From: a virus
IMG/VR virus record: IMGVR_UViG_3300032156_000001
Location: 1 to 64,000 of that record
Length of the DNA: 64,000 bases
Direction: 5' to 3' (one strand)
Shown here: positions 1 to 64,000 of the stretch, piece by piece
Layout: each line of letters begins with the position of its first letter
How positions within the stretch are numbered: the stretch's first letter is position 1
Made by a program: the position numbers and the translations under genes
The notes under the pieces: model-generated
What the model was told of the DNA's origin: nothing
The model's input: the letters and a program-made list of their open reading frames with translations, nothing else
Databases searched by the model: none

Positions 1-2
1 AA

Positions 3-476
3 AGCAGGGACTACTCGCTGCCGGAGGACAAGGCGCCGCTGACCGCGTTGGCCCTCGACTTCTGCCACTGGTATGCCTACTACCTGAAGCTGCCCCCGGC
101 CAAGCTGCTGGAGGAGCTGAAGGGCGCCGTGCGGGTGTCGCCGCCGGCCGGCGACTGCATGGTCAGGCTCGTCAATGTCCTGATCCGGGTGGGGAAGATG
201 CGCATCAGGCACGAACCCATCCTGACCAGGATGAAGAACGGCGACACCCCGACGGGCCGGCTGACGTCGCTGTTCGTGGACGACGCCGAGGGGCTGGTGT
301 ACGTCCCCATCCCGGGGCTGGCCTATGCCATGCACGTCTGCGGCCACCCGTTCGTGTCCCCCTTCCGGGTCACCGAGGACCTGGCCGACAGGGGCCTCCT
401 GAGGCATTCCGACCTGTGCCCGGAGGGCTGGATGGTCGAGAAGACCTACTGGGACAGGGCCTGTTCGGGCGCCTAA
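3..476 (+). CDS. Hypothetical protein, 5'-truncated by the window edge
   Basis: The frame is open from the first bases, so the gene starts upstream of the window. A TTG at 48 is in frame, but no ribosome binding site supports it as a start. The visible 158 residues look globular, with no membrane segment or recognisable motif, and end in CSGA. I recognise no family. The gene closes just before a promoter-like element and a non-coding stretch, so it is probably the last gene of a transcription unit. Confidence 0.75.
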   Translation, partial: SRDYSLPEDKAPLTALALDFCHWYAYYLKLPPAKLLEELKGAVRVSPPAGDCMVRLVNVLIRVGKMRIRHEPILTRMKNGDTPTGRLTSLFVDDAEGLVYVPIPGLAYAMHVCGHPFVSPFRVTEDLADRGLLRHSDLCPEGWMVEKTYWDRACSGA

Positions 477-486
477 AATACCCGCG

Positions 487-508
487 TTTTTGCGTTATTA
501 TACTGTGG
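487..508 (+). promoter_or_regulatory. Promoter-like element, copy 1 of a 22-bp repeat
   Basis: The 22 bases begin TTTTTGCG and end TATTATACTGTGG. They recur with a single difference at 35471-35492, and both copies precede a non-coding structured stretch. TATACT would serve as a -10 box, but there is no TTGACA-like -35 at 16-18 bases, so this may be a phage-specific promoter class. Function is inferred from position and repetition. Confidence 0.5.
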
Positions 509-690
509 GATGATCCTAGCAGTTCCATTGAGACTCGTTCTTCCAGGCGAGCGGTCTTCTGTGAGAGGGAGGGGCCGATGCTGTAGACGCGGCACAACCG
601 AATAAGGGACGGGTCGAGCGCTTGCCGCTCCCCGTCCCTGGCGCACACCCACGGACCGCGGCCCGGCGATCCGATGCCCTTTTTTATAGC
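509..690 (+). ncRNA. Candidate structured RNA in a gene-free stretch
   Basis: No coding frame fits 477-708. The stretch follows a promoter-like element and contains a well-formed hairpin at 605-639: AGGGACGGG pairs with CCCGTCCCT, a TC bulge follows, then GAGCG pairs with CGCTC around the loop CTTGC (14 base pairs). A run of six T lies at 680-685, after a weaker CGGA/TCCG pairing, and could end transcription. It could also be a long 5' leader of the next gene. No known RNA family was recognised. Confidence 0.4.
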
Positions 691-708
691 TGTCGGAAGG
701 AGGAAGAT

Positions 709-1110
709 GTGAGCATGCACGACCCGCTCGACGTGAAAGTCGATTGCAAGTGCGACGATTGCGGCATGCGGGTGCCGCCGGACGACCTGAAGCCCATACA
801 CGACCTGTTCGACAGGCTCAGTGCCGGCGGGGTCGTTCCCGCCGGGGAATGCCCGAACTGCGGCGCCCTTTGTTACCCGATGAGCGAGGCGGAACTGTCC
901 GCGGACCGCTTCCTTCAGATCGCGCGCAACAAGACGGGTGCCAAGAAGGACGACGACCTTTGCATGACCTTCGACGAGCTGGTGCACGATTTGGCGTCGA
1001 AGCAGGCTTCAAACGTCAACAACGGCGGCGCGCGCGCCCAGGCGCTGTTCATCATCGAACAGTGCGGGCTGAACGGCGCGCTGGGCCTCCTGCCGAAGCG
1101 GCGGAGGTAG
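709..1110 (+). CDS. Hypothetical protein with zinc-binding cysteine pairs
   Basis: Starts at GTG 709, five bases after AAGGAGG; ATG 715 is an in-frame alternative at a longer spacing. The protein has about 133 residues. Two cysteine pairs, CKCDDCG near residue 15 and CPNCG near 50, look like a small zinc ribbon. The rest is helical, and the C-terminus is basic (PKRRR). It heads a run of small + strand genes up to 2495. No family recognised. Confidence 0.8.
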   Translation: MSMHDPLDVKVDCKCDDCGMRVPPDDLKPIHDLFDRLSAGGVVPAGECPNCGALCYPMSEAELSADRFLQIARNKTGAKKDDDLCMTFDELVHDLASKQASNVNNGGARAQALFIIEQCGLNGALGLLPKRRR

Positions 1111-1125
1111 AGAAGGAGGAAAGCA

Positions 1126-1959
1126 GTGGAGCAGAAAGCTCTCGAGCAGAGGGACACGACGGTGACCGTCGAGCGGTTCAACCCGTCGGAGCGGGAGGCC
1201 ATCGTCGGCCTCCTGAACGCGCTCGGCATCAGGAACTGGAGCGGTTCGGCCGAGACGATATCCGGCAGGGGGAACATGGTCCTGCTGAACAACACGCCCG
1301 ACGGTTTCAACCCGTACGAGCTGATCGCCACCATCTGGCGGATCAACCGCGGCTGGTGCGCGGCCAGGTTCGTGATACACAAGCCGGACGGAACCCCGGA
1401 GTCGTTCTTCCTGACCCACGGCGAGTTCGACAAGCTGGTCATCGGCAGGCAGCCCGACACCCGCCTGCCGGTCACGACCCGCCTGGGCACGCCGGACATC
1501 CCTTGCGGCCGGGCGGTTCCCGTCAGGGCCCCGGCAGGCTCGACGCCCGTTTCGGCGGAAGCGCCCTGCCCGGCGGCGGCTCCCGCCCCGCAACCGGTGG
1601 CGGCCTCGAACGGCTCGGTTGACAAGGTGCCGGAGTTCGACGCCGCGGTGAAGGTGACCAGAACGTGGGAGTTCACGGCGCGCGTGCGGGCCTCCGGCGT
1701 GACGGAGGCGATCAAGAAGATCGCCGACATGGTAGACAATGGCGACATCAACGTACTGGACGACACGAATATCGCCGAGGGCGACTTCAAGACCGAAGTG
1801 GTCAGCCTCGCGCCGGCTACGAGCGGCGCGGAGTTGGAGAGCGATCGGCTCGACCTCAGGTCGCTCGACGACGACTGGGACGAATCCACCTACGAAGACG
1901 AAGACGAAGACGCAGAGGATCGCGGTTCGGACGCGGTCCGGGAGATAGTCGGAACCTGA
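1126..1959 (+). CDS. Hypothetical protein with acidic C-terminal tail
   Basis: GTG start six bases after GAAGGAGG; 277 residues. The N-terminal ~110 residues look like a folded domain. A proline/alanine-rich linker follows (about 125-165), then a second domain beginning VKVTRTWEF, and finally a tail very rich in Asp and Glu (about 245-268). Two domains with an acidic tail are seen in some DNA-mimicking or chaperone-binding proteins, but nothing here proves a function. No family recognised. Confidence 0.8.
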   Translation: MEQKALEQRDTTVTVERFNPSEREAIVGLLNALGIRNWSGSAETISGRGNMVLLNNTPDGFNPYELIATIWRINRGWCAARFVIHKPDGTPESFFLTHGEFDKLVIGRQPDTRLPVTTRLGTPDIPCGRAVPVRAPAGSTPVSAEAPCPAAAPAPQPVAASNGSVDKVPEFDAAVKVTRTWEFTARVRASGVTEAIKKIADMVDNGDINVLDDTNIAEGDFKTEVVSLAPATSGAELESDRLDLRSLDDDWDESTYEDEDEDAEDRGSDAVREIVGT

Positions 1960-2013
1960 CCGAACGCCGGGGCGCGGCGCGTTGCCGCGCCCCGGTTTTA
2001 GAGGGAGCGAGAA

Positions 2014-2244
2014 ATGCCGAAGACCGAGGCGAAAAGGAAAATCGACAAAATGCGCGCCGCGCTGCGGGATTTCACCGGCGCGATCGAGGCGACGGGCGGG
2101 GTCACGGCCAGCCCCGAGGACGAGGGCTATACGGTCCCCGTCGCGGACGAGGACTGGATCGACCTGGGCGAGGCGTACTTGAAGGCGTGCGAGGCCCTCG
2201 GCAAGAAGCCCAAGACCGCCGCCCGAGGCGGGAGTTGGAGCTGA
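2014..2244 (+). CDS. Hypothetical small protein
   Basis: 76 residues, ATG start after a GGGAG ribosome binding site. Lysine-rich N-terminus, then an amphipathic helical body with an acidic middle. No Cys, no membrane segment, no recognised family. It lies between the two-domain protein at 1126 and another small gene, in the same direction. Confidence 0.7.
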   Translation: MPKTEAKRKIDKMRAALRDFTGAIEATGGVTASPEDEGYTVPVADEDWIDLGEAYLKACEALGKKPKTAARGGSWS

Positions 2245-2261
2245 GACGGAGGAGGCGTGAC

Positions 2262-2495
2262 ATGCCGAAAGCCAGGATAAGCAGGGATTGCCGCGCGAAC
2301 TGGCTGAACGACGCGATCCAGTTCCCGCGGCTCATCTCGGAGCTCCAGGCGGCCGGGGCGTTCACTGAAGAGGTGATGGCCGCGCTGCGGGCCAGCATGG
2401 ACCTGTCGGACGGCGAGATCATGGAGATCGTCGCCAGGGCTGACAAGAAGTTTGAGGACGCTAAAGCGAAAGTCATCGACGCTCTTCTGCCCTGA
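2262..2495 (+). CDS. Hypothetical small helical protein
   Basis: 77 residues, ATG start seven bases after GGAGGAGG. Predicted all-helical, ending in the amphipathic stretch ADKKFEDAKAKVIDALLP. It is the last + strand gene before the convergent terL gene; only six bases separate the two stop codons and no terminator is visible between them. Family unknown. Confidence 0.75.
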   Translation: MPKARISRDCRANWLNDAIQFPRLISELQAAGAFTEEVMAALRASMDLSDGEIMEIVARADKKFEDAKAKVIDALLP

Positions 2496-2501
2496 AGCGG
2501 C

Positions 2502-4340
2502 TCATTCGGCGATCGGATGCGGCGGCCGCGAAAGGACGACCTCGGAGGCCGTGAGCTTGAAGCCGCCGACGGCCGACAGGTCCGGGTAGCGCTGCTCGGC
2601 GTGCCAGAGCGCCTGGCAGGCGTAGTTGAGCGCGTGCGCGAAGTCGTCGCGCATCTTGGGCTGCCGGCGGATCAGGTAGACGTCCGTGCCGGCGGGCAGC
2701 TCGTGCTTGTCCTCTATGAGTGCCAGCAGGTCGTGCGTCACGTCCTTGGACGACTCGTATTCCGGCAGGAGTATCTGCTTGGTCTTCAGGCTGATGGACA
2801 TGAGCGCCAGCGAGCGCGCCTTGTCCAGCGAGTGGTAGCCCCTCAGCCCGCCCACCGTGGCGGACGGCTTGTTGTACGTCACGAGGTCGCGCGTCGGCAT
2901 GTGCGTGTAGCAGAAGCCGATGGTCCGGTCGACGGGGAGGCCCGCCTGGATCATGATGGTCTCGCGCGCGGAGCCGCTGCCGCCGAAGTCGTGGGCGAAC
3001 CAGTGCGCCCCGATGGCGTTGAAGAACCGCAGCAGCTCCCTCGCCTCCTCCAGGTGGGACAGGCCGGCATGGAACCGGAACGCGAAGCGGCACTCGCACC
3101 GGCCCAGGACGGAGTTGTAGCCGACCATGGCGATGGCGGTGTAGCTGATCTCGTCGAGCCCGCCGCCGCCCCAGTCCACGCCTATCGCGCGCAGGGGGTA
3201 CTTGCGCAGCTCGTTCGCGGCATCGACCAGCTTGTTGACGTTCAGCTTCGACGCGTTCCGAATATCGGTCACCGTGATCAGCTTCACCGACGTGTCGGCA
3301 CTTTCGCCATGCACCTCATTGATGACCTTCTGCTCCGTGTAACCCGGACTTCTTCCCTCGATCTTGTCGAGCAGCTCACCCCATTTCCTTTCATCCTCGT
3401 AATGGAGCGGCATTATCGCCTGCGGTACGTGCCTGCCGTGGAAATCCGGATGCTCCTGGCCCAGAAAATGCTTCCAATGACCTGTTCTCGGATTCAGCGG
3501 CTTGCCGCATTTCCTGCATACTAGCGTCTTCCTGCCGATCATCTTCGCCAGGTCTTCCTTCAGCGTTGGCGTGTTCCAATAACCGCAATCGCAAAGGATC
3601 ACCCACTCGGCCTGCGAACTCTTCTCCCATAACGCTTCCATCCCGTTGTCGAGCGTCTTCGGCGTGCCGCTGTAGAGCGTCAACCCCAATTCGGAATGGC
3701 TCATGCACTCGTTGATCACCGGGAGGAAGTCGTAATCGATGTCCTGGATTTCATCCAGCCCTATCCTATCGGTCGAATAACCCCTTACCCTGTCGACGTC
3801 CAATAGCGCATAGCTGAAGAAGATTACCGAGTTGTTCTTGAACGACCGCTGCAGCACGCGGCGGTCGCATGACTTGTCCACGACGACGTCCCTGATGAGG
3901 GCCTGGTAGATCAGGGGCCGGACGTAGTTGTTGGACAGGCGTGTCACCTGGTCGCGCCTCGGGGTGACGATCAAGGTGCGCAGGAACGGGTGCACTATCG
4001 ACGAGATCACCGCGGCGGCGGACAGGCTGGTCGATTTCGAGACCTGCCGCCCGCACTTCCACAGCGATCTCTTCGGCATCATCCGTTTGAACATCGGCGC
4101 CATGGGAAAGTGGCGTTCCAGGGTATACGGCTTGCCCTGGAGCGTGAACAGGTTGAGGAACGGGAGGAAGGTCTCCGGGTCGGCGTCTATGGCCGCCCGG
4201 ATCCGTTCGATCAGCTTGTCGACGTCGATGGCGGTAGGAACCTGTTCCTGCGCCGGGAGCTCGTCCTGCTCGGCCTCGGCCGAGTCGGACAACCCGGAGG
4301 AACCAGACATGCCGTCGTTAATGCTGCTCGTCCGGTACAT
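2502..4340 (-). CDS. terL: Terminase large subunit
   Basis: DNA-packaging motor: an ATPase that pumps DNA into the prohead and a nuclease that cuts it. 612 residues. The Walker A-like motif is CGRQVSKST (Lys102), matching the GRQxxKST form of phage terminases. Walker B is RIGLDEIQ (Asp196, Glu197). The C-terminal RNase H-like nuclease shows Asp389 (GVDWG), Asp451 (HDFGG) and the DDFAHALNY motif. A CxC...CxxC pair around 250-278 suggests a zinc-ribbon insertion. It is the only confident minus-strand gene. An in-frame ATG at 4310 is an alternative start; neither start has a good ribosome binding site. Confidence 0.93.
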   Translation of the reverse strand: MYRTSSINDGMSGSSGLSDSAEAEQDELPAQEQVPTAIDVDKLIERIRAAIDADPETFLPFLNLFTLQGKPYTLERHFPMAPMFKRMMPKRSLWKCGRQVSKSTSLSAAAVISSIVHPFLRTLIVTPRRDQVTRLSNNYVRPLIYQALIRDVVVDKSCDRRVLQRSFKNNSVIFFSYALLDVDRVRGYSTDRIGLDEIQDIDYDFLPVINECMSHSELGLTLYSGTPKTLDNGMEALWEKSSQAEWVILCDCGYWNTPTLKEDLAKMIGRKTLVCRKCGKPLNPRTGHWKHFLGQEHPDFHGRHVPQAIMPLHYEDERKWGELLDKIEGRSPGYTEQKVINEVHGESADTSVKLITVTDIRNASKLNVNKLVDAANELRKYPLRAIGVDWGGGGLDEISYTAIAMVGYNSVLGRCECRFAFRFHAGLSHLEEARELLRFFNAIGAHWFAHDFGGSGSARETIMIQAGLPVDRTIGFCYTHMPTRDLVTYNKPSATVGGLRGYHSLDKARSLALMSISLKTKQILLPEYESSKDVTHDLLALIEDKHELPAGTDVYLIRRQPKMRDDFAHALNYACQALWHAEQRYPDLSAVGGFKLTASEVVLSRPPHPIAE

Positions 4341-4458
4341 GATCCACGCAGTAGTGGCCGCGCTGTCTGCCCTGTCGGCCGTCCTGCCCAGCCTCGCTGC
4401 GGCAGGTTCGATACTGGCGGGCCTGGCGTGCCGCCTGGTGCTCGTGGCAACTGTTTAG
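4309..4458 (+). CDS. Possible small membrane protein antisense to the terL 5' end
   Basis: A 49-residue frame starting at ATG 4309, eight bases after GGAGG. The peptide is almost entirely hydrophobic from residue 5 on, enough for one or two membrane spans, and ends at TAG just before a sigma70-like promoter. It overlaps the start of terL on the other strand: the two genes share the tetranucleotide CATG if terL begins at 4310. The good ribosome binding site argues for it; short length and antisense position argue against it. Confidence 0.4.
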   Translation: MPSLMLLVRYMIHAVVAALSALSAVLPSLAAAGSILAGLACRLVLVATV

Positions 4459-4487
4459 TTGCGCCAGTACCCTTCGTGGACCATAAT
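4459..4487 (+). promoter_or_regulatory. Sigma70-like promoter
   Basis: TTGCGC at 4459-4464, a 17-base spacer, and CATAAT at 4482-4487. It stands between the divergently placed terL and the small + strand genes from 4563. The same TTGCGC -35 box occurs in the promoter at 56075. Confidence 0.6.
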
Positions 4488-4491
4488 GCTT

Positions 4492-4522
4492 GCGGCGGGG
4501 GCCGACGTCAAGCCCCCGCCGC
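4492..4522 (+). other. Strong 5'-leader hairpin
   Basis: GCGGCGGGGGC (4492-4502) pairs perfectly with GCCCCCGCCGC (4512-4522) around a 9-base loop. It begins about five bases after the -10 box, so it would form the very 5' end of the transcript. No T-run follows, so it is more likely a stabilising or regulatory leader than a terminator. Confidence 0.55.
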
Positions 4523-4562
4523 AGGCATGAATCCGGGCGGGAACGGCATGCGGCGGAGCTCG

Positions 4563-4769
4563 ATGGAATTCCTTCAGCGGCAGCGGCTGGTGCCGGCAAG
4601 GCGCCATACGCCGCTCTACGGCAAGAACACCATTCACAGCCACACCCGGCCGGTATGGGCGCTGCCCGAGCTGCTGCCGGCCGACCATCCGCAAGGCAGG
4701 GTCCTGACGCAGAAGGAGCGCGACCGCGTTCCCTATGTCGGCGAGGAATGCTGCCGGGCGCGCAAGTAG
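4563..4769 (+). CDS. Hypothetical basic small protein
   Basis: 68 residues from ATG 4563, which has GCGGAG a few bases upstream; in-frame ATGs at 4548 and 4527 are alternatives. Basic protein with high third-position GC like its neighbours, rich in His/Arg/Pro, ending in CCRARK. It is the first gene after the promoter and leader hairpin at 4459-4522. No family recognised. Confidence 0.55.
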   Translation: MEFLQRQRLVPARRHTPLYGKNTIHSHTRPVWALPELLPADHPQGRVLTQKERDRVPYVGEECCRARK

Positions 4770-4781
4770 TCCCCGATCGAC

Positions 4782-4799
4782 TTTCCAAGGCGTTGGAAA
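4782..4799. repeat. Palindrome TTTCCAA-N4-TTGGAAA, copy A
   Basis: TTTCCAAGGCGTTGGAAA, a perfect 7-4-7 inverted repeat in the gap before the gene at 4814. Further copies lie at 24731, 38240 and 51283, and a coding copy at 9428. The size and symmetry suggest the operator of a dimeric DNA-binding protein or a structural signal. Confidence 0.75.
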
Positions 4800-4813
4800 C
4801 GCAAGGAGGGCCC

Positions 4814-5146
4814 GTGTCTGACGAGGTCAGGAAGACGGAACTGTTGCAGAAGCTGGTGAGGCACGCCGACGCGCTTGACAGCCTGCGGGCGGCCGCCAAT
4901 AACGATATTCATGAAGCGCGGGCGCTGCTTGCCAATCGCAGGGACGACGAGGATGCCGGCGCGGTGCGGTTCGCCGAGGTGGCATGGACGGTGGCGGACG
5001 TGCTGCAGGTGCGGCCGAACCTGTCGTACGAACAGGCAGAGCAGTGGCTGAACAAGAACGAGAAGTACATCCGCGACAGGGTGACGGAGCTTGGCTGGGA
5101 CGTCATCAAGGACCTTCTGGCGTTCGGCGGTATCAAGAAGGGGTAA
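4814..5146 (+). CDS. Hypothetical helical protein
   Basis: 110 residues, GTG start four bases after AAGGAGGGC. Acidic and helical, one Trp-rich patch (VAWTVADVLQV), C-terminus GGIKKG. The palindrome copy A ends 14 bases before its start, so the gene may be controlled through it. Followed directly by the gene at 5151. No family recognised. Confidence 0.75.
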   Translation: MSDEVRKTELLQKLVRHADALDSLRAAANNDIHEARALLANRRDDEDAGAVRFAEVAWTVADVLQVRPNLSYEQAEQWLNKNEKYIRDRVTELGWDVIKDLLAFGGIKKG

Positions 5147-5150
5147 GCGC

Positions 5151-5378
5151 ATGAGATTCGTGGTCATCAGCTTCAACGCCGACGAGCCCGAATGGGCCGC
5201 CGACTTCGTCGAGGAGGAGGACGAGGAGCGGGCCATGTCGTTCGTCGAGAAGCGGCGCGCCAGCTATACGGCCGTGTGCGCCCTGTCGCCGGAGTGGCTG
5301 CGCGAGAAGCGCGTCGAACTGGAAGTCATGAGCGATCAGGAGGTCAGGGAAGCGATGGAGGACATCCCCTCGGCGTAG
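5151..5378 (+). CDS. Hypothetical small acidic protein
   Basis: 75 residues, ATG start four bases after the preceding stop. Begins with a beta-strand-like MRFVVISFN followed by acidic helices (VEEEDEERAM; DQEVREAMEDI). No cysteine cluster or membrane segment. Family unknown. Confidence 0.7.
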   Translation: MRFVVISFNADEPEWAADFVEEEDEERAMSFVEKRRASYTAVCALSPEWLREKRVELEVMSDQEVREAMEDIPSA

Positions 5379-5418
5379 GGGAGAGGCATGAAGGATAGGG
5401 CACGAACAAGGAGGAAAG

Positions 5419-5841
5419 ATGACAACAACCGAGCTGCTGCTCGCGGCGCCGATGGCCGTGCTGGCCAATTGGCAGGTCCTCGAGATCTGGCGGCACGGCT
5501 CGCTGTTCACCGGGATCCGCGCACGGCTGGAGGCCCGCGGCGGCATCGTCGCTGAGCTTCTCCTGTGCACGTTCTGCCTGTCCAACTGGACCGCGGCGAC
5601 CCTCGCGGCGCTCATCCTGTGCCGGCGTTTCGGCGCAAGCTGGGACGCGCTGATGTGGTGGCCCGTGCTGACGCTCGCGATAGCGCGGGCATCCAACGTG
5701 CTGAACGACCTCACGCATTCAGCATGCAGGACGCCGAGGCTGGAGGACGACATACGGCGCATGGACAAGGTCGGCGATGGGGGCGATCTCAGGTTAGTTT
5801 CCGGGCGAGGAGGGGCGCATGCCGAACGAGAAGAAACCTGA
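5419..5841 (+). CDS. Small membrane protein with CxxC (DUF1360-like)
   Basis: 140 residues after GGAGGAAAG. Three hydrophobic stretches at about 5-22, 46-68 and 76-94 fit an inner-membrane protein. The motif LLLCTFCLSNW inside a membrane segment, followed by a second span and ASNVLNDL, resembles the phage and bacterial DUF1360 family, whose function is unknown to me. The last 23 bases overlap the next gene. Confidence 0.75.
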   Translation: MTTTELLLAAPMAVLANWQVLEIWRHGSLFTGIRARLEARGGIVAELLLCTFCLSNWTAATLAALILCRRFGASWDALMWWPVLTLAIARASNVLNDLTHSACRTPRLEDDIRRMDKVGDGGDLRLVSGRGGAHAEREET

Positions 5842-6220
5842 CGAGGCCCCGCCGCGCAAGCCGCGGTTCGACGAGGAGATCCTTGCGGGCGCGCAGGCGC
5901 TGGCCGAGGCGCTGCTGCGCCGGCGGCCGGAGGTGAGGTCGGTGATGGTCGTGGTGGATTGGGACCTGAAGGGAGCCGACCTGCCGAACGCGACGCTGTG
6001 CAGCAAGCTGGCGGTCGACGCCGGCGTCTGCGGCAGCATGCTCGAGGCGATGGCCGTGGCGACCCATCAACTCATTCTGGAGACGGCGAGACAATCCGGG
6101 AGGAAGGATGCTCTGGACGGAGCTGGAACTCAGCGCGTGGACGCCGGAAGGCGAACCGCCAGCGAAGATAAAGCTGGGGGCCCCCCTGGCGCGCGGGATG
6201 GAAACGTGGACGTTCGTTGA
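5819..6220 (+). CDS. Hypothetical protein
   Basis: 133 residues from ATG 5819, five bases after GGAGGGG. The first ~90 residues look like a folded domain, with a strand-like VRSVMVVVDWDL and a helical EAMAVATHQLIL. The last ~38 residues are low-complexity and lie in the 113-base overlap with the next gene, so the tail is probably unconstrained. Family unknown. Confidence 0.65.
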   Translation: MPNEKKPDEAPPRKPRFDEEILAGAQALAEALLRRRPEVRSVMVVVDWDLKGADLPNATLCSKLAVDAGVCGSMLEAMAVATHQLILETARQSGRKDALDGAGTQRVDAGRRTASEDKAGGPPGARDGNVDVR

Positions 6221-7595
6221 AGAGAACGCCGTGATGGCGGAAATGGGCAGGAGCATTCGCGCCAAGGCCGTCGGGGGTGTGCTGCGCGACAAGTTCTACG
6301 TCCTGCTGGACGCGTGCGGCGGCGACGCGGAAGCCTTCGGCAGCGCGCTGCGCAACTGCATAGCCATCGGCTTTCAGAGCTCCACCGGGCAGCAGGGCCA
6401 CTATCTGCCGCTGCGGTACGCCTTCGTGATGGCCAAGATGTACGACAGGACCCATAATCCGCTTCCCGGCCTGGCGGGCCGGTGGTTCCTCGTCATCAAC
6501 GGGGAGGTCCATCGGCCGGTCGTGGAACCGTGCGCCGTCTGCGCCAAGTTCGAGGACAGCCGGATCGGCACGTGCCGTCCGATGACTCCCACGTGCTCGC
6601 AGAACGTGTTCCGTCCGGGCGAGCCGATAACGGGATGGTTCGACGCGCACGAGCCGGACCGGGCGAACCTGATGGAGACGTTCAGGCCGTCGTTCCGGCC
6701 GGCAAACCGGCTGTTCGCCAGGGGGGAGCCGGGCAAGCTGCTGACGGCGCACAGCCTCAGTACGGACAAGGAAGAATGCGACGAAGCCCGCAAGGTGCGG
6801 TCGGCACGGGCGCGCGTCGGCGCCGTGACGGCGACGTTCAAGCGCAAGGAATGCGCCCGCTGCGTCTTCTACCGCGCCGCCGACAGCGAGCACGCCGCGG
6901 TCCTTCTGTGCAGGGGGCGAAGCTGGTCAGGGGGCGCCTGCGGCGGCCCGTTCGTCGCAGCGGATCTGCGCGCCACGGCAAGGCACGTCCTTCGCCCGTG
7001 GATGTTGCACGCCTACGCCTGCGCCGGCGAGCTGCCGGACTCCGAGCCGTGGCGGAAACTCTGCAGGGACGACGTCCGGCACCGGACTTGGGACGTCTAC
7101 GTCGTCGGTCCGGTCTACGGCGAGCCTCCCCAGGTGGCGATAGGCGCCAAGTACCTGACGGGCAGCTGGACCAAGCAGTATCTGATGCCCTACAAAGAAT
7201 TCTGCAAGTCGTTGGGCGTGGCGCCCAACTCCAAGCGGTTCAAGGCCGACGCGCTGTCGACGGTCGAGCAGATGTTGATCGTCGCCACGATGACCCATCC
7301 CTGCCTGAAGACCCGCATTTCGTCGTACAGTGGCAGGCGGTGGGCCAGGCACTTCGGCACGGTCCGCGACGCGAACAAGCCCGTCAAGCTGCTGTTCGCC
7401 ACGCCGACGGGTAGAGTGCGCACTGAGGAGATCGCCGACGTCACGGACCTGTTCCGACTGGGTTTCCTGGAGCCTTGCGACATCTTCATGACGGCGCGGC
7501 GGAGGGCCGTGTCGGCGCGCATAGCGAAGAAGTATCAGGCGTTGTACGCAGCGGCGGAAAACGAGCCGCACGAGATCAACCAGGAGGACGCATGA
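6108..7595 (+). CDS. Hypothetical protein with cysteine clusters
   Basis: 495 residues, ATG start just after GGGAGGAAGG. Two cysteine groups (CAVCAKFED...CRPMTPTC near 143-165, and CARCVF...CRGRSWSGGACG near 247-270) suggest two metal-binding knuckles. The second half carries many aromatic residues and an Arg-rich segment (RRWARHFG; ARRRAVSARIAKKYQ). No enzyme motif recognised. Its 5' end overlaps the preceding gene by 113 bases. Confidence 0.75.
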   Translation: MLWTELELSAWTPEGEPPAKIKLGAPLARGMETWTFVEENAVMAEMGRSIRAKAVGGVLRDKFYVLLDACGGDAEAFGSALRNCIAIGFQSSTGQQGHYLPLRYAFVMAKMYDRTHNPLPGLAGRWFLVINGEVHRPVVEPCAVCAKFEDSRIGTCRPMTPTCSQNVFRPGEPITGWFDAHEPDRANLMETFRPSFRPANRLFARGEPGKLLTAHSLSTDKEECDEARKVRSARARVGAVTATFKRKECARCVFYRAADSEHAAVLLCRGRSWSGGACGGPFVAADLRATARHVLRPWMLHAYACAGELPDSEPWRKLCRDDVRHRTWDVYVVGPVYGEPPQVAIGAKYLTGSWTKQYLMPYKEFCKSLGVAPNSKRFKADALSTVEQMLIVATMTHPCLKTRISSYSGRRWARHFGTVRDANKPVKLLFATPTGRVRTEEIADVTDLFRLGFLEPCDIFMTARRRAVSARIAKKYQALYAAAENEPHEINQEDA

Positions 7596-8002
7596 AAGCG
7601 GTTGACAAATTCGGTTATTCGGGACCGGCGGCCAAGCGGGCCGCCAACGCGGCGGAGGAGCTCGCCAAGCACCCCGCCGCGGACTTGACACGGACGCAGA
7701 AAGCCATCTGGTCGATCTTCCTGAAGTCGCTCGCCAAGGCGCTGCGGAAGAACCACGACTACGGCGACAGCTTCTATCAGTCGCCGCCGCTCGCACCGGA
7801 GATAAGCTCACAGGAGGCCATCTTGGTGCGCATGGGCGACAAGATCAAGCGGATACAGACGCTGGGACAGCTTCGGGCGCTGGTGGCCGACGAAAGCCTG
7901 AACGACACGATCGAGGACCTGGGCGTCTACTGCTTCCTGTACCTGATCGTCGGCGAGTTGCTGGCCGAGAACTGCCCGAAGCCGCCCAAGCCGGGTAAGT
8001 GA
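7592..8002 (+). CDS. DUF1599-like nucleotide-modification-associated domain protein
   Basis: 136 residues; its ATG overlaps the previous stop and follows CAGGAGGACG. The pattern NHDYGDSFY (about 55-63), RMGDKIKRIQTL (about 88-99) and DESLNDTIEDLGVYCFLYL is typical of the DUF1599 / Nmad1 family found in phages with nucleotide or base-modification genes. That points to nucleotide metabolism, but no enzyme activity is proven for the family as far as I know. Confidence 0.7.
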   Translation: MKAVDKFGYSGPAAKRAANAAEELAKHPAADLTRTQKAIWSIFLKSLAKALRKNHDYGDSFYQSPPLAPEISSQEAILVRMGDKIKRIQTLGQLRALVADESLNDTIEDLGVYCFLYLIVGELLAENCPKPPKPGK

Positions 8003-8976
8003 GTGGCAAAATGCGACAGCCGATCCAGTGGCGGCTGGTCAGGCCGCACGCGGAGCCCTATTTCGACCGCTTGCTGGCCGCTTTGAGGGAAAGCCGGGCC
8101 ATGAGGCTCGACCTGCCCTCTGGAAGGCACGCCCGGAGGCCGCGGAGGGCCCTGCAACGATGTTTTCGGGCCTGGGTGGCGTCCAAGTACCCCCCGGGCA
8201 TTTCAGGGGCTTGGCGGGCCTCCAATTGCGTGCCGGCGGCCGGGGAATGGGCGCTTGACGCCATACAGCCCGGCAGGGCCGGCAGGCCTTGCGAACTGAT
8301 CTATTGCCCATGGTGCTGGATACGCCAAAGCCGAAGGCTGGAACGCATGATGATAGAGAACCCTACGGCTGTACATGCGCTGTACTGGGATAGGCCCAGT
8401 CGGCGGGTGCGCGGGGCCGGGCTAGGAGAGCTGGTGGACGTAACGGCCATAGAGACCGAGGACAACCTCTTGGGGGTTCCCCTGGCGCTGGCGCGGGCGA
8501 CGTTCGACGATTTCATGCGGCGCTGCCGCGACGCCGTCCGGCACGGACTGAGAGTCAAGCAGGGCGTGGCCGTTGCCACCGGCTGCCGCGACTTTCAGCG
8601 AGCCGTGAGGTTCACCAGTCTAGTTACCCGGTCGACCGGTGACGTCAGGCTCAGGACGAGCTACGTCTATCCTGCCGGCAGCCCGGCGAACAGCGAGCCG
8701 CCGATAAGCCTGGTCGGCGAGACCGCCTCTGGGACGCTGATGATGACCCGGCGCAAGGAGCTTAATCTGCCTGAGGCGATCATGATGGCCCTGCCGTTTC
8801 CCGGGCACGTGTTCGATATGGACCCGGCGGTTGTCGATTGCCTAGTCCGGCTGTCTAAGGGCAAGAGGAGCTACGGACTGATCGGTTTTGGAAAATTAGG
8901 TAATTATGAGTCCGTGCACGTAGGGCAAAACGATGATATAGATCGTCATAACCCCAAACGCCCTCTCTCTCTTTAG
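7999..8976 (+). CDS. Hypothetical protein with CxxC motif
   Basis: 325 residues from GTG 7999, which overlaps the preceding TGA; ATG 8011 is possible. The N-terminal 45 residues are strongly basic. CPWCWIRQSRRLE near 100 looks like a metal-binding knuckle beside a basic helix, which suggests nucleic-acid binding. Codon use becomes AT-richer in the last ~25 codons. The stop lies inside the CT/AG hairpin region at 8963. Confidence 0.65.
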   Translation: MSGKMRQPIQWRLVRPHAEPYFDRLLAALRESRAMRLDLPSGRHARRPRRALQRCFRAWVASKYPPGISGAWRASNCVPAAGEWALDAIQPGRAGRPCELIYCPWCWIRQSRRLERMMIENPTAVHALYWDRPSRRVRGAGLGELVDVTAIETEDNLLGVPLALARATFDDFMRRCRDAVRHGLRVKQGVAVATGCRDFQRAVRFTSLVTRSTGDVRLRTSYVYPAGSPANSEPPISLVGETASGTLMMTRRKELNLPEAIMMALPFPGHVFDMDPAVVDCLVRLSKGKRSYGLIGFGKLGNYESVHVGQNDDIDRHNPKRPLSL

Positions 8977-9033
8977 AGAGAGAGTTAACGCACAATTATA
9001 TGACCGTTAACTCTCTCTCTTACAGAGAGAGAG
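8963..9033 (+). promoter_or_regulatory. Three mutually exclusive CT/AG hairpins upstream of sbcD
   Basis: Three stems compete. Stem A: CTCTCTCTCT (8963-8972) with AGAGAGAGAG (8975-8984). Stem C: AGAGAGAGAGTTAACG (8975-8990) with CGTTAACTCTCTCTCT (9005-9020), 16 perfect pairs around a 14-base AT-rich loop. Stem B: CTCTCTCTCT (9011-9020) with AGAGAGAGAG (9024-9033). If C forms, A and B cannot. The right arm runs into the GGGAGGA ribosome binding site of sbcD, so this can act as a translational or attenuation switch, or as a cruciform in DNA. Confidence 0.75.
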
Positions 9034-9084
9034 AGAGGGAGGAACAGCTTAATGGGTTCCCCAGACCAAAGGAGGAGCACTAGC

Positions 9085-10173
9085 GTGTTGGCATTTGTCT
9101 CAGATACCCACTTGCGTTACTGCCTCTTCAAGTATCTTCCTGATCTTCACGGAGACAGCGTCGACAGCCTGCATTTCATCGTCGAGACGATACTGGCCCG
9201 GAAGGCCTCCGTGGTCCTGTTCGGCGGAGACGTCTTCGACGGCGGGAATCCGGATCCGGATGTAGTCCAGATCTTCCTCGACGAGATGCGCCTGCTTGAG
9301 ACTGCCGGGATCAAGTGTCTGTCTATCCAGGGGCAACATGACAAGCTCGGCGGGCAGCCCTGGTACAATCTGGACAGGCACGTCTGGGACCTGGCGGCCA
9401 TGACCGGCGACCTGACCGGCGGGAAACTTTCCAAGCCTTTGGAAACCCCGCCCTTCGTGGTCGCGGGCTTCAACGCCTGCGGCCCGAGCGAGTTAAGGAC
9501 GAGGTTGGAGGTCCTGGATCCTTCCGTCAACGTCCTGGTCCTCCATCAGACGCTGAAGGGCTCCATGCCGGAGATAGTCGGCAAGGAGAACTGGGATCTC
9601 GACCCCGCTTGGGTCAAGCCGTCGGTGCGGCTGGTCCTGCTGGGCCACGTCCACAAGCCCTACGAGGCCGTCGTCGGTCAGACCAAGTATGTCTACGGCG
9701 GCAGCACGGTGCTGTGCGCCATCGACGAGCCGCCGGCCAAGTCGTTCCTGCTCGTGCATGACGACTTCAAATTGGAACATGTCCCGATTCCGACCCGGCC
9801 GCTGCTGGCCGTCCGGGTGGAGGCGCCGGAACAGCTCGCGACGGTGGTGGACGCCGTCAAGGCGGCCGCGCCGGGGACGCTGGTGGTCGTGCGGTTCAGC
9901 CCCGCCGTGCCGGACGTTGAGGCGCGGCTGCGGGGGGCCAACGACAAGTGCGCGTTCACGTTCAGGCTGACCGTGCCGGAGGCCGCCGAGGCCCGGACGG
10001 TCCTCGCTTCCGCCGCCGCGTCCCTCGAGAGCTGCCTCGGCCAGCTCGTGGACAGGGCAAAGGAGCCGGAGCTGTACGGCCTGCTCCTGGCGGCGCTGAA
10101 CGCGCAGAACCCGAAGGAGGCATTGGCCGGGTTCAAGAAGCGGTTCCTGGAGCCGCAGAAGGAGGCCGTGTGA
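9085..10173 (+). CDS. sbcD: SbcD/Mre11-like nuclease subunit
   Basis: Metallophosphoesterase subunit of an SbcCD-type complex that processes DNA ends and hairpins. I chose GTG 9085 because AAAGGAGGAG lies just upstream and the protein then starts MLAFVSDTHL; ATG 9052 with GGGAGGA upstream would add 11 residues. Family motifs: SDTH (residues 6-9), FGGDVFDGG (~45-53), GQHD (~86-89), LHQT and LLGHVHKP (~183-190). 362 residues, close to T4 gp47 and bacterial SbcD. Its partner is the gene at 11634. An in-frame palindrome copy lies at 9428. Confidence 0.9.
   Translation: MLAFVSDTHLRYCLFKYLPDLHGDSVDSLHFIVETILARKASVVLFGGDVFDGGNPDPDVVQIFLDEMRLLETAGIKCLSIQGQHDKLGGQPWYNLDRHVWDLAAMTGDLTGGKLSKPLETPPFVVAGFNACGPSELRTRLEVLDPSVNVLVLHQTLKGSMPEIVGKENWDLDPAWVKPSVRLVLLGHVHKPYEAVVGQTKYVYGGSTVLCAIDEPPAKSFLLVHDDFKLEHVPIPTRPLLAVRVEAPEQLATVVDAVKAAAPGTLVVVRFSPAVPDVEARLRGANDKCAFTFRLTVPEAAEARTVLASAAASLESCLGQLVDRAKEPELYGLLLAALNAQNPKEALAGFKKRFLEPQKEAV
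9428..9445. repeat. Palindrome TTTCCAA-N4-TTGGAAA, copy E (inside sbcD)
   Basis: TTTCCAAGCCTTTGGAAA, a perfect 7-4-7 inverted repeat that differs from the intergenic copies only in the central four bases. It encodes KLSKPLE in SbcD, so it is the only copy kept inside a reading frame. Confidence 0.65.
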
Positions 10174-10565
10174 TCGTCGAGATCGAGGGGCGCCGGTACA
10201 GGATCTGGTGGAAGCACGTGACGTCCCCCGCGCCGACCGACTCTGTGTTCGGTCAATGCCGCGGATACACGCAGTGCTTCGTTGTTGACGAGGCGGACGT
10301 GAAACCCGGCGAGCGGCTTTGCGACACGACAGAGCGCGACAAGGTCGCCGCGGGGGCGGCCGTCTGTTCGATGCGGGAACGGAACTTCAGCAAGGAGACG
10401 GGCCGGCAGGTCAGCCTCGCGAGGGCGGTGAAGCGGCAGTGGCCGTACAGCAAGGAGATCAGGAGGGAGATATGGCTCGCTTACTTGCACAGGACCGTGA
10501 GCGCGACGGCGGCAAGCCTAAGCCCGGCGTCGTCGCAACCAAGACAGCCTACGGCTTCGTCGTAA
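10170..10565 (+). CDS. Hypothetical protein
   Basis: 131 residues. GTG start overlaps the sbcD stop and follows AAGGAGG. Starts with a beta-strand-like MIVEIEGRRYRIWW; the middle is basic. The last ~31 residues are low-complexity Ser/Ala/Gln and overlap the next gene by 94 bases, so the real constraint is probably on the first ~100 residues. Family unknown. Confidence 0.65.
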   Translation: MIVEIEGRRYRIWWKHVTSPAPTDSVFGQCRGYTQCFVVDEADVKPGERLCDTTERDKVAAGAAVCSMRERNFSKETGRQVSLARAVKRQWPYSKEIRREIWLAYLHRTVSATAASLSPASSQPRQPTASS

Positions 10566-10861
10566 TCGACAGCGGCCAGAAGTTCGTCAGGACCGAGATC
10601 CTGCCGGGCGGGAAGACGCGCACGAAAGAGATCAAGATCGAGGGCGTGTCGCCGGAGACCCACCCGGCCCTCGCCGCTGCGTACGTGAAGGACGGTTGCT
10701 ACGACGTGGACATGCAGGCCGGCGTCTGCCGGTTTCACGGGAGGAAAACTGGGGCCCAGCTGGCGCGTCTGCTGCGGAGCGCCGGCCTTGGCGGCGAGGC
10801 GAAGGGCCTGCTGAGGCACGCCCGCGCGGCGAAGGCCGGCTGCGCGCCGCACTTCTACTGA
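10472..10861 (+). CDS. Hypothetical protein
   Basis: 129 residues, ATG start shortly after AGGAGGGAG. Beta-rich first half (GVVATKTAYGFVVIDSG; FVRTEIL), basic C-terminus ending CAPHFY. It overlaps the preceding gene, which suggests translational coupling. No family recognised. Confidence 0.7.
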   Translation: MARLLAQDRERDGGKPKPGVVATKTAYGFVVIDSGQKFVRTEILPGGKTRTKEIKIEGVSPETHPALAAAYVKDGCYDVDMQAGVCRFHGRKTGAQLARLLRSAGLGGEAKGLLRHARAAKAGCAPHFY

Positions 10862-10871
10862 CGGAGGGCGC

Positions 10872-11186
10872 ATGGACATTGAGGAGATCTCCGACGAGGA
10901 AGTGTCGTCGGTAAGGCAGTACGAGTGTGTGCTGGGCCTGCGTCTCGGTGAGCTGTGGGCCGTCACGGTCCGCGTGACGGTGCCGCACACCCGGCTCTGC
11001 GGCCAGGACGCGGACAGCCTGGACGAGTTCTACTACGAGGAGGACGTCGAGTTCGACGACGATGAGGACGACGAGCTGACGCCGGACCAGAAGCGGGTGG
11101 CGCTCAAGATGATCTGCCGGCACATGAACGCGGCCGGCATCGACTGCCGGAAGAAGCCGAAGACGCGCCGGCGGAAAGGAAGCTGA
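10872..11186 (+). CDS. Hypothetical acidic protein
   Basis: 104 residues after GGAGGGCGC. A cluster of Asp/Glu at about 55-68 is followed by a basic C-terminus (RKKPKTRRRKGS). No enzyme motif. Its stop overlaps the start of the next gene (ATGA). Confidence 0.7.
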   Translation: MDIEEISDEEVSSVRQYECVLGLRLGELWAVTVRVTVPHTRLCGQDADSLDEFYYEEDVEFDDDEDDELTPDQKRVALKMICRHMNAAGIDCRKKPKTRRRKGS

Positions 11187-11578
11187 TGAGCGATCGATGC
11201 TACATGGAGGTGAACTGCCGGGCTCGGGACGCCAAGAGATTCGAGGAGCTGGGATTCCACGAGGCGGACTCGAAGGCTGGCATCTGCAACATGTGCGACG
11301 AGGAAGCGGATCGCGCCCATTGCGGCGACATGCCGGAGGACATTCCCTACTACGGCAGCAGCGGCGAAGGAGACAGCTACGGGCGAAACGTGTTCGCCTG
11401 CGACGGAAAGACGTGGTGCGAGGTGGACTGTGTGCACAGTGGCGATGTATGCGTGCGGGTGGACGCCCAAGGCGGCGTGTCCGCTCGCGACCTCAAGGAC
11501 GTTAAGGAATACCTGAAAGTGCTGGCTGCGGCCAAGAAGGCGATGGGCATGAAGAAGAACTTCCGCTGGAGCAGCTAG
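11186..11578 (+). CDS. Hypothetical cysteine-rich protein
   Basis: 130 residues, ATG overlapping the previous stop. Nine cysteines, including CNMCDEEADRAHCGD (about 33-47) and a later CEVDCVHSGDVC, suggest a zinc-binding fold. The C-terminus is helical and lysine-rich. It is the last small gene before sbcC. Family unknown. Confidence 0.7.
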   Translation: MSDRCYMEVNCRARDAKRFEELGFHEADSKAGICNMCDEEADRAHCGDMPEDIPYYGSSGEGDSYGRNVFACDGKTWCEVDCVHSGDVCVRVDAQGGVSARDLKDVKEYLKVLAAAKKAMGMKKNFRWSS

Positions 11579-11633
11579 GCTTGGAGCTTCCCTGGCGGAA
11601 GCCGAAGCCCTGCGCTTAGGGATGGGAGGACGG

Positions 11634-13739
11634 ATGTACGTCGAGAAGGTGACGCTCAACAACTTCTGCCAGCACGAGAAGCTGGAGGCGACGTTCGGGC
11701 CCGGGGTCATCGGAATCATCGGGCCCAACGGCGCCGGCAAGTCCAACCTGATCCACGGGCTGCTGTTCGGCTTTACCGGCTACACGAACGGCAAGAAGGC
11801 CGACGAGATCGCGCACGGCGCCGACGACGGCACCGCCGAGGTCGAGTTCATGGCCGGCGGGACGAAGGGCGTCATCAAGCGGGCGCTCAAGACCTCCCGC
11901 TGCCTGCTGAGGATCGGCGAGGCCAGGTTCGGGAGCGCCACCGAGGTCGACAGGGCCATGGAGCCGGTCATCGGCGACGCGGCCGTCCTGATGAACCTCA
12001 TCTTCGCGCGGCAGGGCGCCATAGAGGGCGTCCTGTTCCTGCGCCCCTCCGACAGGGCCAGGCAGTTCCAGGCCCTGTTCGGCACGCAGAACGCCGAGCT
12101 GATCCGGCAGCTGTTCTACGATGAGCTGAGCGCGATACCGGCGGCGCCGAACGAGGCGGTCATCAAGGAGCTGGAGGACGACAAGGCGAACGTGGCGGCC
12201 AGCCTCCTGGAGAAGGAGCGCGAGCTGCCCGCCGCCGCGGCCGGCAGGCTGGGCGCCGACGAGCAGGCGTCGTTCAACCGCGTCATACGCGCCCACGACG
12301 AGCAGGCGGCCAACGAGGCTGCCTATGCCGCCGCTAAGCTGGAGCGCGACACATTGGGAGCGCGGCTTCGCGAGACCCGGCACTTGGCAAAGGAATATGG
12401 CGACACGGTCGACAGCATCAATGCGGCGATAGCCTCGCTCCAGCCCGTGGCGGAGCGCGCGTCGGCGGAACTGGCCGCCGCGGGCGCCGCGGTCGAGCAC
12501 AACGCCAGGCTGGCCGGGCTGCGGGCCGACAAGGCGCGCTGGGACGAGGTGCGCAGGGCGCCGGAGCCCGTCTGCCCCGGCGCCCTGAACAACGTCCCGA
12601 TGCTGAAAGCCAAGCTCGAGATAGCGCGCGTGGAGTGCGTGACCAGCCGGCGGGTAGTGGAGGCCGGGAAGCAGCACAAGGGCGGCAAGTGCCCGACCTG
12701 CAACCAGCCGCTGACCGCCGAGCATGTGGCCGAGCACGCCGCGCGCAGGGCGAAATGGGAGCCCGAACTGGTTCAGCTGGAGAGCATCGTCGCCGGATAC
12801 GAGGCCCTGGCCGTCGAGCACGCCGCGGACAAGCAGACGTGGGACGCGGGACAGCGGACCGCCGGGACGGAACTGGCGCGCATCGAGAAGGCGCTGCAGG
12901 ACGCCGGGCCGGACAGGCCGGTGCCCAGCGGCGCGCGCAAGGCCGAGATGGAGAAGCTGGTCGGCGATTACGGTCTGAACAAAACCCGGCTGCATGCGGC
13001 ATCCACGAACCTGGCTGCTGCACAGGCGACAGCTACCCAACTGCAGCTTGGATGGGACGCGGTCGTCAAGCGCGTCGAGGACTGCGAGCAGCGGCTGCCG
13101 AAGCGCCCGGTCACGAAGGACGAACGCGACGTGGCCGCGAAGCTGATCGAGGGCCACACGGAGGCCATGATGAGGTTCGCCACGGTGAGCGCCCAGATGC
13201 AGTCGCTCACCGAGCGGCAGGCGGAGCTGGGCCGCCGCATAGAGGCCGCGAAGGCCCTGGCCGGCCGGTACGAGCGGCTGAAGGCGTGGCGGCAGCTGCT
13301 GGAGCGCGGCAGGCTCATCCTGCACCGCGACCAGCTGCCGAACCTGGTGGCGCGGTCGTACCTGGTCGCGCTGAATGCCCAACTGGCCCGGTATCTGGAG
13401 ATGTTCGACTCGCCGTTCGGGGCCAGGGTCCTGGACGACCTGTCGATCGAATGCCGGTTCGTCGACAAGCTCATGCCGGCGGAGCGGCTCAGCGGCGGCG
13501 AGAAGGTGGTCCTCGGGATCGCCTTCAGGTTCGTCGTCTACGCCCTGTTCGCGTCGGACCTCGGCATGCTAGTCCTGGACGAGCCGACCGTGTTTCTCGA
13601 CGACGGCAGGATAGACAGCCTGTGCGCGGTCCTGGAAAAGGTGAGGGGATACTCGCGCCAGGCCGGCCTTCAGGTTATCCTTATCACGCACGAGGATCGC
13701 CTGGCGGCGGTCTGCGACCGCGTGATTCGGCTGGGATAG
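11634..13739 (+). CDS. sbcC: SbcC/Rad50-like ATPase
   Basis: ATPase partner of the SbcD-like nuclease; binds DNA ends and tethers them through a coiled coil. ATG 11634 follows GGGAGG; ATG 11622 lacks a ribosome binding site. 701 residues. Walker A GPNGAGKS at 30-37; long charged coiled coil from about 180 to 590 with a zinc hook KCPTCNQPL near 352-360; ABC signature LSGGEK near 620; Walker B LVLDEP near 645, followed by the H-loop LITHEDR. Shorter than bacterial SbcC (~1050) and closer to T4 gp46. Confidence 0.93.
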   Translation: MYVEKVTLNNFCQHEKLEATFGPGVIGIIGPNGAGKSNLIHGLLFGFTGYTNGKKADEIAHGADDGTAEVEFMAGGTKGVIKRALKTSRCLLRIGEARFGSATEVDRAMEPVIGDAAVLMNLIFARQGAIEGVLFLRPSDRARQFQALFGTQNAELIRQLFYDELSAIPAAPNEAVIKELEDDKANVAASLLEKERELPAAAAGRLGADEQASFNRVIRAHDEQAANEAAYAAAKLERDTLGARLRETRHLAKEYGDTVDSINAAIASLQPVAERASAELAAAGAAVEHNARLAGLRADKARWDEVRRAPEPVCPGALNNVPMLKAKLEIARVECVTSRRVVEAGKQHKGGKCPTCNQPLTAEHVAEHAARRAKWEPELVQLESIVAGYEALAVEHAADKQTWDAGQRTAGTELARIEKALQDAGPDRPVPSGARKAEMEKLVGDYGLNKTRLHAASTNLAAAQATATQLQLGWDAVVKRVEDCEQRLPKRPVTKDERDVAAKLIEGHTEAMMRFATVSAQMQSLTERQAELGRRIEAAKALAGRYERLKAWRQLLERGRLILHRDQLPNLVARSYLVALNAQLARYLEMFDSPFGARVLDDLSIECRFVDKLMPAERLSGGEKVVLGIAFRFVVYALFASDLGMLVLDEPTVFLDDGRIDSLCAVLEKVRGYSRQAGLQVILITHEDRLAAVCDRVIRLG

Positions 13740-13768
13740 GAGAATCGATGGCGAAAAGGAGAGGATCG

Positions 13769-14098
13769 ATGAGAACGAAGCTGTGCTTGGCCGCGTCCGC
13801 GGCGCTTCTCTGCCTGTGCGGATGCGACTCGTGGGTGTCGGGCGCGGGCGTGGTCTATACCATGCCCGACGATGAGGGCAGCGTGTCGGCGAACGTCCAG
13901 TTCGGCCACGTGACCAAGGTCCTCACTATCTCGGCTGAGGCGCTGGCGGAGGCCCCCGTGGCGACGTCGCAAAAGCCGGCCCCCGGGTCGAAGGCGATCA
14001 ATACCAAGGAACTCGCCGAGAAGGCGGTCGCCGCCGCGAAGACCAGGCGGATGAAGAAGATGGCGGCCCCCGCTCCGGCGACTGACCCGGCCAAGTGA
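13769..14098 (+). CDS. Putative lipoprotein
   Basis: 109 residues from ATG 13769, which follows AAAAGGAG; ATG 13748 adds seven residues and is also possible. A basic start (MRTK), a hydrophobic core (LCLAASAALLCLC) and GC at about 17-18 form a lipobox-like end, although the Cys just before Gly is unusual. The mature part is Ala/Pro/Lys-rich. It could be an outer spanin-like or surface-exclusion lipoprotein; neither can be shown here. Confidence 0.6.
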   Translation: MRTKLCLAASAALLCLCGCDSWVSGAGVVYTMPDDEGSVSANVQFGHVTKVLTISAEALAEAPVATSQKPAPGSKAINTKELAEKAVAAAKTRRMKKMAAPAPATDPAK

Positions 14099-14108
14099 GC
14101 GCCGACCA

Positions 14109-14555
14109 TTGGAAGTCGTAGCCAGGCTGCGGTTCGTGACGGCATGCCTCGGCGGCGTCCGCAAGGAAGAAAAGGACCTGATGCTCCGGGATCCCGGGGG
14201 TCAGGTCATTTTTCTCCAAAGCTGGTGGACAGCCTCCTTCCGGCAGGCCGCCCAGGGCCTCAACCGGCATTTCAGGGAGGCGCCGAGGATACTCGCAGTG
14301 CCGACGGTCGATGGGCCGCTCGGCACGTTCAGAAGGCACTACTCGAAGGACGGATTCAAGGACCACGAGGCGTACCCGCCTAACGCGCAAGTGACCGTGC
14401 GGTTCTGCCTGCCCGTCAGCCTGTCGGTCGCCGACTTCGCGGCGCTGCTCAATTTCGTGGGCGACTACGTCGGCATCAGCCCGTACGGGCACCGCGACGG
14501 GTTCGGCCGCTTCAAGGTGGAGTCGGTCGAATCGGCGGCAAAGAGCGGAGGATAA
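14109..14555 (+). CDS. Hypothetical protein
   Basis: 148 residues from a TTG start without a clear ribosome binding site; the true start could be further in, for example ATG 14181. The C-terminal motif VGDYVGISPYGHRDGFGRFKVE (split here only for description: VGDYVGISPYG then HRDGFGRF) is well formed and looks conserved, but I cannot name the family with confidence. Lies between the lipoprotein gene and the helicase gene. Confidence 0.65.
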   Translation: MEVVARLRFVTACLGGVRKEEKDLMLRDPGGQVIFLQSWWTASFRQAAQGLNRHFREAPRILAVPTVDGPLGTFRRHYSKDGFKDHEAYPPNAQVTVRFCLPVSLSVADFAALLNFVGDYVGISPYGHRDGFGRFKVESVESAAKSGG

Positions 14556-14567
14556 CCGGAGATTGAG

Positions 14568-14783
14568 ATGAATTATCAGATGAGAATCTTGAAGGCCTCT
14601 CGGCAGCTGTTGCGCGCCGAGTGGCGCGGGGAGGTGTTCCCTGTGGAAGTGCGGCACGATGATGAGTGCGCGGCCCTGAAGGGGGGCGAGTGCAACTACA
14701 ACCCGGACATCGTAATGAAGACCCCTACCGGGACATTCGAGGTCGATCGGAACGGGTGCGCTCATCTTGTTCCTGCGAACTGA
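14568..14783 (+). CDS. Hypothetical small protein
   Basis: 71 residues after CCGGAG. Likely small beta-rich fold (MRILKASRQLLRAEW; GTFEVDRNG). Two cysteines, no membrane segment. Family unknown; it precedes the helicase gene by 15 bases and is probably co-transcribed with it. Confidence 0.65.
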   Translation: MNYQMRILKASRQLLRAEWRGEVFPVEVRHDDECAALKGGECNYNPDIVMKTPTGTFEVDRNGCAHLVPAN

Positions 14784-14798
14784 AGAGAGAGGGAAAGA

Positions 14799-16238
14799 AT
14801 GCAAGTCACCCTGACCCGGATCGGGAATCTCGTTATCGTGGAGCCGCCGTGCTCCGACCTGCTGGAGCGCCATCTCGTGTTCCAGAAGCGCATCCAGCAG
14901 GGCGGCAGCGCCCGCGACGTGGCGTGGCAGACCGTGTGCCTGTACCGCATAGAGGGGAACCGGCTGTTCGCGCCGGCGGGCCTCACGAGGCGGCTCTACG
15001 ACGTCCTGAAAGAGGCCGGCCACGACATCAAGTTCGTGGATCAGCGCGAGCGCAACCTGCCCGACCCGGACCTGACCCTGCTCGATCCGTTGCGGGAGGG
15101 CCAGGACGAGGTGATCGCGGCCATCGTGGCGTTCGACCGCGGCATCATTGAAGCCCCGACCGCGTTCGGAAAATCATTTCTTCTTCGACAGATATGCAAG
15201 ATCTGGCCGACGGCCAACGTCATCATCTGCTCGCCGTTCCGCGGCATCCTGGTGGACACCATGGCGGCGCTGCGCGAGCTGTTCCCGCCCAGCCAGATCG
15301 GGCTGTGCGGACTGGGCCATCAGGAGGCCGACCGGCGGATCACGGTGACGACCGACAGAAGCCTGCGCGCCTGCGACCTGGCGAGATGCCAGGTCTTCAT
15401 CTTCGACGAGGTCCACCGGGCGGCCGCGCCGTGCACCGCGGAGGCCATCGCGCAGATAGCCAATGCGCGCATGTACGGCTTCTCGGCCTCGCCGTACGGC
15501 CGCAGCGACCAGGCGGACCTGGAGACCGAGGCCATGTTCGGCCCGTCCATCTGCAAGATGGGCTACGCCGACGCGGAGAAGTCCGGCAGCGTCGTGCCGG
15601 TGCGGGTGTTCCTGCTGGACTGCTCGCCGGTGGCGGACCCCGGCGTCACGAGCGACAACACGACGGTCCTGGAGCGCTGGGCGCTGTGGCGCAACAAGGA
15701 CCGCAACAACCTCATCATGCGCGCCGTGAAGCACGCCTACGCCGCGTACGGCCCCGACACGCAGATCCTGATAGCGACGGCCAAGGTGGAGCACTCGGTC
15801 CATCTGTTTAAGGCCGCCGTGGATGCCGGCTACCCCGACTTCCAGCTGGTGTACGGCAGCATGGACCTCGAGAAGCGCGACGCCTGGGTCCACCAGAAGC
15901 TGATCCCCGAAGGCGTCCATCCGCTGGCCTCCCACATGCGCGATCAGCTGCAGTTCATGTTCAGGGACAGGAAGATCCTGCGGGCCATCGCGACGGGCGT
16001 GTGGGGCACGGGCGTCAACTTCCCGGGCCTGAACGTGCTGATCCGCGCGGACGGCCAGAGCGGGGATATCGCCAGCACGCAAATACCCGGCCGCGTGACG
16101 CGGACGGCGGAAGGCAAGGACGTCGGCATAGTGGTCGACCTGGACGACAGGTTCAACAGGAGCCTGCTGCGGCGCGCGCAGCAGCGGGTGCGCGTCTACA
16201 GGAAGAAGGGCTGGGAGATCGTGCCGTTGACGTTGTGA
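14799..16238 (+). CDS. SF2 DNA/RNA helicase (UvsW/RadD-like)
   Basis: 479 residues. Helicase motif I is APTAFGKS (about 117-124), motif II DEVH near 202-205, motif III SASPYG near 227-232, and motif VI is represented by QIPGRVTRT near 429-437. The order and spacing match single-chain SF2 helicases such as T4 UvsW and RadD, which remodel forks and recombination intermediates. It stands upstream of the replicative helicase and primase, which fits a role in replication-linked repair. Start ATG after GAGAGGGAAAG. Confidence 0.88.
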   Translation: MQVTLTRIGNLVIVEPPCSDLLERHLVFQKRIQQGGSARDVAWQTVCLYRIEGNRLFAPAGLTRRLYDVLKEAGHDIKFVDQRERNLPDPDLTLLDPLREGQDEVIAAIVAFDRGIIEAPTAFGKSFLLRQICKIWPTANVIICSPFRGILVDTMAALRELFPPSQIGLCGLGHQEADRRITVTTDRSLRACDLARCQVFIFDEVHRAAAPCTAEAIAQIANARMYGFSASPYGRSDQADLETEAMFGPSICKMGYADAEKSGSVVPVRVFLLDCSPVADPGVTSDNTTVLERWALWRNKDRNNLIMRAVKHAYAAYGPDTQILIATAKVEHSVHLFKAAVDAGYPDFQLVYGSMDLEKRDAWVHQKLIPEGVHPLASHMRDQLQFMFRDRKILRAIATGVWGTGVNFPGLNVLIRADGQSGDIASTQIPGRVTRTAEGKDVGIVVDLDDRFNRSLLRRAQQRVRVYRKKGWEIVPLTL

Positions 16239-16256
16239 GGACGAGGAGGAGCAGGC

Positions 16257-16823
16257 ATGGTGCCCGCCAGCCCGATGGATGTTGAGGAGTGCGCGCTGGC
16301 GCTCATCAAGGCCTACGACCAGCTGCGCAGGCGTATCGACCCGACGTTCACGTCGGCCAGCCGCCAGTACAGGACGTTCGAGACCGCGGCGGAGCGGTTG
16401 CTGGCCGGCGGCGGTGGCGACCCCTACGAATACGTCGGCTATGTGTTCCAGTGCTTCACCGGCAGGATACCGCATTGCGGCTATCTGGCATCGGTGAAGT
16501 TCATCGGCGCGTTCGTGAACGACAGGCCCGTGAGACTGAAGGAGCTGAAGCTGTTCGTGGAGCTGCAGCTGGACGACGTGAAGTTCAGGATGGGCCACGG
16601 TGAGAATCTCGAGAAAATCCTTACGGACCCGTTCGCCGGGTTCTCCCCCGTGTTGTGCTGGGCGATGGCGACCACCGCTATGGATGGTGCCCTCGCGAAA
16701 AGGTTCGAGAAGGAGGCGATGGTGCAGCTAAAGTTCGAGCCCGCTTACGGCGAACTGCTTAAGGGATGGCTTCCCCAGGACGCGGTCGAGCGGGCGCGCG
16801 CGGGCGGCGTGGAGAGAGGATAG
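16257..16823 (+). CDS. Hypothetical protein in the replication block
   Basis: 188 residues, ATG after GGAGGAGCAGGC. Mostly helical, acidic and basic patches mixed; no cysteine cluster. Its stop touches the start of the DnaB-like helicase gene. A helicase-loader or accessory role would fit the position, but no AAA+ motif is present, so this is only a contextual guess. Confidence 0.7.
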   Translation: MVPASPMDVEECALALIKAYDQLRRRIDPTFTSASRQYRTFETAAERLLAGGGGDPYEYVGYVFQCFTGRIPHCGYLASVKFIGAFVNDRPVRLKELKLFVELQLDDVKFRMGHGENLEKILTDPFAGFSPVLCWAMATTAMDGALAKRFEKEAMVQLKFEPAYGELLKGWLPQDAVERARAGGVERG

Positions 16824-18296
16824 ATGGCGAGAGAAAGCCTGCTGCGCGACCTGACCGAGGTCGAGCTCGACTACATGGTCGCGCACATCCTCCGCTGCGC
16901 CGACGTCGCCAGGGAGGCCGCCAAGCGGCTGAGCCCGGACCTATTCGACGACGCGGCGCAACTGAGGCAGAAGCTGCTGTACTCCATCTTCCAGGAGTTC
17001 TGGGCACGGAACGGCAGCCTGCCGGACGGCGATTACATGCTGGTTCAGGTCAGCAAGAGGTCGGCGGACTCGTTGGTGACGGACGCGTTCACCCTGCGGC
17101 CGATCTACGACCTGATAACGAAGATCTACACTTGGAAGGACGGGGCCCTCCGCCCGGCGGAGGCGATCGACCTCATCAACCACTTCATCATGTACAGGAC
17201 CGTCGGCAAGAGGCTGACCCAGGCGGTCTCGCAGAGATTCCTCACCGACGAGCAGTGGGCGGAGCTGACTGCCGCGCGCGCCTCGCTGATTCCGCATGAG
17301 GCGCAGCTGGTGGACCCGTTCAAGACGCCGTGCGTCGGCAACGAGCCGCGCCGGCGCACCGGCATAACGTGGCTGGACGCGATGATGGGCGGCGGCTTCC
17401 TGCTCGGCGAGGCCTGCGGCTTCCTGGCGCCGACGGGCGGCGGCAAGACCACGATAGGTCACCAGATCACCGTCGAGGGCGCTAAGCACGGCAACAATGT
17501 CCTGTTCGTGACGTACGAGGCGTCGTGCACCGGCGTCTACAGCGGGACCTTCTTCGCGCCCGTGTACGCCTGCGCGACCCGCATCAGCCGCAACGTGTTC
17601 GTGGGCATACCCGCCGGCGGCGACTACGCCAAGGCCCTGTCGGCCGACCAGCTGGAGCGGTTCGAGGCGGCGCGGAAGCTCCTCCAGGAGCACGTCAAGT
17701 ACGCCGACCTGTCGACCGGTGCCGGCGCGTCCGGCGACTGCGTCGCCGAGCTGGAGCAGCTGATCCAGCAGTGCGAGACGGGCGGCATGCGCGCCGACAT
17801 CGTCATCGTCGACTGGTTCTGGAAGATGATCGAGCGCGGCTACGCGGCGCTGAAGCTGGAGTACGGCAAGCGGCTGGAGCCGCGCCAGTACGCCGGCGGG
17901 GTCCTGAACGACCTGAAGCGGCTGGCCCAGCGCCGGCGCTGCTTCCTGTGGATCAATCACCAGCTCGCGGCCGCCGTGGCCGAGGCCAACAAGTCCAAGC
18001 TGGCCGTGGAAAGCGCGATGGAGATCAAGAGCTTCCCGCAGACGCTGGACATGTGCTTCACGCTCACGAAGCCCAACGAGGGCTATGCCACGATATCGGC
18101 CGGCAAGGTGCGTTCCAACCGCATGTCCACCAGGGTGGTGAAGCTGGAGGGCGAATACTCCACGTTCATTTCGGCCGACACCTTCGTGCGCGGGAAGGAC
18201 GGGAAGTACGCCGACTCGCTGGACCAGGGGAAGGTCCCCGGCGCGACCAGCAAGGCCAGGGAGGCGCATGGCGTGTTCTATGCGGATAGCCGATGA
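16824..18296 (+). CDS. DnaB-like replicative helicase
   Basis: 490 residues with a RecA-type ATPase core. Walker A APTGGGKTT near 202-210, a Glu after strand 2 (VTYEASC), Walker B VIVDWFW near 328, and INHQ near 378 like the H4 sensor. The N-terminal ~170 residues are helical, as in the DnaB N-terminal domain. It unwinds DNA ahead of the fork and works with the primase encoded immediately downstream (ATGA overlap). Confidence 0.85.
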   Translation: MARESLLRDLTEVELDYMVAHILRCADVAREAAKRLSPDLFDDAAQLRQKLLYSIFQEFWARNGSLPDGDYMLVQVSKRSADSLVTDAFTLRPIYDLITKIYTWKDGALRPAEAIDLINHFIMYRTVGKRLTQAVSQRFLTDEQWAELTAARASLIPHEAQLVDPFKTPCVGNEPRRRTGITWLDAMMGGGFLLGEACGFLAPTGGGKTTIGHQITVEGAKHGNNVLFVTYEASCTGVYSGTFFAPVYACATRISRNVFVGIPAGGDYAKALSADQLERFEAARKLLQEHVKYADLSTGAGASGDCVAELEQLIQQCETGGMRADIVIVDWFWKMIERGYAALKLEYGKRLEPRQYAGGVLNDLKRLAQRRRCFLWINHQLAAAVAEANKSKLAVESAMEIKSFPQTLDMCFTLTKPNEGYATISAGKVRSNRMSTRVVKLEGEYSTFISADTFVRGKDGKYADSLDQGKVPGATSKAREAHGVFYADSR

Positions 18297-19357
18297 CGGC
18301 CGTGCAAGAGACGGTCCTCAATCCCACCCTGTACGCCGTGCTGAAGGCGACGTTCGGGGAAGTGAGAGTGACCAACCAGGGGCAGCGGGCCGTGATACGG
18401 ACCCGGCCCGGCTTCACCGATCCGTCGAAGATGGAGCGGGTGGTCATAGATTCCGGCGAGGAATACCACGTCAACTGCCCGTTTTGCGGCGACCAGCGCG
18501 GCCGGCTGTACATCAACTACAGGTGGATGTCGGTGGAGGACACTGCCAATGTCCGCTACCTGGCGCGCGGCGAGAACGGCAGCATGGCCAATCGGTACTT
18601 GGCGCATTGCTTCAACGAGGAGTGCGACCTGTCCCAGCTGGCCGACCTTCTGAAGCCGTACGTGGCCAGGAGGATGAAGATCGTGATGCCGACGGAAGAG
18701 AAGGTCACCGACAAGCTGTTCGTCGAGACGGGGCTGCCCGAGCAGAGCGTCCCCCTGACCAGCCTGCCGCCCGACCATCCCGCCATTCAGTACGTGAAGG
18801 GCCGCAACTTCGACCCGGCCGAGCTGCACGCGAAGTGGCACATCCACTTCTGTTCCTGGGATGTGAACGAGCTGGTGTCGAACCGGCTGATCTTCCCGGT
18901 CTACTGGACCGGCAAGCAGGTGGGTTGGCAGGCGAGGAGCATACACCCCAACCCCAGCGTGAAGTATTACACGATGCCCGGGCTCAACAAGAACTTTCTC
19001 CTGTACAACGGGGAACGGGCAAGGAACTACCCGTGCGGGATCCTGGTCGAGGGCGTCTTCGACTGCTTCAGAGTCGGCGAGATGGCTATCGCGCCGCTGG
19101 GCACGTCGCTCAGCGCGACGCAGCGGGACCTGATAACCAAGTTCTGGGGGGACAGGGCGTTCGGCATCATGCTCGACGCCGACGCGGAGAAAAAGGTGGA
19201 GAAGCTGAAGTGGATTTTCCAAACAGGAGCGTTCAAGCAGGGACTTTTCACCGTGAGGCTTCCGGGCGGCAAGGATCCGGCTGATCTAGCACGCGATGAA
19301 CTGTGGCAGATCATACTGGGCGAAGCGCGGCGGCAGGGAGTCAACCTCGGAGGTTAG
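18293..19357 (+). CDS. DnaG-type DNA primase
   Basis: 354 residues. N-terminal zinc-binding module CPFCGD (about 62-67) with HCFNEECD (about 104-111), then a TOPRIM domain: LVEGVFDCFRVGE (about 250) with the catalytic Glu, PLGTSLS, and MLDADAE with the DxD pair. It makes RNA primers. Shorter than DnaG (~580), lacking the C-terminal helicase-binding domain, as in many phage primases. Overlaps the helicase gene by four bases and is followed directly by the polymerase gene. Confidence 0.88.
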   Translation: MTAVQETVLNPTLYAVLKATFGEVRVTNQGQRAVIRTRPGFTDPSKMERVVIDSGEEYHVNCPFCGDQRGRLYINYRWMSVEDTANVRYLARGENGSMANRYLAHCFNEECDLSQLADLLKPYVARRMKIVMPTEEKVTDKLFVETGLPEQSVPLTSLPPDHPAIQYVKGRNFDPAELHAKWHIHFCSWDVNELVSNRLIFPVYWTGKQVGWQARSIHPNPSVKYYTMPGLNKNFLLYNGERARNYPCGILVEGVFDCFRVGEMAIAPLGTSLSATQRDLITKFWGDRAFGIMLDADAEKKVEKLKWIFQTGAFKQGLFTVRLPGGKDPADLARDELWQIILGEARRQGVNLGG

Positions 19358-22300
19358 ATGGCTGAACAGCCGGTCAATACCCCGGCAGTTACCGACAGCG
19401 AGATCTTTCAGTACATGGACCGCGTCGTGGCGCCGTTGGCGCCGCTCACAGAGATGTACGGGCGGGGGATGAAGCTCTACAACCTGCCCGCGCCGGAGGA
19501 CGTGGCGAAGCTGGCGCTCTTCGCGCCGACGCTGCTGCCCGTGTACGAGAAGGGCAGCCCCGACGGCAGGCAGGTGTGGTTCGTGCCTTCCACGGTCTTC
19601 GACAGCAACGAGCGCGGCCCGCGCAGGAAGCACAGGGTCATGATCATCGGCAAGGTCCTCGGGAAGGACGAGGAAGCCAGGTGCGCCAACTTCATAGGCC
19701 CGTCGGGCGACCTCATCAAGAGCGTCGCCAGCGAGATAAAGCTGAACATGTCCGACTTCTACGTCGGAAACGTGGTCAGGTTCCTGCCGCCCGACGGCGG
19801 CAAGACTCTGCACCGCCTCCACATCGCGGACTGCATGCCGCTACTGCTCCGCGACATCCTGATGGTCGAGCCGGAATGGCTGCTCCTCATGGGCGCCGAC
19901 GCGGTTCGCGCCGTCTTCGGCAAGGCGTCGCTGGAGGCCGTGCGCTCCAGCGTGTTCTACTTCGAGAACGGCGTACACCAGCTCGGGTCCGGCAAGCTGC
20001 CGCCCCGGCTGGACGACGAGGCGGCGCTCGTGAAGCCGGCGAAGGGATTCAAGGTCTTCGCGACGACGCACCCCGTGCGGGTACTGCGCGAGTCCGGCTT
20101 CCTGGAGGGCTTCCGCGCCGACATGATAAAGTTCCAGAGGCTGCTGTGCGGAGGGGCCTCGCCGGTGGTCGCCAAGCCGGTCGATTACCAGTTCACGGCG
20201 AACCTGGACGGCGTCAAGCGATACGTTGATATGTACCGCCCCGTCGCCGGCCCTTTTGAGGTGGCTGTCGACTGCGAGTGGGGCGGGGATCCGCAGGGCG
20301 ACGGCGAGCTTCGGACGGTCCAGCTGTGCATGAGGGAACGCACGGCGGTCGTGCTCAGCTTGTGCGAGCCCGGCGGCATCCGCCTTCACAAGGAGAAGGA
20401 GCGCGGGGAGATCTTCGAGTATCTCCGCGTCCTGCTGACCGATCCCCTGTGCAGGATCATAGGCCACAACTTCCGCGCCGACGCCAAGTGGTTGGCGTCG
20501 CGGGGCCTGGACGTCGTCGAGCACCTGTCGTTCGACACGATGCTTGCCGACCACGTCCTCAACGAGAACTCCGAGCACGGCCTGGAGGCCTGCGCGGTCC
20601 GCTACACCGACATGGGCAGGTACGACTACAACCTGGCCCAGTGGATCAAGGCCAACGGCAACAAGAAGGAGCGCGGGTATCTCGACGTGCCCGACGACAT
20701 CCTGCTGCCGTACGCCGCCAAGGACGCCGACTGCACGCTCAGGGTCAAGAGCGCCCTGGCGCTGCAGCTGGACGACCCCAACAACGCGCCGCTGAAGCGG
20801 CTCTTCCACGAGATCGTGATGCCGTGCAACCTCCCGATCCACGAGATCGAGATGTCGGGCATCCTTGCCGACCGCAACCGCATGGTCGGGATGACGGACG
20901 CCTACGCGGCCAAGCGCGAGGAGATACAGAACGACATCCGGCTCAAGCTGGGCATGCCCGAGTTCAACGCGCGCAGCACGCAGCAGCTGCAGAAGCTGCT
21001 GTTCGGGCCGCCCGTCAACGGCGGCCTCGGCCTGTCTCCGCTCAAGACGACCGGCAAGCCGGCCAAGATGTGGGACGAGATCCCCGTCAACGAGCGCAGC
21101 CGCCACAGCGCGTCGGTGGACATGGAGAGCGTCGAGGCGCTCGCCTCGGCCCATCCCATCGCCGACAGGATCCGCGACTTCAAGATCGTGGACCAGGTCA
21201 TAAAGAACTTCCTGTGCCCGAAGACGGAAGCGGGCGACCAGGAGGACGACTACGAGAAGGGCCTGATCTCCTGCATAGCCCCGGACGGCAGGATCAGGAC
21301 CACGATCTCGCAGATGAGCGAGACCGGCCGCCACAAGAGCAGCCGGCCCAACTGCTTCGTTGCCGGCACCGAGTACCTGATCAAGCGCGGGTGGATGCTG
21401 CTGGACGAGACGAACGACAGCGACGAATTCGCCCAGATGGACACCGAAGACCGCCTGATCACCTTCGAGAAGCCGCTGGCGAAGACGTGGTTTCGCTACA
21501 AGGGCGACATCGTCACGCTGCGCAGCCGCTACGTGGACCTGGCCATGACGACCGACCACGTGTGCCTGTACTGGGACGGCCGCGGATTCCCGGGAGCCTA
21601 CTGCAGGAGGATGGCGATAGAATCGCCGCACTCCTTGAAGGCGGTACATGCCGGGCGGAGGCCGGAAGGGGAGTACCTGAACGACCTCCAGTCCGTGCTG
21701 GTTGCCATGATGGTCCTGCACGGCGGCATAATGGAAAGCGGCAGGATGCCCATCGCGGACCTGACGCCGGCGCGGGCCGCGTGGGTCCTCGAGGGACTGA
21801 AGCACTACGGCTTCGAGCACGACGGCTATTACAGCGAGGGCCGCAGGCACGCGGTGTGGATCACCGTCCCCAAGCCGCTGAGGCAGATGACGTCGCTGGG
21901 CCCGTGGATCTTCTTCCTAGCCGGCGAGTCGTGCGGCAACCTCGCGAAGGCGTTCGAGCGCTGGCAGGCGCAGACGGGCAAATTGACGTTCCCAAGCCCC
22001 TCCCAGCTTGACTGGTTCCAGGCGCTGATGGCCATGTCGGGATACCGGACAGCCCCGTGCGGCGAGCTTCAGCTGCCGTCGACGGCGCGCGCGGGGGGCG
22101 GCTACGTCAGCTCGCTGAGGCACGCGAAGCACAAGATCGAGAAGTACGACGGCTGGGTCGGCTGCGTCCGCATGCCGAAGGGCACGGTCGTCGTGAGGCA
22201 CAAGGGCAAGGTGTGCATCACGGGCCAGTGCCAGAACCTGCCGAAGAGGCGCGACGAGGACCAGGTCAGGATCATGGGCGCGGGCACGCCGAAGCTGCGG

Positions 22301-23245
22301 TCGTGCTTCACTATCCCGGATGGTAACGTCCTCATAGAGGCCGACTACAAGTCGGCGGAGATATTCACGCTGGGCCGGCTGTCGCGCTGCCAGAAGCTGG
22401 TCAGCGACGCCCGCACGGACATCCATGCCCGCGGCGCGGTCACGCGCTTCGGCGCGCCGAAATGGGACGGCTTCGACGCGAACAAATTGCCCCCGAAGGA
22501 ATGGAAGGAAGACACGCACAACAAGACGCTGCGAATCTGCAGCAAGACAGTGGTGTTTGGGATTCCGTACCAAAGAGGTGCCGCGGCGATAGCCCGCGAG
22601 ATAGTGAAAGCCACGAAAGGCCAGGTGGCCTGCACGAAAGAGAAAGCCCAGGGCTTCATAGACGGGTTCTACGATGATTACCAGGAGACCAGGGAGTACG
22701 TCGAGCTGTGCTACCGGTCGGTCCTGGTGCCCGGGTACATCACGAACGCGCAGGGGCGGCGGAGGAGGTTCTACGCCTCCGGCGCCACCGAGCGGTCCGT
22801 GCTGGCCGCGTTCCAGCGGGAGGCGACGAACTTTCCAATACAGTCCTCGGTGGCCGACACGCTCAACAACGCGCTTATCAACCTGTACCACTGGCGCCGG
22901 CTGAACCCCGGGGAGGCGACCTACAAGATCCTCCTGGCGGTCCACGACGCCATACTGATCGAGACGCCTGGCGAGTGCGCCCGCGTCGTGATAGAACGCG
23001 TGCTCCCTGAGTGCATGTCGCGGGGGGCTGTCATCCCGTCCTGGAAACCGGTGGTGCCGCACATGAAGCCGGACCCGGAGGGGAACGAGGTTGAGGACCT
23101 GCTCGGGCACATCAAGGAATGGGTGACCGAGCCGTTCACGCTCGACATAGACGTTGAGCTGGGCACTCGTTGGGGCGAGCCCGCCACGCCGGAGGACCTG
23201 AAGGCCCGCGGCGTGCCGGACGACATCATAGAGAAGTACGTCTAG
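19358..23245 (+). CDS. polA: Family A DNA polymerase with N-terminal UDG-like domain and an intein
   Basis: 1295 residues; 1003 after removal of the intein at 666-957. Residues ~90-270 resemble a family 4/5 uracil-DNA glycosylase (IIGKVLG..., FIGPSGDLI, ATTHPVRVLR), as in the SPO1-type polymerase. A 3'-5' exonuclease follows: Asp305/Glu307 in DCEWGGD, GHNFRADAKW, and YAAKDAD. The polymerase domain has RHKSSRPN/CQNLPKR (split by the intein), motif A with Asp996 (EADYKSAE), motif B (RICSKTVVFGIPYQRG) and motif C His1196-Asp1197 (AVHDAIL). Start ATG shortly after GGAGG. Confidence 0.93.
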   Translation: MAEQPVNTPAVTDSEIFQYMDRVVAPLAPLTEMYGRGMKLYNLPAPEDVAKLALFAPTLLPVYEKGSPDGRQVWFVPSTVFDSNERGPRRKHRVMIIGKVLGKDEEARCANFIGPSGDLIKSVASEIKLNMSDFYVGNVVRFLPPDGGKTLHRLHIADCMPLLLRDILMVEPEWLLLMGADAVRAVFGKASLEAVRSSVFYFENGVHQLGSGKLPPRLDDEAALVKPAKGFKVFATTHPVRVLRESGFLEGFRADMIKFQRLLCGGASPVVAKPVDYQFTANLDGVKRYVDMYRPVAGPFEVAVDCEWGGDPQGDGELRTVQLCMRERTAVVLSLCEPGGIRLHKEKERGEIFEYLRVLLTDPLCRIIGHNFRADAKWLASRGLDVVEHLSFDTMLADHVLNENSEHGLEACAVRYTDMGRYDYNLAQWIKANGNKKERGYLDVPDDILLPYAAKDADCTLRVKSALALQLDDPNNAPLKRLFHEIVMPCNLPIHEIEMSGILADRNRMVGMTDAYAAKREEIQNDIRLKLGMPEFNARSTQQLQKLLFGPPVNGGLGLSPLKTTGKPAKMWDEIPVNERSRHSASVDMESVEALASAHPIADRIRDFKIVDQVIKNFLCPKTEAGDQEDDYEKGLISCIAPDGRIRTTISQMSETGRHKSSRPNCFVAGTEYLIKRGWMLLDETNDSDEFAQMDTEDRLITFEKPLAKTWFRYKGDIVTLRSRYVDLAMTTDHVCLYWDGRGFPGAYCRRMAIESPHSLKAVHAGRRPEGEYLNDLQSVLVAMMVLHGGIMESGRMPIADLTPARAAWVLEGLKHYGFEHDGYYSEGRRHAVWITVPKPLRQMTSLGPWIFFLAGESCGNLAKAFERWQAQTGKLTFPSPSQLDWFQALMAMSGYRTAPCGELQLPSTARAGGGYVSSLRHAKHKIEKYDGWVGCVRMPKGTVVVRHKGKVCITGQCQNLPKRRDEDQVRIMGAGTPKLRSCFTIPDGNVLIEADYKSAEIFTLGRLSRCQKLVSDARTDIHARGAVTRFGAPKWDGFDANKLPPKEWKEDTHNKTLRICSKTVVFGIPYQRGAAAIAREIVKATKGQVACTKEKAQGFIDGFYDDYQETREYVELCYRSVLVPGYITNAQGRRRRFYASGATERSVLAAFQREATNFPIQSSVADTLNNALINLYHWRRLNPGEATYKILLAVHDAILIETPGECARVVIERVLPECMSRGAVIPSWKPVVPHMKPDPEGNEVEDLLGHIKEWVTEPFTLDIDVELGTRWGEPATPEDLKARGVPDDIIEKYV
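21353..22228 (+). other. Intein in the polymerase active-site region
   Basis: 292 residues inserted exactly inside the conserved Pol A sequence SSxPN|xQNLP. Starts with Cys666 (CFVAGTEYL, block A), has TTDHVCL (block B, with the T-x-x-H residues), and ends KGKVCITGQ before Cys958 (blocks F and G). The last residue is Gln instead of the usual Asn. The middle ~150 residues could hold a degenerate homing endonuclease, but no intact LAGLIDADG motif is visible. Removal would restore an uninterrupted polymerase. Confidence 0.88.
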
Positions 23246-23254
23246 GAGGGCACG

Positions 23255-24724
23255 ATGGGTTACAGGGAAAGGCTGGCGGTAGGGCAGGCGCAGGATCGGG
23301 CGGCGAAGCAGTTCAGCCTGAACTACATCACGAAGCCTGGCGCGATCCACCAGGTGTACTTCGGCGGCATGAAGGGGCCGACCATCTTCCGCATCTTCCC
23401 CGAGATGAGGAACGGCGTCGAGCTCCCCTTCCGCAACAGCGACGGGCTCAACGACTTCTCCGAGTGGATAGTCGCTGAGCGCATGGTCCGCGGGGCCGGC
23501 GCGCTGGGCAGGAAGTTCAACGCGCTGACGCGGGTCAAGGGGGTCCTGGATACGTCGTTCGGCCCCCTCGAGACGTTCCTGTCGGACCTCCGCAGGGTGC
23601 TGCGGACGCCGGGCGCCAACCCGGACATCCCGCAGGAGTGGTACAACTGGGTACGCCAGCAGAACCAGGGGCAGCAGCGGCAGGGCTTCGGCGATATCGT
23701 CCCCGCCGTGTCGATGTGCGGGTTCGTCCAGGCCGCGATCTTCGCGGTCAACAACAGGTACTTCATGGACGAGCACAGGCAGTGGAAGCCGACGATGCAG
23801 GGCGTCGTCGCGCTGATGCCGACCGCGCGCGAGTCGCTGGAGGAGATCGGCAACACCGAGAACAGGGAGTACAAGGGCGGCGATCCGAAGGACTATACCA
23901 ACCGGTACGTCCTCGGGCCGTACATCTCGCTGACGGTCGGCGGCCTGATCCAGCTGAACCTGGTGCCGCCGTCCGGCAAGAGCATCACGCACTACGAGGT
24001 CCAGCTGACCACCAATGCGTTCCCGGTCGGCGCCCAGGCCGCCGCCGTCTACTGGCAGCCGTGGGACGACCTGTTCTGGTTCATGACCGAGGAGGAGCAG
24101 CTGAAGCTCCTGGCGGACAATTACCCGCCGGAGGCGGTGGACTACGTGTTCGGCAGCGTCAAGCGCTACGCCGACAAGCTGCCGCAGGGCGTGCACGGCA
24201 AGTGGAGCGAGCTGACCCGCAAGCGGGTGTCCGCGTCGATGGGCGCGGGCGCGCAGCTGCCGATACCGGCGGGATTCCAGCCGCAGCAGCAGCCGACGCC
24301 GATCCCGAGCGCGGCACTGCCGCAGATGCCGGCCCAGAGGCCGGTCCAGGCAGCGGCGCCGCAGGCGCCGGCGACCTCCCCGCCGGGCATAGTCCCCGGA
24401 GTCGCCCTCCAGCCGTCGGGCACGACGGAAGAGGACGGCGGCGACGAGCCGGTCGCTATGGACACGGTGGAGCTTCAGAAGCAGATCCACCTGAATGAGG
24501 CAAGGAAGACGTCGGCGGAGCAGCCGATACCTCCGGCCGGAGCCGCCATAGACCCGTTCAAGCCGATCGTGGGATCGGTCCTGCCGGGCGCGGCAACGCC
24601 GCCCGCGAGCGCCGACCCGTCGATGGCCGACGCCTCGCTGGAGCGCGCGCGCAGGCAGCTGGCGGACGCGCAGAACGCCATGAAGAAGCCGACGGGCCCG
24701 GTACAGCCGCCGCCGGCGCAATAG
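23255..24724 (+). CDS. Hypothetical protein between polymerase and RecA-like genes
   Basis: 489 residues, ATG after AGGAGGGC. Folded part to ~320, then a Pro/Ala/Gln-rich linker and tail. It has the aromatic-rich strands KGPTIFRIFPEM and AAAVYWQPWDDLFWF. Position next to a RecA-like gene and a flexible tail would fit a single-stranded DNA-binding or recombination-mediator protein, which the block otherwise lacks, but this is an inference from context only. Confidence 0.75.
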   Translation: MGYRERLAVGQAQDRAAKQFSLNYITKPGAIHQVYFGGMKGPTIFRIFPEMRNGVELPFRNSDGLNDFSEWIVAERMVRGAGALGRKFNALTRVKGVLDTSFGPLETFLSDLRRVLRTPGANPDIPQEWYNWVRQQNQGQQRQGFGDIVPAVSMCGFVQAAIFAVNNRYFMDEHRQWKPTMQGVVALMPTARESLEEIGNTENREYKGGDPKDYTNRYVLGPYISLTVGGLIQLNLVPPSGKSITHYEVQLTTNAFPVGAQAAAVYWQPWDDLFWFMTEEEQLKLLADNYPPEAVDYVFGSVKRYADKLPQGVHGKWSELTRKRVSASMGAGAQLPIPAGFQPQQQPTPIPSAALPQMPAQRPVQAAAPQAPATSPPGIVPGVALQPSGTTEEDGGDEPVAMDTVELQKQIHLNEARKTSAEQPIPPAGAAIDPFKPIVGSVLPGAATPPASADPSMADASLERARRQLADAQNAMKKPTGPVQPPPAQ

Positions 24725-24730
24725 TGAAGG

Positions 24731-24748
24731 TTTCCAAGGCCTTGGAGA
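24731..24748. repeat. Palindrome TTTCCAA-N4-TTGGAAA, copy B (one mismatch)
   Basis: TTTCCAAGGCCTTGGAGA. The single change near the end (GAGA for GAAA) creates GGAG, which sits seven bases before ATG 24755 and can serve as ribosome binding site for the RecA-like gene. The element therefore overlaps a translation signal here. Confidence 0.7.
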
Positions 24749-24754
24749 ATGGAC

Positions 24755-26035
24755 ATGGCCAAGAAAGAATCGCCGCTCCTGGGGCAGTTCTACGCCAAGA
24801 CCAAGGAGCTGCACCCGGACAGGATACATGACGGCGGGTCCGCCGACGAGAGCATCAACGCCGGCGTGCCCATCCCCTATCTCAGCCTCATGTACCTGCT
24901 GAACAGCACGGTCCTGTCACTGTCGAAAGCGATCGGCCTGGCAGGGCCGGCCATGTCTCAGAAGTCGTCGCTGGGCTACGAGTTCATCCGGCTGGTCCAG
25001 CGGTACAGCGGCGCCGGCGTCCTGATCGACAGCGAGGGCAACAAGTTCAACCCCTCGCTGATACGGTCCATCATGGGCGACGCCGCCTACGACGACAGGA
25101 ACAAGTTCAACATCCTGACCGCGCTCGACTCGGACGAGTCGCTGCGGCACATGACCGGTTTCATGAAGTGGGTGCGCGAGAGCGAGATCCAGCGCACGCC
25201 GCTGGCCCTCGTCCTGGACAGCCTTTACGGCACCGCGACGGAGGGCATGGTGGAGAAGCAGGACAGGGAGGGCGTGCTGCAGGCGGACTTCGCGCGGGTC
25301 GCGCAGTTCTGGACGCGCAACATGCAGGCGTTCATCCCGCAGCTCGTCGGTTGGCCAGTCCTGTTCGTGTTCACCAACCATCTGAAGGACATCCCGTCCG
25401 TCATGCCCGGCGGCCCGCCCGGCAAGACCACGCCCGGCGGGGTCGCCCAGCGGTTCTACGCGTCGAACTACCTCCACATGCGCCGCGTGGAGCGCAGGCA
25501 GGCGAAGACGGCCGAGGAGGACGGCGACGCCGTGCGCAAGATCCAGGAGATCCGCACCATCGAGCTGAAGCTCAACAAGACGAGCCTGGGCATAGACGCG
25601 CGGAAGGTCAACGTCGACTTCGTGTGGTGGTACAGGGACGACACGGACAGGAAGCAGGTCACCCAGTGGGACTGGGACTCCGCCACGGCGTACCTCCTCC
25701 TCGAGGAGCAGGGCAACGCCGACAACACCGGCAAGGCGCTGCGCGGCGTGGTGGACGTTCGCATGGACAAGAAGCGGTTCAGCAGCAGCGTGCTGAAGCT
25801 GAAGGACGTGCCTGCCCACGAACTGGGTGCGGCGGTCCATGCCGACCGGGCGCTGATAGACGCGCTGGTCTCGTTCATGCACATCCAGCGCAACCCCGTC
25901 TGGCCCGGCCTGCGGCTCACGGACGCGCCGCAGGCGAAGGCGGAGGAGAAGCAGCCGGAGGAAAAGCCGGCTGAGAAGCCGGCCAAGGCGGACAAGCCGC
26001 CGCCGAAGGCGCCCAACGGCCTCGACATGGGTTGA
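24755..26035 (+). CDS. RecA/UvsX-like recombinase with degenerate Walker A
   Basis: 426 residues from ATG 24755. A RecA core is indicated by Walker B LALVLDSLYG (about 150-160) and by TPGGVAQRFYASNYLHMRR (about 227), which matches the RecA L2/strand pattern GGxALKFYASxRLxIRR. The expected P-loop position reads GPAMSQKSS instead of GPxxxGKT, keeping Lys but losing the preceding Gly. The C-terminal ~50 residues are Lys/Glu/Pro-rich. It probably acts in strand exchange; the altered P-loop raises the question of ATP use. Confidence 0.75.
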   Translation: MAKKESPLLGQFYAKTKELHPDRIHDGGSADESINAGVPIPYLSLMYLLNSTVLSLSKAIGLAGPAMSQKSSLGYEFIRLVQRYSGAGVLIDSEGNKFNPSLIRSIMGDAAYDDRNKFNILTALDSDESLRHMTGFMKWVRESEIQRTPLALVLDSLYGTATEGMVEKQDREGVLQADFARVAQFWTRNMQAFIPQLVGWPVLFVFTNHLKDIPSVMPGGPPGKTTPGGVAQRFYASNYLHMRRVERRQAKTAEEDGDAVRKIQEIRTIELKLNKTSLGIDARKVNVDFVWWYRDDTDRKQVTQWDWDSATAYLLLEEQGNADNTGKALRGVVDVRMDKKRFSSSVLKLKDVPAHELGAAVHADRALIDALVSFMHIQRNPVWPGLRLTDAPQAKAEEKQPEEKPAEKPAKADKPPPKAPNGLDMG

Positions 26036-26060
26036 CGGAAGTTTTGCCCTCCGTTATCAT
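26032..26060 (+). promoter_or_regulatory. Sigma70-like promoter
   Basis: TTGACG (26032-26037), 17-base spacer, TATCAT (26055-26060), just at the end of the RecA-like gene. It explains why the next gene starts at GTG 26089 rather than at an upstream TTG in the same frame. Confidence 0.6.
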
Positions 26061-26088
26061 CCGTATTGTTGAGGCGGAGGGCAACTTT

Positions 26089-26649
26089 GTGGTCACCGTC
26101 ACGGCCGCGCGCGACATAAGGACGGACGCCGGCTTCACGATCGCGAGGGCCGGCGCGCGCGGGACCCTGCTGGAGGGCGCGGAGCCGACGCTGCCGTGCA
26201 ACTTCGGCAAGGTCCTGATCCGCTTCGACGGGCGTCAGCGCGGCTACTGGGTCGCGCCGGACGTCCTCAGGAACGGGCACGGCCTCGCCCAGTACGTCAG
26301 CCAGAAACCGAAGCCGCGCCGCGCGCCCGGACCGCCGCGGCGCGGCTTCGCCTATGAGTACGACTTCGGCGCCAACCTGCGCATCGTCCGCAAGGCCAGG
26401 GGCGTCACGCAGGCCGAGCTGGCGGCGCTGATGGAGAGGAACGGGCACGTGGCCGCGCAGAGCACCATCTGCTTCCGGGAGCGGGAGGCGGCCAGCCCGT
26501 GCAGCGAGTTCGTCAACGCGGCGGCGCGCGCGCTGGAGGTGCCGCCGTTCGTGCTGTTCCTGCCGTTCATGGACTGCGGGGTCTACCCGCAGATCAGGGA
26601 GTTCCTTTGCAGCACGTCCAGCGCGTGCTGCGCGGGAGCGGACGAATGA
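26089..26649 (+). CDS. XRE-type helix-turn-helix regulator
   Basis: 186 residues from GTG 26089, eight bases after GGCGGAGGG and downstream of its own promoter. The N-terminal ~80 residues are a beta-rich domain of unknown kind. The C-terminal part (ANLRIVRKARGVTQAELAAL onward, about 101-160) is a Cro/C1-type helix-turn-helix with the usual R-x-x-R-x-x-G-x-(T/S)-Q-x-E-L-A pattern. A phage transcriptional regulator is the natural reading; its targets could include the 18-bp palindromes, but nothing links them directly. Confidence 0.75.
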   Translation: MVTVTAARDIRTDAGFTIARAGARGTLLEGAEPTLPCNFGKVLIRFDGRQRGYWVAPDVLRNGHGLAQYVSQKPKPRRAPGPPRRGFAYEYDFGANLRIVRKARGVTQAELAALMERNGHVAAQSTICFREREAASPCSEFVNAAARALEVPPFVLFLPFMDCGVYPQIREFLCSTSSACCAGADE

Positions 26650-26659
26650 GGAGACCGTC

Positions 26660-27277
26660 ATGAAGGACTTGGCAGAGATCGTCTTCATCATGGACCGCTC
26701 GGGGTCGATGGAGACGATGAGGAACGAGGCCGTCACCGGGTTCAACGCCTTCGTGGAGGAGCAGAAGAAGGTCCCCGGCGAGGCGAACCTGACTCTCGTC
26801 CTGTTCAACCAGGCTTACGAGATCCCGTATTCGGGCAAGAAGCTCGCCGACGTGCCGCCCCTGACGGACAAGACGTACGTCCCCGCCGGCACGACGGCCC
26901 TGCTCGACGCCGTGGGCAGGACGATCGACGACTTGGGCAAGCGCCTGGACGGCGCGCCTGAATCGGATCGGCCGACCCAGGTCATCGTGGTCGTCCTGAC
27001 GGACGGGCTGGAGAACGCCAGCCACGACTACAGGAACGACAGGATCAAGGCGATGATCGAGCACCAGCAGTCGAAGTACAGCTGGAAGTTCCTCTTCCTC
27101 GGCGCCAACCAGGACGCGTTCGAGACGGCCAACGGCATGGGCATTCCCCGCGCGATGTCCGTGAACTATTCCCACACGCCGGACGGTTACGCGCAGGTCT
27201 ATGCGGCGACCGGCCAGTGCGTGAAAAAGCTCAGGACGACCGGGAAGGGGACTCTCTCGGATCCCGTGGGCAAGTGA
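26660..27277 (+). CDS. von Willebrand factor A domain protein
   Basis: 205 residues, nearly all one vWA domain. The metal-ion-dependent adhesion site is complete: D12-R-S14-G-S16, Thr in PAGTTALLDA (about 77-86), and Asp in VVLTDGLENAS (about 114). No signal peptide, so it acts inside the cell, probably as a metal-dependent protein-binding scaffold. It overlaps the next gene by four bases. Confidence 0.85.
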   Translation: MKDLAEIVFIMDRSGSMETMRNEAVTGFNAFVEEQKKVPGEANLTLVLFNQAYEIPYSGKKLADVPPLTDKTYVPAGTTALLDAVGRTIDDLGKRLDGAPESDRPTQVIVVVLTDGLENASHDYRNDRIKAMIEHQQSKYSWKFLFLGANQDAFETANGMGIPRAMSVNYSHTPDGYAQVYAATGQCVKKLRTTGKGTLSDPVGK

Positions 27278-28083
27278 GCGGCGTCTTCGCCCTGCTTCGC
27301 CAACGGTATCCCAAGAGCCGATATGCGCTCTTCGCCGAGGTCGGCAGCTCTACCGGCTACCACATTTCGCGGTACGCCGACTTCGTGGTGGCCGCGCTGT
27401 GGCCGTCCGACAACCACGAGTTGTACGGCATCGAGCTGAAGGAGCATCGGTCGGACTGGCTGCATGAGCTGAAGCAGCCTGAGAAGTCCAGCGCCATCTG
27501 CGAGTTCTGCGCGCGGTGGTATCTCCTGTCGTCCAAGGGCGTGGCGAAGAAGGAGGAGATACCGCCGACGTGGGGCTGGCTGGAGCTCAACGACGATTAC
27601 ACGGCCATCCGCTGCTGGCGCGAGGCCGACAAGCGCGAGGCGGTGCCGTTGACGCGCGGGTTCATCATGGCCCTGTTGCGCCGCGCGCAGGAGTATTCGC
27701 CGGCCAAGGAGGAGATCGAGAAGGCCGTCAATCTTCGGCTCAGGACGGAGATCGACTCGCACATAGTGATAGTGAACGAGCTGAACAAGCGCTGGGAGAA
27801 GAAGTTCAAGGATTCCGAGCGCGTGATCGACGAGTTCAACAAGAGAACCGGGATCGACATACGCTATGACTGCTGGGGCCCCGGCGACGTGACGGAGGCT
27901 GTTAAGTTCCTCAAGACTAACGGGTTGGAAGGCGTTCGCGCGGATGTCGAGCGGGCCGCGCACACGCACGAGGACTGCGCCAAGGCGCTTCGCGCCGTCA
28001 TCGAGCCGGCCAAGGATAGCCGGGGCGCGAAGGGACCGGCGGTTGCCGAGGAGGACGAAGGCGCAAAGGAAGGAGATGCCTGA
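27274..28083 (+). CDS. PD-(D/E)xK nuclease-like protein (MmcB-like)
   Basis: 269 residues from GTG 27274, overlapping the previous stop. The N-terminal ~100 residues have the restriction-endonuclease-like layout: FAEVGSS, RYADFVV with an Asp, and YGIELKEHRSDW, giving D...E-x-K, followed by CARWYLLS, a combination seen in MmcB-type proteins. The remainder is a helical charged region. Nuclease activity is a family inference. Confidence 0.6.
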   Translation: MSGVFALLRQRYPKSRYALFAEVGSSTGYHISRYADFVVAALWPSDNHELYGIELKEHRSDWLHELKQPEKSSAICEFCARWYLLSSKGVAKKEEIPPTWGWLELNDDYTAIRCWREADKREAVPLTRGFIMALLRRAQEYSPAKEEIEKAVNLRLRTEIDSHIVIVNELNKRWEKKFKDSERVIDEFNKRTGIDIRYDCWGPGDVTEAVKFLKTNGLEGVRADVERAAHTHEDCAKALRAVIEPAKDSRGAKGPAVAEEDEGAKEGDA

Positions 28084-28655
28084 TGGTGGTGCCGCGCGAT
28101 AAGGACATGCTGTACTACGAAGCAGGCTGCGGCTTCGCGGTCTACGTGAGGAAGCACGATCCGAAGAGCATCTTCCACGACAAGACGCGGCCGTACGGCG
28201 CGTGGTTTAGCGGCTGCGCCGTCGGCTATTCCAAGACGTTGAAGCAAGCCATCAACGTTGCTCATGCCTATCTTCTGGAGCGGATCGGGAAGGAGCGGTT
28301 GTCGGCCCTCGGCGCGCTCAAGCTGACCGACCGGTTTCTGGCGAAGCACACGCAGCCGGTTAAGATGACCCAGCCCAAGCCTGTCGACGTGCCGAAGGAA
28401 GAGGGAGTCGAACCGGTCGATCTGCTTCAGTGCCAAGTCCTGGTGCCTAACGGCTGCACATTCATGAGCTTCGGCGGTCGTCCGGGGTGCGCACGGTGCA
28501 CCAATGAGCCCATTGCGGTCCTGACGGAGAAGAAGCCCGGAAAAGGCGGCAAGCGGGGTTCCATGTCCGTGTGCGGCTCCTGCCTCATCGTGGCCTGCAA
28601 GCAGATGGACCTGCGCAAGTACGAAGTGAAGGCGATACAACATGAACAGCTGTGA
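28083..28655 (+). CDS. Hypothetical zinc-knuckle protein
   Basis: 190 residues; ATG overlaps the previous stop and follows GGAAGGAG. C-terminal part carries CARCTN and CGSCLIVACK, probably a zinc ribbon. First half has aromatic-rich strands (YYEAGCGFAVYV). No family recognised. Confidence 0.7.
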   Translation: MVVPRDKDMLYYEAGCGFAVYVRKHDPKSIFHDKTRPYGAWFSGCAVGYSKTLKQAINVAHAYLLERIGKERLSALGALKLTDRFLAKHTQPVKMTQPKPVDVPKEEGVEPVDLLQCQVLVPNGCTFMSFGGRPGCARCTNEPIAVLTEKKPGKGGKRGSMSVCGSCLIVACKQMDLRKYEVKAIQHEQL

Positions 28656-29139
28656 AGAGGGCCTGCTCGATGGTCTGAGCAGGCGCTTGGCCGAACAGGA
28701 GGTAGAGGCGGAGGGGGTTTTCGAGTCCAGGGCGGTCAGGAAGCTAGCTTCGCTCCTGGACGTGCCTCTACCCAATATGTCGGTCGCTCCGGCGATCAAC
28801 TGTAGTGATTTCCTGGACAAGTACCAGGATTTCCCTGTCAAACTGACATGCATGGCCAAAACGATACAGTTGGACCGTGTCATTCTGGCCATGGAGAAAA
28901 CCAAGGTCTGGGAACGACTTATGACCGAGATCGAGCAGCACGACGATTGCACGTCGCGCGGCGTCCTGTGCCGCGACCGGCATGGCAGAATTTTCGTGCT
29001 GCACGACGCCTGGAACGTGGACAGGGAGCCGGGGCTGATTCGCGTCGAACGGCCCGCCAACGTGGCTGGCAAGGGCCTGGTCTTCGAGACGGTAGAGACG
29101 TTCGCGGCGGATATCAGGCGGTACGGCTGGCATCCCTGA
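28642..29139 (+). CDS. Hypothetical protein
   Basis: 165 residues; starts inside the end of the preceding gene, without a clear ribosome binding site, which suggests coupled translation. Acidic N-terminal helix, then a mixed fold containing the strand GRIFVLHDAW. Third-position GC is lower here than in the replication block. Family unknown. Confidence 0.65.
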   Translation: MNSCEEGLLDGLSRRLAEQEVEAEGVFESRAVRKLASLLDVPLPNMSVAPAINCSDFLDKYQDFPVKLTCMAKTIQLDRVILAMEKTKVWERLMTEIEQHDDCTSRGVLCRDRHGRIFVLHDAWNVDREPGLIRVERPANVAGKGLVFETVETFAADIRRYGWHP

Positions 29140-29149
29140 CGGAGGGTTC

Positions 29150-29410
29150 ATGAGCAATCGTTTACGCGCTTCTGCTTCGCGGCGCCTGAAGCTCATAGCC
29201 GAAGTGAGCCAGGCGGTATTCGACGCAACGGAATCATTCCGTGTGCGGAACATCGGCTCCGATCTAGCCTACCTGCTGATGGCTGTGGCAAACAACGACA
29301 AACTTGACGTATGGCCGGATGTTCCGTCGCGGCTGATCGGGATCCTCAGGGAAGAGCTGCCGGCCGGTCATGCCATTTGGCGGCACATCAGGAAGCGTCA
29401 TGCACCGTAG
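29150..29410 (+). CDS. Hypothetical small protein
   Basis: 86 residues after GGAGGGTTC. Helical, basic at both ends. Overlaps the next gene by 11 bases. Family unknown. Confidence 0.65.
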   Translation: MSNRLRASASRRLKLIAEVSQAVFDATESFRVRNIGSDLAYLLMAVANNDKLDVWPDVPSRLIGILREELPAGHAIWRHIRKRHAP

Positions 29411-29801
29411 CGAGGAGTGCCCCGACAAGGAGAAGCTGAGGCAATTCGTGACGGAGATGAAGAAGGCGGGCGTGTCGGGGCGGGTCCAGGACCTGTTCCT
29501 CAGGCGTGCCGCGTATCCGCCGGATCTCCGCCTCGCGATCAACCTGAAGGTCATGCTGGGCCAGATGGTCGTCCGGGAGATCGACGACCTGCTCCACGAC
29601 GGCTTGCTGCCTGAGGAATACGCCGCCCTGGTGGAGATCCAGGCGAAGAGCCTGCCGAGGCCGATGCTGGAGGTGGGGCACGGCCTCCTGGACGTGCACA
29701 ACCGCGGCCTCCTGCTGCGGGCGGTGTCTAAACTGTTCCGCCGGGCCAAGCAGGCCAAGGACGCCAAACTGCCCGGCCTGAAGGGGATACTGGGGGATTG
29801 A
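29400..29801 (+). CDS. Hypothetical helical protein
   Basis: 133 residues; ATG 29400 lies inside the end of the preceding gene. Highly helical with Leu/Arg-rich stretches (LLRAVSKLFRRAKQAK) and no cysteine cluster beyond ECPDKEK. No family recognised. Confidence 0.65.
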   Translation: MHRSEECPDKEKLRQFVTEMKKAGVSGRVQDLFLRRAAYPPDLRLAINLKVMLGQMVVREIDDLLHDGLLPEEYAALVEIQAKSLPRPMLEVGHGLLDVHNRGLLLRAVSKLFRRAKQAKDAKLPGLKGILGD

Positions 29802-29803
29802 CG

Positions 29804-30163
29804 ATGGGATACGGCACGAAGGCGGAAGCGACAGTCGCGGCCAAGCGCCTGCAAAAGCGCATGTGCGGCAAGGGCTGGAAGTACCGGGTGTGGGAGAACC
29901 TCGGCTGGCACTATTCCGTGCACAACGGCGGGATGACGGTCCATCCGTCGTGCGTCAAAGGCGAGTTCTTCACGCTGCTGTCCAGCGGGGGCGATCTTGG
30001 TTCCGGCGAGTGCTACTGGACGCCTTCGGGCACGCGGTTCAAGGACCCGAACGCGGCGGTGCGGTTCCAGATCTTGAAGGCTCGCAAGTTCGTCGGTCGG
30101 GTGCAGGAGGCGGTCGAGTCGGTGGCGGTCGCCATCGGCATGAAGCGCCGCCCGTTGAAGTAG
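29804..30163 (+). CDS. Hypothetical basic protein
   Basis: 119 residues, ATG two bases after the preceding stop. Basic, with Trp/Tyr-rich middle (GWKYRVWENLGWHYSV) and a basic C-terminus (GMKRRPLK), compatible with nucleic-acid binding. Family unknown. Confidence 0.7.
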   Translation: MGYGTKAEATVAAKRLQKRMCGKGWKYRVWENLGWHYSVHNGGMTVHPSCVKGEFFTLLSSGGDLGSGECYWTPSGTRFKDPNAAVRFQILKARKFVGRVQEAVESVAVAIGMKRRPLK

Positions 30164-30179
30164 CCGGAAAGGAGAGGGA

Positions 30180-31472
30180 ATGATCGCGGACCATGTTTCG
30201 GCCGGCATCTACTATCCCGGCCGCCTGGCGGTGAAAGACATAGCGGCGGAGATCGAGCGCCAGCGCAAGGCGAAGATCGACGTGCTGGTGGACTCGCGCA
30301 AACTCGAGTTCGTCGCCGATTCCGGGCAGTTCCTGTTGCGCGTGCCGGTCAATGGTACGCCCATCCGCCTGCCGATGACCAGGATGGTGCACAACCAGAT
30401 GGCCGAATGGATCGGCATCCGGCAGGGCGACCGCCTGTACAAATGGCTCTTCAGCGGCGCGCAGCGCCCGAAGGCCGACAAGGAGGATTGGGACCCGCGC
30501 CCGCACTGGCAAACCGCGGCGAACCTGTACAACGACTTCCTCCACACGGAGAACAAGGTCCGCACGGTGCGGATCATGCAGGCGCCGCCGGCGGCCGACA
30601 TGATGACGAAGGAATGGGCGATCAAGCCGCCCGTGATGTTCGTCCGCGCGCTCCTGAGCGACAAGTACATGGACCTCTCGAACGCGGACATGATGTACGC
30701 CATCGCGGACGCCTGCCGAGAGATGAAGGCGCAACTGTGGCACGCCCGCCTCGGCGAGGACTCGTTCCACATCTACGCGGTCGCCCCGCACATCGAGGGG
30801 CAGATCCGCCTGGACAGGACGTTCGACCCCGGCGACGGCTGGCAGAGCCGCTGGTACGGGAAGGCCGGCGATACGGTCAACGCGGCCTTGGCCGGCAGCA
30901 ACAGCGAGACCGGCGGCGGCTGCTGCGAGATGAGCATGGCCATCCTGCGCCGCGTCTGCATGAACTACAGCGTCCACCACCAGCTGATCTCCAAGAGCCA
31001 CGTCGGCGCGAAGCTGCCCTTCGAGGGCGACGCGGCGGTGATCTCCGAGGAGACCGTCAAGCTGAGGAACGCGTACTTCTTCAGCCAGATCAAGGACCAC
31101 GTCCGCACGGTCTTCGACCCCGACAGGTTCCGCGCCTACATCGCCAAGCTCAACGAGGCGACGCAGGACGCCGTGAAGGAGCCGGAGCAGGTGTCCAGCG
31201 TGCTGCACTTCTGCTACGACATCAGCGAGGAGCGCGCGGCGGCGATCCGCGACCTCTTCGTGAGCGAGAAGGACATGTCCAGGTACGGGGTCATGAACGC
31301 GGTCACCAACTTCGCGCAGGGGGTCGCCTTGCCGGCGGACGTCGGCTTCGCCCTTGAGCGCATGTCCACCGACATCGCGGGGACCGAGTTCGCCGAACTG
31401 ACGCGCCGCGCCTCGGCGGTCAAGAGGGAGCGCGACAGGGCCGAGAAACGGGAGAAGGTTGCGGTCGCCTGA
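30180..31472 (+). CDS. DUF932-like phage protein
   Basis: 430 residues, ATG after AAAGGAGAGGG. The central segment (VRALLSDKYMDLSNADMMYAI onward) and the C-terminal helical part resemble DUF932 proteins, which are common in large phages and plasmids and have no assigned function that I know of. A Gly/Cys-rich turn (TGGGCCEMS) lies near 247. Charged C-terminal helix. Confidence 0.65.
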   Translation: MIADHVSAGIYYPGRLAVKDIAAEIERQRKAKIDVLVDSRKLEFVADSGQFLLRVPVNGTPIRLPMTRMVHNQMAEWIGIRQGDRLYKWLFSGAQRPKADKEDWDPRPHWQTAANLYNDFLHTENKVRTVRIMQAPPAADMMTKEWAIKPPVMFVRALLSDKYMDLSNADMMYAIADACREMKAQLWHARLGEDSFHIYAVAPHIEGQIRLDRTFDPGDGWQSRWYGKAGDTVNAALAGSNSETGGGCCEMSMAILRRVCMNYSVHHQLISKSHVGAKLPFEGDAAVISEETVKLRNAYFFSQIKDHVRTVFDPDRFRAYIAKLNEATQDAVKEPEQVSSVLHFCYDISEERAAAIRDLFVSEKDMSRYGVMNAVTNFAQGVALPADVGFALERMSTDIAGTEFAELTRRASAVKRERDRAEKREKVAVA

Positions 31473-31497
31473 CGGCCGCCCGGAGGGAAAGGACAAC

Positions 31498-32313
31498 ATG
31501 GCGAGGAAGAGGAAGGCGAAGGGCGAGAGGATGGCCGGGCCGACAAGCGAGCTGGCGCTCAGCGCCACCCCGGTCCCGATGGCGTCGGAGGCGCCGGCGC
31601 AGCCGCCGGTGCTGCTGACGGCGCAGCAGGAGAAGGAGGGCGGCCAGCGGTTCGCCGCCGAGGTGGACAGGATCGTGCAGCGGTATCAGAGCACGATCGC
31701 CACGATCCTGGCCACGCACTGGGAGACCGGCAAGTTTGTCGACTCGCTGGTGGTGCAGCCCGGCCACTGGGGCAACGTCACGGTGGAGAAACTGGCCGAG
31801 TCCCTCGCCGGCAGGCTCAAGGCGGGCGGCATCTCCCCCGCCAGCCTGTACGCGTACAGGCAGTTGTTCAATGTATTCCCGTCGCAGGAGGACGTGCGCA
31901 AGCTGGCGAACCTGAACATCCCGTGGTGGGTCGTCAACCGCATGCTGCCGTGGACCAAGGAGGCCCGCGATGAGTTCATCGCGGCGTATCCCAACCTGGA
32001 TACGAAGAAGGTCGCCGAATGGATCGACGACCGGAGCAAGGAGCTGCCCGAGAAGGCCGGCAAGAAGGCGAAGGTCAGCGACGGCCACAAGATCAGGGCC
32101 GCCCTGTCGGTGTACGACGCCATCGGCGGCATCTGCGCCGACCTCAACTCGCGGATGAACGAGCTGGGGAAGGCGGACAAGATCTGGCAGGAGGACGAGG
32201 ACAAGCCCCGCCAGGGCGAGTTCGCCAAGAAGCGCAAGGACATGATAAAGGCGCTCGAGAGCACTGGTGAGCACATCAAGATCGTCCTGGCGCGCCTTGA
32301 AGAGAAGAAGTAG
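31498..32313 (+). CDS. Hypothetical protein with DUF1016-N/YhcG-like domain
   Basis: 271 residues, ATG after GGAGGGAAAGG. Basic start, Ala/Pro linker, then ~45-165 with THWETGKFVD, HWGNVTVEKLAESL, ISPASLYAYRQLF, which resembles the helical N-terminal domain of YhcG-type proteins. The C-terminal ~100 residues are charged helices. No nuclease motif is visible. Terminator at 32356 follows, so it ends a transcription unit. Confidence 0.5.
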   Translation: MARKRKAKGERMAGPTSELALSATPVPMASEAPAQPPVLLTAQQEKEGGQRFAAEVDRIVQRYQSTIATILATHWETGKFVDSLVVQPGHWGNVTVEKLAESLAGRLKAGGISPASLYAYRQLFNVFPSQEDVRKLANLNIPWWVVNRMLPWTKEARDEFIAAYPNLDTKKVAEWIDDRSKELPEKAGKKAKVSDGHKIRAALSVYDAIGGICADLNSRMNELGKADKIWQEDEDKPRQGEFAKKRKDMIKALESTGEHIKIVLARLEEKK

Positions 32314-32355
32314 TTTTCGGCGCGTAACGCCGGTGCGCGCTGCGGTTTGGGTGCT

Positions 32356-32398
32356 GGCGGCGGAATGGTCATGAAACGTGACTGTTCCGCCGCCTTTT
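32356..32398 (+). terminator. Rho-independent terminator
   Basis: GGCGGCGGAA (32356-32365) pairs with TTCCGCCGCC (32385-32394), with an inner GTCA/TGAC pairing, followed by TTTT. It closes the transcription unit ending at 32313. Confidence 0.75.
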
Positions 32399-32434
32399 CG
32401 TCCGTGCACCGAACGATAACCGGCATACGAGCGA

Positions 32435-32440
32435 TATAGT
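32435..32440 (+). promoter_or_regulatory. Possible -10 element
   Basis: TATAGT, 35 bases before the gene at 32475 and after the terminator, where a new promoter is expected. No good -35 box is seen at 16-18 bases. Confidence 0.3.
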
Positions 32441-32474
32441 TTGTTGCAAGGCGCGCAGACTGGAGGACTTAGGA

Positions 32475-33470
32475 ATGGGACTTTGTCTCGTTTGCAAGGT
32501 CGGCATTGCCGATAGCGATGTCGAGTCGCAAGGCGTGGCTTATTGCGACATGCACAGCCTCCGCGTCGTGATGACGGCCCTGTTCCTTCGTGTTCTGTAC
32601 ACGATGCCGCGGGAGCCGGACGACTACTGCCTGGATACATGGTTCTCGGCGCTGGGGGCGTCCGAGGAGATGCCGAACACGATCCAGGAGTACAACAGTT
32701 TCTTGCTTCGGAAACTGCCGCTGGACGGAACGCCGGATTACGAGAGCTGGCCGGACACGTTCGCGATACCTTGGGTCCACCCTGCCCAAGTCTCGGCGGT
32801 GGCCGCCAGATACGGACTGGGCGCCTTCTGCAACCATTCCGACTGCGACGGCGTCCACAGCCCCGGCCAGGTCAGGGACATTGTCAGATTGTTCGAGTTC
32901 ATACGTCAACCCGCGGAAGAAATCAGCCGATCTATAAAGAGGGCGCGCTGCCTGCCGGAGCAGCGGAAGGAGAGATTCGAGGATCTTTTGGACCGGGTGA
33001 AGACGCTTGATTGGTTCTACGGCGAAGTGGAACGGGTCGGCGGATACGTCGTATTCGCGCGACGTGAGGAGGCCGCCGTGGTCGTGACGATGGTAGCCGC
33101 GCTGATACCGGAGGCGAACTTGTTCATCAGCGAGGGTTTCGTCTGCGACCTGCCGAAGGCCGCTTCCGACGGCAAGTGCCCGGAATGCGAGAAGCTCGCG
33201 GTCCGGGTGCGAATGCCCGTCGCGGGCTACGATCCCGGTCGGCGCGACTTCCTGGGCATGGAGGTGGTCCCGTTCAGGGTGGACGGCAGCGCCTACGTGC
33301 TGGTCGGCAAGCGCGTATGCTCGCTGGAGGGCGGCAAGGCGCTGGACCGCTGCCTGGATCTCAACCTTCGCGACAGGGCTATCGTCATCGAGGACACGCT
33401 GCAGCGGCACGACATCGCCCCGATCCACACCGGGCTGTACATGCTGGACACTGGGAAACTGGAGGGCTGA
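32475..33470 (+). CDS. Hypothetical zinc-binding protein
   Basis: 331 residues after GGAGG. N-terminal CLVCKVG...YCDMH, central CNHSDCDGVH, and CPECEKL near 235 suggest several metal sites. First gene after a terminator, and first of a run of Cys-rich genes (32475-35224). No family recognised. Confidence 0.7.
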   Translation: MGLCLVCKVGIADSDVESQGVAYCDMHSLRVVMTALFLRVLYTMPREPDDYCLDTWFSALGASEEMPNTIQEYNSFLLRKLPLDGTPDYESWPDTFAIPWVHPAQVSAVAARYGLGAFCNHSDCDGVHSPGQVRDIVRLFEFIRQPAEEISRSIKRARCLPEQRKERFEDLLDRVKTLDWFYGEVERVGGYVVFARREEAAVVVTMVAALIPEANLFISEGFVCDLPKAASDGKCPECEKLAVRVRMPVAGYDPGRRDFLGMEVVPFRVDGSAYVLVGKRVCSLEGGKALDRCLDLNLRDRAIVIEDTLQRHDIAPIHTGLYMLDTGKLEG

Positions 33471-34001
33471 ATGGCAAGAAACAGACCGTCTGGCGGGCGC
33501 GGACAGTGGGTCGAGGCGTGCCCCGCGTGCGGCGCCCCGACCCTTTACGTTTTCAGGGCCACGCTCGTCGCGACCGGCAAGACGATTTACCCGATGGCCA
33601 AGTTGTGCGCGCAGGGTTTCGGCTTCGAGCTGCCCATCGGACAGAAGGACGGTTCCACGGAAGACGAACGCGTGTTCTGTGCGGCATGCGAACAGCAGTT
33701 CACGCTCGATCAACTGACGACCGATTCCGAATCCGAATACATCTTTACGGTGCGTTCGGTAACCAACGAAAAGGATAAGCTGGACGGCTCGATAATCGTG
33801 GCGCCGGGGGCTGTGATGGTGAAACTCATCGGTTACGGTACTTGCGTCATGGAAGACGGCAGGGGTTTTCCCGTCTGCATCGAACTGTCTACCAAGGGTA
33901 GCCCGAAAGTGATGGTCTGGGCCGACATCAACAACGAAGATCCTACCCACATGATCGATCTGTGCGGCGCGTCGGAAAGTGCCAGGAAGATCGGATCGTG
34001 A
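33471..34001 (+). CDS. Hypothetical protein with two cysteine pairs
   Basis: 176 residues, ATG directly after the previous stop. CPACG near 18 and CAACE near 70 suggest a zinc ribbon; the C-terminal half looks beta-rich. Family unknown. Confidence 0.7.
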   Translation: MARNRPSGGRGQWVEACPACGAPTLYVFRATLVATGKTIYPMAKLCAQGFGFELPIGQKDGSTEDERVFCAACEQQFTLDQLTTDSESEYIFTVRSVTNEKDKLDGSIIVAPGAVMVKLIGYGTCVMEDGRGFPVCIELSTKGSPKVMVWADINNEDPTHMIDLCGASESARKIGS

Positions 34002-34249
34002 CCAGGCGGCGATTCGAGCGGAACCTCTGTCAGAGGATGAAGAACTTCGATAGAGCGGCGAAATCCGCCGCGATGGCGATGTTCGATTCCGGTGCCGTGG
34101 AAGGCGTGGAGCAGGCGCTTGGGCCGTCCCGGGCGCTGCTTATGATCCTGGTCCTGCATGCGGCGGTGGAAGAAACCAACGAGCTCACCAAGCTGTCGCA
34201 GGAACTGAGCCGCGAATTCATCGCCAGGCTGAGGGAAAAGAAACCGTGA
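33998..34249 (+). CDS. Hypothetical small helical protein
   Basis: 83 residues from GTG 33998, overlapping the previous stop. Basic N-terminus and a hydrophobic helix (ALLMILVLHAAV) that could be buried or membrane-associated. Overlaps the next start. Family unknown. Confidence 0.65.
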   Translation: MTRRRFERNLCQRMKNFDRAAKSAAMAMFDSGAVEGVEQALGPSRALLMILVLHAAVEETNELTKLSQELSREFIARLREKKP

Positions 34250-34758
34250 GCAGGTCGAAGGACGGCAGCATCCGGCTGCACAAGACCAAGGGCCTGAACC
34301 CGCGGTTGACCAGGTGCATGGACTGCGGCAAGGATGTCGGCGTGGCACTCCTGGGCGCGACGGACTACATGTACAAGTGCCGCTCGTGCGGCAAGACCAC
34401 CGTCGGCGTCTTCAAGCATACGAGCAAGTGCCCGCAGTGCGAGATGGCCGGCGGCTCGACGGAGGAAGTCCCGGAGTTCGCGCCGCTGCCCATGGAGCTG
34501 TGCGACGACTGCGTGAAGAAGCGCAAGGAGTTTCACGATACGCTGGTGGAGGCGGCCAAGACGGGCGGCGTGGCCGCGAAGTGCCTGAATTGCCGCGCCC
34601 AGATGGTCGTCGCGGGCAGTTCCGAGCTGGCGAAGGACACGCGCAAGCGCTCCAAGATCGCGGCGCCCGGCCTTGTCGGCGTGGAAGTGCCGGAGTGCCC
34701 TAATTGCCGGGCAAAGCCCGCGAACGAACTGGTGAAGGAGGAGAAGCATGGGAGTTAG
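34246..34758 (+). CDS. Multi-zinc-ribbon protein
   Basis: 170 residues from GTG 34246. Six CxxC pairs: CMDCG, CRSCG, CPQCE, CDDCV, CLNCR and CPNCR. That is enough for three zinc ribbons in tandem, with a lysine-rich background typical of nucleic-acid-binding ribbons. No longer family recognised. Confidence 0.75.
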   Translation: MSRSKDGSIRLHKTKGLNPRLTRCMDCGKDVGVALLGATDYMYKCRSCGKTTVGVFKHTSKCPQCEMAGGSTEEVPEFAPLPMELCDDCVKKRKEFHDTLVEAAKTGGVAAKCLNCRAQMVVAGSSELAKDTRKRSKIAAPGLVGVEVPECPNCRAKPANELVKEEKHGS

Positions 34759-35224
34759 CTACTACGCGTCTGCCGCTATAGGCATACGCGTCGACCCCGA
34801 GAAGCTGTTCGTGAAGAGGCGGGTGGCGGCCTGTTACGACAGGGATGGCGAGTTCCGTCACGCCTGCCCGTTCCGCAAGACGGACATGGCGAACGAGGTG
34901 TCCGCGGCGCAACTGCCCAAGTTCTGTCCCGAATGCGGCAAGGAACCGTCGGTGGTGAAGAAGCTGCCTATCGAGGGAATGCGGTACGACGACCATGAAA
35001 GCCTTTGGATCCTGGACAGCTTCAGGGTGCTGTCGACGAGCGTCGAAAGTCGGCCGTGCGTGGTGGTCGGCAAGTTTGTTCGGACCGGATGGGACAAGCC
35101 GATCGTGTTTTTCGCTGTTCCTGACATCGACGCCATTCGTGCGAAGCTTCTTGCGGCGCTGAAGCCGCGTGGCCTATGGGACGACAAGCAGTTCGGCGTG
35201 TATGCCGTACTCTATGTCTCCTGA
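34748..35224 (+). CDS. Hypothetical protein with zinc ribbon
   Basis: 158 residues, ATG after AAGGAGGAGAAGC. CPECGK near 60 plus upstream Cys residues may bind metal; the C-terminal half alternates strands and helices (RPCVVVGKFV; KPIVFFAVPDID). Family unknown. Overlaps the next small gene. Confidence 0.7.
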   Translation: MGVSYYASAAIGIRVDPEKLFVKRRVAACYDRDGEFRHACPFRKTDMANEVSAAQLPKFCPECGKEPSVVKKLPIEGMRYDDHESLWILDSFRVLSTSVESRPCVVVGKFVRTGWDKPIVFFAVPDIDAIRAKLLAALKPRGLWDDKQFGVYAVLYVS

Positions 35225-35450
35225 TGATGCCGCCATCGACCCCGCAGACCGCTCCTGGGAAACGACCGATCCCGAGCCGGTACGCCTTCTGGCGTGGTGG
35301 TGTTCCCTGCGCGAGTTCCAGCGGGAGCTGCTCGCCGGCGATCCCGCGTAGCCTGCCCGGCAGCGTCTTGCGGAAGAGCGGCTGGGCCCCAATGATTCGT
35401 GCCCGTGCGGGTCTGGCAGGAAGTTCAAGCGCTGCTGCCAGCACACCTGA
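35214..35450 (+). pseudogene. SEC-C-motif small protein interrupted by an in-frame amber codon
   Basis: From ATG 35214 the frame gives 45 residues ending GDPA and stops at TAG 35349-35351. The same frame continues for 32 codons and ends in [16 protein letters not shown], a textbook SEC-C zinc motif, before TGA 35448. So a ~78-residue protein is split by one amber codon: a point mutation, readthrough, or suppression. Amber is used as a normal stop by many neighbours, so general recoding is unlikely. SEC-C motifs bind zinc and often ribosomes or proteins. Confidence 0.65.
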
Positions 35451-35470
35451 GGCTGGCTAAAAAACCCCTG

Positions 35471-35492
35471 TTTTTGCGCTATTATACTGTGG
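35471..35492 (+). promoter_or_regulatory. Promoter-like element, copy 2 of a 22-bp repeat
   Basis: Same 22 bases as at 487-508, with one C/T difference. It stands about 20 bases after the SEC-C frame and before a non-coding structured stretch, just like copy 1. Confidence 0.5.
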
Positions 35493-35583
35493 TGTGGATT
35501 CGCTCCGCATCAAATGGTCCTTCCCAGCCGGCGCTCGGCGCCGATAGCCGGCTGCCGCCTGGAAGTGGGGGCGGGCGGTCTCG
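35493..35583 (+). ncRNA. Candidate structured RNA
   Basis: Follows the promoter-like repeat and precedes a terminator. Contains CAGCCGGC pairing with GCCGGCTG and an outer CTTCC/GGAAG pairing, a compact two-step hairpin of about 50 bases. No plausible coding frame fits. Its layout (promoter copy, hairpin, end signal) parallels 487-690, so the two may be related small RNAs. Confidence 0.45.
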
Positions 35584-35614
35584 AACCCCGGGCTCGAAAA
35601 GGGCCCGGGGTTTT
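35584..35614 (+). terminator. Rho-independent terminator
   Basis: AACCCCGGGC (35584-35593) pairs with GCCCGGGGTT (35603-35612) and runs into TTTT. It would end the small RNA that begins near 35493. Confidence 0.75.
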
Positions 35615-35618
35615 CTTC

Positions 35619-35691
35619 GGACGGTGATGGTCACCCGCCTGGCGGCGAAAGCCCCCTGGCCGGCCGGGTTCGATTCCCGGTCCGTCCTCCA
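35619..35691 (+). ncRNA. tRNA-like element with T-arm, acceptor stem and CCA
   Basis: 73 bases. The T-arm is canonical: CCGGG, loop TTCGATT, CCCGG. Acceptor GGACGG (35619-35624) pairs with CCGTCC, followed by T and CCA (35689-35691). The D and anticodon arms are not canonical: instead there are short hairpins GGTGA/TCACC, CCGCC/GGCGG and GGC-GAAA-GCC, and no 7-base anticodon loop with T33. It is either a decayed tRNA, a tRNA mimic, or an integration-site-like tRNA 3' end. I would not call it a working tRNA. Confidence 0.45.
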
Positions 35692-35722
35692 GCTGAGGGC
35701 GCCGGCAACGGCGTTCCTCGAC

Positions 35723-35781
35723 CGTCGTGTGGCCTCAAGGGACCGATCCCCGATGCGCGGCGACCCCGCGCTGACACGACG
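35723..35781 (+). other. Branched inverted-repeat structure
   Basis: CGTCGTGT (35723-35730) pairs with ACACGACG (35774-35781). Inside lie a small GGGA/TCCC hairpin and GCGCGG/CCGCGC (about 35755-35771). The layout is a three-way RNA junction of about 59 bases. No function can be assigned; it sits between the tRNA-like element and the next gene. Confidence 0.45.
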
Positions 35782-35847
35782 TTAACCTGTCTGCTTGGCA
35801 AGCGGGTGGGTTTTCCAGGCCTTGCAGGGCCTGGTCGCTGGGGGAGC

Positions 35848-35885
35848 CTGGTGCTGCTACACCGGCTCCCTCGGCACTTTTTACC
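35848..35885 (+). terminator. Hairpin followed by T-run
   Basis: GGGAGCC-T-GGTG pairs with CACC-GGCTCCC (11 pairs, one bulged T), and TTTTT follows about eight bases later. It could be a weak terminator upstream of the gene at 35915. Confidence 0.4.
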
Positions 35886-35914
35886 GCCGCTGCAACGGCG
35901 GGAGGAGGCAGCGC

Positions 35915-36079
35915 ATGTCGGATAGGGAGATTCGTCAGATCGAGGAGCAGATGGCGCGTGAGCGCGAGGAGCGCGAGCGTGCGCAGCGCCTCGAGAGAGC
36001 GTATCGGGCCCAGCGTTGGGCCCAGCGCATCAAGCTGGACGAAGTGGAACGGTTGGACGAGCTCGGGCTGGAAGGCTGA
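35915..36079 (+). CDS. Small charged coiled-coil protein
   Basis: 54 residues, ATG after GGAGGAGGCAGC. Almost entirely Glu/Arg/Gln/Leu in a single heptad-like helix (REEREREER region), ending LDELGLEG. Strong ribosome binding site supports it. Probably a dimeric helix; function unknown. Confidence 0.6.
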   Translation: MSDREIRQIEEQMAREREERERAQRLERAYRAQRWAQRIKLDEVERLDELGLEG

Positions 36080-36093
36080 ACGTCCGCCGCGGT

Positions 36094-36142
36094 TCCGGGT
36101 GACTGTCGCCCCCCGACACCCGGGATCGCTGGTTGTGGGGGG
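36094..36142 (+). promoter_or_regulatory. Possible leader pseudoknot
   Basis: CCGGGT and GTCG pair with CGAC and ACCCGG around a C-rich loop (the C-run at about 36108-36113). A run of six G at 36137-36142 downstream could pair with that loop. The G-run and the following GGGGG lie just before the start codon at 36158, so pairing would affect translation of that gene. Paired by eye. Confidence 0.35.
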
Positions 36143-36157
36143 AAAAGGGGGTGGCAG

Positions 36158-36568
36158 ATGGTGGCCAAGGCTCAGCCGGGACCCGGGACGGTCCCGACGG
36201 TGGAAGTGATGGGACCGGAACCGTCGGTCAAGCCGGTCGGCGTGTCGAAGGAGGAGTTGGTTACCCTGGGAACCCGGGCCTGGAACGCCGTCTACGCCCG
36301 CGCGGAGCAGGCGGTGGACTGGCTCGGCAAGCGGATCCGGGACGGGGCGAGGTGGATCTGGTTCGCCCTGGTCAAGGTCTTCGACTTCGCCAAGGAGGCC
36401 GCGATCCGCGTCGCCAGCTGCGGTTGGGAGCTGGCGAAGGTGGCCATCCACGCGGCGATCAACCTGGCCAGGCTCGCGATCGAGCTCAGCCAGTCGGTCC
36501 TGTCGGGGATCCTTCGCGCGCTGAGCATCCTGCTCGACGGCGTGAAGGAGGAGAAGGCTGCGGCGTGA
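36158..36568 (+). CDS. Hypothetical protein with amphipathic helices
   Basis: 136 residues, ATG after GGGGGTGGCAG. A Pro-rich N-terminus is followed by ~100 residues of strongly amphipathic helix (WLGKRIRDGARWIWFALVKV; AIHAAINLARLAIELS) without a clean membrane span. Could associate with membranes. Followed by a strong terminator at 36607. Family unknown. Confidence 0.65.
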   Translation: MVAKAQPGPGTVPTVEVMGPEPSVKPVGVSKEELVTLGTRAWNAVYARAEQAVDWLGKRIRDGARWIWFALVKVFDFAKEAAIRVASCGWELAKVAIHAAINLARLAIELSQSVLSGILRALSILLDGVKEEKAAA

Positions 36569-36606
36569 AACCGGCGGGCGCGAGCCCGGCCGGGGGATGG
36601 AAGGAG

Positions 36607-36639
36607 ACGCGCGGGCTGAAACACGCCCGCGCGTTTTTT
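36607..36639 (+). terminator. Rho-independent terminator
   Basis: ACGCGCGGGC (36607-36616), loop TGAAACAC, GCCCGCGCGT (36625-36634), then a T-run to 36639. Perfect 10-pair stem; a textbook terminator after the gene ending at 36568. Confidence 0.88.
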
Positions 36640-36664
36640 CTCCGTATCGGGGAGGAAAGGCCAA

Positions 36665-37360
36665 GTGGGAACGATAGCCCTGTCGCGAACATACATCGCC
36701 CCCGCCGGCGCCCCGGTCCTTCACAGCGTCGATGAGGCGCTACTGACTGCCAAGGTGTCGCGGACTATCTGTCTCGATTGCTCCGACCGGTACTACTGCT
36801 GCCACAGGCGCGCCACGGAACGCGGCATCCTGATCGGCGCCCGCCAAGCGGAACATCTGATGTCGCTGGCCCCCGCGTTGATGCATTACACGGGCCACCC
36901 TTCGGCCGAGTGGCTTCCCGTCTTCACGCGTTGGCTGGACTGGGACAAGGTTGAGCCGGATCACGAGCAGCTGTTCGGCGGCGGGTTCTCCATTCGGTTG
37001 GCTCGAAGCAAGGGTGACTGCAACTGCGCGATGATGAACTCCATGAGCGGCTGCATCCTGCGCTGCCACGAGCGCGCTCGTGGCGGGGAAGGCAACAACT
37101 GTGTCCCTATCAATTGCCGGCTGTTGCCGGCCCAGCTCAGCAACGGAATACTGGGCCTGGCTCCGGGCTACCCCGATAGTTTCCATTGTGCGATATCGCC
37201 AACCGGCGCCCTCAATGGCGCGGTCGGCTATTCGCTGCTGGAGCTTGTCATCGGCGATATTGACTACATATTTCGCAGACTGGGGGCGGGCCTGGAACTG
37301 CGCAACATCGCCTTCTCGTGGAAGGCGAAGACGGCGAAAGTGGCCGAGGAAGTCAAATGA
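36665..37360 (+). CDS. Hypothetical cysteine-rich protein
   Basis: 231 residues from GTG 36665 after GGAGGAAAGG. Cysteine groups CLDCSDRYYCC (~36-46), CNCAMMNSMSGC (~119-130), CHE and NNCVPINC (~150) suggest a metal- or Fe-S-binding protein, with loose similarity in spacing to YkgJ-type proteins. First gene after a terminator, though no clear promoter is seen. Overlaps the next gene. Confidence 0.65.
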   Translation: MGTIALSRTYIAPAGAPVLHSVDEALLTAKVSRTICLDCSDRYYCCHRRATERGILIGARQAEHLMSLAPALMHYTGHPSAEWLPVFTRWLDWDKVEPDHEQLFGGGFSIRLARSKGDCNCAMMNSMSGCILRCHERARGGEGNNCVPINCRLLPAQLSNGILGLAPGYPDSFHCAISPTGALNGAVGYSLLELVIGDIDYIFRRLGAGLELRNIAFSWKAKTAKVAEEVK

Positions 37361-37659
37361 GCAATGTTGACGAATTGAGACGGAACCCGTTGTACATGAA
37401 GTACCTGGGATGCCTCGGCCTGCTGGCCCGCTGTTCCATCCATCTTCAGGATGTGGCAGGTGAGGACTCCGCGGACGAGCTGCGCGAGACGATCGAGCGC
37501 GCCCTCAGCGACGCGCAGCATCTCGGCGTCCCCATTCGGTACAGGCGGATCCTGGCCCGGATAGAAGTGGAAGCGAAAGCCGAAGGAGAAGACGATGAAA
37601 CTGGGAAACAAGATAAGGCCGCGGGTCAGGGTGGTGGGCATCGACCCGCCGCCGGATGA
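37357..37659 (+). CDS. Hypothetical protein
   Basis: 100 residues; ATG 37357 overlaps the previous stop. Helical first ~75 residues, low-complexity Gly/Lys tail in the 65-base overlap with the next gene. Family unknown. Confidence 0.65.
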   Translation: MSNVDELRRNPLYMKYLGCLGLLARCSIHLQDVAGEDSADELRETIERALSDAQHLGVPIRYRRILARIEVEAKAEGEDDETGKQDKAAGQGGGHRPAAG

Positions 37660-37873
37660 GCTGTGCCACCTGTGCGGAAAGCCTGCCGACGCGTACGTCG
37701 CTGAGCTCACCAAGACCGGCGCCGTGCGGCCGGACGCCTGCAACGTTCCGATCTGCACCGGGTGCCGAAAGAAGGGTAGGTTCCTGACTTTGGTCCGGTG
37801 TGTCGCCAAGAAGCCGGCGCGTCCGGCGGGGAAGACGGATGCGGCGTGTTGCGCCGCACAGAAAGGGGGCTGA
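37595..37873 (+). CDS. Hypothetical zinc-ribbon protein
   Basis: 92 residues, ATG after GAAGGAGAAGACG. CHLCGKP near 24 and CTGCRKK near 55 form a likely zinc ribbon of the HNH/His-Me or rubredoxin-like spacing; no His-Asn catalytic pair is visible. Overlaps genes on both sides. Confidence 0.7.
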   Translation: MKLGNKIRPRVRVVGIDPPPDELCHLCGKPADAYVAELTKTGAVRPDACNVPICTGCRKKGRFLTLVRCVAKKPARPAGKTDAACCAAQKGG

Positions 37874-38238
37874 TGAAAGTCAAGGTGGTGCCGGGCTCCG
37901 CGCGCGTGCGATTCGTGTTGACGTACGCCAACGGGAAGGCGGTTTCGCTGGATTTCGGCTCGCATGATGCGTATATCGCCGGTAAGAAGTGGCGGGTGGC
38001 CTGCTTCGGCAACGACCGCGCCGGCGCTTACGCCGAAGTGGAATTCGACGACGTTTCCGTCATTTGCGACAGGCTGTTGGAGACGATAGCCTTCGAGCTG
38101 TCGGAGGCCATCAGCGGCGCGCTGCAAGGCGGGCGGAAGGCCGCGAAGCCGAAGCCCGAGCCGGCGCCGAAGGCCGCCAAGCCGTCACCAAAGCCGAAGC
38201 CGGCGAAGGCGGCTTATACGGGCGGGATAGACCTGTAG
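37873..38238 (+). CDS. Hypothetical protein with Lys/Pro/Ala tail
   Basis: 121 residues; ATG touches the previous stop. A ~85-residue folded domain is followed by a repetitive PKPEPAPKAAKPSPKPKP tail, typical of flexible nucleic-acid or wall-binding tails, ending TGGIDL. Followed immediately by palindrome copy C. Confidence 0.65.
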   Translation: MKVKVVPGSARVRFVLTYANGKAVSLDFGSHDAYIAGKKWRVACFGNDRAGAYAEVEFDDVSVICDRLLETIAFELSEAISGALQGGRKAAKPKPEPAPKAAKPSPKPKPAKAAYTGGIDL

Positions 38239-38239
38239 G

Positions 38240-38257
38240 TTTCCAAGGCGTTGGAAA
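38240..38257. repeat. Palindrome TTTCCAA-N4-TTGGAAA, copy C
   Basis: TTTCCAAGGCGTTGGAAA, identical to copy A and extended by GG/CC on both sides. It begins two bases after the stop at 38238 and lies 18 bases before the start at 38276, upstream of the small membrane protein and the Ro60 gene. Confidence 0.75.
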
Positions 38258-38275
38258 CCCGATCAGGAGGGCGTC

Positions 38276-38470
38276 ATGAAGCGGATACTGAAGTGGGCGG
38301 CCGCGCTGCTCCTGCTGAAGCTATGCTTCATGGCGGGCGACATCCGGCGTTACGTGGCGGCGCGGCTGCAGTTGTCCAGGGGGCCGGCAGCTGCGCCGTC
38401 CGTCGGCGCGCCGAGGCCGCCCGAACTCCCGCCGGCCCCGCCGGGGCCGGAGGATCCTGACAGGTTTTGA
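38276..38470 (+). CDS. Small single-span membrane protein
   Basis: 64 residues, ATG after AGGAGGGCGTC. Basic start MKRILK, one hydrophobic span (WAAALLLLKLCFMAG), basic RRYVAAR, then a Pro-rich tail. Probably inner membrane with the tail outside or a signal-anchor. It lies between palindrome C and the Ro60 gene. Confidence 0.65.
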   Translation: MKRILKWAAALLLLKLCFMAGDIRRYVAARLQLSRGPAAAPSVGAPRPPELPPAPPGPEDPDRF

Positions 38471-38509
38471 TCCGCGCTGATTGGCGGCGCGGAATGAGAG
38501 GAGGAGCGG

Positions 38510-40102
38510 ATGAACCGGACGCTGTTCAAGGGGAAGGGGTCCAGGGGCGCGCCGCCGGCCGACACGGTCAACGCGGCGGGCGGCGTGGCGTACAAGATGA
38601 CCGACGAGCAGGCGCTGGCCCAGCTGGCCGTGACGGGCTGCCTGTCGGACGTCTTCTACGCCAACGCGGAGATGCAGCTCGAGCAGGTCCTGGAAGTGGC
38701 GGCGAAGGTGCCCGCGGACTACGAGGCGCGGGTGGCGCTGTACGCCTGGGAGAAGGGCTACATGAAGGACATGCCGGCCCTGCTCTTGGCGCACCTGATG
38801 CGGCGCGACGTCGCGATGGCGAAGCGGGTCTTCCCGCGGATCGTCGTGAATGGCAAGATGCTGCGCAACTTCGTCCAGGTCATCCGCAGCGGGGTGACCG
38901 GGCGGAAGTCGATGGCCACGGCGCCGTCGGCGCTCGTGTCGGCGTACCTGGCCAAGCGGACCCCGCTGGAGCTCCTCAGGGACTCGATCGGCGACAAGCC
39001 CGACTTGGCGGACATCATCAGGCTGGCGCATCCCAAGCCGCCGAACGCGCAGTACCGCGCGTTCTACGCCTGGGCGCTCGGCAAGAAGCTGGACGCCGAG
39101 CAGCAGTCGGCGCTCCCGGAGATCGTTGCGGCGTACGACAAGATGTGCAAGACGGGCGTCCTCGATCTGGACGTAGTCACCAAGCTGCCGATTCAGATGC
39201 TCGGCAGCCTCAAGATGACCGACGACGCCTGGAAGAGGACCGCGGTCAACCTTCCCTGGCACGCGCTGCGGATGAACCTCAACGCGCTGGCCAAGCACGG
39301 CGTCTGGCAGGACAAGGAAGTCCTGCTCCGCTGCTGCGACAAACTGCGGGACCTCGAGACGATCAGGAAGGCGCGGGTCTTCCCGTACCAGCTCCTGATC
39401 GCCTACAAGATGACCGGTACGGACGTCCCGAACGAGCTGAGGGAGGCGCTGCAGGACGCCATGGAAGTGGCCGTCGAGAACGTTCCCGAACTGCCCGGCA
39501 GGACGTGGGTGTTCGTGGACGTCTCAGGCTCGATGCGCTCGCCCGTCACGGGAATACGCAAGGGGGCGACCACCGCGGTCCAGTGCGTGGACGTGGCCGC
39601 GCTGATGGCGGCCGCCATCCTCCGCCGGAACCGGGACTCCAACGTGCTGGCGTTCAACGACTCGGTCGTCGAGGGCTCCGACCGGATTGTGAACCGCCGC
39701 GACTCCGTGATGACGATCGCGGAGAAGCTGGCGGGGCGGCCGTCCGGCGGGACGAACGTCAGCGCGCCCATGCGCCAGCTGGTCGACCGGAACGAGCCGG
39801 CCGACACGGTCGTGTACGTGTCGGACAACCAGTCCTGGATCGATACCGCTGCCCATCAGTACGGGATGCAGGAGGCGACGGAGACCAAGCACCTGTGGCA
39901 GACGCTGAAGAAGCGCCGCCCGAAGGCGCGGATGGTCTGCGTCGACTTGCAGCCGTACCCCGACGCGCAGGCGCCGTCGTGCGCCGACACGCTCAATGTC
40001 GGGGGCTTCTCCGACGCCGTGTTCGACCTCATCGCCCTGTTCGCCAAGGGCGAGCTCACTCCCGACCACTGGGTCGGCGAGATCAGGAAAGTCCAACTGT
40101 GA
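38510..40102 (+). CDS. rsr: TROVE-domain protein (Ro60/Rsr ortholog)
   Basis: 530 residues, ATG after AGGAGGAGCGG. The N-terminal ~320 residues match the TROVE alpha-helical repeat ring (YEARVALYAWEKGYMKDM; ALLLAHLMR; PYQLLIAYKM), which binds Y RNAs and the ends of misfolded small RNAs. The C-terminal vWA domain has a complete metal site D337-V-S339-G-S341 and Thr in SGGTNVSAP. Bacterial Rsr works with Y RNAs in RNA decay and quality control. Y-RNA-like elements lie 1.3 kb downstream. A strong terminator follows. Confidence 0.9.
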   Translation: MNRTLFKGKGSRGAPPADTVNAAGGVAYKMTDEQALAQLAVTGCLSDVFYANAEMQLEQVLEVAAKVPADYEARVALYAWEKGYMKDMPALLLAHLMRRDVAMAKRVFPRIVVNGKMLRNFVQVIRSGVTGRKSMATAPSALVSAYLAKRTPLELLRDSIGDKPDLADIIRLAHPKPPNAQYRAFYAWALGKKLDAEQQSALPEIVAAYDKMCKTGVLDLDVVTKLPIQMLGSLKMTDDAWKRTAVNLPWHALRMNLNALAKHGVWQDKEVLLRCCDKLRDLETIRKARVFPYQLLIAYKMTGTDVPNELREALQDAMEVAVENVPELPGRTWVFVDVSGSMRSPVTGIRKGATTAVQCVDVAALMAAAILRRNRDSNVLAFNDSVVEGSDRIVNRRDSVMTIAEKLAGRPSGGTNVSAPMRQLVDRNEPADTVVYVSDNQSWIDTAAHQYGMQEATETKHLWQTLKKRRPKARMVCVDLQPYPDAQAPSCADTLNVGGFSDAVFDLIALFAKGELTPDHWVGEIRKVQL

Positions 40103-40129
40103 CCACGTCGCTTGTGGGCGGCTCGCGTA

Positions 40130-40165
40130 CAGGGGCGGCAGCCACAACTGCCGCCCCTGCTTTTT
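40130..40165 (+). terminator. Rho-independent terminator
   Basis: CAGGGGCGGCAG (40130-40141), loop CCACAA, CTGCCGCCCCTG (40148-40159), then C and TTTTT. Perfect 12-pair stem ending the Ro60 transcription unit. Confidence 0.9.
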
Positions 40166-40202
40166 CCCGACTTCGCGGCAGCGACTCGCGGAAAGGGGTG
40201 AC

Positions 40203-40922
40203 ATGGAAGCGCAGTCGAAAGAGCAATTGGCGAGGGTGTTGGAAGAGTGGGCAAAGGCGTCGAGCGACGTCGAATGGTCGCGTCGGCAACTGCTTGTGAA
40301 GGAGGACAAGCTGAACAGTCTGTTGGCCGACGCTGTCAAGGCGATGGGCATCGGCGGTACGGAGCTGGCGAGTCTGGCTGGCGGTGAGGAAGCGACGGAT
40401 TGGGTGATGTTCGCCGGCGAGCTGGTTCCTGTGAGGACGGCCAGCGTCAACGGCGAGACGGCCCGCATAATGGACCTGACGGACATGGAACGGAGGGACC
40501 CGGAGAAGTTTGGGGCTGAAGCAGTGGGTCGATATCTGGAGAGCGGCATGCGGCCCGTGCCGGTGCCGATACCGGTATCGGCATCGCCGTTGACGGCGAA
40601 TCGGCTTGCTGCCGTCGGCGTGGCTCAGTCCGGCAAGGCGCTCAGCATAAACGCCATCGCACGCCAAGTGGGGAAGGACCTCGGGATACCGATGCCGGTT
40701 TCAGACAAGAGCGCGACTGCCAGCTCGCACGGCAAGCAGGCGAAGTTCACGCCGGCGGATAGGGCAGCCATCGACGCGCTCTATTTCCACAGGGATACCA
40801 TCCAGGAAGTAGCGCGGAGGTACAAGGCTGACGAGGCAGCGGCGTCTCGTTGGCTGGCCGGCATAGAAATGAAGCAAAGGGCCGCGGTTGAGAAGATCAG
40901 AAAGGAGTTGGGATGCCACTAG
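40203..40922 (+). CDS. Hypothetical protein with C-terminal helix-turn-helix
   Basis: 239 residues, ATG after GGAAAGGGG. Helical N-terminus, a Pro/Val-rich middle (PVPVPIPVSASP), and a C-terminal segment (AIDALYFHRDTIQEVARRYK onward) that looks like a resolvase- or Hin-type helix-turn-helix. Could be a DNA-binding regulator. Overlaps the next gene by ten bases. Confidence 0.65.
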   Translation: MEAQSKEQLARVLEEWAKASSDVEWSRRQLLVKEDKLNSLLADAVKAMGIGGTELASLAGGEEATDWVMFAGELVPVRTASVNGETARIMDLTDMERRDPEKFGAEAVGRYLESGMRPVPVPIPVSASPLTANRLAAVGVAQSGKALSINAIARQVGKDLGIPMPVSDKSATASSHGKQAKFTPADRAAIDALYFHRDTIQEVARRYKADEAAASRWLAGIEMKQRAAVEKIRKELGCH

Positions 40923-41308
40923 TTCTGAATGCGCCCTTCAGGGGGCGGCCGGTAGACCAAAACGCCGTGAAAGAACTGGAAACCGCGCAGTACCGGCGGG
41001 AGATGAAGGTTGCGGCAGCGGCCATGCAGCCGTTGCCGGAGGACGTCGTCCTGGCGGTCGGATTGACCTTCGTGTACGAACTCACGCCGGGATACCTCAT
41101 CCGAAGGCATCGGATATCCAACGCGCCGCCGCGCATCCTCGCGTGGCTCGCGCAAGTGGGGTTCCAGCCCGGTCGCGGGATCGTCGGCGGATCGTCCGGC
41201 CACGGGTCCGGCGGCGGTTCGGCCGGCCACGGAAGCGGAGGCCATTCGCCTGGCTGCGGAAGCGGCGCTCGGGCACTGAAACGGCGGCGGTTCGGCTCGT
41301 CGCGGTAG
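40913..41308 (+). CDS. Hypothetical protein with Gly/Ser/His-rich tail
   Basis: 131 residues after AAAGGAG. A ~85-residue domain is followed by a repeat-like GHGSGG tail and a basic end (KRRRFGSSR). Last coding gene before the RNA cluster. Family unknown. Confidence 0.65.
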   Translation: MPLVLNAPFRGRPVDQNAVKELETAQYRREMKVAAAAMQPLPEDVVLAVGLTFVYELTPGYLIRRHRISNAPPRILAWLAQVGFQPGRGIVGGSSGHGSGGGSAGHGSGGHSPGCGSGARALKRRRFGSSR

Positions 41309-41324
41309 GACGAAACATTCGTAG

Positions 41325-41353
41325 TTGACGGGGATGTTCGGTTGCAGTATCAG
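41325..41353 (+). promoter_or_regulatory. Sigma70-like promoter of the RNA cluster
   Basis: TTGACG (41325-41330), 17-base spacer, TATCAG (41348-41353). It begins 16 bases after the preceding stop and about 20 bases before the first Y-RNA-like element, so it probably drives the RNA cluster. Confidence 0.6.
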
Positions 41354-41371
41354 ATAGGCTTGTGTGGAACT

Positions 41372-41546
41372 CGAGGTGAATGCGCGAGGGACTACATTTC
41401 GATGAGAAGGGGCCGGAGGCCCCACAGTGCCCGACGGAGCGCGCCGGTTCGCGGCGTCGGGGTTGTGCCACCGGACCTGGCCTTTGCGGATCCAGCGGTA
41501 ACGCGGGGCCTTGTAATGCTCGTCTCTCGCATGTGTCATCACCCCG
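41372..41546 (+). ncRNA. Y-RNA-like element E1 with Tyr-tRNA-like module
   Basis: Outer stem CGAGGTGA (41372-41379) with TCACCCCG (41539-41546, one mismatch), bulged A, TG/CA, then inner stem GCGAGGGAC (41384-41392) with GTCTCTCGC (41522-41530). The inner stem is followed by TA and a CAT-TTCG-ATG mini-hairpin, as in E2-E5. Inside lies a tRNA-like 3' part (GGCCC...) followed by a 5' part with the type-II D-arm pattern GCGG...GCGGTAACGC and GGGCC-TTGTAA. Joined, these would give a GGGCC-TTGTAAA-GGCCC anticodon arm (GUA, Tyr). No clear T-arm was found. Confidence 0.6.
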
Positions 41547-41554
41547 CTGTTTTA

Positions 41555-41695
41555 CGGCACGAATGCCTGGAGGGGACTACCTATCGGAGGAGGAGATGCA
41601 GGTGCGACTCCTGCCCGCCGGTCTCGATCCGGCGGTAGCTCAACAGCAGAGCGCCTAAAAAGTCTCTTCCGACTTCATCGTGCCGCCTTTTTTTT
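41555..41695 (+). ncRNA. Y-RNA-like element E2 with permuted tRNA module (YrlA-like)
   Basis: Outer stem CGGCACGA (41555-41562) with TCGTGCCG (41678-41685), bulged A, TG/CA, inner stem GGAGGGGAC (41569-41577) with GTCTCTTCC (41662-41670). Inside, in this order: T-arm GCAGG-TGCGACT-CCTGC (41598-41614), acceptor 3' strand CCGCCGG, a 7-base linker, acceptor 5' strand CCGGCGG (41629-41635), TA, and D-arm GCTC-AACAGCA-GAGC (to 41652). This is a tRNA fold with its halves reversed, as in bacterial YrlA Y RNAs that bind Rsr. A run of eight T follows. Confidence 0.78.
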
Positions 41696-41711
41696 CGCTT
41701 GCTGTTGGCAG

Positions 41712-41752
41712 GGCGGAGCCGGGCCGGCGCCATGATGGCGCGCCGGCTCCGC
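41712..41752 (+). other. Long hairpin just upstream of the tmRNA
   Basis: GCGGAGCCGG pairs with CCGGCTCCGC, and an inner GCGCC/GGCGC stem with loop ATGAT stacks on it. It ends five bases before the tmRNA 5' end, so it is a good candidate for RNase III or RNase P-linked processing of the tmRNA precursor. Confidence 0.6.
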
Positions 41753-41757
41753 AACAT

Positions 41758-42122
41758 GGGGGCGATCATAGAATCGACCCGACGTGAATGGGAGGAGTCG
41801 CGCGCCGAGGTGGCTCGGAGGCCTCGTTAAACACCGGGCAATGCAAACGTGCCAAGAACGACAAGTTCGTTCGCGGGGGCTTCGGCCTCCGCGCTGCTGC
41901 CTAATCGAACAGCGGCTAACCCCGCTCGCGCGCCCGGCCCGGGCGCGCGGGAAGATGACGGGCTGCCGCCCAGCAAGCTGGGCTAGGTCGGTGTACAACC
42001 GATGGAGTCGTGGGAAGCGACACGAGAGGCTTGCCGGTGGGCCGGACACAGACCATCGGACACGCGCGTAGAGGCTCGACCTGAAGCGGACGGGGACCCG
42101 AGTGCGAGTCTCGGCGCCTCCA
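41758..42122 (+). ncRNA. ssrA: tmRNA
   Basis: 365 bases, the usual tmRNA length. Acceptor GGGGGCG (41758-41764) pairs with CGCCTCC (42115-42121), discriminator A42122; CCA is not encoded. The 5' part has GAATCGACCCG like the conserved ATTCGACGG, and a first pseudoknot CCGAGG/CCTCG like that of E. coli. The tag frame is probably 41851-41901 with stop TAA: AKNDKFVRGGFGLRAAA. T-arm CCGAG-TGCGAGT-CTCGG has G where T55 is expected. It rescues stalled ribosomes and tags the nascent protein for proteolysis. The exact resume codon is inferred. Confidence 0.9.
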
Positions 42123-42149
42123 CAAATTTGTGCAGAATCGTAGGTGAAC

Positions 42150-42211
42150 GGCTCGAATGCCGAGGGGGACTACACTTGAAATGTAAAGTCTCCCTCGATT
42201 TTCATCGAGCC
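42150..42211 (+). ncRNA. Y-RNA-like element E3 (short form)
   Basis: 62 bases. GGCTCGA (42150-42156) with TCGAGCC (42205-42211), bulged A, TG/CA, inner stem CGAGGGGGAC with GTCTCCCTCG, terminal TA plus ACA/TGT mini-hairpin. Same architecture as E1 and E2 but without the tRNA module. Begins 28 bases after the tmRNA end. Confidence 0.6.
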
Positions 42212-42221
42212 TCCAACCTTT

Positions 42222-42278
42222 GACCCGAATGCCGTCCGGACTACATGGAAATGATGTCCGGCCACCTTTCATCGGGTC
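42222..42278 (+). ncRNA. Y-RNA-like element E4 (short form)
   Basis: 57 bases. GACCCGA (42222-42228) with TCGGGTC (42272-42278), bulged A, TG/CA, inner CCGGAC/GTCCGG, terminal TA plus CAT-GGAA-ATG. The outer stem differs from E3 in sequence but keeps pairing, i.e. compensatory change. Confidence 0.6.
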
Positions 42279-42297
42279 ACCATTTCGCTAGCGTGAC

Positions 42298-42358
42298 GGC
42301 TCGAATGCCGGGATGACTACATTGCCTAAATGAACGTCATCCCAATTCTCATCGAGCC
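42298..42358 (+). ncRNA. Y-RNA-like element E5 (short form)
   Basis: 61 bases. GGCTCGA (42298-42304) with TCGAGCC (42352-42358), bulged A, TG/CA, inner GGGATGAC/GTCATCCC, terminal TA plus CATT-GCCTA-AATG. The inner stem sequence differs from E3 and E4, yet the pairing and the flanking conserved bases remain. Confidence 0.6.
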
Positions 42359-42374
42359 ACCTTTGCGAGTCAGC

Positions 42375-42400
42375 GGGCGGCTTCGGCCGCCCTTGTCTTT
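42375..42400 (+). terminator. Rho-independent terminator of the RNA cluster
   Basis: GGGCGGC (42375-42381), UUCG-type loop, GCCGCCC (42386-42392), then TTGTCTTT. It follows the last Y-RNA-like element by 16 bases. Confidence 0.8.
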
Positions 42401-42405
42401 GGGCG

Positions 42406-42444
42406 CCCCGCCTACCCGGCCCGTAGCCGGGATTGCAGGCGGGG
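42406..42444 (+). other. Two-step hairpin
   Basis: CCCCGCCT (42406-42413) pairs with AGGCGGGG (42437-42444), enclosing CCCGGC/GCCGGG (42415-42431). TTT follows. It may be a second terminator or a further small RNA domain. Confidence 0.5.
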
Positions 42445-42506
42445 TTTCGTTGTGGGGGGGACTTGGAAGGCCGGTGGTCTCAGGCGCTGCAGAAAGGAGG
42501 GCCTGT

Positions 42507-42605
42507 ATGCAGCCTAACGCCAGAACCTTTCATGCCACAACACTGCCCGCTTTGGCGAGGAAGGACCACCGATCGCTTCCGGGGTGCGGGATCCCCGGGC
42601 CGTGA
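42507..42605 (+). CDS. Possible short peptide gene
   Basis: 32 codons from ATG 42507, about six bases after AAAGGAGGG. It lies in the gap between the RNA cluster and the ubiquitin-like cassette and shows no recognisable motif (ends GIPGP). The strong ribosome binding site is the only real support; the surrounding bases also fold (GGCG..CTGCA / TGCAG..CGCC). Confidence 0.3.
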   Translation: MQPNARTFHATTLPALARKDHRSLPGCGIPGP

Positions 42606-42642
42606 AGGCGTGCGGCTGTACGGCGCGGCTCGGCGTATCCGG

Positions 42643-42665
42643 GTCGGCCGTGCGGCCGGTTTTTA
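42643..42665 (+). terminator. Hairpin with T-run
   Basis: GTCGGCC pairs with GGCCGGT around GTGC, followed by TTTT. Probably ends transcription upstream of the ubiquitin-like cassette. Confidence 0.55.
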
Positions 42666-42669
42666 GGTA

Positions 42670-42700
42670 TGGGGCGGGCGAAAGCCTAGGCCCCGCCCCA
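42670..42700 (+). other. Leader hairpin before the ubiquitin-like gene
   Basis: TGGGGCGGG (42670-42678) pairs with CCCGCCCCA (42692-42700). It ends five bases before the AAGGAG ribosome binding site of the gene at 42721, so it may stabilise or regulate that message. Confidence 0.55.
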
Positions 42701-42720
42701 CAGAGAAGGAGCCAGTGACA

Positions 42721-42948
42721 ATGTCCATTACCGTCAGGGTCGGCCCCATGGTGAAGGTGTTCGACCAGTTGGCGAACAAGACCGTCATGCAGATCCGACG
42801 CGACCTCGCGGGCCACATGGCCATCCCCGAGGCCTCTCGGGCGACGGTCAACAACGTGGACGTGAGCGAGGACCAGGTCGTCCAGGACTTCCAGACGATC
42901 GAGTTCGTGGTCCAGTCGGGTTCCAAGGGGACCGATTCGGTAGCGTAG
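42721..42948 (+). CDS. Ubiquitin-like beta-grasp protein
   Basis: 75 residues from ATG 42721, nine bases after AAGGAG; GTG 42715 is an alternative. The pattern is a ubiquitin/MoaD/ThiS-type beta-grasp: strands ITVRVG and VKVFDQ, helix TVMQIRRDLAGH, AIPEASRATVNN, and the last strand TIEFVVQSG. The chain ends GSKG-TDSVA, so cleavage after Gly70 would expose a C-terminal glycine for activation; a protease and an E1 are encoded downstream. Resembles the small protein C of plasmid PRTRC systems. Confidence 0.8.
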   Translation: MSITVRVGPMVKVFDQLANKTVMQIRRDLAGHMAIPEASRATVNNVDVSEDQVVQDFQTIEFVVQSGSKGTDSVA

Positions 42949-42971
42949 CGCAAGGGCCGAAGTAGAAGCCT

Positions 42972-43016
42972 GTCAGGCCCGCCGCAAGCTACCGGGCCCG
43001 CTTCGGCGGGCCTGAC
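42972..43016 (+). other. 13-bp inverted repeat between the ubiquitin-like and E2 genes
   Basis: GTCAGGCCCGCCG (42972-42984) pairs perfectly with CGGCGGGCCTGAC (43004-43016) around 19 bases. No T-run follows. It could protect the 3' end of the upstream message or cause partial termination, giving more of the modifier than of the enzymes. Confidence 0.65.
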
Positions 43017-43038
43017 AATTCGATAAAGGAATGAAGGA

Positions 43039-43758
43039 ATGGCGAACACGCCTTCTGCGACCAGGAGACAGATCCGCATAGAGGGAAACCTCGTGGCGGT
43101 GGAGAACGTCCAGGTCGAGCGCTATGTCGGAGTCGACGACTTCATCGACTGCATGACGAAGCGCCGGCCGGTGGCCAGCCCCATACTGCCCAGGAACTGC
43201 GTCCTGTACGCGAACAACACGGCGGACACGTTCCGCCAGCTGTTCGTCATCCAGGAGCCTGCCGGCATACGGCGGATAAGGTACAAGCACGACCGGGCCA
43301 GCGGCCCCGGCGAGGGGATCAACATAGAGGTGTCCATGCCCATGCTGCTGTGGTTCTTCACGTGCACGGACATGTCGCTGGCGTCGCTGAGGTGCGCCGC
43401 CGTGCGGCGCGACCTGTCGGCCGTGGCCGATCCGATGGCCACGCCGCTCCTGAACCCACTGCTGCCGAACTTCCGCGATAACGGCACTGGCGTCATGTGC
43501 ACCGGGCGCATGACGGTCGGCCAGCAGCCGACCCTGGCCAAGACGGTGGACGCGCTGATGCGCGCGATCTGGGATTCCGAGTGGAACCTGGACCTCGGCA
43601 TCGACTACGCGAACACCGGCCTGGGCGACATGCGCGACTGGGCGCACAAGAGCACCGGTCAGCCGGGCTTCCACGAGCGGATCGCGTTTCCGCCGTACGA
43701 GCCCAATCAGCTGGGCGGGATGGTGCGGCGCGCGCTGGCGCAGCGGGACGGTGACTAG
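43039..43758 (+). CDS. E2-like ubiquitin-conjugating enzyme (PRTRC protein B-like)
   Basis: 239 residues. The E2 signature is TPLLNPLLPNFRDNGTGVMC (135-154): like PNxxxxGxxC of E2 enzymes and the NVYxxGxVCxG pattern of PRTRC protein B, placing the acceptor cysteine at Cys154. Upstream strands and MLLWFFTC fit the E2 core. It would receive the ubiquitin-like protein from the E1 and pass it to a target. Located between the modifier gene and the JAB and E1 genes. Confidence 0.78.
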   Translation: MANTPSATRRQIRIEGNLVAVENVQVERYVGVDDFIDCMTKRRPVASPILPRNCVLYANNTADTFRQLFVIQEPAGIRRIRYKHDRASGPGEGINIEVSMPMLLWFFTCTDMSLASLRCAAVRRDLSAVADPMATPLLNPLLPNFRDNGTGVMCTGRMTVGQQPTLAKTVDALMRAIWDSEWNLDLGIDYANTGLGDMRDWAHKSTGQPGFHERIAFPPYEPNQLGGMVRRALAQRDGD

Positions 43759-44120
43759 TGCTGCGCACCAGGGGCGAGCTGCTTACTTTCATCGGCGCCA
43801 AGGAGGACATGCGCCGGAGAGACGAAGCCAAAGCCGAGGCGAAGGCCGGGAATGAGCGGCCGAAGACCGACATATTCGCCGCCCTGGCGCGCGTGCCGCC
43901 CGTGCCGATAACCTCGCTGGAAGGGATAGCCGAGTTCGCGCTCGTCGTGCCCGACCCGGAGACGCTGGCCGAGATGCCGGGCACGCCGGCGCAGGTGCTG
44001 GTGTCGCAGTTCGTGTTCTACGCGAGGAAGTCGTTCCAGCTCGCGGAGGCGATGCGCCGCGACGCCGGCCAGTTCGAGCTGATACGCGCCGCGACGATGC
44101 GCCTGGAGGAGAGACGGTGA
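43758..44120 (+). CDS. Hypothetical protein of the ubiquitin-like cassette
   Basis: 120 residues from GTG 43758, overlapping the E2 stop (TAGTG). Helical, basic N-terminus; FALVVPDPETLAEMPG in the middle. No catalytic motif. Its tight overlap on both sides suggests it belongs to the conjugation system, perhaps as an adaptor, but I recognise no family. Confidence 0.7.
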   Translation: MLRTRGELLTFIGAKEDMRRRDEAKAEAKAGNERPKTDIFAALARVPPVPITSLEGIAEFALVVPDPETLAEMPGTPAQVLVSQFVFYARKSFQLAEAMRRDAGQFELIRAATMRLEERR

Positions 44121-45265
44121 GCGTTCCGATAAAGATCTATGTGATGGAGGAAGGGATGAAGATGCCGGACGACGACCTCTGCTACCTGGTCGGCGCCAAC
44201 GGCATCTTCAAGAGGACGCGATGCCCGCTGTTCGAGATCGTGATCAAGGTGTCGGAGATACCCGGCTTGGCCAACCTGGGTACGTTGGTCAGGCCGACGG
44301 TCGTGAAGATCCCCGAGCCGCTGCTGCGGCAGGTGGAATCGTTCTTCAAGGCCGTGTACGAGAAGCACAAAGCCGAAGCCGTAGTCCTGGTGCTGTACAA
44401 CGAGAAGGAGAAGGCGTGGAAGCTGCTCATACCCGACCAGGAGGTCATGTGCGGCCACGCCGACTACGACCTGAAGAAGGTGGCCATCGAATCCGGCCAC
44501 GTGCTGTTCGGTTCGATGCACAGCCACGGCAGCATGTCGGCCTTCCATTCCGGGACCGACGACAAGGATGAGTGCAAGTTCGACGGCATCCATATCACCA
44601 TCGGCGCGGTTGACGGCACGACGCTCAGCTACGCCGTGCGGTGGTCGATGGCCGGCATGCTCATCAAGGCCGACCTGGAGGACGTCGTCGACCTGCCGAA
44701 GCCGCTCAAGGTGCCGTGCGAGGAGTCGTGGCTGGACCGCGTCAAGACGAGAGGGGCCGCGCAGATCGGGTATCTGGCCCGGCCTGCCGGCCAGGACTTT
44801 CAACGGTGGAGGGAGGACTACGGCGAAGGATGGTCGGAAGAAGCGGCGGCACAGGCACCGGCGTCGCCGGCAGCGTTACCAACCGGGACCGTTACTGTAG
44901 ACCCGCAGGGCGCGGTGAAGGAGGTTTCCGCGGGCCCTTTCGCGGATGGCAAGGCCCTCTTCCAGGCGCGCGATACCGGAGACTCCTCGAATGAGCGGAA
45001 GTTCCCGCTCGCCCCGACGCGGCGCGTGCTGGATCCCAAGCTCCTGGCCGGCGAGCTGCTCGGCCTGGCGGAAGAGGAGAAGGCATATTGGGCCCTGACC
45101 GACGAGGTTCTTGAGGGGCCGCAGGGCTTTGCCACGTCGGAGGACTACCTCACCTATCTGGCCGATTGGCAGGATTATTTGGAGAGCGTGATCGTCACGG
45201 CGCAGGACATGGTCGATTACGAATCCGTCCAATACGCGCGCGCCGGCGCGGGCAAGGGGGGCTGA
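44117..45265 (+). CDS. JAB/JAMM-domain protease (deubiquitinase-like)
   Basis: 382 residues from GTG 44117. JAMM zinc-protease motif H135-S-H137-x7-S145-x2-D148 (SMHSHGSMSAFHSGTD), with Glu87 (AEAVVLVLY) as the likely catalytic acid. Such enzymes cleave isopeptide bonds or trim precursors of ubiquitin-like proteins; here it could cut the modifier after Gly70 and remove it from targets. C-terminal ~150 residues are a Pro/Ala linker and a helical domain. Overlaps the E1 gene (TGATG). Confidence 0.88.
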   Translation: MSVPIKIYVMEEGMKMPDDDLCYLVGANGIFKRTRCPLFEIVIKVSEIPGLANLGTLVRPTVVKIPEPLLRQVESFFKAVYEKHKAEAVVLVLYNEKEKAWKLLIPDQEVMCGHADYDLKKVAIESGHVLFGSMHSHGSMSAFHSGTDDKDECKFDGIHITIGAVDGTTLSYAVRWSMAGMLIKADLEDVVDLPKPLKVPCEESWLDRVKTRGAAQIGYLARPAGQDFQRWREDYGEGWSEEAAAQAPASPAALPTGTVTVDPQGAVKEVSAGPFADGKALFQARDTGDSSNERKFPLAPTRRVLDPKLLAGELLGLAEEEKAYWALTDEVLEGPQGFATSEDYLTYLADWQDYLESVIVTAQDMVDYESVQYARAGAGKGG

Positions 45266-46005
45266 TGAAGCTGTCTTTCGATTCGGTCACGGTTGTGGGC
45301 TGCGGGGGCATCGGCACTTGGCTGGTGCCCCCGCTGGCCCGCATCCTGGCCTGCCAGGGGTTCAAGGGCCCCGTCCACCTGTGGGACGGGGACAAATACG
45401 AGGAGGGGAACGCCAACAGGCAGGAATTCGCCCCGGCGCACCTCGGCGTCAACAAGGCCGAGGCGATGGCCAACGTCGTGCGCGCCAGCCATCCGGTGCT
45501 GGACGTCGTGGACCACAGGGAATTTGTCCTGCCTGACAATGTCGACCAGGCGGTGGCGGAGTATGGCCTGATGGTGACGTGCCTGGACAACAACCCGGCG
45601 CGCGCGCTTATAGAGGGCGCGGCGCGCAAACTGAGGAACGTCTGCGTCCTCAGCGCCGGCAACGAGCTCATGCACGGCAACGTGCACGTCCTGATCCGGC
45701 GGGACGGGAAGGACGCCACGCAGCCACTGCTGCTGCGGCACCCGGAAGTGGGCACGGACAAGAGGGGCGACAGGATCGACGGCTGCGAGCGCCTGATAGA
45801 GGAGGGCGAGACGCAGCTGCTGACGACCAACTTCATGGCGGCCGCGTCGGTGCTGTTCGCCCTGCACCTGCTGTGCACGCACGGCGAACGCGCCGATGGG
45901 CGCAAGCAGGAAACAGTGCCGCAGGAGATCTGGTTCGGCATCTGGGACGGGATCAACGTCGTGCCGGTTTTCAAGGGGAAGGAGGCCGAGCCGTGCCGTT
46001 CGTGA
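45265..46005 (+). CDS. E1-like ThiF/MoeB-family activating enzyme
   Basis: 246 residues from ATG 45265. Nucleotide-binding loop GCGGIGT (12-18), LWDGDKYEEGNANRQEF (39-55) with the conserved Asp and Arg, GVNKAEAMA, and MVTCLDNNPAR (103-113). Cys174 in RIDGCERL, followed by TTNFMAAA, is a good candidate for the thioester cysteine. It would adenylate the C-terminus of the ubiquitin-like protein and load it on the E2. Confidence 0.88.
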   Translation: MKLSFDSVTVVGCGGIGTWLVPPLARILACQGFKGPVHLWDGDKYEEGNANRQEFAPAHLGVNKAEAMANVVRASHPVLDVVDHREFVLPDNVDQAVAEYGLMVTCLDNNPARALIEGAARKLRNVCVLSAGNELMHGNVHVLIRRDGKDATQPLLLRHPEVGTDKRGDRIDGCERLIEEGETQLLTTNFMAAASVLFALHLLCTHGERADGRKQETVPQEIWFGIWDGINVVPVFKGKEAEPCRS

Positions 46006-46760
46006 TGGCTTTCGATGCATTGGAGGCGATAGACGTGGACCACATGCCCGACTTGGACGTGAGCGAAAGTGCCGACGAGTACGATGCCGGTCAGGCTTAC
46101 GGCTGCTGGATCGTGTCGTTCCTGTGCACGCTCGCCGAGGTGATCCGGCGCGACTTCAACGTGTCAGGCTTTCGGACCGATTTCGGCATCGGCGACAGGA
46201 TGCTCCAGCGGATAAGCTCGCCGGCGGTCCGCGCCGCCATCATCGGTTTTGTTAACGAGCACTACCAGGAATGGGTCGACGACCACGTCGTGCCGTACAG
46301 CGAGGACGCGGCGACCGACGACGTGAAGCGCTCGCTATGCGAGGGCTGCGAGGACGGTTGGGAAAAGAAATACGCCGAGTATGACGGCCCGATGGCCGGG
46401 GACGTCGAGCCCGACGAGGAGCTGGTTCTTGCCAGGACCGACAAGGAGCGGCTCGCGATGCTACACCGCAACCTGACTAGGCAGATGGAGCGCGATAAGC
46501 GGCTGCGCGACCAGCGCGCGGCGGAAGCGGTCGTGCTCAGCCGCGAGTTCGTCTGCGACGACCGGTGCGGCCGCTTCTTCGAGGCGCTGTCGGACGCGCT
46601 GACGCACAATACCGTCATCGATACCGAGGCGCTGATACGGATGTGGGACGAGCACTTCCATGGCAACCGCCCGCAAGGAATGCTGCCGGGACTCCACGCG
46701 CCGCCGCTCGTGGTTCCGCGCCGCGACGAAACTTTCGCATTTCGGAACTTGGCATTGTGA
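45993..46760 (+). CDS. Hypothetical protein downstream of the E1
   Basis: 255 residues from GTG 45993, seven bases after AAGGAGG; ATG 46005 is an alternative without a ribosome binding site at proper distance. CEGCEDGW near 112 and CDDRCGRFF near 190 may bind metal; long charged helices in the middle. It overlaps the E1 gene by 13 bases and may be part of the same system. Family unknown. Confidence 0.7.
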   Translation: MPFVMAFDALEAIDVDHMPDLDVSESADEYDAGQAYGCWIVSFLCTLAEVIRRDFNVSGFRTDFGIGDRMLQRISSPAVRAAIIGFVNEHYQEWVDDHVVPYSEDAATDDVKRSLCEGCEDGWEKKYAEYDGPMAGDVEPDEELVLARTDKERLAMLHRNLTRQMERDKRLRDQRAAEAVVLSREFVCDDRCGRFFEALSDALTHNTVIDTEALIRMWDEHFHGNRPQGMLPGLHAPPLVVPRRDETFAFRNLAL

Positions 46761-46776
46761 TGCCCGGCAGTATAAT
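46749..46776 (+). promoter_or_regulatory. Strong sigma70-like promoter
   Basis: TTGGCA (46749-46754), 16-base spacer, consensus TATAAT (46771-46776). It overlaps the end of the preceding gene and drives the gene at 46830. Confidence 0.75.
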
Positions 46777-46829
46777 GCCGGCTAGCAACGGGGTTGATAA
46801 GTCGGCCGTGAACTTATGGAGGGCCGGCG

Positions 46830-47498
46830 GTGGGAGGCGGCGGACGGACGTCTGCACGTATGGCACTGGCGAGGACCAAGCCGGTGATTCTCACCTTCGG
46901 CATGGTCATAGAGGAGACGGGGACCCCTCCCCGGACTTGGCTCGGCCACGCGGCCGAACTGGCCGTGCGGCTCGTCAGGCGCCGGCTTATAGAGGGCCTC
47001 CCGCGCAAGGGATTCTATCTGGGACCGGTGGTCCCAGATTGTCCGGTCAAGGGGCAAGGCGGGTGCGTGCGTCACGGCTGGGTTGAGACGTTCGACGGCA
47101 GGCTCTGCGACCCGCTGAGATGGAGCTTCGAGGGCACCGCACCGTACCTGTTTTTAGGGCGCGACGAACTGGGCTACTACGATGCCAACGGGGAATTGAC
47201 CAGGGCGCGCTTCGCCGTCCATCCGCCTCCCTTTGACTCGAAGGCGTTAAGGCTGCCGGCATGCCCGTGCTACAACTGCGACCTGTTCGTCCGCCGGGAG
47301 CTGCTGTGCGGCTCGCCGGCGGTAACGCTAGGCCAGGCGCGGTACGTCGCCGCCCTGGATCCCGTGAGGCTAGGCGACTGGGCGGTCCATATCTACAGGT
47401 GGCTGATCCAGTCCGGACACGGCGAGCTGATACCGCTGTTGCACAGGGCGAAGGTGATAGGACCCCTGTCGAAGGCGGCGTTGGCTTCCGTCGATTGA
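46830..47498 (+). CDS. Hypothetical protein
   Basis: 222 residues from GTG 46830, seven bases after GGAGGG; ATG 46860 lacks a well-placed ribosome binding site. Mixed alpha/beta, with CPCYNCDLF near 146 as a possible metal knuckle. First gene after a strong promoter, so probably expressed early or strongly. Family unknown. Confidence 0.7.
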   Translation: MGGGGRTSARMALARTKPVILTFGMVIEETGTPPRTWLGHAAELAVRLVRRRLIEGLPRKGFYLGPVVPDCPVKGQGGCVRHGWVETFDGRLCDPLRWSFEGTAPYLFLGRDELGYYDANGELTRARFAVHPPPFDSKALRLPACPCYNCDLFVRRELLCGSPAVTLGQARYVAALDPVRLGDWAVHIYRWLIQSGHGELIPLLHRAKVIGPLSKAALASVD

Positions 47499-47510
47499 CC
47501 CGGAGGAACG

Positions 47511-47975
47511 ATGTCGGAAGACAGACCGAACATGGCCGTGGGCCCCCGTCTCGTGGCGGCTCCGGCGGTCGATGAAGGAACGGCTGAGGCACGGCCCGTG
47601 GAAGTGAAGCCCGTGAAGGTGAGGTACGGCGGTTTGAACGCTCTCAAGTTCGTGCCGGTCCCCGTCGCGGTGTCGGCTTTCAAGGACGGCGGATGGCCGC
47701 GCTTCGTGGGCGAGTTGTCGGGGCTCACTTGGCTTGTGCTCGGCGCGATCCCGCATGAAATCTGCGCGCTGGTGATAGACTTTTGCGATGTCGAGGCCTA
47801 CGATGTTACGCACACGGTATGGCTGCCCGGCTTGGCCGCCGCGTATGTCAATCCGGGATTGGGATTGGATTCGTTGGCGGGACTGAGGGTGAAGTGCAGC
47901 GACGGGCATGTCGCGATCATCGCGGCGGTCGGCGACGGGAAGGTGGTGCCGTTGGCGGTCCTGGTTGAACTCTAG
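47511..47975 (+). CDS. Hypothetical protein
   Basis: 154 residues after CGGAGGAACG. Beta-rich with hydrophobic strands (LKFVPVPVAV; LTWLVLGAI; DGHVAIIAAV). No motif or family recognised. Confidence 0.65.
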   Translation: MSEDRPNMAVGPRLVAAPAVDEGTAEARPVEVKPVKVRYGGLNALKFVPVPVAVSAFKDGGWPRFVGELSGLTWLVLGAIPHEICALVIDFCDVEAYDVTHTVWLPGLAAAYVNPGLGLDSLAGLRVKCSDGHVAIIAAVGDGKVVPLAVLVEL

Positions 47976-47984
47976 GAGGAAACG

Positions 47985-48386
47985 GTGAAGAAGAACGGCG
48001 TGCTTACGGGCACCATGCTGAAGGACGGCCGCGTGGCGAAGGCGAACCTGGACCAGTTCGCCAAGGAGTTCCCCAAGGGCGTCGTCATGGACGCCGCCGG
48101 CGTGGCCAAGCTGCAGGAGAAGGAGCTCCTGTGGGCGCTCACGATCATGATGAAGTCCGAGCGCCGCGACGAGTTCGTGGCCAGGGAGCGCAAGGCCGGC
48201 ACCGACAGGACGGCAGCGTCGTCGGCTGCCTGGGAGTCGTTCAAGGCCGCCGAACAGGAGATCCACAAGCAGTTCGGCGAAGCCAAGGCGAAAGTCAAGC
48301 AGGCGCTCAACGGCAGCAAGGACGCCGCCGAGAAGGCGTACTCGGCATCGGTCGCCGAGGCGTTCTTCAACGCCCTAGACGACTGA
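47985..48386 (+). CDS. Hypothetical helical protein
   Basis: 133 residues from GTG 47985 after AGGAGGAAACG. Lysine/Ala/Glu-rich long helices in the second half (FKAAEQEIHKQFGEAKAKVK), likely coiled coil. Family unknown. Confidence 0.65.
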   Translation: MKKNGVLTGTMLKDGRVAKANLDQFAKEFPKGVVMDAAGVAKLQEKELLWALTIMMKSERRDEFVARERKAGTDRTAASSAAWESFKAAEQEIHKQFGEAKAKVKQALNGSKDAAEKAYSASVAEAFFNALDD

Positions 48387-48387
48387 A

Positions 48388-48576
48388 ATGCCCAGGGCGC
48401 TCAGGCTGCTGCTGGGGTTGCTGCGCCGGCGGCTTCACCGCAAGGGCTGCGCATACAAGCCGATCGACTTCGCCTGCTACGTGCCAGGCCCGCGCGGCGC
48501 GCGCGGCCGGCACGTGGCGTGCGAGTGTGGGAAGGTGTTCTTCAGCGACCTGATGGACCATGTCAAGACCCGGTAG
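48388..48576 (+). CDS. Hypothetical small basic protein
   Basis: 62 residues, ATG one base after the previous stop. Basic N-terminal helix (RALRLLLGLLRRRLHRKGC) and CECGKVFFSDLMDH, which could be a single zinc site with His. The 98 bases that follow, up to 48674, hold a ribosome binding site but no other clear feature. Confidence 0.6.
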   Translation: MPRALRLLLGLLRRRLHRKGCAYKPIDFACYVPGPRGARGRHVACECGKVFFSDLMDHVKTR

Positions 48577-48674
48577 TTTAAGATAAAACACCCTCTCCGT
48601 GGGCCCCTCAAACCCATCTATCGGGGATGCGGGTAGCCAGGCCCGCCCGGGTCGCTTTCTCTTCTGGAGGAACG

Positions 48675-49193
48675 ATGAACGACCACCTGAAGTCGAAGAA
48701 CCAGCTCATGGTCGAGAAGTTCAAGGCCTTGACCCATGAGCACCCGATGGGCGTGCTGCGGCAGGTGATCTCCGTAAGGCCGACCGCCGACCTGCCGTTG
48801 GAGGTCCGCAAGCTGTGCGCGCGGCTCATGCTCGAGGAGACGCTGGAGACGATCCAAGACGGCTTGGGTTTGGCGGTGCGCGTGCCCGAGCGTCCGTGTG
48901 CGGGTGATCGCGAGTTGGTCACGATCGACCGTGTGGAGTTCGTGTCGCGGTCGCGCGCTTACTTGGTCACGCTGGCCGACGGCCTGGCCGACCAGGAAGT
49001 CGTTCTGCTCGGGACGGCGTCGGCGTTCGGCATCGCCCAGCAGCCGATCTTCGAGGCCGTCATGGACAACAACTGCGAGAAGTTCGGCCCCGGCCACTCG
49101 ATGGACGAGGGCGGCAAGCTGGTCAAGCCGGCGGGCCATAAGGCCCCCGACATCGGCGCGCTGTTGCGGCAGCAGGGGTGGCGCGATGACTAA
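48675..49193 (+). CDS. HisE/MazG-like nucleotide pyrophosphohydrolase
   Basis: 172 residues, ATG after GGAGGAACG. MazG-type acidic motif LEETLETIQDG (about 56-66), ADGLADQEVVLLGTASAFGI (about 97-116) and a C-terminal NNCEKFG...GGKLVKPAGHKAPDI, the arrangement of phosphoribosyl-ATP pyrophosphohydrolase-like phage proteins. It would hydrolyse a nucleoside triphosphate, in house-cleaning or alarmone control. Confidence 0.8.
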   Translation: MNDHLKSKNQLMVEKFKALTHEHPMGVLRQVISVRPTADLPLEVRKLCARLMLEETLETIQDGLGLAVRVPERPCAGDRELVTIDRVEFVSRSRAYLVTLADGLADQEVVLLGTASAFGIAQQPIFEAVMDNNCEKFGPGHSMDEGGKLVKPAGHKAPDIGALLRQQGWRDD

Positions 49194-49269
49194 CAGTTGT
49201 GATTCGTCGGCTGTCTGGTGGACGCTCGGCGACCCGACGGAGTGGCAATTCGTGGCAAAGGAGAAAGGG

Positions 49270-49869
49270 ATGAGCAACGAGACGGCGGGTGTGCCGATCG
49301 CGCCCGAGCTGATGGCGGAGGTCCACAGGACGTCCGCCTGCTTGATGGCGCTGATTCCGTCGTGCAGGCCCCATCGCGTGCCAAGGAAGCCGATTACTCT
49401 ATATTCCAACGTCCAATTCACCTGGCCGGAGCGGTCCTGCGGGCCGCTTGCGGGCTTCACGATCGGCCTGCCGTGGATACAGGTATGGCCGCCTAACAGC
49501 GCGGGCCAACCGGAGCCGCGCCGCGTCGTGACGATGATGGCCACCGATGACGGATTTCTGGTCCTGCTTTCCGATTCGGCCGGCTTGCCGAGCACGTTCA
49601 TGTTTTCCAATGCGCAGCCGATGACGAAAGGGGACCGAGTGGAGTTCGGGTCGCGCGGAGCGTATCCGCTAGAGTCCATGGTGCCGCGCCGCAAGCACGT
49701 GGCGATGTTCGCGCACGCGCTAAAGGACGGGCTGAACCTGAAGATCCGCCAGGCGGTGATAGACGCCGAGACCGCCGAGGGGAGGGCGGTTCAGGAATGG
49801 GAGGCCGCCTGCGAGGCCGCGAAGAAAGAGGACACGGAAATGCGGGAATTCTTCTGCAGCATCGGTTGA
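49270..49869 (+). CDS. Hypothetical protein
   Basis: 199 residues from ATG 49270, six bases after AAAGGAG; the frame is open back to ATG 49186, which would add 28 residues. Trp/Pro-rich first half, Ala/Glu-rich helical end. Precedes a promoter. Family unknown. Confidence 0.6.
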   Translation: MSNETAGVPIAPELMAEVHRTSACLMALIPSCRPHRVPRKPITLYSNVQFTWPERSCGPLAGFTIGLPWIQVWPPNSAGQPEPRRVVTMMATDDGFLVLLSDSAGLPSTFMFSNAQPMTKGDRVEFGSRGAYPLESMVPRRKHVAMFAHALKDGLNLKIRQAVIDAETAEGRAVQEWEAACEAAKKEDTEMREFFCSIG

Positions 49870-49902
49870 GGATTTGGCGGCCGGATTCGCGCCACATCAC
49901 GC

Positions 49903-49931
49903 TTGACTCCGACGGCCCGCAGGGCTAAAGT
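49903..49931 (+). promoter_or_regulatory. Sigma70-like promoter
   Basis: TTGACT (49903-49908), 17-base spacer, TAAAGT (49926-49931), upstream of the methyltransferase and sigma-factor genes. Confidence 0.7.
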
Positions 49932-49965
49932 ATACGTCGGCTGAAGGGAGCGAACGGCACAACCA

Positions 49966-50640
49966 ATGAGATGTCCTGCCTGCGGAAACCAGGCGCGGCC
50001 GGTGTCGCCGCCGCGCCCACCGTCATCCGGCGAGCTGGGGCTGAGCCGCTGCCCGTCGTGCGGACATGTCTTCCAGGACCCGCCCACGATTTTGGTCAAA
50101 TACGACGCCGATTACGTCGCCAAATACCGCGGCTACACGGACGAGATGTCCTACCTGCGGCTGGGGTTCCTGAAGGCGTTCGCGGGGGGCGGCCCGCTGC
50201 TGGACTTTGGCTGCGGGGACGGCAGGTTTGTCAAGGTGGCCAGAGCGGGCGGGTTCGACGCCTACGGGTACGACATCCACGGCGTCGACGTCGGCGTGCC
50301 GATGGTGGGGTGGGACAGGATCGGCCGCGCCGACTGGGGCGTCGTGACCATGTTCGATTCGCTTGAGCACGTGCCCGACCTGCATCAGGTCGAGCGGGCC
50401 GCGGCCCGCGCGACGCGGCTGATAATCGCCACGCCGTGCCCGCCGACGGGATTCCCCGACGTGCGCGACTGGAAGCACTATAAGCCTGGTGAGCACCTGC
50501 ACTACTTCAGCCGGGCCTCCTTGCGCCAACTGTTCGTCAGCCGCAAGGAGGTCTGCCACACGAATGTCGAGGACGCGATACGGAAGCCCGACGGTGCCGG
50601 ATGGAACATTCGCACCGTCGTCTTCGAGAAAGAGGAGTAG
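49966..50640 (+). CDS. SAM-dependent methyltransferase with zinc ribbon
   Basis: 224 residues. N-terminal zinc ribbon CPACGN...CPSCGH, then a class I methyltransferase fold: motif I LLDFGCGDGRF (about 78-88), YGYDIHG, motif IV region MFDSLEHV (about 130). The arrangement matches small-molecule or glycan methyltransferases that follow a zinc ribbon; the target is unknown. Next to the sigma-factor gene and under the same promoter. Confidence 0.82.
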   Translation: MRCPACGNQARPVSPPRPPSSGELGLSRCPSCGHVFQDPPTILVKYDADYVAKYRGYTDEMSYLRLGFLKAFAGGGPLLDFGCGDGRFVKVARAGGFDAYGYDIHGVDVGVPMVGWDRIGRADWGVVTMFDSLEHVPDLHQVERAAARATRLIIATPCPPTGFPDVRDWKHYKPGEHLHYFSRASLRQLFVSRKEVCHTNVEDAIRKPDGAGWNIRTVVFEKEE

Positions 50641-50647
50641 ATGGCGC

Positions 50648-51280
50648 ATGCCCAGCGAGGCGCTGTTCCAGCAATACTACAGGTGGGGCGTCAGGACGGC
50701 GACGAACTTCGCGAGGAGCAAGTCCGTCTCCGCCGCCGACCTGCCCATCTGCGTGAACAGCGGGCTGATAGCGCTGTGGGACTGCACCAAGCGGTACATC
50801 CCGACGAAAGGCAACTTCGCTGCATACGCGCGCTGCCGCATATCCGGCGCCGTGCTGGACACCATGCGCGAGCTGGACCCGCTCTCCAGGTCGCTGCGGC
50901 GCACGTGCGCTGCCAAGGGCCTGCCCCCTCCAAGAGTGTGGAGCATCACCGAGGGGGCCAGGGACCGCGGAACGGACATGTCGTGGCGCGACATCAACGA
51001 GTGGGGAGACGAGCACGCCAACGACGAGGCGGTGCGGTCGGAAGCCGCCGAGGTCGGCCGGCTGCTGCTGCGCTGCCTGACCGATCCCGACCGCAGGCTC
51101 GTGGTCATCCTCATCGACGGCAGCGTGACCGCGCGCGCTTACGCCGAGCAGCTGGGCGTCAACGAGACGCGCGTCAGCCAGCGGTTCCACGAGGCCATCC
51201 TCGCCCTGAGGCGGGCCGCCGCGGAGCGCGGTCTCATCGAGAACCCCGAAGCGCTGCCGTCGCCGGACCGGCGCGGTTAG
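50648..51280 (+). CDS. Sigma70-family RNA polymerase sigma factor
   Basis: 210 residues from ATG 50648. Region 2 is LPICVNSGLIALWDCTKRY and NFAAYARCRISGAVLDTMREL, region 3 begins DPLSRSLRR, a FliA/SigF-type junction, and region 4 is the helix-turn-helix TARAYAEQLGVNETRVSQRFHEAI split over about 158-181. It would redirect host RNA polymerase to a set of phage promoters, perhaps those without a normal -35 (487, 35471). Confidence 0.85.
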   Translation: MPSEALFQQYYRWGVRTATNFARSKSVSAADLPICVNSGLIALWDCTKRYIPTKGNFAAYARCRISGAVLDTMRELDPLSRSLRRTCAAKGLPPPRVWSITEGARDRGTDMSWRDINEWGDEHANDEAVRSEAAEVGRLLLRCLTDPDRRLVVILIDGSVTARAYAEQLGVNETRVSQRFHEAILALRRAAAERGLIENPEALPSPDRRG

Positions 51281-51282
51281 GC

Positions 51283-51300
51283 TTTCCAAGGCCTTGGAAA
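51283..51300. repeat. Palindrome TTTCCAA-N4-TTGGAAA, copy D
   Basis: TTTCCAAGGCCTTGGAAA, a perfect palindrome over all 18 bases, beginning two bases after the sigma-factor stop and ending 16 bases before the next start. Confidence 0.75.
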
Positions 51301-51316
51301 TGTTCAGGAGGAAACT

Positions 51317-51763
51317 GTGTCGCGATACAACGTGCACGTGTACGCCCTTGTTCGCGTGACGTTTCGTGGATACGAGAAGAAGTACGCGGTAGACACTGTC
51401 GAATCGGTCAGGATCTCGCTGGAAGAGCATGGACTCGATCGTCTTCTTACGGAGCGTTTAAGAGACGGCGAAATCGACGTTCAAAGCATCGAGGCTTGGG
51501 GTCTGGAGCCTGAAGGTAATGACAAAAAGGGCAGCGATGCGGTGGCCATCAAGATGTACGAACCGATGGACGACGGCAGACTGCTGGAAGTGCCGTTCGA
51601 TTGCAATCCCAAACGTGCGACTTTGTTGCGCTTCGTCGATCGCGTAGCCGACGAGCGTTGGGTGCTGAACCGGAGCGCTGAGGCTAAGGCGGAAAAGGCA
51701 GTGGCTACTTTGCGGGAATTCGTCAGGTGGGCGCAGGCACTGTTGAGAAGGAAACCCAGATGA
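51317..51763 (+). CDS. Hypothetical protein
   Basis: 148 residues from GTG 51317 after AGGAGGAAAC. Beta-rich start (YNVHVYALVRVTF), basic helical end. Third-position GC is lower than in neighbours, which may indicate recent acquisition. Located right behind palindrome D. Confidence 0.65.
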   Translation: MSRYNVHVYALVRVTFRGYEKKYAVDTVESVRISLEEHGLDRLLTERLRDGEIDVQSIEAWGLEPEGNDKKGSDAVAIKMYEPMDDGRLLEVPFDCNPKRATLLRFVDRVADERWVLNRSAEAKAEKAVATLREFVRWAQALLRRKPR

Positions 51764-52083
51764 AGATCATCGAGTTCACGGTGGAAAGGGTGGGGACAAG
51801 CGTCATCCTGAACGGCGAGTGCGTGCCGAAGGGCGTGGCGAAGGTTGACGAGACCGTCATCCGCAAGAAGCTGCACCCGGAGCACCTCTGGGCCCTGGCC
51901 TGCGAGGCGCGCAAGCTGTCGTTCCTGCTGGCCCAGGCGTACAACGAGGCCCAGGTCCGCGAGGGCGAGATCTCGCAGGCCCAGGCCGAGAGGAACCTGG
52001 CGGTCATGAAGGCCAAGCGGCGGCAGCTCCTGAAGCAGGACCCGATCGCCGCGCTGCTGAACAAGGACCGAGGGGGGACCTGA
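51760..52083 (+). CDS. Hypothetical helical protein
   Basis: 107 residues; ATG 51760 overlaps the previous stop. First ~35 residues beta-like, then a long Ala/Gln/Glu helix (LLAQAYNEAQVREGEISQAQ), likely coiled coil. Overlaps the next gene. Family unknown. Confidence 0.65.
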   Translation: MKIIEFTVERVGTSVILNGECVPKGVAKVDETVIRKKLHPEHLWALACEARKLSFLLAQAYNEAQVREGEISQAQAERNLAVMKAKRRQLLKQDPIAALLNKDRGGT

Positions 52084-52793
52084 TGACCGGCCTGGTGCGG
52101 CCGCACGTGTTCGCGCTGCTGTACGGGGATTTCCTGAAACTGCACGAACGGCTGGTGCTCAGCCTCGCGCGGAACGTACCCAGCGAAGCCCCGGTCTGGC
52201 TGTGGCTGAACGTGGTGTGCCATGACACCAAGTCGGCCCTGGCCCCCGGCAGGACGAAGGTCAACTGGCGCACGTTCATGAGCAACGTGAATGTGGGCAA
52301 GTACAGGGCCATGCGGCAGATGTTCACCGAGGCCCTCAAGAACCCGAACTGGAACTGGGCCGTGTGGTTCGACGACGATTCCCACATAGACAAGGCCGAC
52401 TGGTGGGAGACGTGGGACGAGTACGTCAGCTCCAGGATGGCCGAGGGTCCGGGGAAGATCGCCTATGTCGGCCAGCCGTGGTGGCTGCACTACACGCCCG
52501 GCATGTGGCAGGCCGTCAAGGAGGCGAAGTGGTTCAAGGGCAAGGAGCCCGAGACCATAAGGGACAAGCCCGCCGTCACGTTCGCCACCGGCGGCTACTG
52601 GTGGCTGGCGCGCTGGGCGCTCGAGAAGCTGGACTGGCCGGATATCCGGCTGAACCACAACGGCGGGGACCACTTGCTTGCGCAGGCGGTGCGGCAGCAG
52701 GACTGGCCGTTCCACAAGTTCGCCTACGGCGTGAAGGTCAACGACGCGAAGCGCCGCGGCTACTGGGAACCTGCACTGGGGGATAAGCAATGA
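52083..52793 (+). CDS. Glycosyltransferase-like protein 1
   Basis: 236 residues; ATG touches the previous stop. GT-A-like features: an N-terminal VWLWLNVV strand, KYRAMRQMF, the DxD-type motif WAVWFDDDSHID (about 93-104), and a C-terminal GGYWWLARWALEKLDWPD...GGDHLLAQA with an acidic/His pair. Closely paralogous to the gene at 54004 in order and wording of motifs. Likely transfers a sugar to DNA, a virion protein or a host glycan; target unknown. Confidence 0.75.
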   Translation: MTGLVRPHVFALLYGDFLKLHERLVLSLARNVPSEAPVWLWLNVVCHDTKSALAPGRTKVNWRTFMSNVNVGKYRAMRQMFTEALKNPNWNWAVWFDDDSHIDKADWWETWDEYVSSRMAEGPGKIAYVGQPWWLHYTPGMWQAVKEAKWFKGKEPETIRDKPAVTFATGGYWWLARWALEKLDWPDIRLNHNGGDHLLAQAVRQQDWPFHKFAYGVKVNDAKRRGYWEPALGDKQ

Positions 52794-53149
52794 AGGAGCT
52801 GGACGAGTTCACGCAGGCGTTCGTTGCAGCCCTGCTGTGGTCGGAATCCGGTGACGACGATGAATATCTCGATTCGCGTTATACGGTCGAGGACTTTGCC
52901 GAGGAGACGCTCGCGTGCATCGTGAAGGAATGCGAGGAGTTCCAGCGCGCGAACGCCGCGGACATCAAGGACCGTCTTGCCCGCGCCGGGCATGATTTCG
53001 CCCTCACGAGGAACCACCACGGCGCAGGGTTCTGGGACGGCGACTGGCCGGAGGCCGGGGACCGGCTGACGGAAGCCGCGGGGAAGTTCAAAGAGTTCCA
53101 TCTCTATGCCGGGGATGACGGCAAGCTGTACGCTGAATCTGGGGGATAA
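52790..53149 (+). CDS. Conserved phage protein of unknown function
   Basis: 119 residues. Contains LARAGHDFALTRNHHGAGFWDGDW and a C-terminal LYAGDDGKLY, wording I recognise as a widespread small phage protein family (described here in two parts: AGHDFALTRN and HHGAGFWDGDW). Function not known. Overlaps the preceding gene by four bases. Confidence 0.75.
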   Translation: MKELDEFTQAFVAALLWSESGDDDEYLDSRYTVEDFAEETLACIVKECEEFQRANAADIKDRLARAGHDFALTRNHHGAGFWDGDWPEAGDRLTEAAGKFKEFHLYAGDDGKLYAESGG

Positions 53150-53153
53150 GCAA

Positions 53154-53213
53154 TGAAAGGACTGCTGCGGACGGTCAACGTGGGCTGCGGTTGCTGCGCG
53201 CGGTCATGGTAAT
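53154..53213 (+). CDS. Possible 19-residue peptide
   Basis: ATG 53154 lies behind GGGGGATAAGCA, and the peptide MKGLLRTVNVGCGCCARSW ends at TAA. The repeat of the GGGGGATAAGCAATGAA wording seen at the start of the previous gene (52782-52795) suggests a duplicated start region rather than a new gene. Confidence 0.25.
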
Positions 53214-53287
53214 CAAGGAGGGCGGATCGTACGCGGAGTTCCAAGAGGCGCTGAATCCGCAAGGGACACCGGCCAAGAGGAGGATAC

Positions 53288-53605
53288 GTGGCGAAGAGAG
53301 ATTACGTGCCGCACCGCAACGCCCAGGCCGTCCAGGCGGGCATGAAGAGCAGGGAAGACGACCTGGCTGAGCTGAACCGGGCCCTGGGCGCGTTCGTCGG
53401 CTCGATGCAATCGAAGCTGATAACCAAATACGACAAGGGCTACTGCGGCTGGAACGACCCGCGGATCGAGACCCACAGCAACCTGCTCCGCCTCCTGAAG
53501 AAGAACCTGGAGGAATGCGACTACATCGACGTGGCCAACCTGGCGATGATGCTGCACCTGCGGCAGAGGGCGATCCACCATGAAGTCCGTGAAGCCCGGC
53601 GATAG
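53288..53605 (+). CDS. Hypothetical protein
   Basis: 105 residues from GTG 53288 after AAGAGGAGGATAC. Helical, basic, with YCGWNDPRIETHSNLLRLL. The gap 53150-53287 holds one short frame and this ribosome binding site. Overlaps the next gene. Family unknown. Confidence 0.65.
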   Translation: MAKRDYVPHRNAQAVQAGMKSREDDLAELNRALGAFVGSMQSKLITKYDKGYCGWNDPRIETHSNLLRLLKKNLEECDYIDVANLAMMLHLRQRAIHHEVREARR

Positions 53606-54002
53606 GGTCTACTGGGACGACCCCGACGGCCGCAAGTGCGGCGGCTTCGGCACGGTCGTCAGCGTCCACGGCGACCGCGCGGACGCGTCCGTCCGCCTGA
53701 AGATGGAAAGCGGCGGGGAGACGGAGGCGCTGCTTCACGAGCTGAAGCGCGCGATCAACGTCGTCGTCCAGATGGACGGCGGGACGATACAGGCGGTCCT
53801 CATTGACGCGAAGGACGTCGCCATCGAGAACGCCGTGTTCACGGAGCGCTCAAAGTACGTGGAAGACGATCTTGTCGAAGTGAAGACCGGCATGCTGGCC
53901 GGCGAGGCGATATACTCCGTGCATGAGGTCACGGGCCCGACCAACAAGGCCACGATGCAGGGCGCGTTGGCCGCCGCCAGGAAGTACGTCGAGGAGGATT
54001 AA
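53580..54002 (+). CDS. Hypothetical protein with SH3/KOW-like start
   Basis: 140 residues. KPGDRVYWDDPDG...GFGTVVSVHGDRADASVRL looks like an SH3-like or KOW barrel (about 5-41), common in nucleic-acid- or protein-binding phage proteins. The remainder is beta-rich. Followed by the second glycosyltransferase gene one base later. Confidence 0.6.
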   Translation: MKSVKPGDRVYWDDPDGRKCGGFGTVVSVHGDRADASVRLKMESGGETEALLHELKRAINVVVQMDGGTIQAVLIDAKDVAIENAVFTERSKYVEDDLVEVKTGMLAGEAIYSVHEVTGPTNKATMQGALAAARKYVEED

Positions 54003-54003
54003 C

Positions 54004-54708
54004 ATGGACCCCCTTGGCCCGGTCACCCCGGCGATAGGCGCCCTCCTATACGGCCCCTATCCGGATCTGCACAAGAAGTTCCTGGATGGGCTGTGGCTTG
54101 GCAAGCTGCACTCGCTGCCCGTCTACCTCTGGCTGAACGTCGTGGGCGACAAGACGCGGAAGTTGCTGGAATCGCATCCGCTGCATTGGCGGATCTTCGA
54201 TTCTGCGGAGGAAAACCTCGGCAAGTACAAGGCGATGCGCATCCTGCTGGACGGCGCGCGCAAGGACCCCGACTGGAACTGGTGGGTCTGGTTCGACGAC
54301 GACACGCCGATAGTGAAGGCGGACTGGCTGGCGAAGTGGAAGCAATTCATCGACGGCCGCCGCGACAAGAACGTATGCTACATAGGCACGATCAGGGTCA
54401 AGCACTTCCCGCCCGGCTTCTGGGACGTGGTGAAGGCGGCCGACTGGTTCAAGGGCCGGCCGCCGGGGCACCCGCTGCGGAAGGAGGGCGTCGACTTCGC
54501 CCGCGGCGCGCACTGGTGGCTCCGCCGCGACGTGCTGGAAACCCTTGACTGGCCGGACAGGAGGCTGGACCATAACTACGGGGACGTACTGCTTGGCGAG
54601 GCGATACACCAGCTGAGGCTGCCCGTGCACAAGAACGACTACGGCATCAAGATGGACATCATGAAGCGGCGGGGCCGGACGTCCGGCCTGCCGCCGGTCA
54701 AGCTCTGA
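54004..54708 (+). CDS. Glycosyltransferase-like protein 2
   Basis: 234 residues after GAGGAGGATTAAC. Same motif order as the protein at 52083: VYLWLNVVGD, LGKYKAMRILLDGA, WWVWFDDDTPIVKADW (about 95-110), GAHWWLRRDVLETLDWPDRRLDHNYGD (about 167-193, cited in part). The two are clearly paralogs that have diverged; they stand three genes apart. Probable GT-A enzyme of unknown acceptor. Confidence 0.75.
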   Translation: MDPLGPVTPAIGALLYGPYPDLHKKFLDGLWLGKLHSLPVYLWLNVVGDKTRKLLESHPLHWRIFDSAEENLGKYKAMRILLDGARKDPDWNWWVWFDDDTPIVKADWLAKWKQFIDGRRDKNVCYIGTIRVKHFPPGFWDVVKAADWFKGRPPGHPLRKEGVDFARGAHWWLRRDVLETLDWPDRRLDHNYGDVLLGEAIHQLRLPVHKNDYGIKMDIMKRRGRTSGLPPVKL

Positions 54709-54718
54709 GGAGGTCGAG

Positions 54719-55375
54719 ATGCAGATCAGGGAGGCTATGGGGCACCTGACGGGGTTGTTCGTGGCGGCCAAGCTGGCCCACGAGGGCAATCCCCTGACGG
54801 CGCAGGCGCTTGGGGCGGCCGAGGTGGCGCTCCAGACGCTGTCGGCGTACACCGAAGTCCCTCTCACGGGCTTCAAGAGCGACGAATTGGCGGCCCGGAC
54901 GAAGGTGATGCTGCCTTTGTTCGGGTTGTCTCCACAGCCTCGGCCGGACCCGCTCGCGTCAGCGACGGGCCCGGTCGCAGCACCCACGCCGGACGGCAAG
55001 CCGATGGCGGTTGCGCCAGTCGCGCCGCCCTCGCCGTCCGCAACGCCTGGCCCGCAGGACATATTGCGCCGCAGCTACGCGGCGCAGGTGGCAGGCGGCA
55101 GGCGCACCGTGTCGGCGCCGGAGGACGTTGAGAAGGCGCGCGCCGACGCGCAGTACATCATCGAGAACGCCCCGTTCGTTCCCGAAGCCGGCCAGGAGTT
55201 CGCGACGAGCGTCGCGGCCACGGCGGCTTCCATCCTGGCGACCATAGACAGGACCGACCGCGTCAGCGGCAAGCAGGCCACCGCGCTGGAGAACATGCGC
55301 GGCGGCCTGGAGAAGTGGCTCTTCAGGCGCGGCGAGGAGATGGCCGACGAAGGCGAGTGCATGAGGGACGACTGA
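54719..55375 (+). CDS. Hypothetical protein
   Basis: 218 residues, ATG after GAGGAGGTCGAG. Helical N-terminal ~75 residues, Pro/Ala linker (about 82-112), then a second helical domain. No catalytic motif. Touches the next gene. Confidence 0.65.
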   Translation: MQIREAMGHLTGLFVAAKLAHEGNPLTAQALGAAEVALQTLSAYTEVPLTGFKSDELAARTKVMLPLFGLSPQPRPDPLASATGPVAAPTPDGKPMAVAPVAPPSPSATPGPQDILRRSYAAQVAGGRRTVSAPEDVEKARADAQYIIENAPFVPEAGQEFATSVAATAASILATIDRTDRVSGKQATALENMRGGLEKWLFRRGEEMADEGECMRDD

Positions 55376-55774
55376 ATGCGCCCCGCCGAGCGCCGGGAGC
55401 GGCGCGCGAAGATGCGCCGGGCCAGGTACGACAGGATGGTCCGGTTCCTTCCGCGCCTGCGCGAGTTCTGCGCCCGCGTCGCGGTAACGATGAGGAAGAC
55501 CGACGGCGGGAACGGCTGGGAATTCCGCCGCGGCGAATACATCCTCCTGTGGACGCCGGCTACCAATACCGTAGTCATCCAGACTACATTGCGCGGCAGC
55601 GCCGACGTGCGCTTCAAGGAGCCCGGCCGTCCAGGCAGGCCGCGCATCCTCGTCGCGCTGGAACGGGTCTGCTCGGTCAGGCCGGGGGTGGCAAATGAGC
55701 CTACGCGAAGTCCCCGTCACCGTGTCGACGGACCAGCCGGCCATGTCGGCGTGCGCGCTGTGCGGCCGGCCTAG
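55376..55774 (+). CDS. Hypothetical basic protein
   Basis: 132 residues; ATG directly after the previous stop. Very basic first 35 residues (RRERRAKMRRARYDR), then a strand-rich part. The last ~27 residues overlap the next gene and look unconstrained. Possibly nucleic-acid binding; family unknown. Confidence 0.6.
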   Translation: MRPAERRERRAKMRRARYDRMVRFLPRLREFCARVAVTMRKTDGGNGWEFRRGEYILLWTPATNTVVIQTTLRGSADVRFKEPGRPGRPRILVALERVCSVRPGVANEPTRSPRHRVDGPAGHVGVRAVRPA

Positions 55775-56027
55775 CGGGCCCAATGACGACCCGTTCGTGT
55801 TCATCGAGACTAGCGGCACGCTGTCGGCCCTCGTGGAGTCATACTGCCGGCCGTGCTATAGGAAACTCAGATACTACGCCCTGGCCGACCTGGACAGTTG
55901 GCCCGACATAGATGCTGTCGAGCGCGGCCCTGTCCGATTCAATCTGCCGCCCTGGCTTGTCGTTGGCGGCTCCGGACTCAAGCTGTACCATTCCTGCCAC
56001 GACAAGGCCGAAGGCGAAGGCAGCTGA
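55695..56027 (+). CDS. Hypothetical zinc-binding protein
   Basis: 110 residues. CALCGRP near 20 and CRPCYRK near 51 form a likely zinc ribbon. Acidic and aromatic C-terminal half. Ends just before the 30-bp palindrome at 56032. Family unknown. Confidence 0.7.
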   Translation: MSLREVPVTVSTDQPAMSACALCGRPSGPNDDPFVFIETSGTLSALVESYCRPCYRKLRYYALADLDSWPDIDAVERGPVRFNLPPWLVVGGSGLKLYHSCHDKAEGEGS

Positions 56028-56031
56028 CATC

Positions 56032-56061
56032 GGGGGCGGGGCCGGCGCCGGCCCCGCCCCC
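56032..56061. repeat. Perfect 30-bp GC palindrome
   Basis: Fifteen bases GGGGGCGGGGCCGGC followed by their exact reverse complement, with no spacer. No T-run follows. In RNA it would be an extreme hairpin, in DNA a possible cruciform. It separates two transcription units: gene end at 56027, promoter at 56075. Confidence 0.75.
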
Positions 56062-56074
56062 GCCCCACTTTCAG

Positions 56075-56103
56075 TTGCGCGATGGCAGAACAGAAGGTAT
56101 AGT
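56075..56103 (+). promoter_or_regulatory. Sigma70-like promoter
   Basis: TTGCGC (56075-56080), 17-base spacer, TATAGT (56098-56103), upstream of the gene at 56147. Same -35 box as at 4459. Confidence 0.65.
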
Positions 56104-56146
56104 GTTAGCGAGACTTACGCCCTACGACTGGTTGGGGGCGAGGCAC

Positions 56147-56455
56147 ATGGCGCTACACGAGCACCATAAACGCAACTTCGCGGCCATAGTTCAGGCTGCC
56201 CGAGACGGCAACGTCGCCGTCGTGGCGGTCAAGAGGAAGACCACCTGCGAGGAAGCCGCTGCGCTCTGTGCCATCTGCCATGAGCCGGACGGTCGCAGCA
56301 CGTTCGTGCCCTTTGCCATCATGGTGGACGGGAACCCGTTCGAGGACTATGAGCTGCTTCTGCCGGACTCCATCACCAAGCCGGCGACCCGCCTTGACCG
56401 CATTGCGGCTGCGCGCCGCAGGAAGGCCGGCGACGGCCCGCCGTCGGGCAACTGA
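56147..56455 (+). CDS. Hypothetical protein
   Basis: 102 residues from ATG 56147. The in-frame GTG at 56103 overlaps the -10 box, which rules it out if that promoter is used. One CAICHEPDG site; basic C-terminus (RIAAARRRKAGDG). Family unknown. Confidence 0.65.
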   Translation: MALHEHHKRNFAAIVQAARDGNVAVVAVKRKTTCEEAAALCAICHEPDGRSTFVPFAIMVDGNPFEDYELLLPDSITKPATRLDRIAAARRRKAGDGPPSGN

Positions 56456-56467
56456 CCGAAGTTCTTG

Positions 56468-56495
56468 TTGCTTTATCAATCTTGCCGATTACACT
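56468..56495 (+). promoter_or_regulatory. Sigma70-like promoter
   Basis: TTGCTT (56468-56473), 16-base spacer, TACACT (56490-56495). The region is AT-rich against the background. It precedes AAGGGAGGG and the TTG start at 56522. Confidence 0.55.
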
Positions 56496-56521
56496 CCTTA
56501 CAACTAAGGGAGGGTTGGGCG

Positions 56522-57526
56522 TTGACGCTTGACGTTCGTGACACGGCTCCGTTGATGGACAGCCAAGAGCCGGCCGACGTGCACGTCCTCTATTCGGCGC
56601 GGCAGCTCGGCAACGACCTGCTGCCCGCTTGGATCGTGCACTTCCTGCGGGAGCACTGGCGGACCGGCGCGCGGGCCTTCGACGTGGACGGCCTGCGTGA
56701 CAGTAGATACAACTCCGACTTCAGCGAATCGGCGAAGGCGCTGGTCCTGCTGGACGCCGTGGAGTTCTACACGAAGAACCGGCTGCGGCTTAACGGGCGC
56801 GCCTGGACCTGCGCCTGCGCGTGGTGCTACGACTCCATCCATCCGTTCAAGACGGCGGCGTTGCCGCCCTCCGAGGTGGGCGTCCACGCCGTGTTCTCCA
56901 ACTGCGCGTCGTTCGTGAAGGAGCTGCCGGCGATGATACCGGCGGCCTTCTGCTGGAAGCCGCAGCGGCCGACGCCGCCGAAGAAGCCTTTCCCGCGGTC
57001 GGGCCGTATAGGGGCGGTGCTGCCCAATGTGGCGGACAGAGACTTCTGCCTGCTTGAGCGCGCGCGGTCCATCGCTGAGTCTGTGGGCAAACCGGCTAGC
57101 TTCACGGTCTATCTGCCGGCGTTCGCGACCATTTCCGATCTGCCCGTCAGTTTGGCGAAGCACGCCGTCGTGGGCGACAGCGAATCGTTCGGGCTGGACC
57201 GGCTCGACGCGGTGATACCCGCGCCGCGCCTGACCGACTACCGGCACGGCATCGTGCCGCCCGAACTGCTTCAGGCCCTCCTGTACGGCAAGCCTGTGCT
57301 GGCGATCTACCATCCTGCGCTGGATGCCGTAGTCCCCCACGCGCATTTCCTGCTGCGGTCGCTGTCGGCGTTCGACGAGGCCGTCGCGGCGGCGCTGGAA
57401 CTCAAGGACCTGCCGAGACTGGACCCCGACGACGAGAATGTGCGCAAGGATCTCAACACGACCCCGGAGCGGTTCGTCGACCTCGTGATGACGGCCGCGC
57501 AGAACTGGCTGAGGAGGAAGCCTTGA
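56522..57526 (+). CDS. Possible GT-B-like glycosyltransferase
   Basis: 334 residues from TTG 56522, seven bases after AAGGGAGGG. The C-terminal half has a strand-helix pattern with PPELLQALLYGKPVLAIYHP (about 240-259), which resembles the nucleotide-sugar-binding end of GT-B glycosyltransferases (E..A..G.PVL). The N-terminal half has CACAWCYDSIHPF and no known motif. The call is tentative. Confidence 0.45.
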   Translation: MTLDVRDTAPLMDSQEPADVHVLYSARQLGNDLLPAWIVHFLREHWRTGARAFDVDGLRDSRYNSDFSESAKALVLLDAVEFYTKNRLRLNGRAWTCACAWCYDSIHPFKTAALPPSEVGVHAVFSNCASFVKELPAMIPAAFCWKPQRPTPPKKPFPRSGRIGAVLPNVADRDFCLLERARSIAESVGKPASFTVYLPAFATISDLPVSLAKHAVVGDSESFGLDRLDAVIPAPRLTDYRHGIVPPELLQALLYGKPVLAIYHPALDAVVPHAHFLLRSLSAFDEAVAAALELKDLPRLDPDDENVRKDLNTTPERFVDLVMTAAQNWLRRKP

Positions 57527-58398
57527 GCGAGTCGGAGCCGGGCCGGATCGACTTCGCCGGCCCCAACAGGCGGTACTGGCAGCTGATGGACGGCGCCGGG
57601 CGCGGCCTGCTCGGCGAGGCCCTGACCGACGATGCCGTGGTGGAGTACACCGACGGCCTGTGGCGGGTGCTGGCGCCCGGCGAGCCGGTCACGATGGCGG
57701 TCCGGCAGATGATGGCCGCCTACGTCGGCAGGACGCTCGACTGGCAGGTGCGCCGCTCGATCTTCTGGCGGCTGGCGGCCGCGTTCGACCGGCTGCTGGA
57801 CAACGAGAAGGTGGACACGCAGTTCACGCAGACGGCGCCGTACTGGACCGGCCTGCGCGTCCTGGACGCCTGGTACTCGCGGCCGTCGCGCGAAGGCAAG
57901 TCGATGGTGGACGTGTCCATGTTCGTGTACGGCGGCCCGTTCGCCGGTCTCGACTTCACGCAGCGGGTGCCGTGGCGCTGGCTGATGCGCGTGCTGGCCT
58001 GGGACGTCGGCTTCACGCGGTTCAAGCGCGTCCACATAGGCGAGCTGGTGCAGGCGCGGCTGATAGGGCTGCTGGACACGTCGGAGGTCGGCCGCCCCAA
58101 GCTGGCGGAGTACCGCGGCAAGGCGGGGATAAAGGCGTTCAACCGGGGGCTCAGGAAAGACAGGCAGTTCTGCCGGCTGGGACTGGCTGGCCATGAGTGC
58201 TGGTCTTGCTGGATGGGCTACGCGTATGAGCCTGGCGTCATGGACCCGTGCATGAAGGCGGCCCACTCGCGGCGATGGGTGCAGCGGCCGTGCAAGGCGT
58301 GCGGGCACGACGGCTGGTTCGACCCGGGGTACGACACGTTCACGTGCCTTCGCTGCGTGGCGCGCGACAACGATCTGAGGCAACGGATAGGCGGATGA
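57523..58398 (+). CDS. Hypothetical protein with cysteine clusters
   Basis: 291 residues from TTG 57523, overlapping the previous stop. Trp/Arg-rich body (WRWLMRVLAWDVGF). The C-terminal ~75 residues hold CWSCWMGY, CKACGHDGW and CLRCVAR, enough for two zinc ribbons. Family unknown; it follows the GT-B-like gene in the same unit. Confidence 0.7.
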   Translation: MSESEPGRIDFAGPNRRYWQLMDGAGRGLLGEALTDDAVVEYTDGLWRVLAPGEPVTMAVRQMMAAYVGRTLDWQVRRSIFWRLAAAFDRLLDNEKVDTQFTQTAPYWTGLRVLDAWYSRPSREGKSMVDVSMFVYGGPFAGLDFTQRVPWRWLMRVLAWDVGFTRFKRVHIGELVQARLIGLLDTSEVGRPKLAEYRGKAGIKAFNRGLRKDRQFCRLGLAGHECWSCWMGYAYEPGVMDPCMKAAHSRRWVQRPCKACGHDGWFDPGYDTFTCLRCVARDNDLRQRIGG

Positions 58399-58402
58399 TG
58401 CC

Positions 58403-58618
58403 ATGCTGCGCTGCCTGCTGTGCGAACTGGTGATGGAGCCGATCGGCATCCCGCCTGCCTGCCCGAACTGCGGGGCCAAGGTGCTGCCGTGCGATCCCGT
58501 CGATGAGCTGAGGACGGTGCAGGACAGGATGGACTGGCTGCGGCAACAGGTAACTCGGAGGACGGGCAATGGTGATGCAGGTTCGGGACGGGAGCGGCAA
58601 GGGCTGGTACGCGCCTAA
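58403..58618 (+). CDS. Small rubredoxin-like zinc-ribbon protein
   Basis: 71 residues. CLLCELVM...CPNCGAKV (4-27) is a short zinc ribbon, followed by a charged helix with DRMDWLRQQV. The end overlaps the next gene by 50 bases. Family unknown. Confidence 0.65.
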   Translation: MLRCLLCELVMEPIGIPPACPNCGAKVLPCDPVDELRTVQDRMDWLRQQVTRRTGNGDAGSGRERQGLVRA

Positions 58619-58991
58619 CAGGGACCTTGCGTATGTTCTGCCGTCCCTGGTGAGCGCCACCCTGCACGCGATGGGTGACTGCAAGGCCGTTCCCAACATC
58701 GACGCGGAGTCGGTGGGCAAGGTGGCCGTAGCGCTGGCGAAGATCTTTCTCGATATCGCGGGCGACAAGCCGCCTGACAAGTTCGCAGTCCTGGAGCGCC
58801 TGCTGGAACTGGAGAAGGAGCAGCCGGCCGCCGTCCGCGAGGTGTGCTGGTCGCTCTTCAAGGTGCTCATGGGTGCCTACAGGCAGTGGGTCGGCGAGGT
58901 CAGGCCGAAGACGCCGGACGACAAGCCGCTGGAGACGGCGGAGCTGAAGCAGCTGCTGGCCCGCTTCGCCTCGCCGGAAGGGAAAAGCTGA
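58569..58991 (+). CDS. Hypothetical helical protein
   Basis: 140 residues after CGGAGGACGGGC. Alpha-helical with Leu/Glu-rich repeats (VLERLLELEKEQPAA) and one hydrophobic helix (VAVALAKIFLDIAG). Touches the next start. Family unknown. Confidence 0.65.
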   Translation: MVMQVRDGSGKGWYAPNRDLAYVLPSLVSATLHAMGDCKAVPNIDAESVGKVAVALAKIFLDIAGDKPPDKFAVLERLLELEKEQPAAVREVCWSLFKVLMGAYRQWVGEVRPKTPDDKPLETAELKQLLARFASPEGKS

Positions 58992-59296
58992 TGAAGGTTC
59001 CGAGAAGAGCCCGCCGGCCGGCTCGTGACTTCCTGGGCAGGCGGCTGACGCGGTTGATCAAGGAGTACCACGAGCACCGCAACCAGCAGTACCGACAGCC
59101 GTGGGACGAGGCGGCGGATCTCCGTAGGATCGAAAGGTGCTGGTCCGTCCGCGCGATCGGCGGCGGGTTCCAGTCGTGCTGCGGCACGTTCCACTTCTAC
59201 ATCCGCGGAAGAAGTGACCACGTCGAGGTGGCCGCGAACAGATACTGGCAGCCCAGGATGGCTGACGGCAGCGTGCCCGGCTCCCTCCTGGGCTAA
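58991..59296 (+). CDS. Hypothetical basic protein
   Basis: 101 residues; ATG overlaps the previous stop. First half very basic (RRARRPARDFLGRRLTRLIK), second half beta-rich with GFQSCCGTFHFYIRGR. Probably nucleic-acid binding. Family unknown. Confidence 0.65.
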   Translation: MKVPRRARRPARDFLGRRLTRLIKEYHEHRNQQYRQPWDEAADLRRIERCWSVRAIGGGFQSCCGTFHFYIRGRSDHVEVAANRYWQPRMADGSVPGSLLG

Positions 59297-59307
59297 GGAG
59301 GCCGACC

Positions 59308-59952
59308 ATGGTGCTCGATCGCATCGGAAAGCTGTGCCCGGGCGGGAAGCTGCCTAACGACTACATCGTCTTCGACTTGGAGACGACTGGGCGGAGCATC
59401 TATTCCGATCGCGCGATCGAGCTGGGGTTCGTGGGAGTGTCGGACAGGAAGATAGCCTTCGAGCTGTCTTGGCTGGTGAACTGGAACATAGCGGTCCCGC
59501 CCGACGCGACGGCCAAGAATCACATCACGACCGAAATGGCCATGAGCGGGAAGTGGGGCCCGCGGCTGTTGCCGATGCTGCATCCGGTCCTGGAGGATTG
59601 GGCGTCCAGATACGTGTTCGTAGGCCACAACCTGATGAAGTTCGACGTGCCGCTGTTCAGGACCGAGCTGGCCAAGCTGGGGCTGAAATGGAACATCAGC
59701 GAGGACCAGATGATCGACACGCTCGGCATGGCCCGCGCGGTGTTCCTGAAGGAGGGCCCTTCCAACGGGGAGACGCTCGGCGGGTTCATGCGCCGGATGG
59801 TCAACAAGCCTGTCGGCGGCTTCTCTATGGACACCCTGACGGTGGACCTTAAGCTGGAACGGCATCTGAAAGCGGGCGAGACGACCCATAGGGCCGGGCC
59901 GGACTGCCGGCTCGAGCACTATCTTTTGGAGGAGCTTCGCAATGGCGGCTGA
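59308..59952 (+). CDS. DEDD-family 3'-5' exonuclease (DnaQ/RNase T-like)
   Basis: 214 residues after AAGGAGG. Exo I VFDLETTG with Asp23 and Glu25, Exo II GHNLMKFDVPLF with Asp near 111, Exo III HRAGPDCRLEHYLL with His and Asp near 192-197, i.e. the DEDDh type. A single-domain exonuclease of normal length. Roles include proofreading, mRNA or tRNA trimming; the nearby RNA genes make RNA trimming conceivable, but that is inference. Confidence 0.9.
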   Translation: MVLDRIGKLCPGGKLPNDYIVFDLETTGRSIYSDRAIELGFVGVSDRKIAFELSWLVNWNIAVPPDATAKNHITTEMAMSGKWGPRLLPMLHPVLEDWASRYVFVGHNLMKFDVPLFRTELAKLGLKWNISEDQMIDTLGMARAVFLKEGPSNGETLGGFMRRMVNKPVGGFSMDTLTVDLKLERHLKAGETTHRAGPDCRLEHYLLEELRNGG

Positions 59953-60172
59953 GACGTCCGGCGGGGAGAGATTCATTCAAGGCCTATGTACTGGCGGCAT
60001 GATCGCGTTCCTTCTCACGGCTCTTTTTATGGCCGGTCCGATCGAAAGAGACCGGGACGAGTTGAAGGCCGAGGCTGCCAGACGGGGACATGCGGAGTTT
60101 TTTCTGCCGGAAGGCAAATCGTATCCTGTGTGGCGGTGGAAGGAACTTCCCTCTGAGAAGGCCAAGCCATAA
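59942..60172 (+). CDS. Small single-span membrane protein
   Basis: 76 residues, ATG after GGAGGAGCTTCGC. One hydrophobic span GLCTGGMIAFLLTALFMAG (about 14-32), then a charged, probably soluble tail. Function unknown; overlaps the exonuclease gene by 11 bases. Confidence 0.65.
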   Translation: MAAETSGGERFIQGLCTGGMIAFLLTALFMAGPIERDRDELKAEAARRGHAEFFLPEGKSYPVWRWKELPSEKAKP

Positions 60173-60181
60173 GGAGACGGA

Positions 60182-60889
60182 ATGTCGATCTTGGTTGCAG
60201 GCATCGACGCCGGGTTCGTGCATACCGGCTGGGCGCTCGTGAAGTTGTACGGCCCGGCCGACCGTCCTGGCAGGCCAGGACAGCCGGCTGGCAGGATGGA
60301 CGAACTGATCAGCGTGGGCGTGATAAGGCCCAAGGACGACGGACTTGTCCCGGCGTCCTTTCATCCCGCGCCGGACTACGCTGTCACGCTGGGCGACAAG
60401 GTCGTGTACTCCGACGCCGGCCTGTGCGTGCGGCTGGTAGACAACCTCTGCGATGTGCTATGGGGCGCTCGGGCCGCGTTCATCGAGCTGCCAAGCGGCG
60501 GGTCGCAGGGTGCGCGGGCGGGCAGGTGCATGGGCATGTCCACCGCGGTCGTCGTGACGACGATGCGGTTGTTCGGCCGGGTGCACGATTCGACGCGGGC
60601 ACCGGTGCTGTTTGAGGGCCATGAGATCTACGCGCCCGACGACGTGGAGAAGGCGCTGGGCATCCACCTGACGCCCGGCGAGGCGAAGGCGATGAAGAAG
60701 GGCGACAAGACCAAGTGGAAGAAGGAGCGCATCCGCGAGGCGGTCGTGCGCGCGTTTCCGGCATTCGACGATTGGCCGCCCGTCAAGAACGACACGCAGG
60801 ACGCCTACGACGCCGTGGCGGCGTTCCTGTGCGCGCGGAAGCGCAATCTGCTGTACGGGGAGTTGGTCCGGCGTATCGAGGAGCGCTAA
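60182..60889 (+). CDS. RuvC-like Holliday-junction resolvase
   Basis: 235 residues after AAGGAGACGG. RNase H-like core: VAGIDAGFVHTGWAL with Asp9, AAFIELPSGGSQGARAG with the conserved Glu (about 101), and TQDAYDAVAAFLCARK near the end with two Asp. This is the RuvC pattern D...E...D(x2)D. It would cut branched DNA before packaging or in recombination. A Lys-rich insertion at about 165-180. Confidence 0.82.
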   Translation: MSILVAGIDAGFVHTGWALVKLYGPADRPGRPGQPAGRMDELISVGVIRPKDDGLVPASFHPAPDYAVTLGDKVVYSDAGLCVRLVDNLCDVLWGARAAFIELPSGGSQGARAGRCMGMSTAVVVTTMRLFGRVHDSTRAPVLFEGHEIYAPDDVEKALGIHLTPGEAKAMKKGDKTKWKKERIREAVVRAFPAFDDWPPVKNDTQDAYDAVAAFLCARKRNLLYGELVRRIEER

Positions 60890-61078
60890 ATGCAAGTGAA
60901 GAAGCTGTCCGTAATCGTGGAGCCTTCGGTAGCTGACATCGACGATTTGCGCAGAAGCCTGCTGTTCCAACAAGGCTTCTTCCCGGGCGCAAAGAGCGAA
61001 ACGCGGCGTACGGCCGTCGAAACGGCTATCGGGGTCGTCTGCCGCTGGCTGGCTCGCAGGGAAATAGAGATAAAGTGA
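60890..61078 (+). CDS. Hypothetical small protein
   Basis: 62 residues; ATG directly after the resolvase stop. Strand-like MQVKKLSVIVEP followed by helices. Third-position bases are less GC-biased than in neighbours. Family unknown. Confidence 0.6.
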   Translation: MQVKKLSVIVEPSVADIDDLRRSLLFQQGFFPGAKSETRRTAVETAIGVVCRWLARREIEIK

Positions 61079-61110
61079 GCGAACCGGAGAAAATAGGTGA
61101 AAGGGGAAAC

Positions 61111-62241
61111 ATGGCCGTCGAGATTCCAGGCAGGGAAGGCGAGGACAAGATCAGGAAAGCCGAGGCGTTGATAGCCAGCGGGGCGAAGCCGCACATCGTG
61201 AAGCCGGGTCCGGACGGGAAGCCGATGCTGTTCATGCCCGACGGCGTGACGCCGTACGTGCCGCCCAAGGCGGAAGCCGGGCAGGCGCAGGAGGAGAGGC
61301 GCTACGACCTACCCGAGGACGTTCTCGCCGAGGTGAAGCGGATCATCGAGTCGGACCAGGTCGCCGCGACGGCCATGACGACCATCATCCACGCCTTCAC
61401 GCTGGTCGAGCTGGCCAAGATGAAGCTGATCGACAGGGACGACGTGACCGACATCGTCCTGCGCGCCATGGTGATGGTTGCCCATGAGCGGACCTTCGGC
61501 AAGGCCGACATCGAGTCCATCCGGGTCATGCTGAAGAAGCTGGAAGGGCCGATGCCGAAGCTGGCGCGGAAGTGGTTCGCGTCGATGGAGATCGAGGAGC
61601 GGGCCCGCAGGAAGGAGATGAAGGAGAAGGCGGAGCGGCTGGGCAAGGACGGGCTGGCGCTGCCGACGCCGTCGCTGCGCAAGCTGTTCAAGCACGGCTT
61701 CTGGCCGTGCCGCGTCCTGGTCCTGCAGGGGCCGCAGCCCGCTGCGGTGCGCGAGGCGTGCCGGCGCTGCGCCATGGAGCAGCACGCGCGGAAGATAGGC
61801 CGGGTGACCTACCTGGCTGGCGCGATCCAGGAGGGCGAGCAGGCGTACTTCGCCGATAAGGTCGTGCCCGTTGGTGAGTGGTCGGGCATAGCCGCCGGCG
61901 ACGGCAAGCTGCGCACCGGCCTGAACAAGCTGTGCGCCGACGACACGCTCCTGCTGGTGATCGAGAGCCTGGACAACGCCAACCCGACGCCGCCCATCGA
62001 GGGCCAGTTCACGGAGGATTACAAGGCGTCGGCGGTGACGCGGCTGTTCAAGTGGGCGTCGCGGAACCTCGTCGGCGTGATCGTCGGCGACTGCACTGAG
62101 CGGCAGGACAAGCCGACGGACTACGGCGACGACATGGTCCCGCGCTGCAAGGTGGCGCTGAAGGAGCTGGACGCTGCCAAGGCGGAGCCGGGCGCGCTGT
62201 ACATCGGCGACGACCCCCTGGCGCTGAGGACGGGAGGCTGA
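61111..62241 (+). CDS. P-loop-like protein with degenerate Walker A
   Basis: 376 residues from ATG 61111, after AAAGGGG; GTG 61075 would add 12. The second half looks RecA-like: strand CRVLVLQGPQPAA (a P-loop without Lys), helix, then TLLLVIESLDNANP as a Walker B-like strand, and LVGVIVGDCTE as a following strand. The first half is helical. Possibly a non-catalytic ATPase paralog; tentative. Confidence 0.5.
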   Translation: MAVEIPGREGEDKIRKAEALIASGAKPHIVKPGPDGKPMLFMPDGVTPYVPPKAEAGQAQEERRYDLPEDVLAEVKRIIESDQVAATAMTTIIHAFTLVELAKMKLIDRDDVTDIVLRAMVMVAHERTFGKADIESIRVMLKKLEGPMPKLARKWFASMEIEERARRKEMKEKAERLGKDGLALPTPSLRKLFKHGFWPCRVLVLQGPQPAAVREACRRCAMEQHARKIGRVTYLAGAIQEGEQAYFADKVVPVGEWSGIAAGDGKLRTGLNKLCADDTLLLVIESLDNANPTPPIEGQFTEDYKASAVTRLFKWASRNLVGVIVGDCTERQDKPTDYGDDMVPRCKVALKELDAAKAEPGALYIGDDPLALRTGG

Positions 62242-62242
62242 C

Positions 62243-62851
62243 ATGGTCGACGTGCTGGATTGGGCGGAGCAGCGGCGCGGCAGCTACCAGGAAGTGAAGC
62301 TGCCGAAGCCGGGTTCGCTCAAGCAGCTGGATGCCGACGGGTATGCCGCGTTCTCGCTGGCGCCCGTCGCGAACTACGTGCCCGACATCGACGACCGGCG
62401 GCTGTTCGGCAGGTTCGCCGGCGAGCCGAACGCCGCCAAGCCCGGCGAGATCCGGGTGGCGGCGTTCGAGCTCAGCTACCCCGCGGTGGCCAACTGCGGC
62501 ATGCACGGCCTTCGGCTGCACTGCATGGATAAGCCCAGCTACGCCTGGTTCAAGCAGTGGATGCTCGCGCAGGGCTTCCTGGACCCGTTCCATGAGAACT
62601 ACTACACGGTCAGGGCCCGCGGCTGCCCGGTGATGGACCCGTTCGTCCACATGTCCAACAAGGGGCCCGACGTGGGAACCTCGCTGGAGGTCTTCGCCGT
62701 GTCGAGCATGCGCGGCAACATGGTCCCGCGGCGCGTCAACCTGCCCGGGCACGACGCCGCGCCGATGTACATCACGTTCACCAGGGAGGAGCCGGATCCC
62801 GAGGTGGTCAAGATCGGGCTGGTCCTGCTGGAGCAAAGGAGGAAGAAATGA
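62243..62851 (+). CDS. Hypothetical protein
   Basis: 202 residues, ATG one base after the previous stop. Mixed alpha/beta, aromatic-rich (FKQWMLAQGFLDPFHENYY); VRARGCPVMDPF and MYITFTREEPD. No catalytic motif recognised. Overlaps the next gene by four bases. Confidence 0.65.
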   Translation: MVDVLDWAEQRRGSYQEVKLPKPGSLKQLDADGYAAFSLAPVANYVPDIDDRRLFGRFAGEPNAAKPGEIRVAAFELSYPAVANCGMHGLRLHCMDKPSYAWFKQWMLAQGFLDPFHENYYTVRARGCPVMDPFVHMSNKGPDVGTSLEVFAVSSMRGNMVPRRVNLPGHDAAPMYITFTREEPDPEVVKIGLVLLEQRRKK

Positions 62852-63114
62852 AGGTCGTCGTCACGCCGATATTTTCCACTGACCTTGCCGAACCGCCCAC
62901 CGACTGGCCGGGACTGACCGTCCGGCCGACGTTCTACCGCGGGAAGCTGCGCGCGAACGCGTTCACCGTCAAGAGCTACACCGAGGGCGGCGAGCTGCTG
63001 TGCACCGCGCTGATACAGGCCAGCGGCAAGGACGGCAGCCTGCACCTGCTGGACGTCAGCGCGCCCGTCACGGCGGAGATCGACAAGCCCGCCGAGAAGC
63101 CGGACAAGAGGTAG
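62848..63114 (+). CDS. Hypothetical small beta-rich protein
   Basis: 88 residues after AAAGGAGGAAG. Alternating strands (MKVVVTPIF; LTVRPTFY; ANAFTVKSY) and a Lys/Pro tail (EIDKPAEKPDKR). Family unknown. Confidence 0.65.
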   Translation: MKVVVTPIFSTDLAEPPTDWPGLTVRPTFYRGKLRANAFTVKSYTEGGELLCTALIQASGKDGSLHLLDVSAPVTAEIDKPAEKPDKR

Positions 63115-63116
63115 CG

Positions 63117-63557
63117 ATGAACCAGGTCATACGCGTCTTCGACGAACCGGAAGGAAAAGTGGGCGCTCTGTACGTCCTTGTGCAGCGGATCGAGGACGAG
63201 GCGGCCAAGCAGGGCTGGGGGATCCGCTCCGTCTCGGTGGTCATGGCCGACCGTCTGTACAAGGCGGTCGCCGTGATGGACCTGCCCGCCCCGCCCGAGA
63301 TCGTCCAGGAGCCCCGCGACGGGCGGAAGGACATCCCGCTCAAGGCCGGCGCGACGGCGCCGACGGTGCCGGCCTTCCTGAAGACCCCTGACGGGCTGAG
63401 GCCCGTGCAGGCGATGGCCGGCGTCTTCGGCGTGCCCGAGGGCGAGAAACTGTCGCCGACGGACGACGAGCCCGCGCCGCCGCCGCTCCTGTCGAAGTCG
63501 TGCGACCTGCGGAAGTACGGCGATGTGTTCGGCAACTTGGAGGAGCCCCATGCCTGA
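63117..63557 (+). CDS. Hypothetical protein
   Basis: 146 residues from ATG 63117, two bases after the previous stop. First ~65 residues look folded (GALYVLVQRIEDEA; VSVVMADRLYKAVAVMDL); the rest is Pro-rich and probably flexible. Overlaps the next gene. Confidence 0.65.
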   Translation: MNQVIRVFDEPEGKVGALYVLVQRIEDEAAKQGWGIRSVSVVMADRLYKAVAVMDLPAPPEIVQEPRDGRKDIPLKAGATAPTVPAFLKTPDGLRPVQAMAGVFGVPEGEKLSPTDDEPAPPPLLSKSCDLRKYGDVFGNLEEPHA

Positions 63558-63885
63558 GAATCCGGAGACGAAATCGACGGTGCCGGGACAGCCGCGGAAG
63601 GCGTCCTGCATCGCAGTGGTCCTTCCCGCCAAGGAGGGGGCGATACCCGTTCGCTTAGTCGCAGACAGCATTGATGACTTCCTGCCGCAACTCCACAAGA
63701 CGCTCATGGAAGTCAAGCACGGCTGGGCCACGCTGGTCATAGACGGCCAGCTGGCCAAGCTCTCGAACCCTATTCAGGTCTTCGTGCTGCGCGCGACTGT
63801 GAACGGTGGGCCGGTCGAGCATTCCGTCCACGCTACCGGCGCCCCGACGTTCGACGAAGGCGGCCGTTTCGACATCCTCAATTGA
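63550..63885 (+). CDS. Hypothetical protein
   Basis: 111 residues from ATG 63550, after GGAGGAG. Beta-rich (CIAVVLPAK; WATLVIDGQ; QVFVLRATV). No family recognised. The last 115 bases of the window (63886-64000) show no clear gene, only a loose repetition of GAAGCCGACG-like units. Confidence 0.65.
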   Translation: MPENPETKSTVPGQPRKASCIAVVLPAKEGAIPVRLVADSIDDFLPQLHKTLMEVKHGWATLVIDGQLAKLSNPIQVFVLRATVNGGPVEHSVHATGAPTFDEGGRFDILN

Positions 63886-64000
63886 AGCCGCCGGACGTGA
63901 AAGCCTAAGTGAAAGCCCTTACGAAGCCGACGTAGAAGCCGACGGTAAGCCGGAAGTCCGCGGCGGCCTGCGCGCTCGCGCGGCCGGCGGCAACCACCGG

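What the first reader, a model, noticed from the sequence alone, without database searches (positions are those of the whole stretch)
41372..42358. Five tandem Y-RNA-like elements around a phage tmRNA
E1 (41372-41546), E2 (41555-41685), E3 (42150-42211), E4 (42222-42278) and E5 (42298-42358) share one architecture. Each has a 7-8 bp outer stem, a bulged A, a TG/CA step and a pyrimidine-leaning 3' internal loop. An inner stem closed by GAC/GTC follows, then TA and a mini-hairpin. Stems vary in sequence but keep pairing. Y RNAs bind Ro60 through a stem with a bulge and an asymmetric loop, and a TROVE/Ro60 gene lies 1.3 kb upstream. A promoter (41325) and terminator (42375) frame the set. Single bacterial Y RNAs beside rsr are known; a tandem array of long and short forms with a tmRNA in the middle is new to me.
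Basis: partly seen in the sequence, partly recalled or inferred. Interest (0 to 1): 0.93.

Follow-up and report, generated by a model that had tools for sequence, protein, structure and literature searches.

The report
Phage Y-RNA array beside Ro60
A large phage carries five tandem Y RNAs (small RNAs that dock on the Ro60 ring protein) beside its own Ro60 gene; such arrays turn out to be the usual arrangement in related phages and bacteria, and the only unusual feature here is a tmRNA (ribosome-rescue RNA) gene sitting inside the array.

Summary
A covariance model trained without any window sequence finds E3, E4 and E5 (E 3e-8 to 2e-6 in 508 kb). 17 of 19 base pairs show compensatory changes across 48 distinct sequences. 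Rfam, below its thresholds, calls E2 YrlA and E3/E5 YrlB. The neighbour is a genuine Ro60/Rsr protein.

So these are bacterial-type Y RNAs, most likely partners of the phage Ro60. The tandem long/short array is not new: the same model finds two or more copies in 22 of 30 phage records of this Ro60 clade and 354 elements in 80 bacterial rsr loci. Whole Nannocystis genomes have 6-9 copies, only beside rsr. Salmonella already has yrlB-yrlA in tandem.

What remains unusual is the tmRNA between E2 and E3; no other locus examined has it. Its T-loop shares a rare UGCGA with E2.

Verdict: new member of a known kind with an odd tmRNA insertion. Expression, Ro60 binding and PNPase tethering are untested.

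The parts
38510..40102 (+). Ro60/Rsr (TROVE + vWA) gene, 530 aa, 1.3 kb upstream of the array
   Evidence: Pfam vWA_Ro60 7e-16 and TROVE 2.5e-5, both over cut-off; D. radiodurans Rsr 2nvo aligns over residues 20-516, E 4e-15
41372..41546 (+). E1: long Y RNA with an unassigned apical module
   Evidence: R2 28.4 bits, E 1.1e-3, not in training; no T- or D-arm recognised
41555..41685 (+). E2: long Y RNA, YrlA type
   Evidence: Rfam YrlA 39.5 bits, E 6e-7, below gathering score 69; R2 29.4 bits
41598..41652 (+). tRNA-like module of E2: T-arm 41598-41614 (GCAGG-UGCGACU-CCUGC), middle hairpin 41615-41635, D-arm 41636-41652 (UAGCUCAACAGCAGAGC)
   Evidence: YrlA alignment; pattern search
41758..42125 (+). 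tmRNA between E2 and E3
   Evidence: RF00023 76.3 bits; ARAGORN tag AKNDKFVRGGFGLRAAA
42150..42211 (+). E3: short Y RNA, YrlB type
   Evidence: R1 E 2.7e-8; Rfam YrlB 25.4 bits, below gathering score
42222..42278 (+). E4: short Y RNA
   Evidence: R1 E 1.6e-6
42298..42358 (+). E5: short Y RNA, YrlB type
   Evidence: R1 E 9.7e-7; Rfam YrlB 23.7 bits, below gathering score
42375..42402 (+). terminator-like hairpin with T-rich tail after E5
   Evidence: called by the consensus scan, chance not excluded

Best explanation
E1-E5 are five Y RNAs of the bacterial YrlA/YrlB kind, encoded by the phage as cofactors of its own Ro60 (Rsr) ring protein. Shown here: they belong by sequence and structure to the family that sits in arrays beside rsr in bacteria and related phages, with the conserved basal module (outer stem, bulged A, UG step, asymmetric loop, inner stem ending before UACA). 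Inferred: the basal module binds the phage Ro60. The short forms (E3-E5) act as plain ligands or gates that occlude and stabilise the ring. The long forms carry effector modules; E2's tRNA-like module would tether host PNPase, since no RNase-PH-fold enzyme is found in the phage record, giving a phage-directed Ro60/Y RNA/PNPase (RYPER-like) machine for decay or quality control of structured RNA (rRNA, tRNA, tRNA fragments) during infection. The tmRNA is probably a separate ribosome-rescue RNA that sits in the same small-RNA cluster. Confidence: about 0.95 that they are Y RNAs of this family, about 0.85 that they bind the phage Ro60, about 0.45 for the PNPase step.
For: Independent CM hits and exact recovery of all five. 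Compensatory changes in 17 of 19 pairs. All 93 phage hits on the TROVE strand. R2 hits 27 of 30 records of this Ro60 clade and none of 9 phages with distant Ro60 proteins. The same model finds 354 copies in 80 bacterial rsr loci, and in four 11-13 Mb genomes it hits only the rsr array. YrlA/YrlB similarity in Rfam. Genuine Ro60 protein with vWA domain. YrlA basal stem binds Rsr and the tRNA-like domain binds PNPase in work summarised in PMC8394870. No phage PNPase-fold gene found.
Against: Rfam scores are below the gathering thresholds, although Nannocystis copies beside rsr mostly are too. E1 is recovered only by R2, at E 1e-3, and has no known apical module. E2's T-loop lacks U55. No expression or binding data exist. 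The promoter is weak.
Confidence: 0.7

Rival explanations
1. The Y RNAs are mainly decoys or sensors: tRNA-like E2 and the rest of the array titrate host anticodon nucleases or tRNA-processing and modifying enzymes, and Ro60 only stabilises them.
For: E2 mimics tRNA. [quoted passage not shown] The array has one tRNA-like RNA and a tmRNA.
Against: Three of the five (E3-E5) have no tRNA-like part, and the basal module, not the tRNA part, is what all five share. E2 has no anticodon arm equivalent by the YrlA model.
Confidence: 0.17
2. The tmRNA and the Y RNAs form one functional cassette in which ribosome rescue is coupled to Ro60-guided RNA decay.
For: The tmRNA lies between E2 and E3 on the same strand. 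In Mx1 the tmRNA is 1.0 kb from two Y RNAs. tmRNA and E2 share UGC in the T-loop, seen in 2 of 149 phage tRNAs.
Against: Only 4 of 33 relatives have a tmRNA above cut-off, 5.5 to 57 kb from the nearest Y RNA. No credible tmRNA within 5 kb of 80 bacterial rsr genes. E2 is followed by a T8 run that could end transcription before the tmRNA.
Confidence: 0.08
3. Chance hairpins in a G+C-rich intergenic stretch.
For: Short G+C-rich inverted repeats occur by chance here and score up to 7.5 bits with R1 when filters are off.
Against: E3-E5 score 30-36 bits in the same test. GAAUGC and UACA are shared with distant phages and bacteria. Strand agreement 93 of 93 and strong covariation.
Confidence: 0.02

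Closest known systems
YrlA (Rfam RF02553), the tRNA-mimicking bacterial Y RNA
   Same: E2 matches the model end to end with T-arm, middle hairpin and D-arm inside a Y-RNA basal stem
   Different: 39.5 bits, below the gathering score of 69; T-loop UGCGA instead of UUCGA; 131 nt; phage-encoded
YrlB (Rfam RF02565), the short Salmonella Y RNA
   Same: E3 and E5 match end to end, with the GAAUGC and GGA(N)UACA motifs
   Different: 24-25 bits, far below the gathering score of 97; three short copies instead of one
Y-RNA arrays beside bacterial rsr, including Salmonella rsr-yrlBA-rtcBA
   Same: Same strand as rsr, long and short forms mixed; 354 model hits in 80 loci, 6-9 copies in Nannocystis
   Different: Array starts 1.3 kb after rsr with two ORFs between; no RtcB in the phage; tmRNA inside the array
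Mycobacteriophage and Streptomyces phage Ro60 with YrlA-like RNA
   Same: Phage-encoded Ro60 with an upstream YrlA-like signal: ET08 37.4 bits, Blueeyedbeauty 34 bits; mycobacteriophage Y RNAs are reported (PMC12282133 citing Chen et al. 2014)
   Different: Ro60 only about 22-25% identical; R2 finds no copies there
Myxococcus phage Mx1
   Same: Closest annotated phage by Ro60 (46%); two Y RNAs and a tmRNA 1.0 kb away
   Different: Y RNAs lie among tRNA genes 11 kb upstream of Ro60; tmRNA T-loop is the usual UUCGAUU

Membership tests
Bacterial Y RNA (Yrl) family | Basal stem with bulge and asymmetric loop, conserved across relatives | tested here: met
   R1/R2 hits and covariation
Bacterial Y RNA (Yrl) family | Encoded near a Ro60/Rsr gene | tested here: met
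   TROVE/vWA_Ro60 gene 1.3 kb upstream, same strand
Bacterial Y RNA (Yrl) family | At least one copy with a tRNA-like module | tested here: met
   E2, YrlA alignment with T- and D-arms
Bacterial Y RNA (Yrl) family | RNA is expressed and binds Ro60/Rsr | not testable with these tools
   No transcript or binding data; needs experiment
Rfam YrlA RF02553 | Score at or above the curated gathering score (69 bits) | tested here: not met
   E2 39.5 bits; several Nannocystis copies beside rsr are below it as well, so E2 is YrlA-like, not a curated member
Rfam YrlB RF02565 | Score at or above the curated gathering score (97 bits) | tested here: not met
   E3 25.4, E5 23.7 bits; E4 and E1 not listed
tmRNA RF00023 | Gathering score 47 bits and open tag frame | tested here: met
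   76.3 bits; tag AKNDKFVRGGFGLRAAA*
RYPER (Ro60/Y RNA/PNPase) | Y RNA tethers PNPase to Ro60 | not testable with these tools
   No phage PNPase-fold gene found; host PNPase would be needed

The most novel reading that the evidence does not exclude
The tmRNA is an integral member of the Y-RNA cassette: the phage couples trans-translation with Ro60-guided RNA decay, and the shared UGCGA T-loop of tmRNA and E2 reflects a common selected change, for example escape from host T-loop modification or from a tRNA-targeting defence.
Probability: 0.08. Interest if true: 0.75.

Novelty: new member of a known kind. Interest (0 to 1): 0.37.

Why it matters
It adds a well-supported phage case to the little-studied Ro60/Y RNA system, and shows that multi-copy Y-RNA arrays mixing long and short forms are the usual genomic state of this Rsr clade in phages and bacteria alike. 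A phage with a compact Ro60 gene and five RNAs would be a tractable place to ask why so many Y RNAs are kept and what Ro60 does in infection.

Tried and rejected
DNA-level search of the cassette in 50,697 phage records: no match. R1 with filters off did not reach E1/E2; R2 was needed. Searched the phage for SmpB, PNPase-fold and RtcB genes: none. R2 on actinophage, Thermus and Caulobacter TROVE phages: no copies at E<=0.001, only one weak minus-strand match in Rhodococcus phage Trina (17.1 bits, E 0.13), judged chance. A first T-loop count was wrong because it guessed the loop position; it was redone from ARAGORN's bracket line. One ARAGORN tmRNA call in bacterial locus L124 overlaps rsr and is judged spurious. 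Considered that E1 is a YrlA with a degenerate tRNA module: no T- or D-arm found. Chen et al. 2014, the key paper on phage Y RNAs, and three related papers are not held, so how much of the array multiplicity is already published could not be checked. Structure prediction was not used, as it would not settle RNA binding.

Full report
WHAT IS THERE. The window is the first 64 kb of a 188,118-base virus record. A 530-aa ORF at 38510-40102 is a Ro60/Rsr protein: Pfam vWA_Ro60 (7e-16) and TROVE (2.5e-5) pass their cut-offs, and D. radiodurans Rsr (2nvo) aligns over residues 20-516. After two small ORFs comes a stretch, 41372-42375, with E1, E2, a tmRNA, E3, E4 and E5.

IS IT REAL. A covariance model (R1) from four Y-RNA-like elements of two other phages and one unverified contig, without any window sequence, finds E3, E5 and E4 with E-values of 2.7e-8, 9.7e-7 and 1.6e-6 in 508 kb. 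With filters off, the next best site in the same 2 kb scores 7.5 bits against 30-36. All 93 hits in 34 sources lie on the TROVE strand. On the structure-fitted alignment of 48 distinct sequences, 94% of cells pair, 17 of 19 pairs change on both sides, and covariation is 0.82 against 0.21 shuffled and 0.09-0.18 for slid structures. That alignment leans towards its structure, so the numbers are upper estimates, but the gap to the controls is large.

WHAT THEY ARE. Rfam gives E2 as YrlA over the full model (39.5 bits, E 6e-7) and E3/E5 as YrlB (25.4 and 23.7 bits); all are below gathering scores. Those thresholds are narrow: most Nannocystis copies directly beside rsr also fall below them. E2 has the YrlA order T-arm, middle hairpin, D-arm. 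Across related phages the long forms often carry a T-arm and the short ones almost never do (26 of 41 long, 2 of 44 short). E1 is long but has no recognisable tRNA-like module; its assignment is the least secure. The core signature is GAAUGC - inner stem - UACA - 3' inner strand - UUGUC or CAUC. The window's UG/CA step is a Watson-Crick version of the U.G/G.U step seen in most relatives.

HOW COMMON. Per-genome searches with R2 hit 25 of 28 IMG/VR relatives, Mx1 and the window, 22 of these 27 with two or more copies (near-duplicate records included), and none of nine phages whose TROVE protein is distant. Locus counts reach 7 (L007), 8 (L025, among tRNAs) and about 11 (L013). A scan of bacterial genomes with the phage Ro60 gave 80 loci (45-51% identity) in Acidobacteria, Verrucomicrobia, Proteobacteria, Nannocystis and others. 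R2 finds 354 elements there, every one of the 300 listed on the rsr strand. In four Nannocystis genomes of 11-13 Mb there are 6, 6, 9 and 8 copies, all in the rsr array.

THE tmRNA. RF00023 at 41758-42125, 76 bits, with a plausible tag and a G3.U70 pair, the usual alanine identity element (read from the sequence; established knowledge). Among 33 phage relatives 4 records have a tmRNA above cut-off, at 5.5 to 57 kb from the nearest Y RNA. In Mx1 it is 1.0 kb from two Y RNAs. No credible tmRNA lies within 5 kb of 80 bacterial rsr genes. A tmRNA inside the array was seen only here. Its T-loop (UGCGAGU) and that of E2 (UGCGACU) both have G at position 55. Of 149 phage tRNA T-loops only two begin UGC, and one other phage Y RNA, L011 2192-2326, has UGCAACU. 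This is suggestive but post hoc.

MECHANISM. Shown: family membership, selection on the basal module, linkage to Ro60. Inferred from D. radiodurans and Salmonella work (summarised in PMC8394870, and PMC4726728): the basal stem binds Ro60; YrlA-type modules tether PNPase; Y RNAs gate access to the ring. No RNase-PH-fold enzyme, RtcB or SmpB gene was found in the phage record, so these partners would be the host's; the record may be incomplete. The Ro60 segment RLAHPKP is kept (His in 22 of 31 aligned phage proteins, Arg in 9). From memory, the matching His of vertebrate Ro60 is needed for Y RNA binding; this is a lead, not a test.

LITERATURE. PMC12282133 cites Chen et al. 2014 for Y RNAs in mycobacteriophages and suspects them in a Listeria phage from abundant transcripts near an Rsr homologue. 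Jumbo-phage TROVE proteins are noted in PMC7824862. The Chen paper itself is not held, so array multiplicity may already be reported there.

VERDICT. Confirmed observation; correct family; novelty claim reduced to the position of the tmRNA. New member of a known kind.

Noticed in passing
window 41603-41609 and 42103-42109: The T-loops of E2 and of the phage tmRNA both begin UGCGA, with G instead of U at position 55; only 2 of 149 phage tRNA T-loops examined begin UGC.
   Followed up: partly
window 41686-41694: E2's G+C-rich outer stem is followed by a run of eight T, so E2 may double as an intrinsic terminator and split the cluster into two transcripts.
   Followed up: no
window 42721-46002: Directly downstream lies a likely ubiquitin-like cluster: a 75-aa ORF, unknown ORFs, a Prok-JAB protein (44117-45262, E 2.5e-6) and a ThiF/E1-like protein (45259-46002, E 3e-22); Prok-JAB is over cut-off in only 1 of 22 related records, this one.
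   Followed up: partly
L025 5659-9879: Eight Y-RNA hits are interleaved with a dense phage tRNA cluster; ARAGORN calls one of them an unassignable tRNA (6200-6268), so annotation pipelines may mistake YrlA-type RNAs for odd tRNAs.
   Followed up: partly
L013 9750-11815: About eleven Y-RNA hits in 2 kb downstream of a phage TROVE gene, the largest array seen here.
   Followed up: no
L002 (OR845705.1) 1-1748: A contig filed as an Escherichia phage holds a 46%-identical Ro60 fragment and three Y RNAs; it is an unverified 1.7-kb low-coverage contig and may be bacterial contamination.
   Followed up: no

What the first reader, a model, noticed from the sequence alone, without database searches (positions are those of the whole stretch)
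42721..46005. Complete ubiquitin-like conjugation cassette in a phage
Five tightly packed genes encode a beta-grasp modifier, an E2-like enzyme (Cys154 in the PNF...GVMC motif), an unknown protein, a JAMM protease and a ThiF-type E1 with a candidate Cys174. All catalytic signatures are present. Related sets are known from plasmid PRTRC loci and from bacterial anti-phage Bil operons. Finding the whole set in a replication-competent phage suggests a phage that tags proteins, perhaps host defence proteins or its own virion.
Basis: partly seen in the sequence, partly recalled or inferred. Interest (0 to 1): 0.93.

Follow-up and report, generated by a model that had tools for sequence, protein, structure and literature searches.

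The report
Phage-encoded ubiquitin-like tagging operon
A large bacterial virus carries its own complete set of genes for attaching and removing a ubiquitin-like protein tag, and many related large phages carry and inherit the same kind of set, so tagging proteins seems to be a built-in part of how these viruses live rather than a stray gene pick-up.

Summary
At 42721-46005 lie a ubiquitin-fold modifier, an E2-like enzyme (Cys154), a small conserved protein, a JAMM protease and a ThiF-type E1 (Cys174). A coupled four-cysteine protein extends the operon to 46760. The record (188 kb) is a tailed phage with terminase, DNA polymerase, DnaB, RNA polymerase beta and a major capsid protein (MCP) related to Salmonella phage Arash.

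Homologous cassettes occur in at least 141 IMG/VR contigs and in cultured Salmonella, Vibrio and Bacillus phages. Catalytic residues are conserved in essentially all (E2 Cys 69/69, JAMM 73/73, E1 Cys 70/70). Records picked only for the related MCP carry the cassette in 16 of 19 cases. Cassette divergence tracks MCP divergence (r about 0.85). A terminator-like hairpin follows the modifier gene in 26 of 29 modifier-first loci, which should give modifier in excess over enzymes.

Closest known kind: plasmid PRTRC operons (Iyer 2006 type 6d). It is not Bil or CBASS. I found no open paper describing it in phages. A reversible conjugation cascade is well supported by sequence. The target is unknown: own-phage proteins slightly favoured, host proteins a close rival. 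No enzymatic activity has been shown.

The parts
42721..42948 (+). Ubiquitin-like modifier, 75 aa (alternative GTG start at 42715). Beta-grasp body, then C-terminal ...EFVVQSGSKG followed by TDSVA
   Evidence: AF2 pLDDT 89.4, PDB matches to ubiquitin; KG invariant in 26 aligned relatives
42931..42945 (+). Codons for the five residues TDSVA after the conserved Gly70; predicted to be trimmed by the JAMM protease to expose the Gly
   Evidence: Alignment A4 and ORF list: most relatives end at KG or carry a short variable tail; the model is disordered here. Cleavage is inferred
42972..43016 (+). Strong RNA hairpin between the modifier and E2 genes (no U-run in the window; relatives have stem plus U-run); candidate attenuator
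   Evidence: MFE -39.7 kcal/mol, z -2.8; terminator-like element after the modifier gene in 26/29 modifier-first loci
43039..43758 (+). E2-like conjugating enzyme, 239 aa; Asn144 and Cys154
   Evidence: Asn144 69/69, Cys154 69/69; relatives match Prok-E2_D; aligns to PRTRC_B
43758..44120 (+). 120-aa accessory protein, function unknown, in the same place in L014, L021, L042, L057 and L099
   Evidence: Weak alignment A7; no family match
44117..45265 (+). JAMM/JAB metalloprotease, 382 aa; Glu87, His135, His137, Ser145, Asp148
   Evidence: PF14464 above cut-off, PRTRC_A sub-cut-off 5e-17; motif 73/73
45265..46005 (+). ThiF-type E1, 246 aa, single adenylation domain; GxGGxG, DxD, R, K, Asp108, candidate Cys174
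   Evidence: PF00899 2.8e-22, PRTRC_ThiF sub-cut-off 1.9e-12; Cys 70/70
45993..46760 (+). Four-cysteine protein (Cys116, 119, 188, 192), overlaps the E1 gene by 13 bases; candidate zinc-binding accessory or substrate adapter
   Evidence: Homologues in the same place in L021 and L014; four Cys invariant in three sequences

Best explanation
The phage encodes a reversible ubiquitin-like conjugation cascade. (1) The modifier is made in excess, because a hairpin after its gene limits read-through into the enzyme genes. (2) The JAMM protease trims residues after Gly70, or cuts tandem copies in relatives, to expose a C-terminal Gly. (3) The E1 adenylates this Gly with ATP and takes the modifier onto Cys174. 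(4) The E2 takes it onto Cys154 and, with Asn144, transfers it to an amine on a target protein, possibly guided by the 120-aa and four-Cys proteins. (5) The JAMM protease also removes the tag. Shown by sequence: genes, catalytic residues, order, recurrence, linkage to a phage lineage, hairpin position. Inferred: every biochemical step and the regulation. Target: most likely the phage's own proteins during the lytic cycle (about 0.45), then host proteins (about 0.35). The confidence below is for the cascade, not for the target.
For: Catalytic signatures kept in essentially all of about 70 distinct phage loci despite often only 15-30% identity: E2 Asn and Cys 69/69, JAMM 73/73, E1 Cys 70/70. Ubiquitin fold of the modifier. 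Almost all viral loci have E2-JAMM-E1 in one order on one strand, with a modifier nearby ending in G-x-K-G, in several cases in tandem copies. Records chosen by MCP alone: 16/19 carry the cassette, 13/14 of those at least 160 kb; in 50,697 phage records the only four MCP relatives all carry it. Cassette and MCP distances correlate at about 0.85, 0 of 10,000 permutations. The cassette is syntenic beside the replication block in relative G023. Hairpin after the modifier in 26/29 modifier-first loci against 3/47 after E2 and 11/48 after JAMM. The Arash virion proteome table lists Gp246-249 and Gp251 (PMC10585845).
Against: No enzymatic evidence. The E2 fold search is not significant. The window's own hairpin lacks a U-run. 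Arash proteomics lists 116 proteins, so carry-over is likely; its numbering does not match GenBank's labels, and GenBank gp251c is in a different frame from the modifier ORF. The E2 evolves fast (25% identity to G023 against 67% for the MCP), which suits a host-facing target at least as well. Window-type and Arash-type cassettes fall in different E1 clades, so vertical descent is not unbroken across the whole lineage.
Confidence: 0.75

Rival explanations
1. Same chemistry, but the main targets are host proteins: the phage tags host defence or regulatory proteins to block or redirect them.
For: E2 is among the fastest-diverging genes shared with G023. PRTRC-type cassettes ride on mobile plasmids. 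Bacteria use similar cascades against phages (PMC10097602 on CBASS; Hor 2024 as cited in PMC12660748), so counter-use is plausible.
Against: Near-universal presence and co-divergence with the MCP in one lineage are less usual for counter-defence genes, which tend to be patchy. E1 identity to G023 (42%) is close to the median of shared genes (39%). No defence-island context seen.
Confidence: 0.35
2. The modifier is a sulfur carrier (ThiS/MoaD-like) and the E1 a thiocarboxylate-forming enzyme; the E2-like protein is not a conjugating enzyme.
For: ThiF/MoeB models score best among NCBIfam hits of the E1; the modifier fold is shared with sulfur carriers.
Against: Invariant E2 Cys and Asn and invariant JAMM motif across about 70 loci; no sulfur-transfer or cofactor gene noticed beside the cassette; tandem modifier copies.
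Confidence: 0.07
3. A superinfection-exclusion or defence module carried by the phage: the tag is put on competing phages' virions, as Bil does for the bacterial host.
For: Bil is reported to interfere with phage assembly (Hor 2024, cited in PMC12660748). PADLOC E1-E2 models touch the E1 domain.
Against: PADLOC hits cover only the adenylation part; nothing in E2, JAMM or modifier matches a defence model; core-like inheritance.
Confidence: 0.1
4. A decaying or silent plasmid-derived remnant.
For: None beyond the low sequence identity between homologues.
Against: Intact overlapping frames and invariant catalytic residues.
Confidence: 0.02

Closest known systems
PRTRC system of plasmids (TIGRFAM/NCBIfam PRTRC_A, _B, _C, ThiF; operon type 6d of Iyer et al. 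2006, PMC1779556)
   Same: Stand-alone Ubl with C-terminal G-x-K-G, E2 family D, JAB and single-domain ThiF; order E2-JAB-ThiF; Hydrogenophaga protein C reads AAGAKG plus a tail
   Different: No ParB, E or F relative found in the phage record (the E and F models had no positive control); scores for A and ThiF below the curated cut-offs; in a tailed phage; adds a 120-aa and a four-Cys protein; plasmid E1s form their own branch
Cassettes of Salmonella phage Arash, Vibrio phages D69/D181/D148 and Bacillus phage KLEB27-3 (products annotated hypothetical, structural, ThiF or PRTRC_A domain)
   Same: E2-JAB-ThiF in the same order; Ubl upstream ending TGTKG or GVKG; Arash and the Vibrio phages share the capsid type, and Arash further colinear structural genes
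   Different: E1 in another clade; a 230-320 aa protein plus a small protein lie between Ubl and E2 in Arash and D69 instead of the 120-aa protein after E2
Bil (BilABCD) anti-phage operon
   Same: Also a four-part Ubl, E1, E2 and JAMM system
   Different: BilD has two adenylation domains and the Bil E2 a CEHH motif (PMC11354881); neither is present here
CBASS Cap2/Cap3 and 6A-MBL
   Same: E1/E2/JAB chemistry
   Different: Those fuse E2 with E1 (and JAB); here all are separate and no nucleotidyltransferase or MBL partner was seen
Lambda tail assembly proteins I and K
   Same: Phage Ubl-fold protein next to a JAB protein (PMC1779556)
   Different: No E1 or E2; a tail assembly factor

Membership tests
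PRTRC system | PRTRC_A (JAB), full-length match over the curated cut-off | tested here: not met
   TIGR03735 62.1 bits, cut-off 101.8: clear homology, below cut-off
PRTRC system | PRTRC ThiF over the curated cut-off | tested here: not met
   TIGR03736 47 bits, cut-off 144.75
PRTRC system | Protein B-type E2 with catalytic Cys | tested here: met
   hhalign of A5 to Hydrogenophaga protein B, E 1e-6, Cys aligned; 28/36 relatives match PF14460, though not the window protein alone
PRTRC system | Protein C-type Ubl | tested here: inconclusive
   Same C-terminal motif; a relative (L078) scores 1.1e-8 to TIGR03738, the window Ubl has no match
PRTRC system | ParB-like, E and F partners | tested here: inconclusive
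   No match in the 188-kb record; no profile similarity of neighbours to F; E and F models had no positive control
Bil (BilABCD) | E2 motif Cys, Glu +6, His +8, His +13 | tested here: not met
   Window E2 has Val, Gln, Ala at these places after Cys154 (sequence; motif from PMC11354881)
Bil (BilABCD) | E1 with inactive plus active adenylation domains | tested here: not met
   246 aa with one ThiF domain
CBASS Cap2 / E1-E2 fusion systems | E2 and E1 in one polypeptide, with a CD-NTase | tested here: not met
   Separate genes; PADLOC E1-E2 models match only the adenylation part
Ubiquitin-like conjugation cascade | Beta-grasp modifier, E1 with ATP residues and Cys, E2 with Cys, JAMM protease | tested here: met
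Ubiquitin-like conjugation cascade | Thioester transfer and isopeptide adducts | not testable with these tools
   Needs biochemistry

The most novel reading that the evidence does not exclude
Ubiquitin-like conjugation is a core, inherited function of a widespread lineage of about 165-190 kb tailed phages (and occurs separately in other large phages): the phage modifies proteins with a modifier kept in excess over the enzymes by a conserved attenuator, as an essential step of its own cycle.
Probability: 0.4. Interest if true: 0.95.

Novelty: new variant of a known kind. Interest (0 to 1): 0.86.

Why it matters
Known bacterial ubiquitin-like cascades with tested functions (Bil, CBASS) defend against phages. 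Here phages themselves own the full cascade, including the removal enzyme, and keep it as a near-constant part of a lineage that includes cultured phages of laboratory-strain Salmonella and of Vibrio. That makes two open questions testable in a standard phage lab: what PRTRC-type cascades modify, and whether viruses of bacteria regulate proteins by ubiquitin-like tagging. It also bears on how ubiquitin systems moved among plasmids, phages and cells.

Tried and rejected
Single-sequence scans of viral contigs with the window E2 and E1 found nothing: the proteins are too diverged, and a family alignment was needed. E2 fold search in PDB was not significant; profile search of PDB with the E2 alignment gave nothing. 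I considered that the tmRNA (41758-42125) and Ro60-like gene belong to the module and rejected this: in G023 the cassette follows the replication block without the 10 kb that holds them, and tmRNAs in other records lie elsewhere. I looked for PRTRC_F homology in neighbouring genes and found none. I considered a plasmid origin of the contig; terminase, MCP and colinear structural genes with Arash show a tailed phage. phrog_2 and Terminase_6N were negative because the terminase is of the GpA type. A phage-encoded unfoldase that could degrade tagged proteins was not found with AAA_2. Literature searches for a phage Ubl cascade found none; the survey of 224 jumbo phages does not mention JAB, ThiF or PRTRC. 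Subscription papers and preprints outside the held library were not searched.

Full report
What is there. Five genes at 42721-46005 are as described, and from the E2 gene on they overlap by 1-13 bases. A sixth, 45993-46760, overlaps the E1 gene and has four cysteines invariant in its two closest relatives. The JAMM and E1 proteins are recognised by Pfam. The modifier and E2 are not, and needed comparative evidence.

The genome. The window is the first 64 kb of a 188-kb IMG/VR record. It encodes a GpA-type terminase (2502-4340, minus strand), DNA polymerase and DnaB helicase in the window and RNA polymerase beta at record position 128346-130190, and a major capsid protein at record position 141802-142731. 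The capsid and several other structural or RNA polymerase genes are colinear with Salmonella phage Arash. It is a tailed phage, not a plasmid.

The enzymes look active. A family alignment of the JAMM protein found 141 viral contigs (80 kept) and 55 loci in genome collections. Almost all viral loci have E2, JAMM and E1 in the same order and strand. After removing identical sequences, the E2 cysteine and an asparagine upstream of it are kept in 69 of 69 sequences, the JAMM residues in 73 of 73, and the E1 cysteine in 70 of 70. In most relatives the asparagine stands eight residues before the cysteine, as in the HPN...C motif of eukaryotic E2s (the comparison with eukaryotic E2s is my own knowledge); the window has two extra residues between them.

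The modifier. Its predicted structure is confident and matches ubiquitin. Relatives end in G-x-K-G, either exactly or with a short tail; 11 of 49 distinct viral ORFs hold two or more copies. Vibrio phage D69 has three and Bacillus phage KLEB27-3 four. Tails and tandem copies need a protease to expose the glycine, which fits the JAMM gene.

Tie to a phage lineage. Among 50,697 phage records only Arash and three Vibrio phages have the window's capsid type, and all four carry the cassette. In IMG/VR, records chosen only by capsid carry the JAMM gene in 16 of 19 cases and 13 of 14 that are 160 kb or longer; some records are near-duplicates, so these are not all independent. Capsid and cassette distances correlate at r = 0.85 for JAMM, E1 and E2, and at 0.79-0.86 when the window's group is left out, with 0 of 10,000 permutations as high. 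In the E1 tree the window groups with L014 and L021 (support 96) inside a clade (100) with cassettes of other large viral contigs, while Arash and D69 sit in a separate all-viral clade (96). The tree is a quick one with long branches. So the lineage seems to have kept a cassette even though it was probably exchanged at least once.

A regulatory feature. In modifier-first loci, 26 of 29 have a terminator-like hairpin with a T-rich run within 110 bases of the modifier stop, against 3 of 47 after E2, 11 of 48 after JAMM, 19 of 65 after E1, and 107 of 2240 random stretches. The window has a strong stem without the T run. I infer an attenuator that keeps the modifier in excess, as a tag that is consumed should be.

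Alternative layout. About 30 viral loci carry an E2 domain in an 800-900 aa protein, two ThiF-type genes, and in many of them a modifier between the two. The large records of this layout that were tested lack the Arash-type capsid, so more than one large-phage lineage has such a system.

Expression. The Arash paper lists Gp246, 247, 248, 249 and 251 among 116 proteins found in purified particles. The GenBank numbering puts E1, JAMM and E2 at 246-248, but the structural labels in GenBank and in the paper differ and gp251c is annotated in a different frame from the modifier. I treat this as a hint that the enzymes are made, not as proof that they are virion parts.

Interpretation. The best account is a reversible conjugation cascade used by the phage. 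Core-like inheritance favours a role in the phage's own cycle; the rapid E2 divergence and the mobile relatives leave host targets open. Compared with known systems it is nearest to PRTRC (type 6d of PMC1779556), fails defining features of Bil and CBASS, and is not reported for phages in the open papers I could search.

Noticed in passing
window 41758-42125 (+): A phage-encoded tmRNA (Rfam RF00023, 76 bits, 7e-28) lies just upstream of the cassette; 7 of 20 cassette-bearing large phage records searched have one above the gathering score, not linked to the cassette.
   Followed up: partly
window 38510-40102 (+): Ro60/Rsr-like protein with TROVE and vWA domains (PF25045 7e-16; phrog_850 2.7e-41).
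   Followed up: no
L015, L017, L023, L043 and about 25 further viral loci: A second cassette layout: E2 domain at the N-terminal part of an 800-900 aa protein, JAMM, two ThiF-type proteins and often a modifier between them.
   Followed up: partly
L003:107-307 (Salmonella phage Arash): The likely modifier ORF ends in TGTKG; GenBank gp251c is annotated over the same bases in another frame.
   Followed up: yes
L002:5839-6819 (Vibrio phage D69): The ThiF gene is annotated with a start that removes its ATP-binding part; the frame is open upstream, with a possible non-ATG start after AGGAG.
   Followed up: partly
L095, L096, L097: Contigs binned as Heimdallarchaeota, Woesearchaeota and Vogelbacteria carry cassettes that group with the viral ones; perhaps viral contigs binned with cells.
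   Followed up: no
L103-L126 (Clostridia, Lachnospiraceae, Oscillospiraceae): A related JAMM + ThiF (+ E2) family in gut Bacillota; contig MT835919 (L005) is of this kind.
   Followed up: no
L008:9726-11048 (record 93726-95051): Transposase-like protein (phrog_4285) in the phage record.
   Followed up: no
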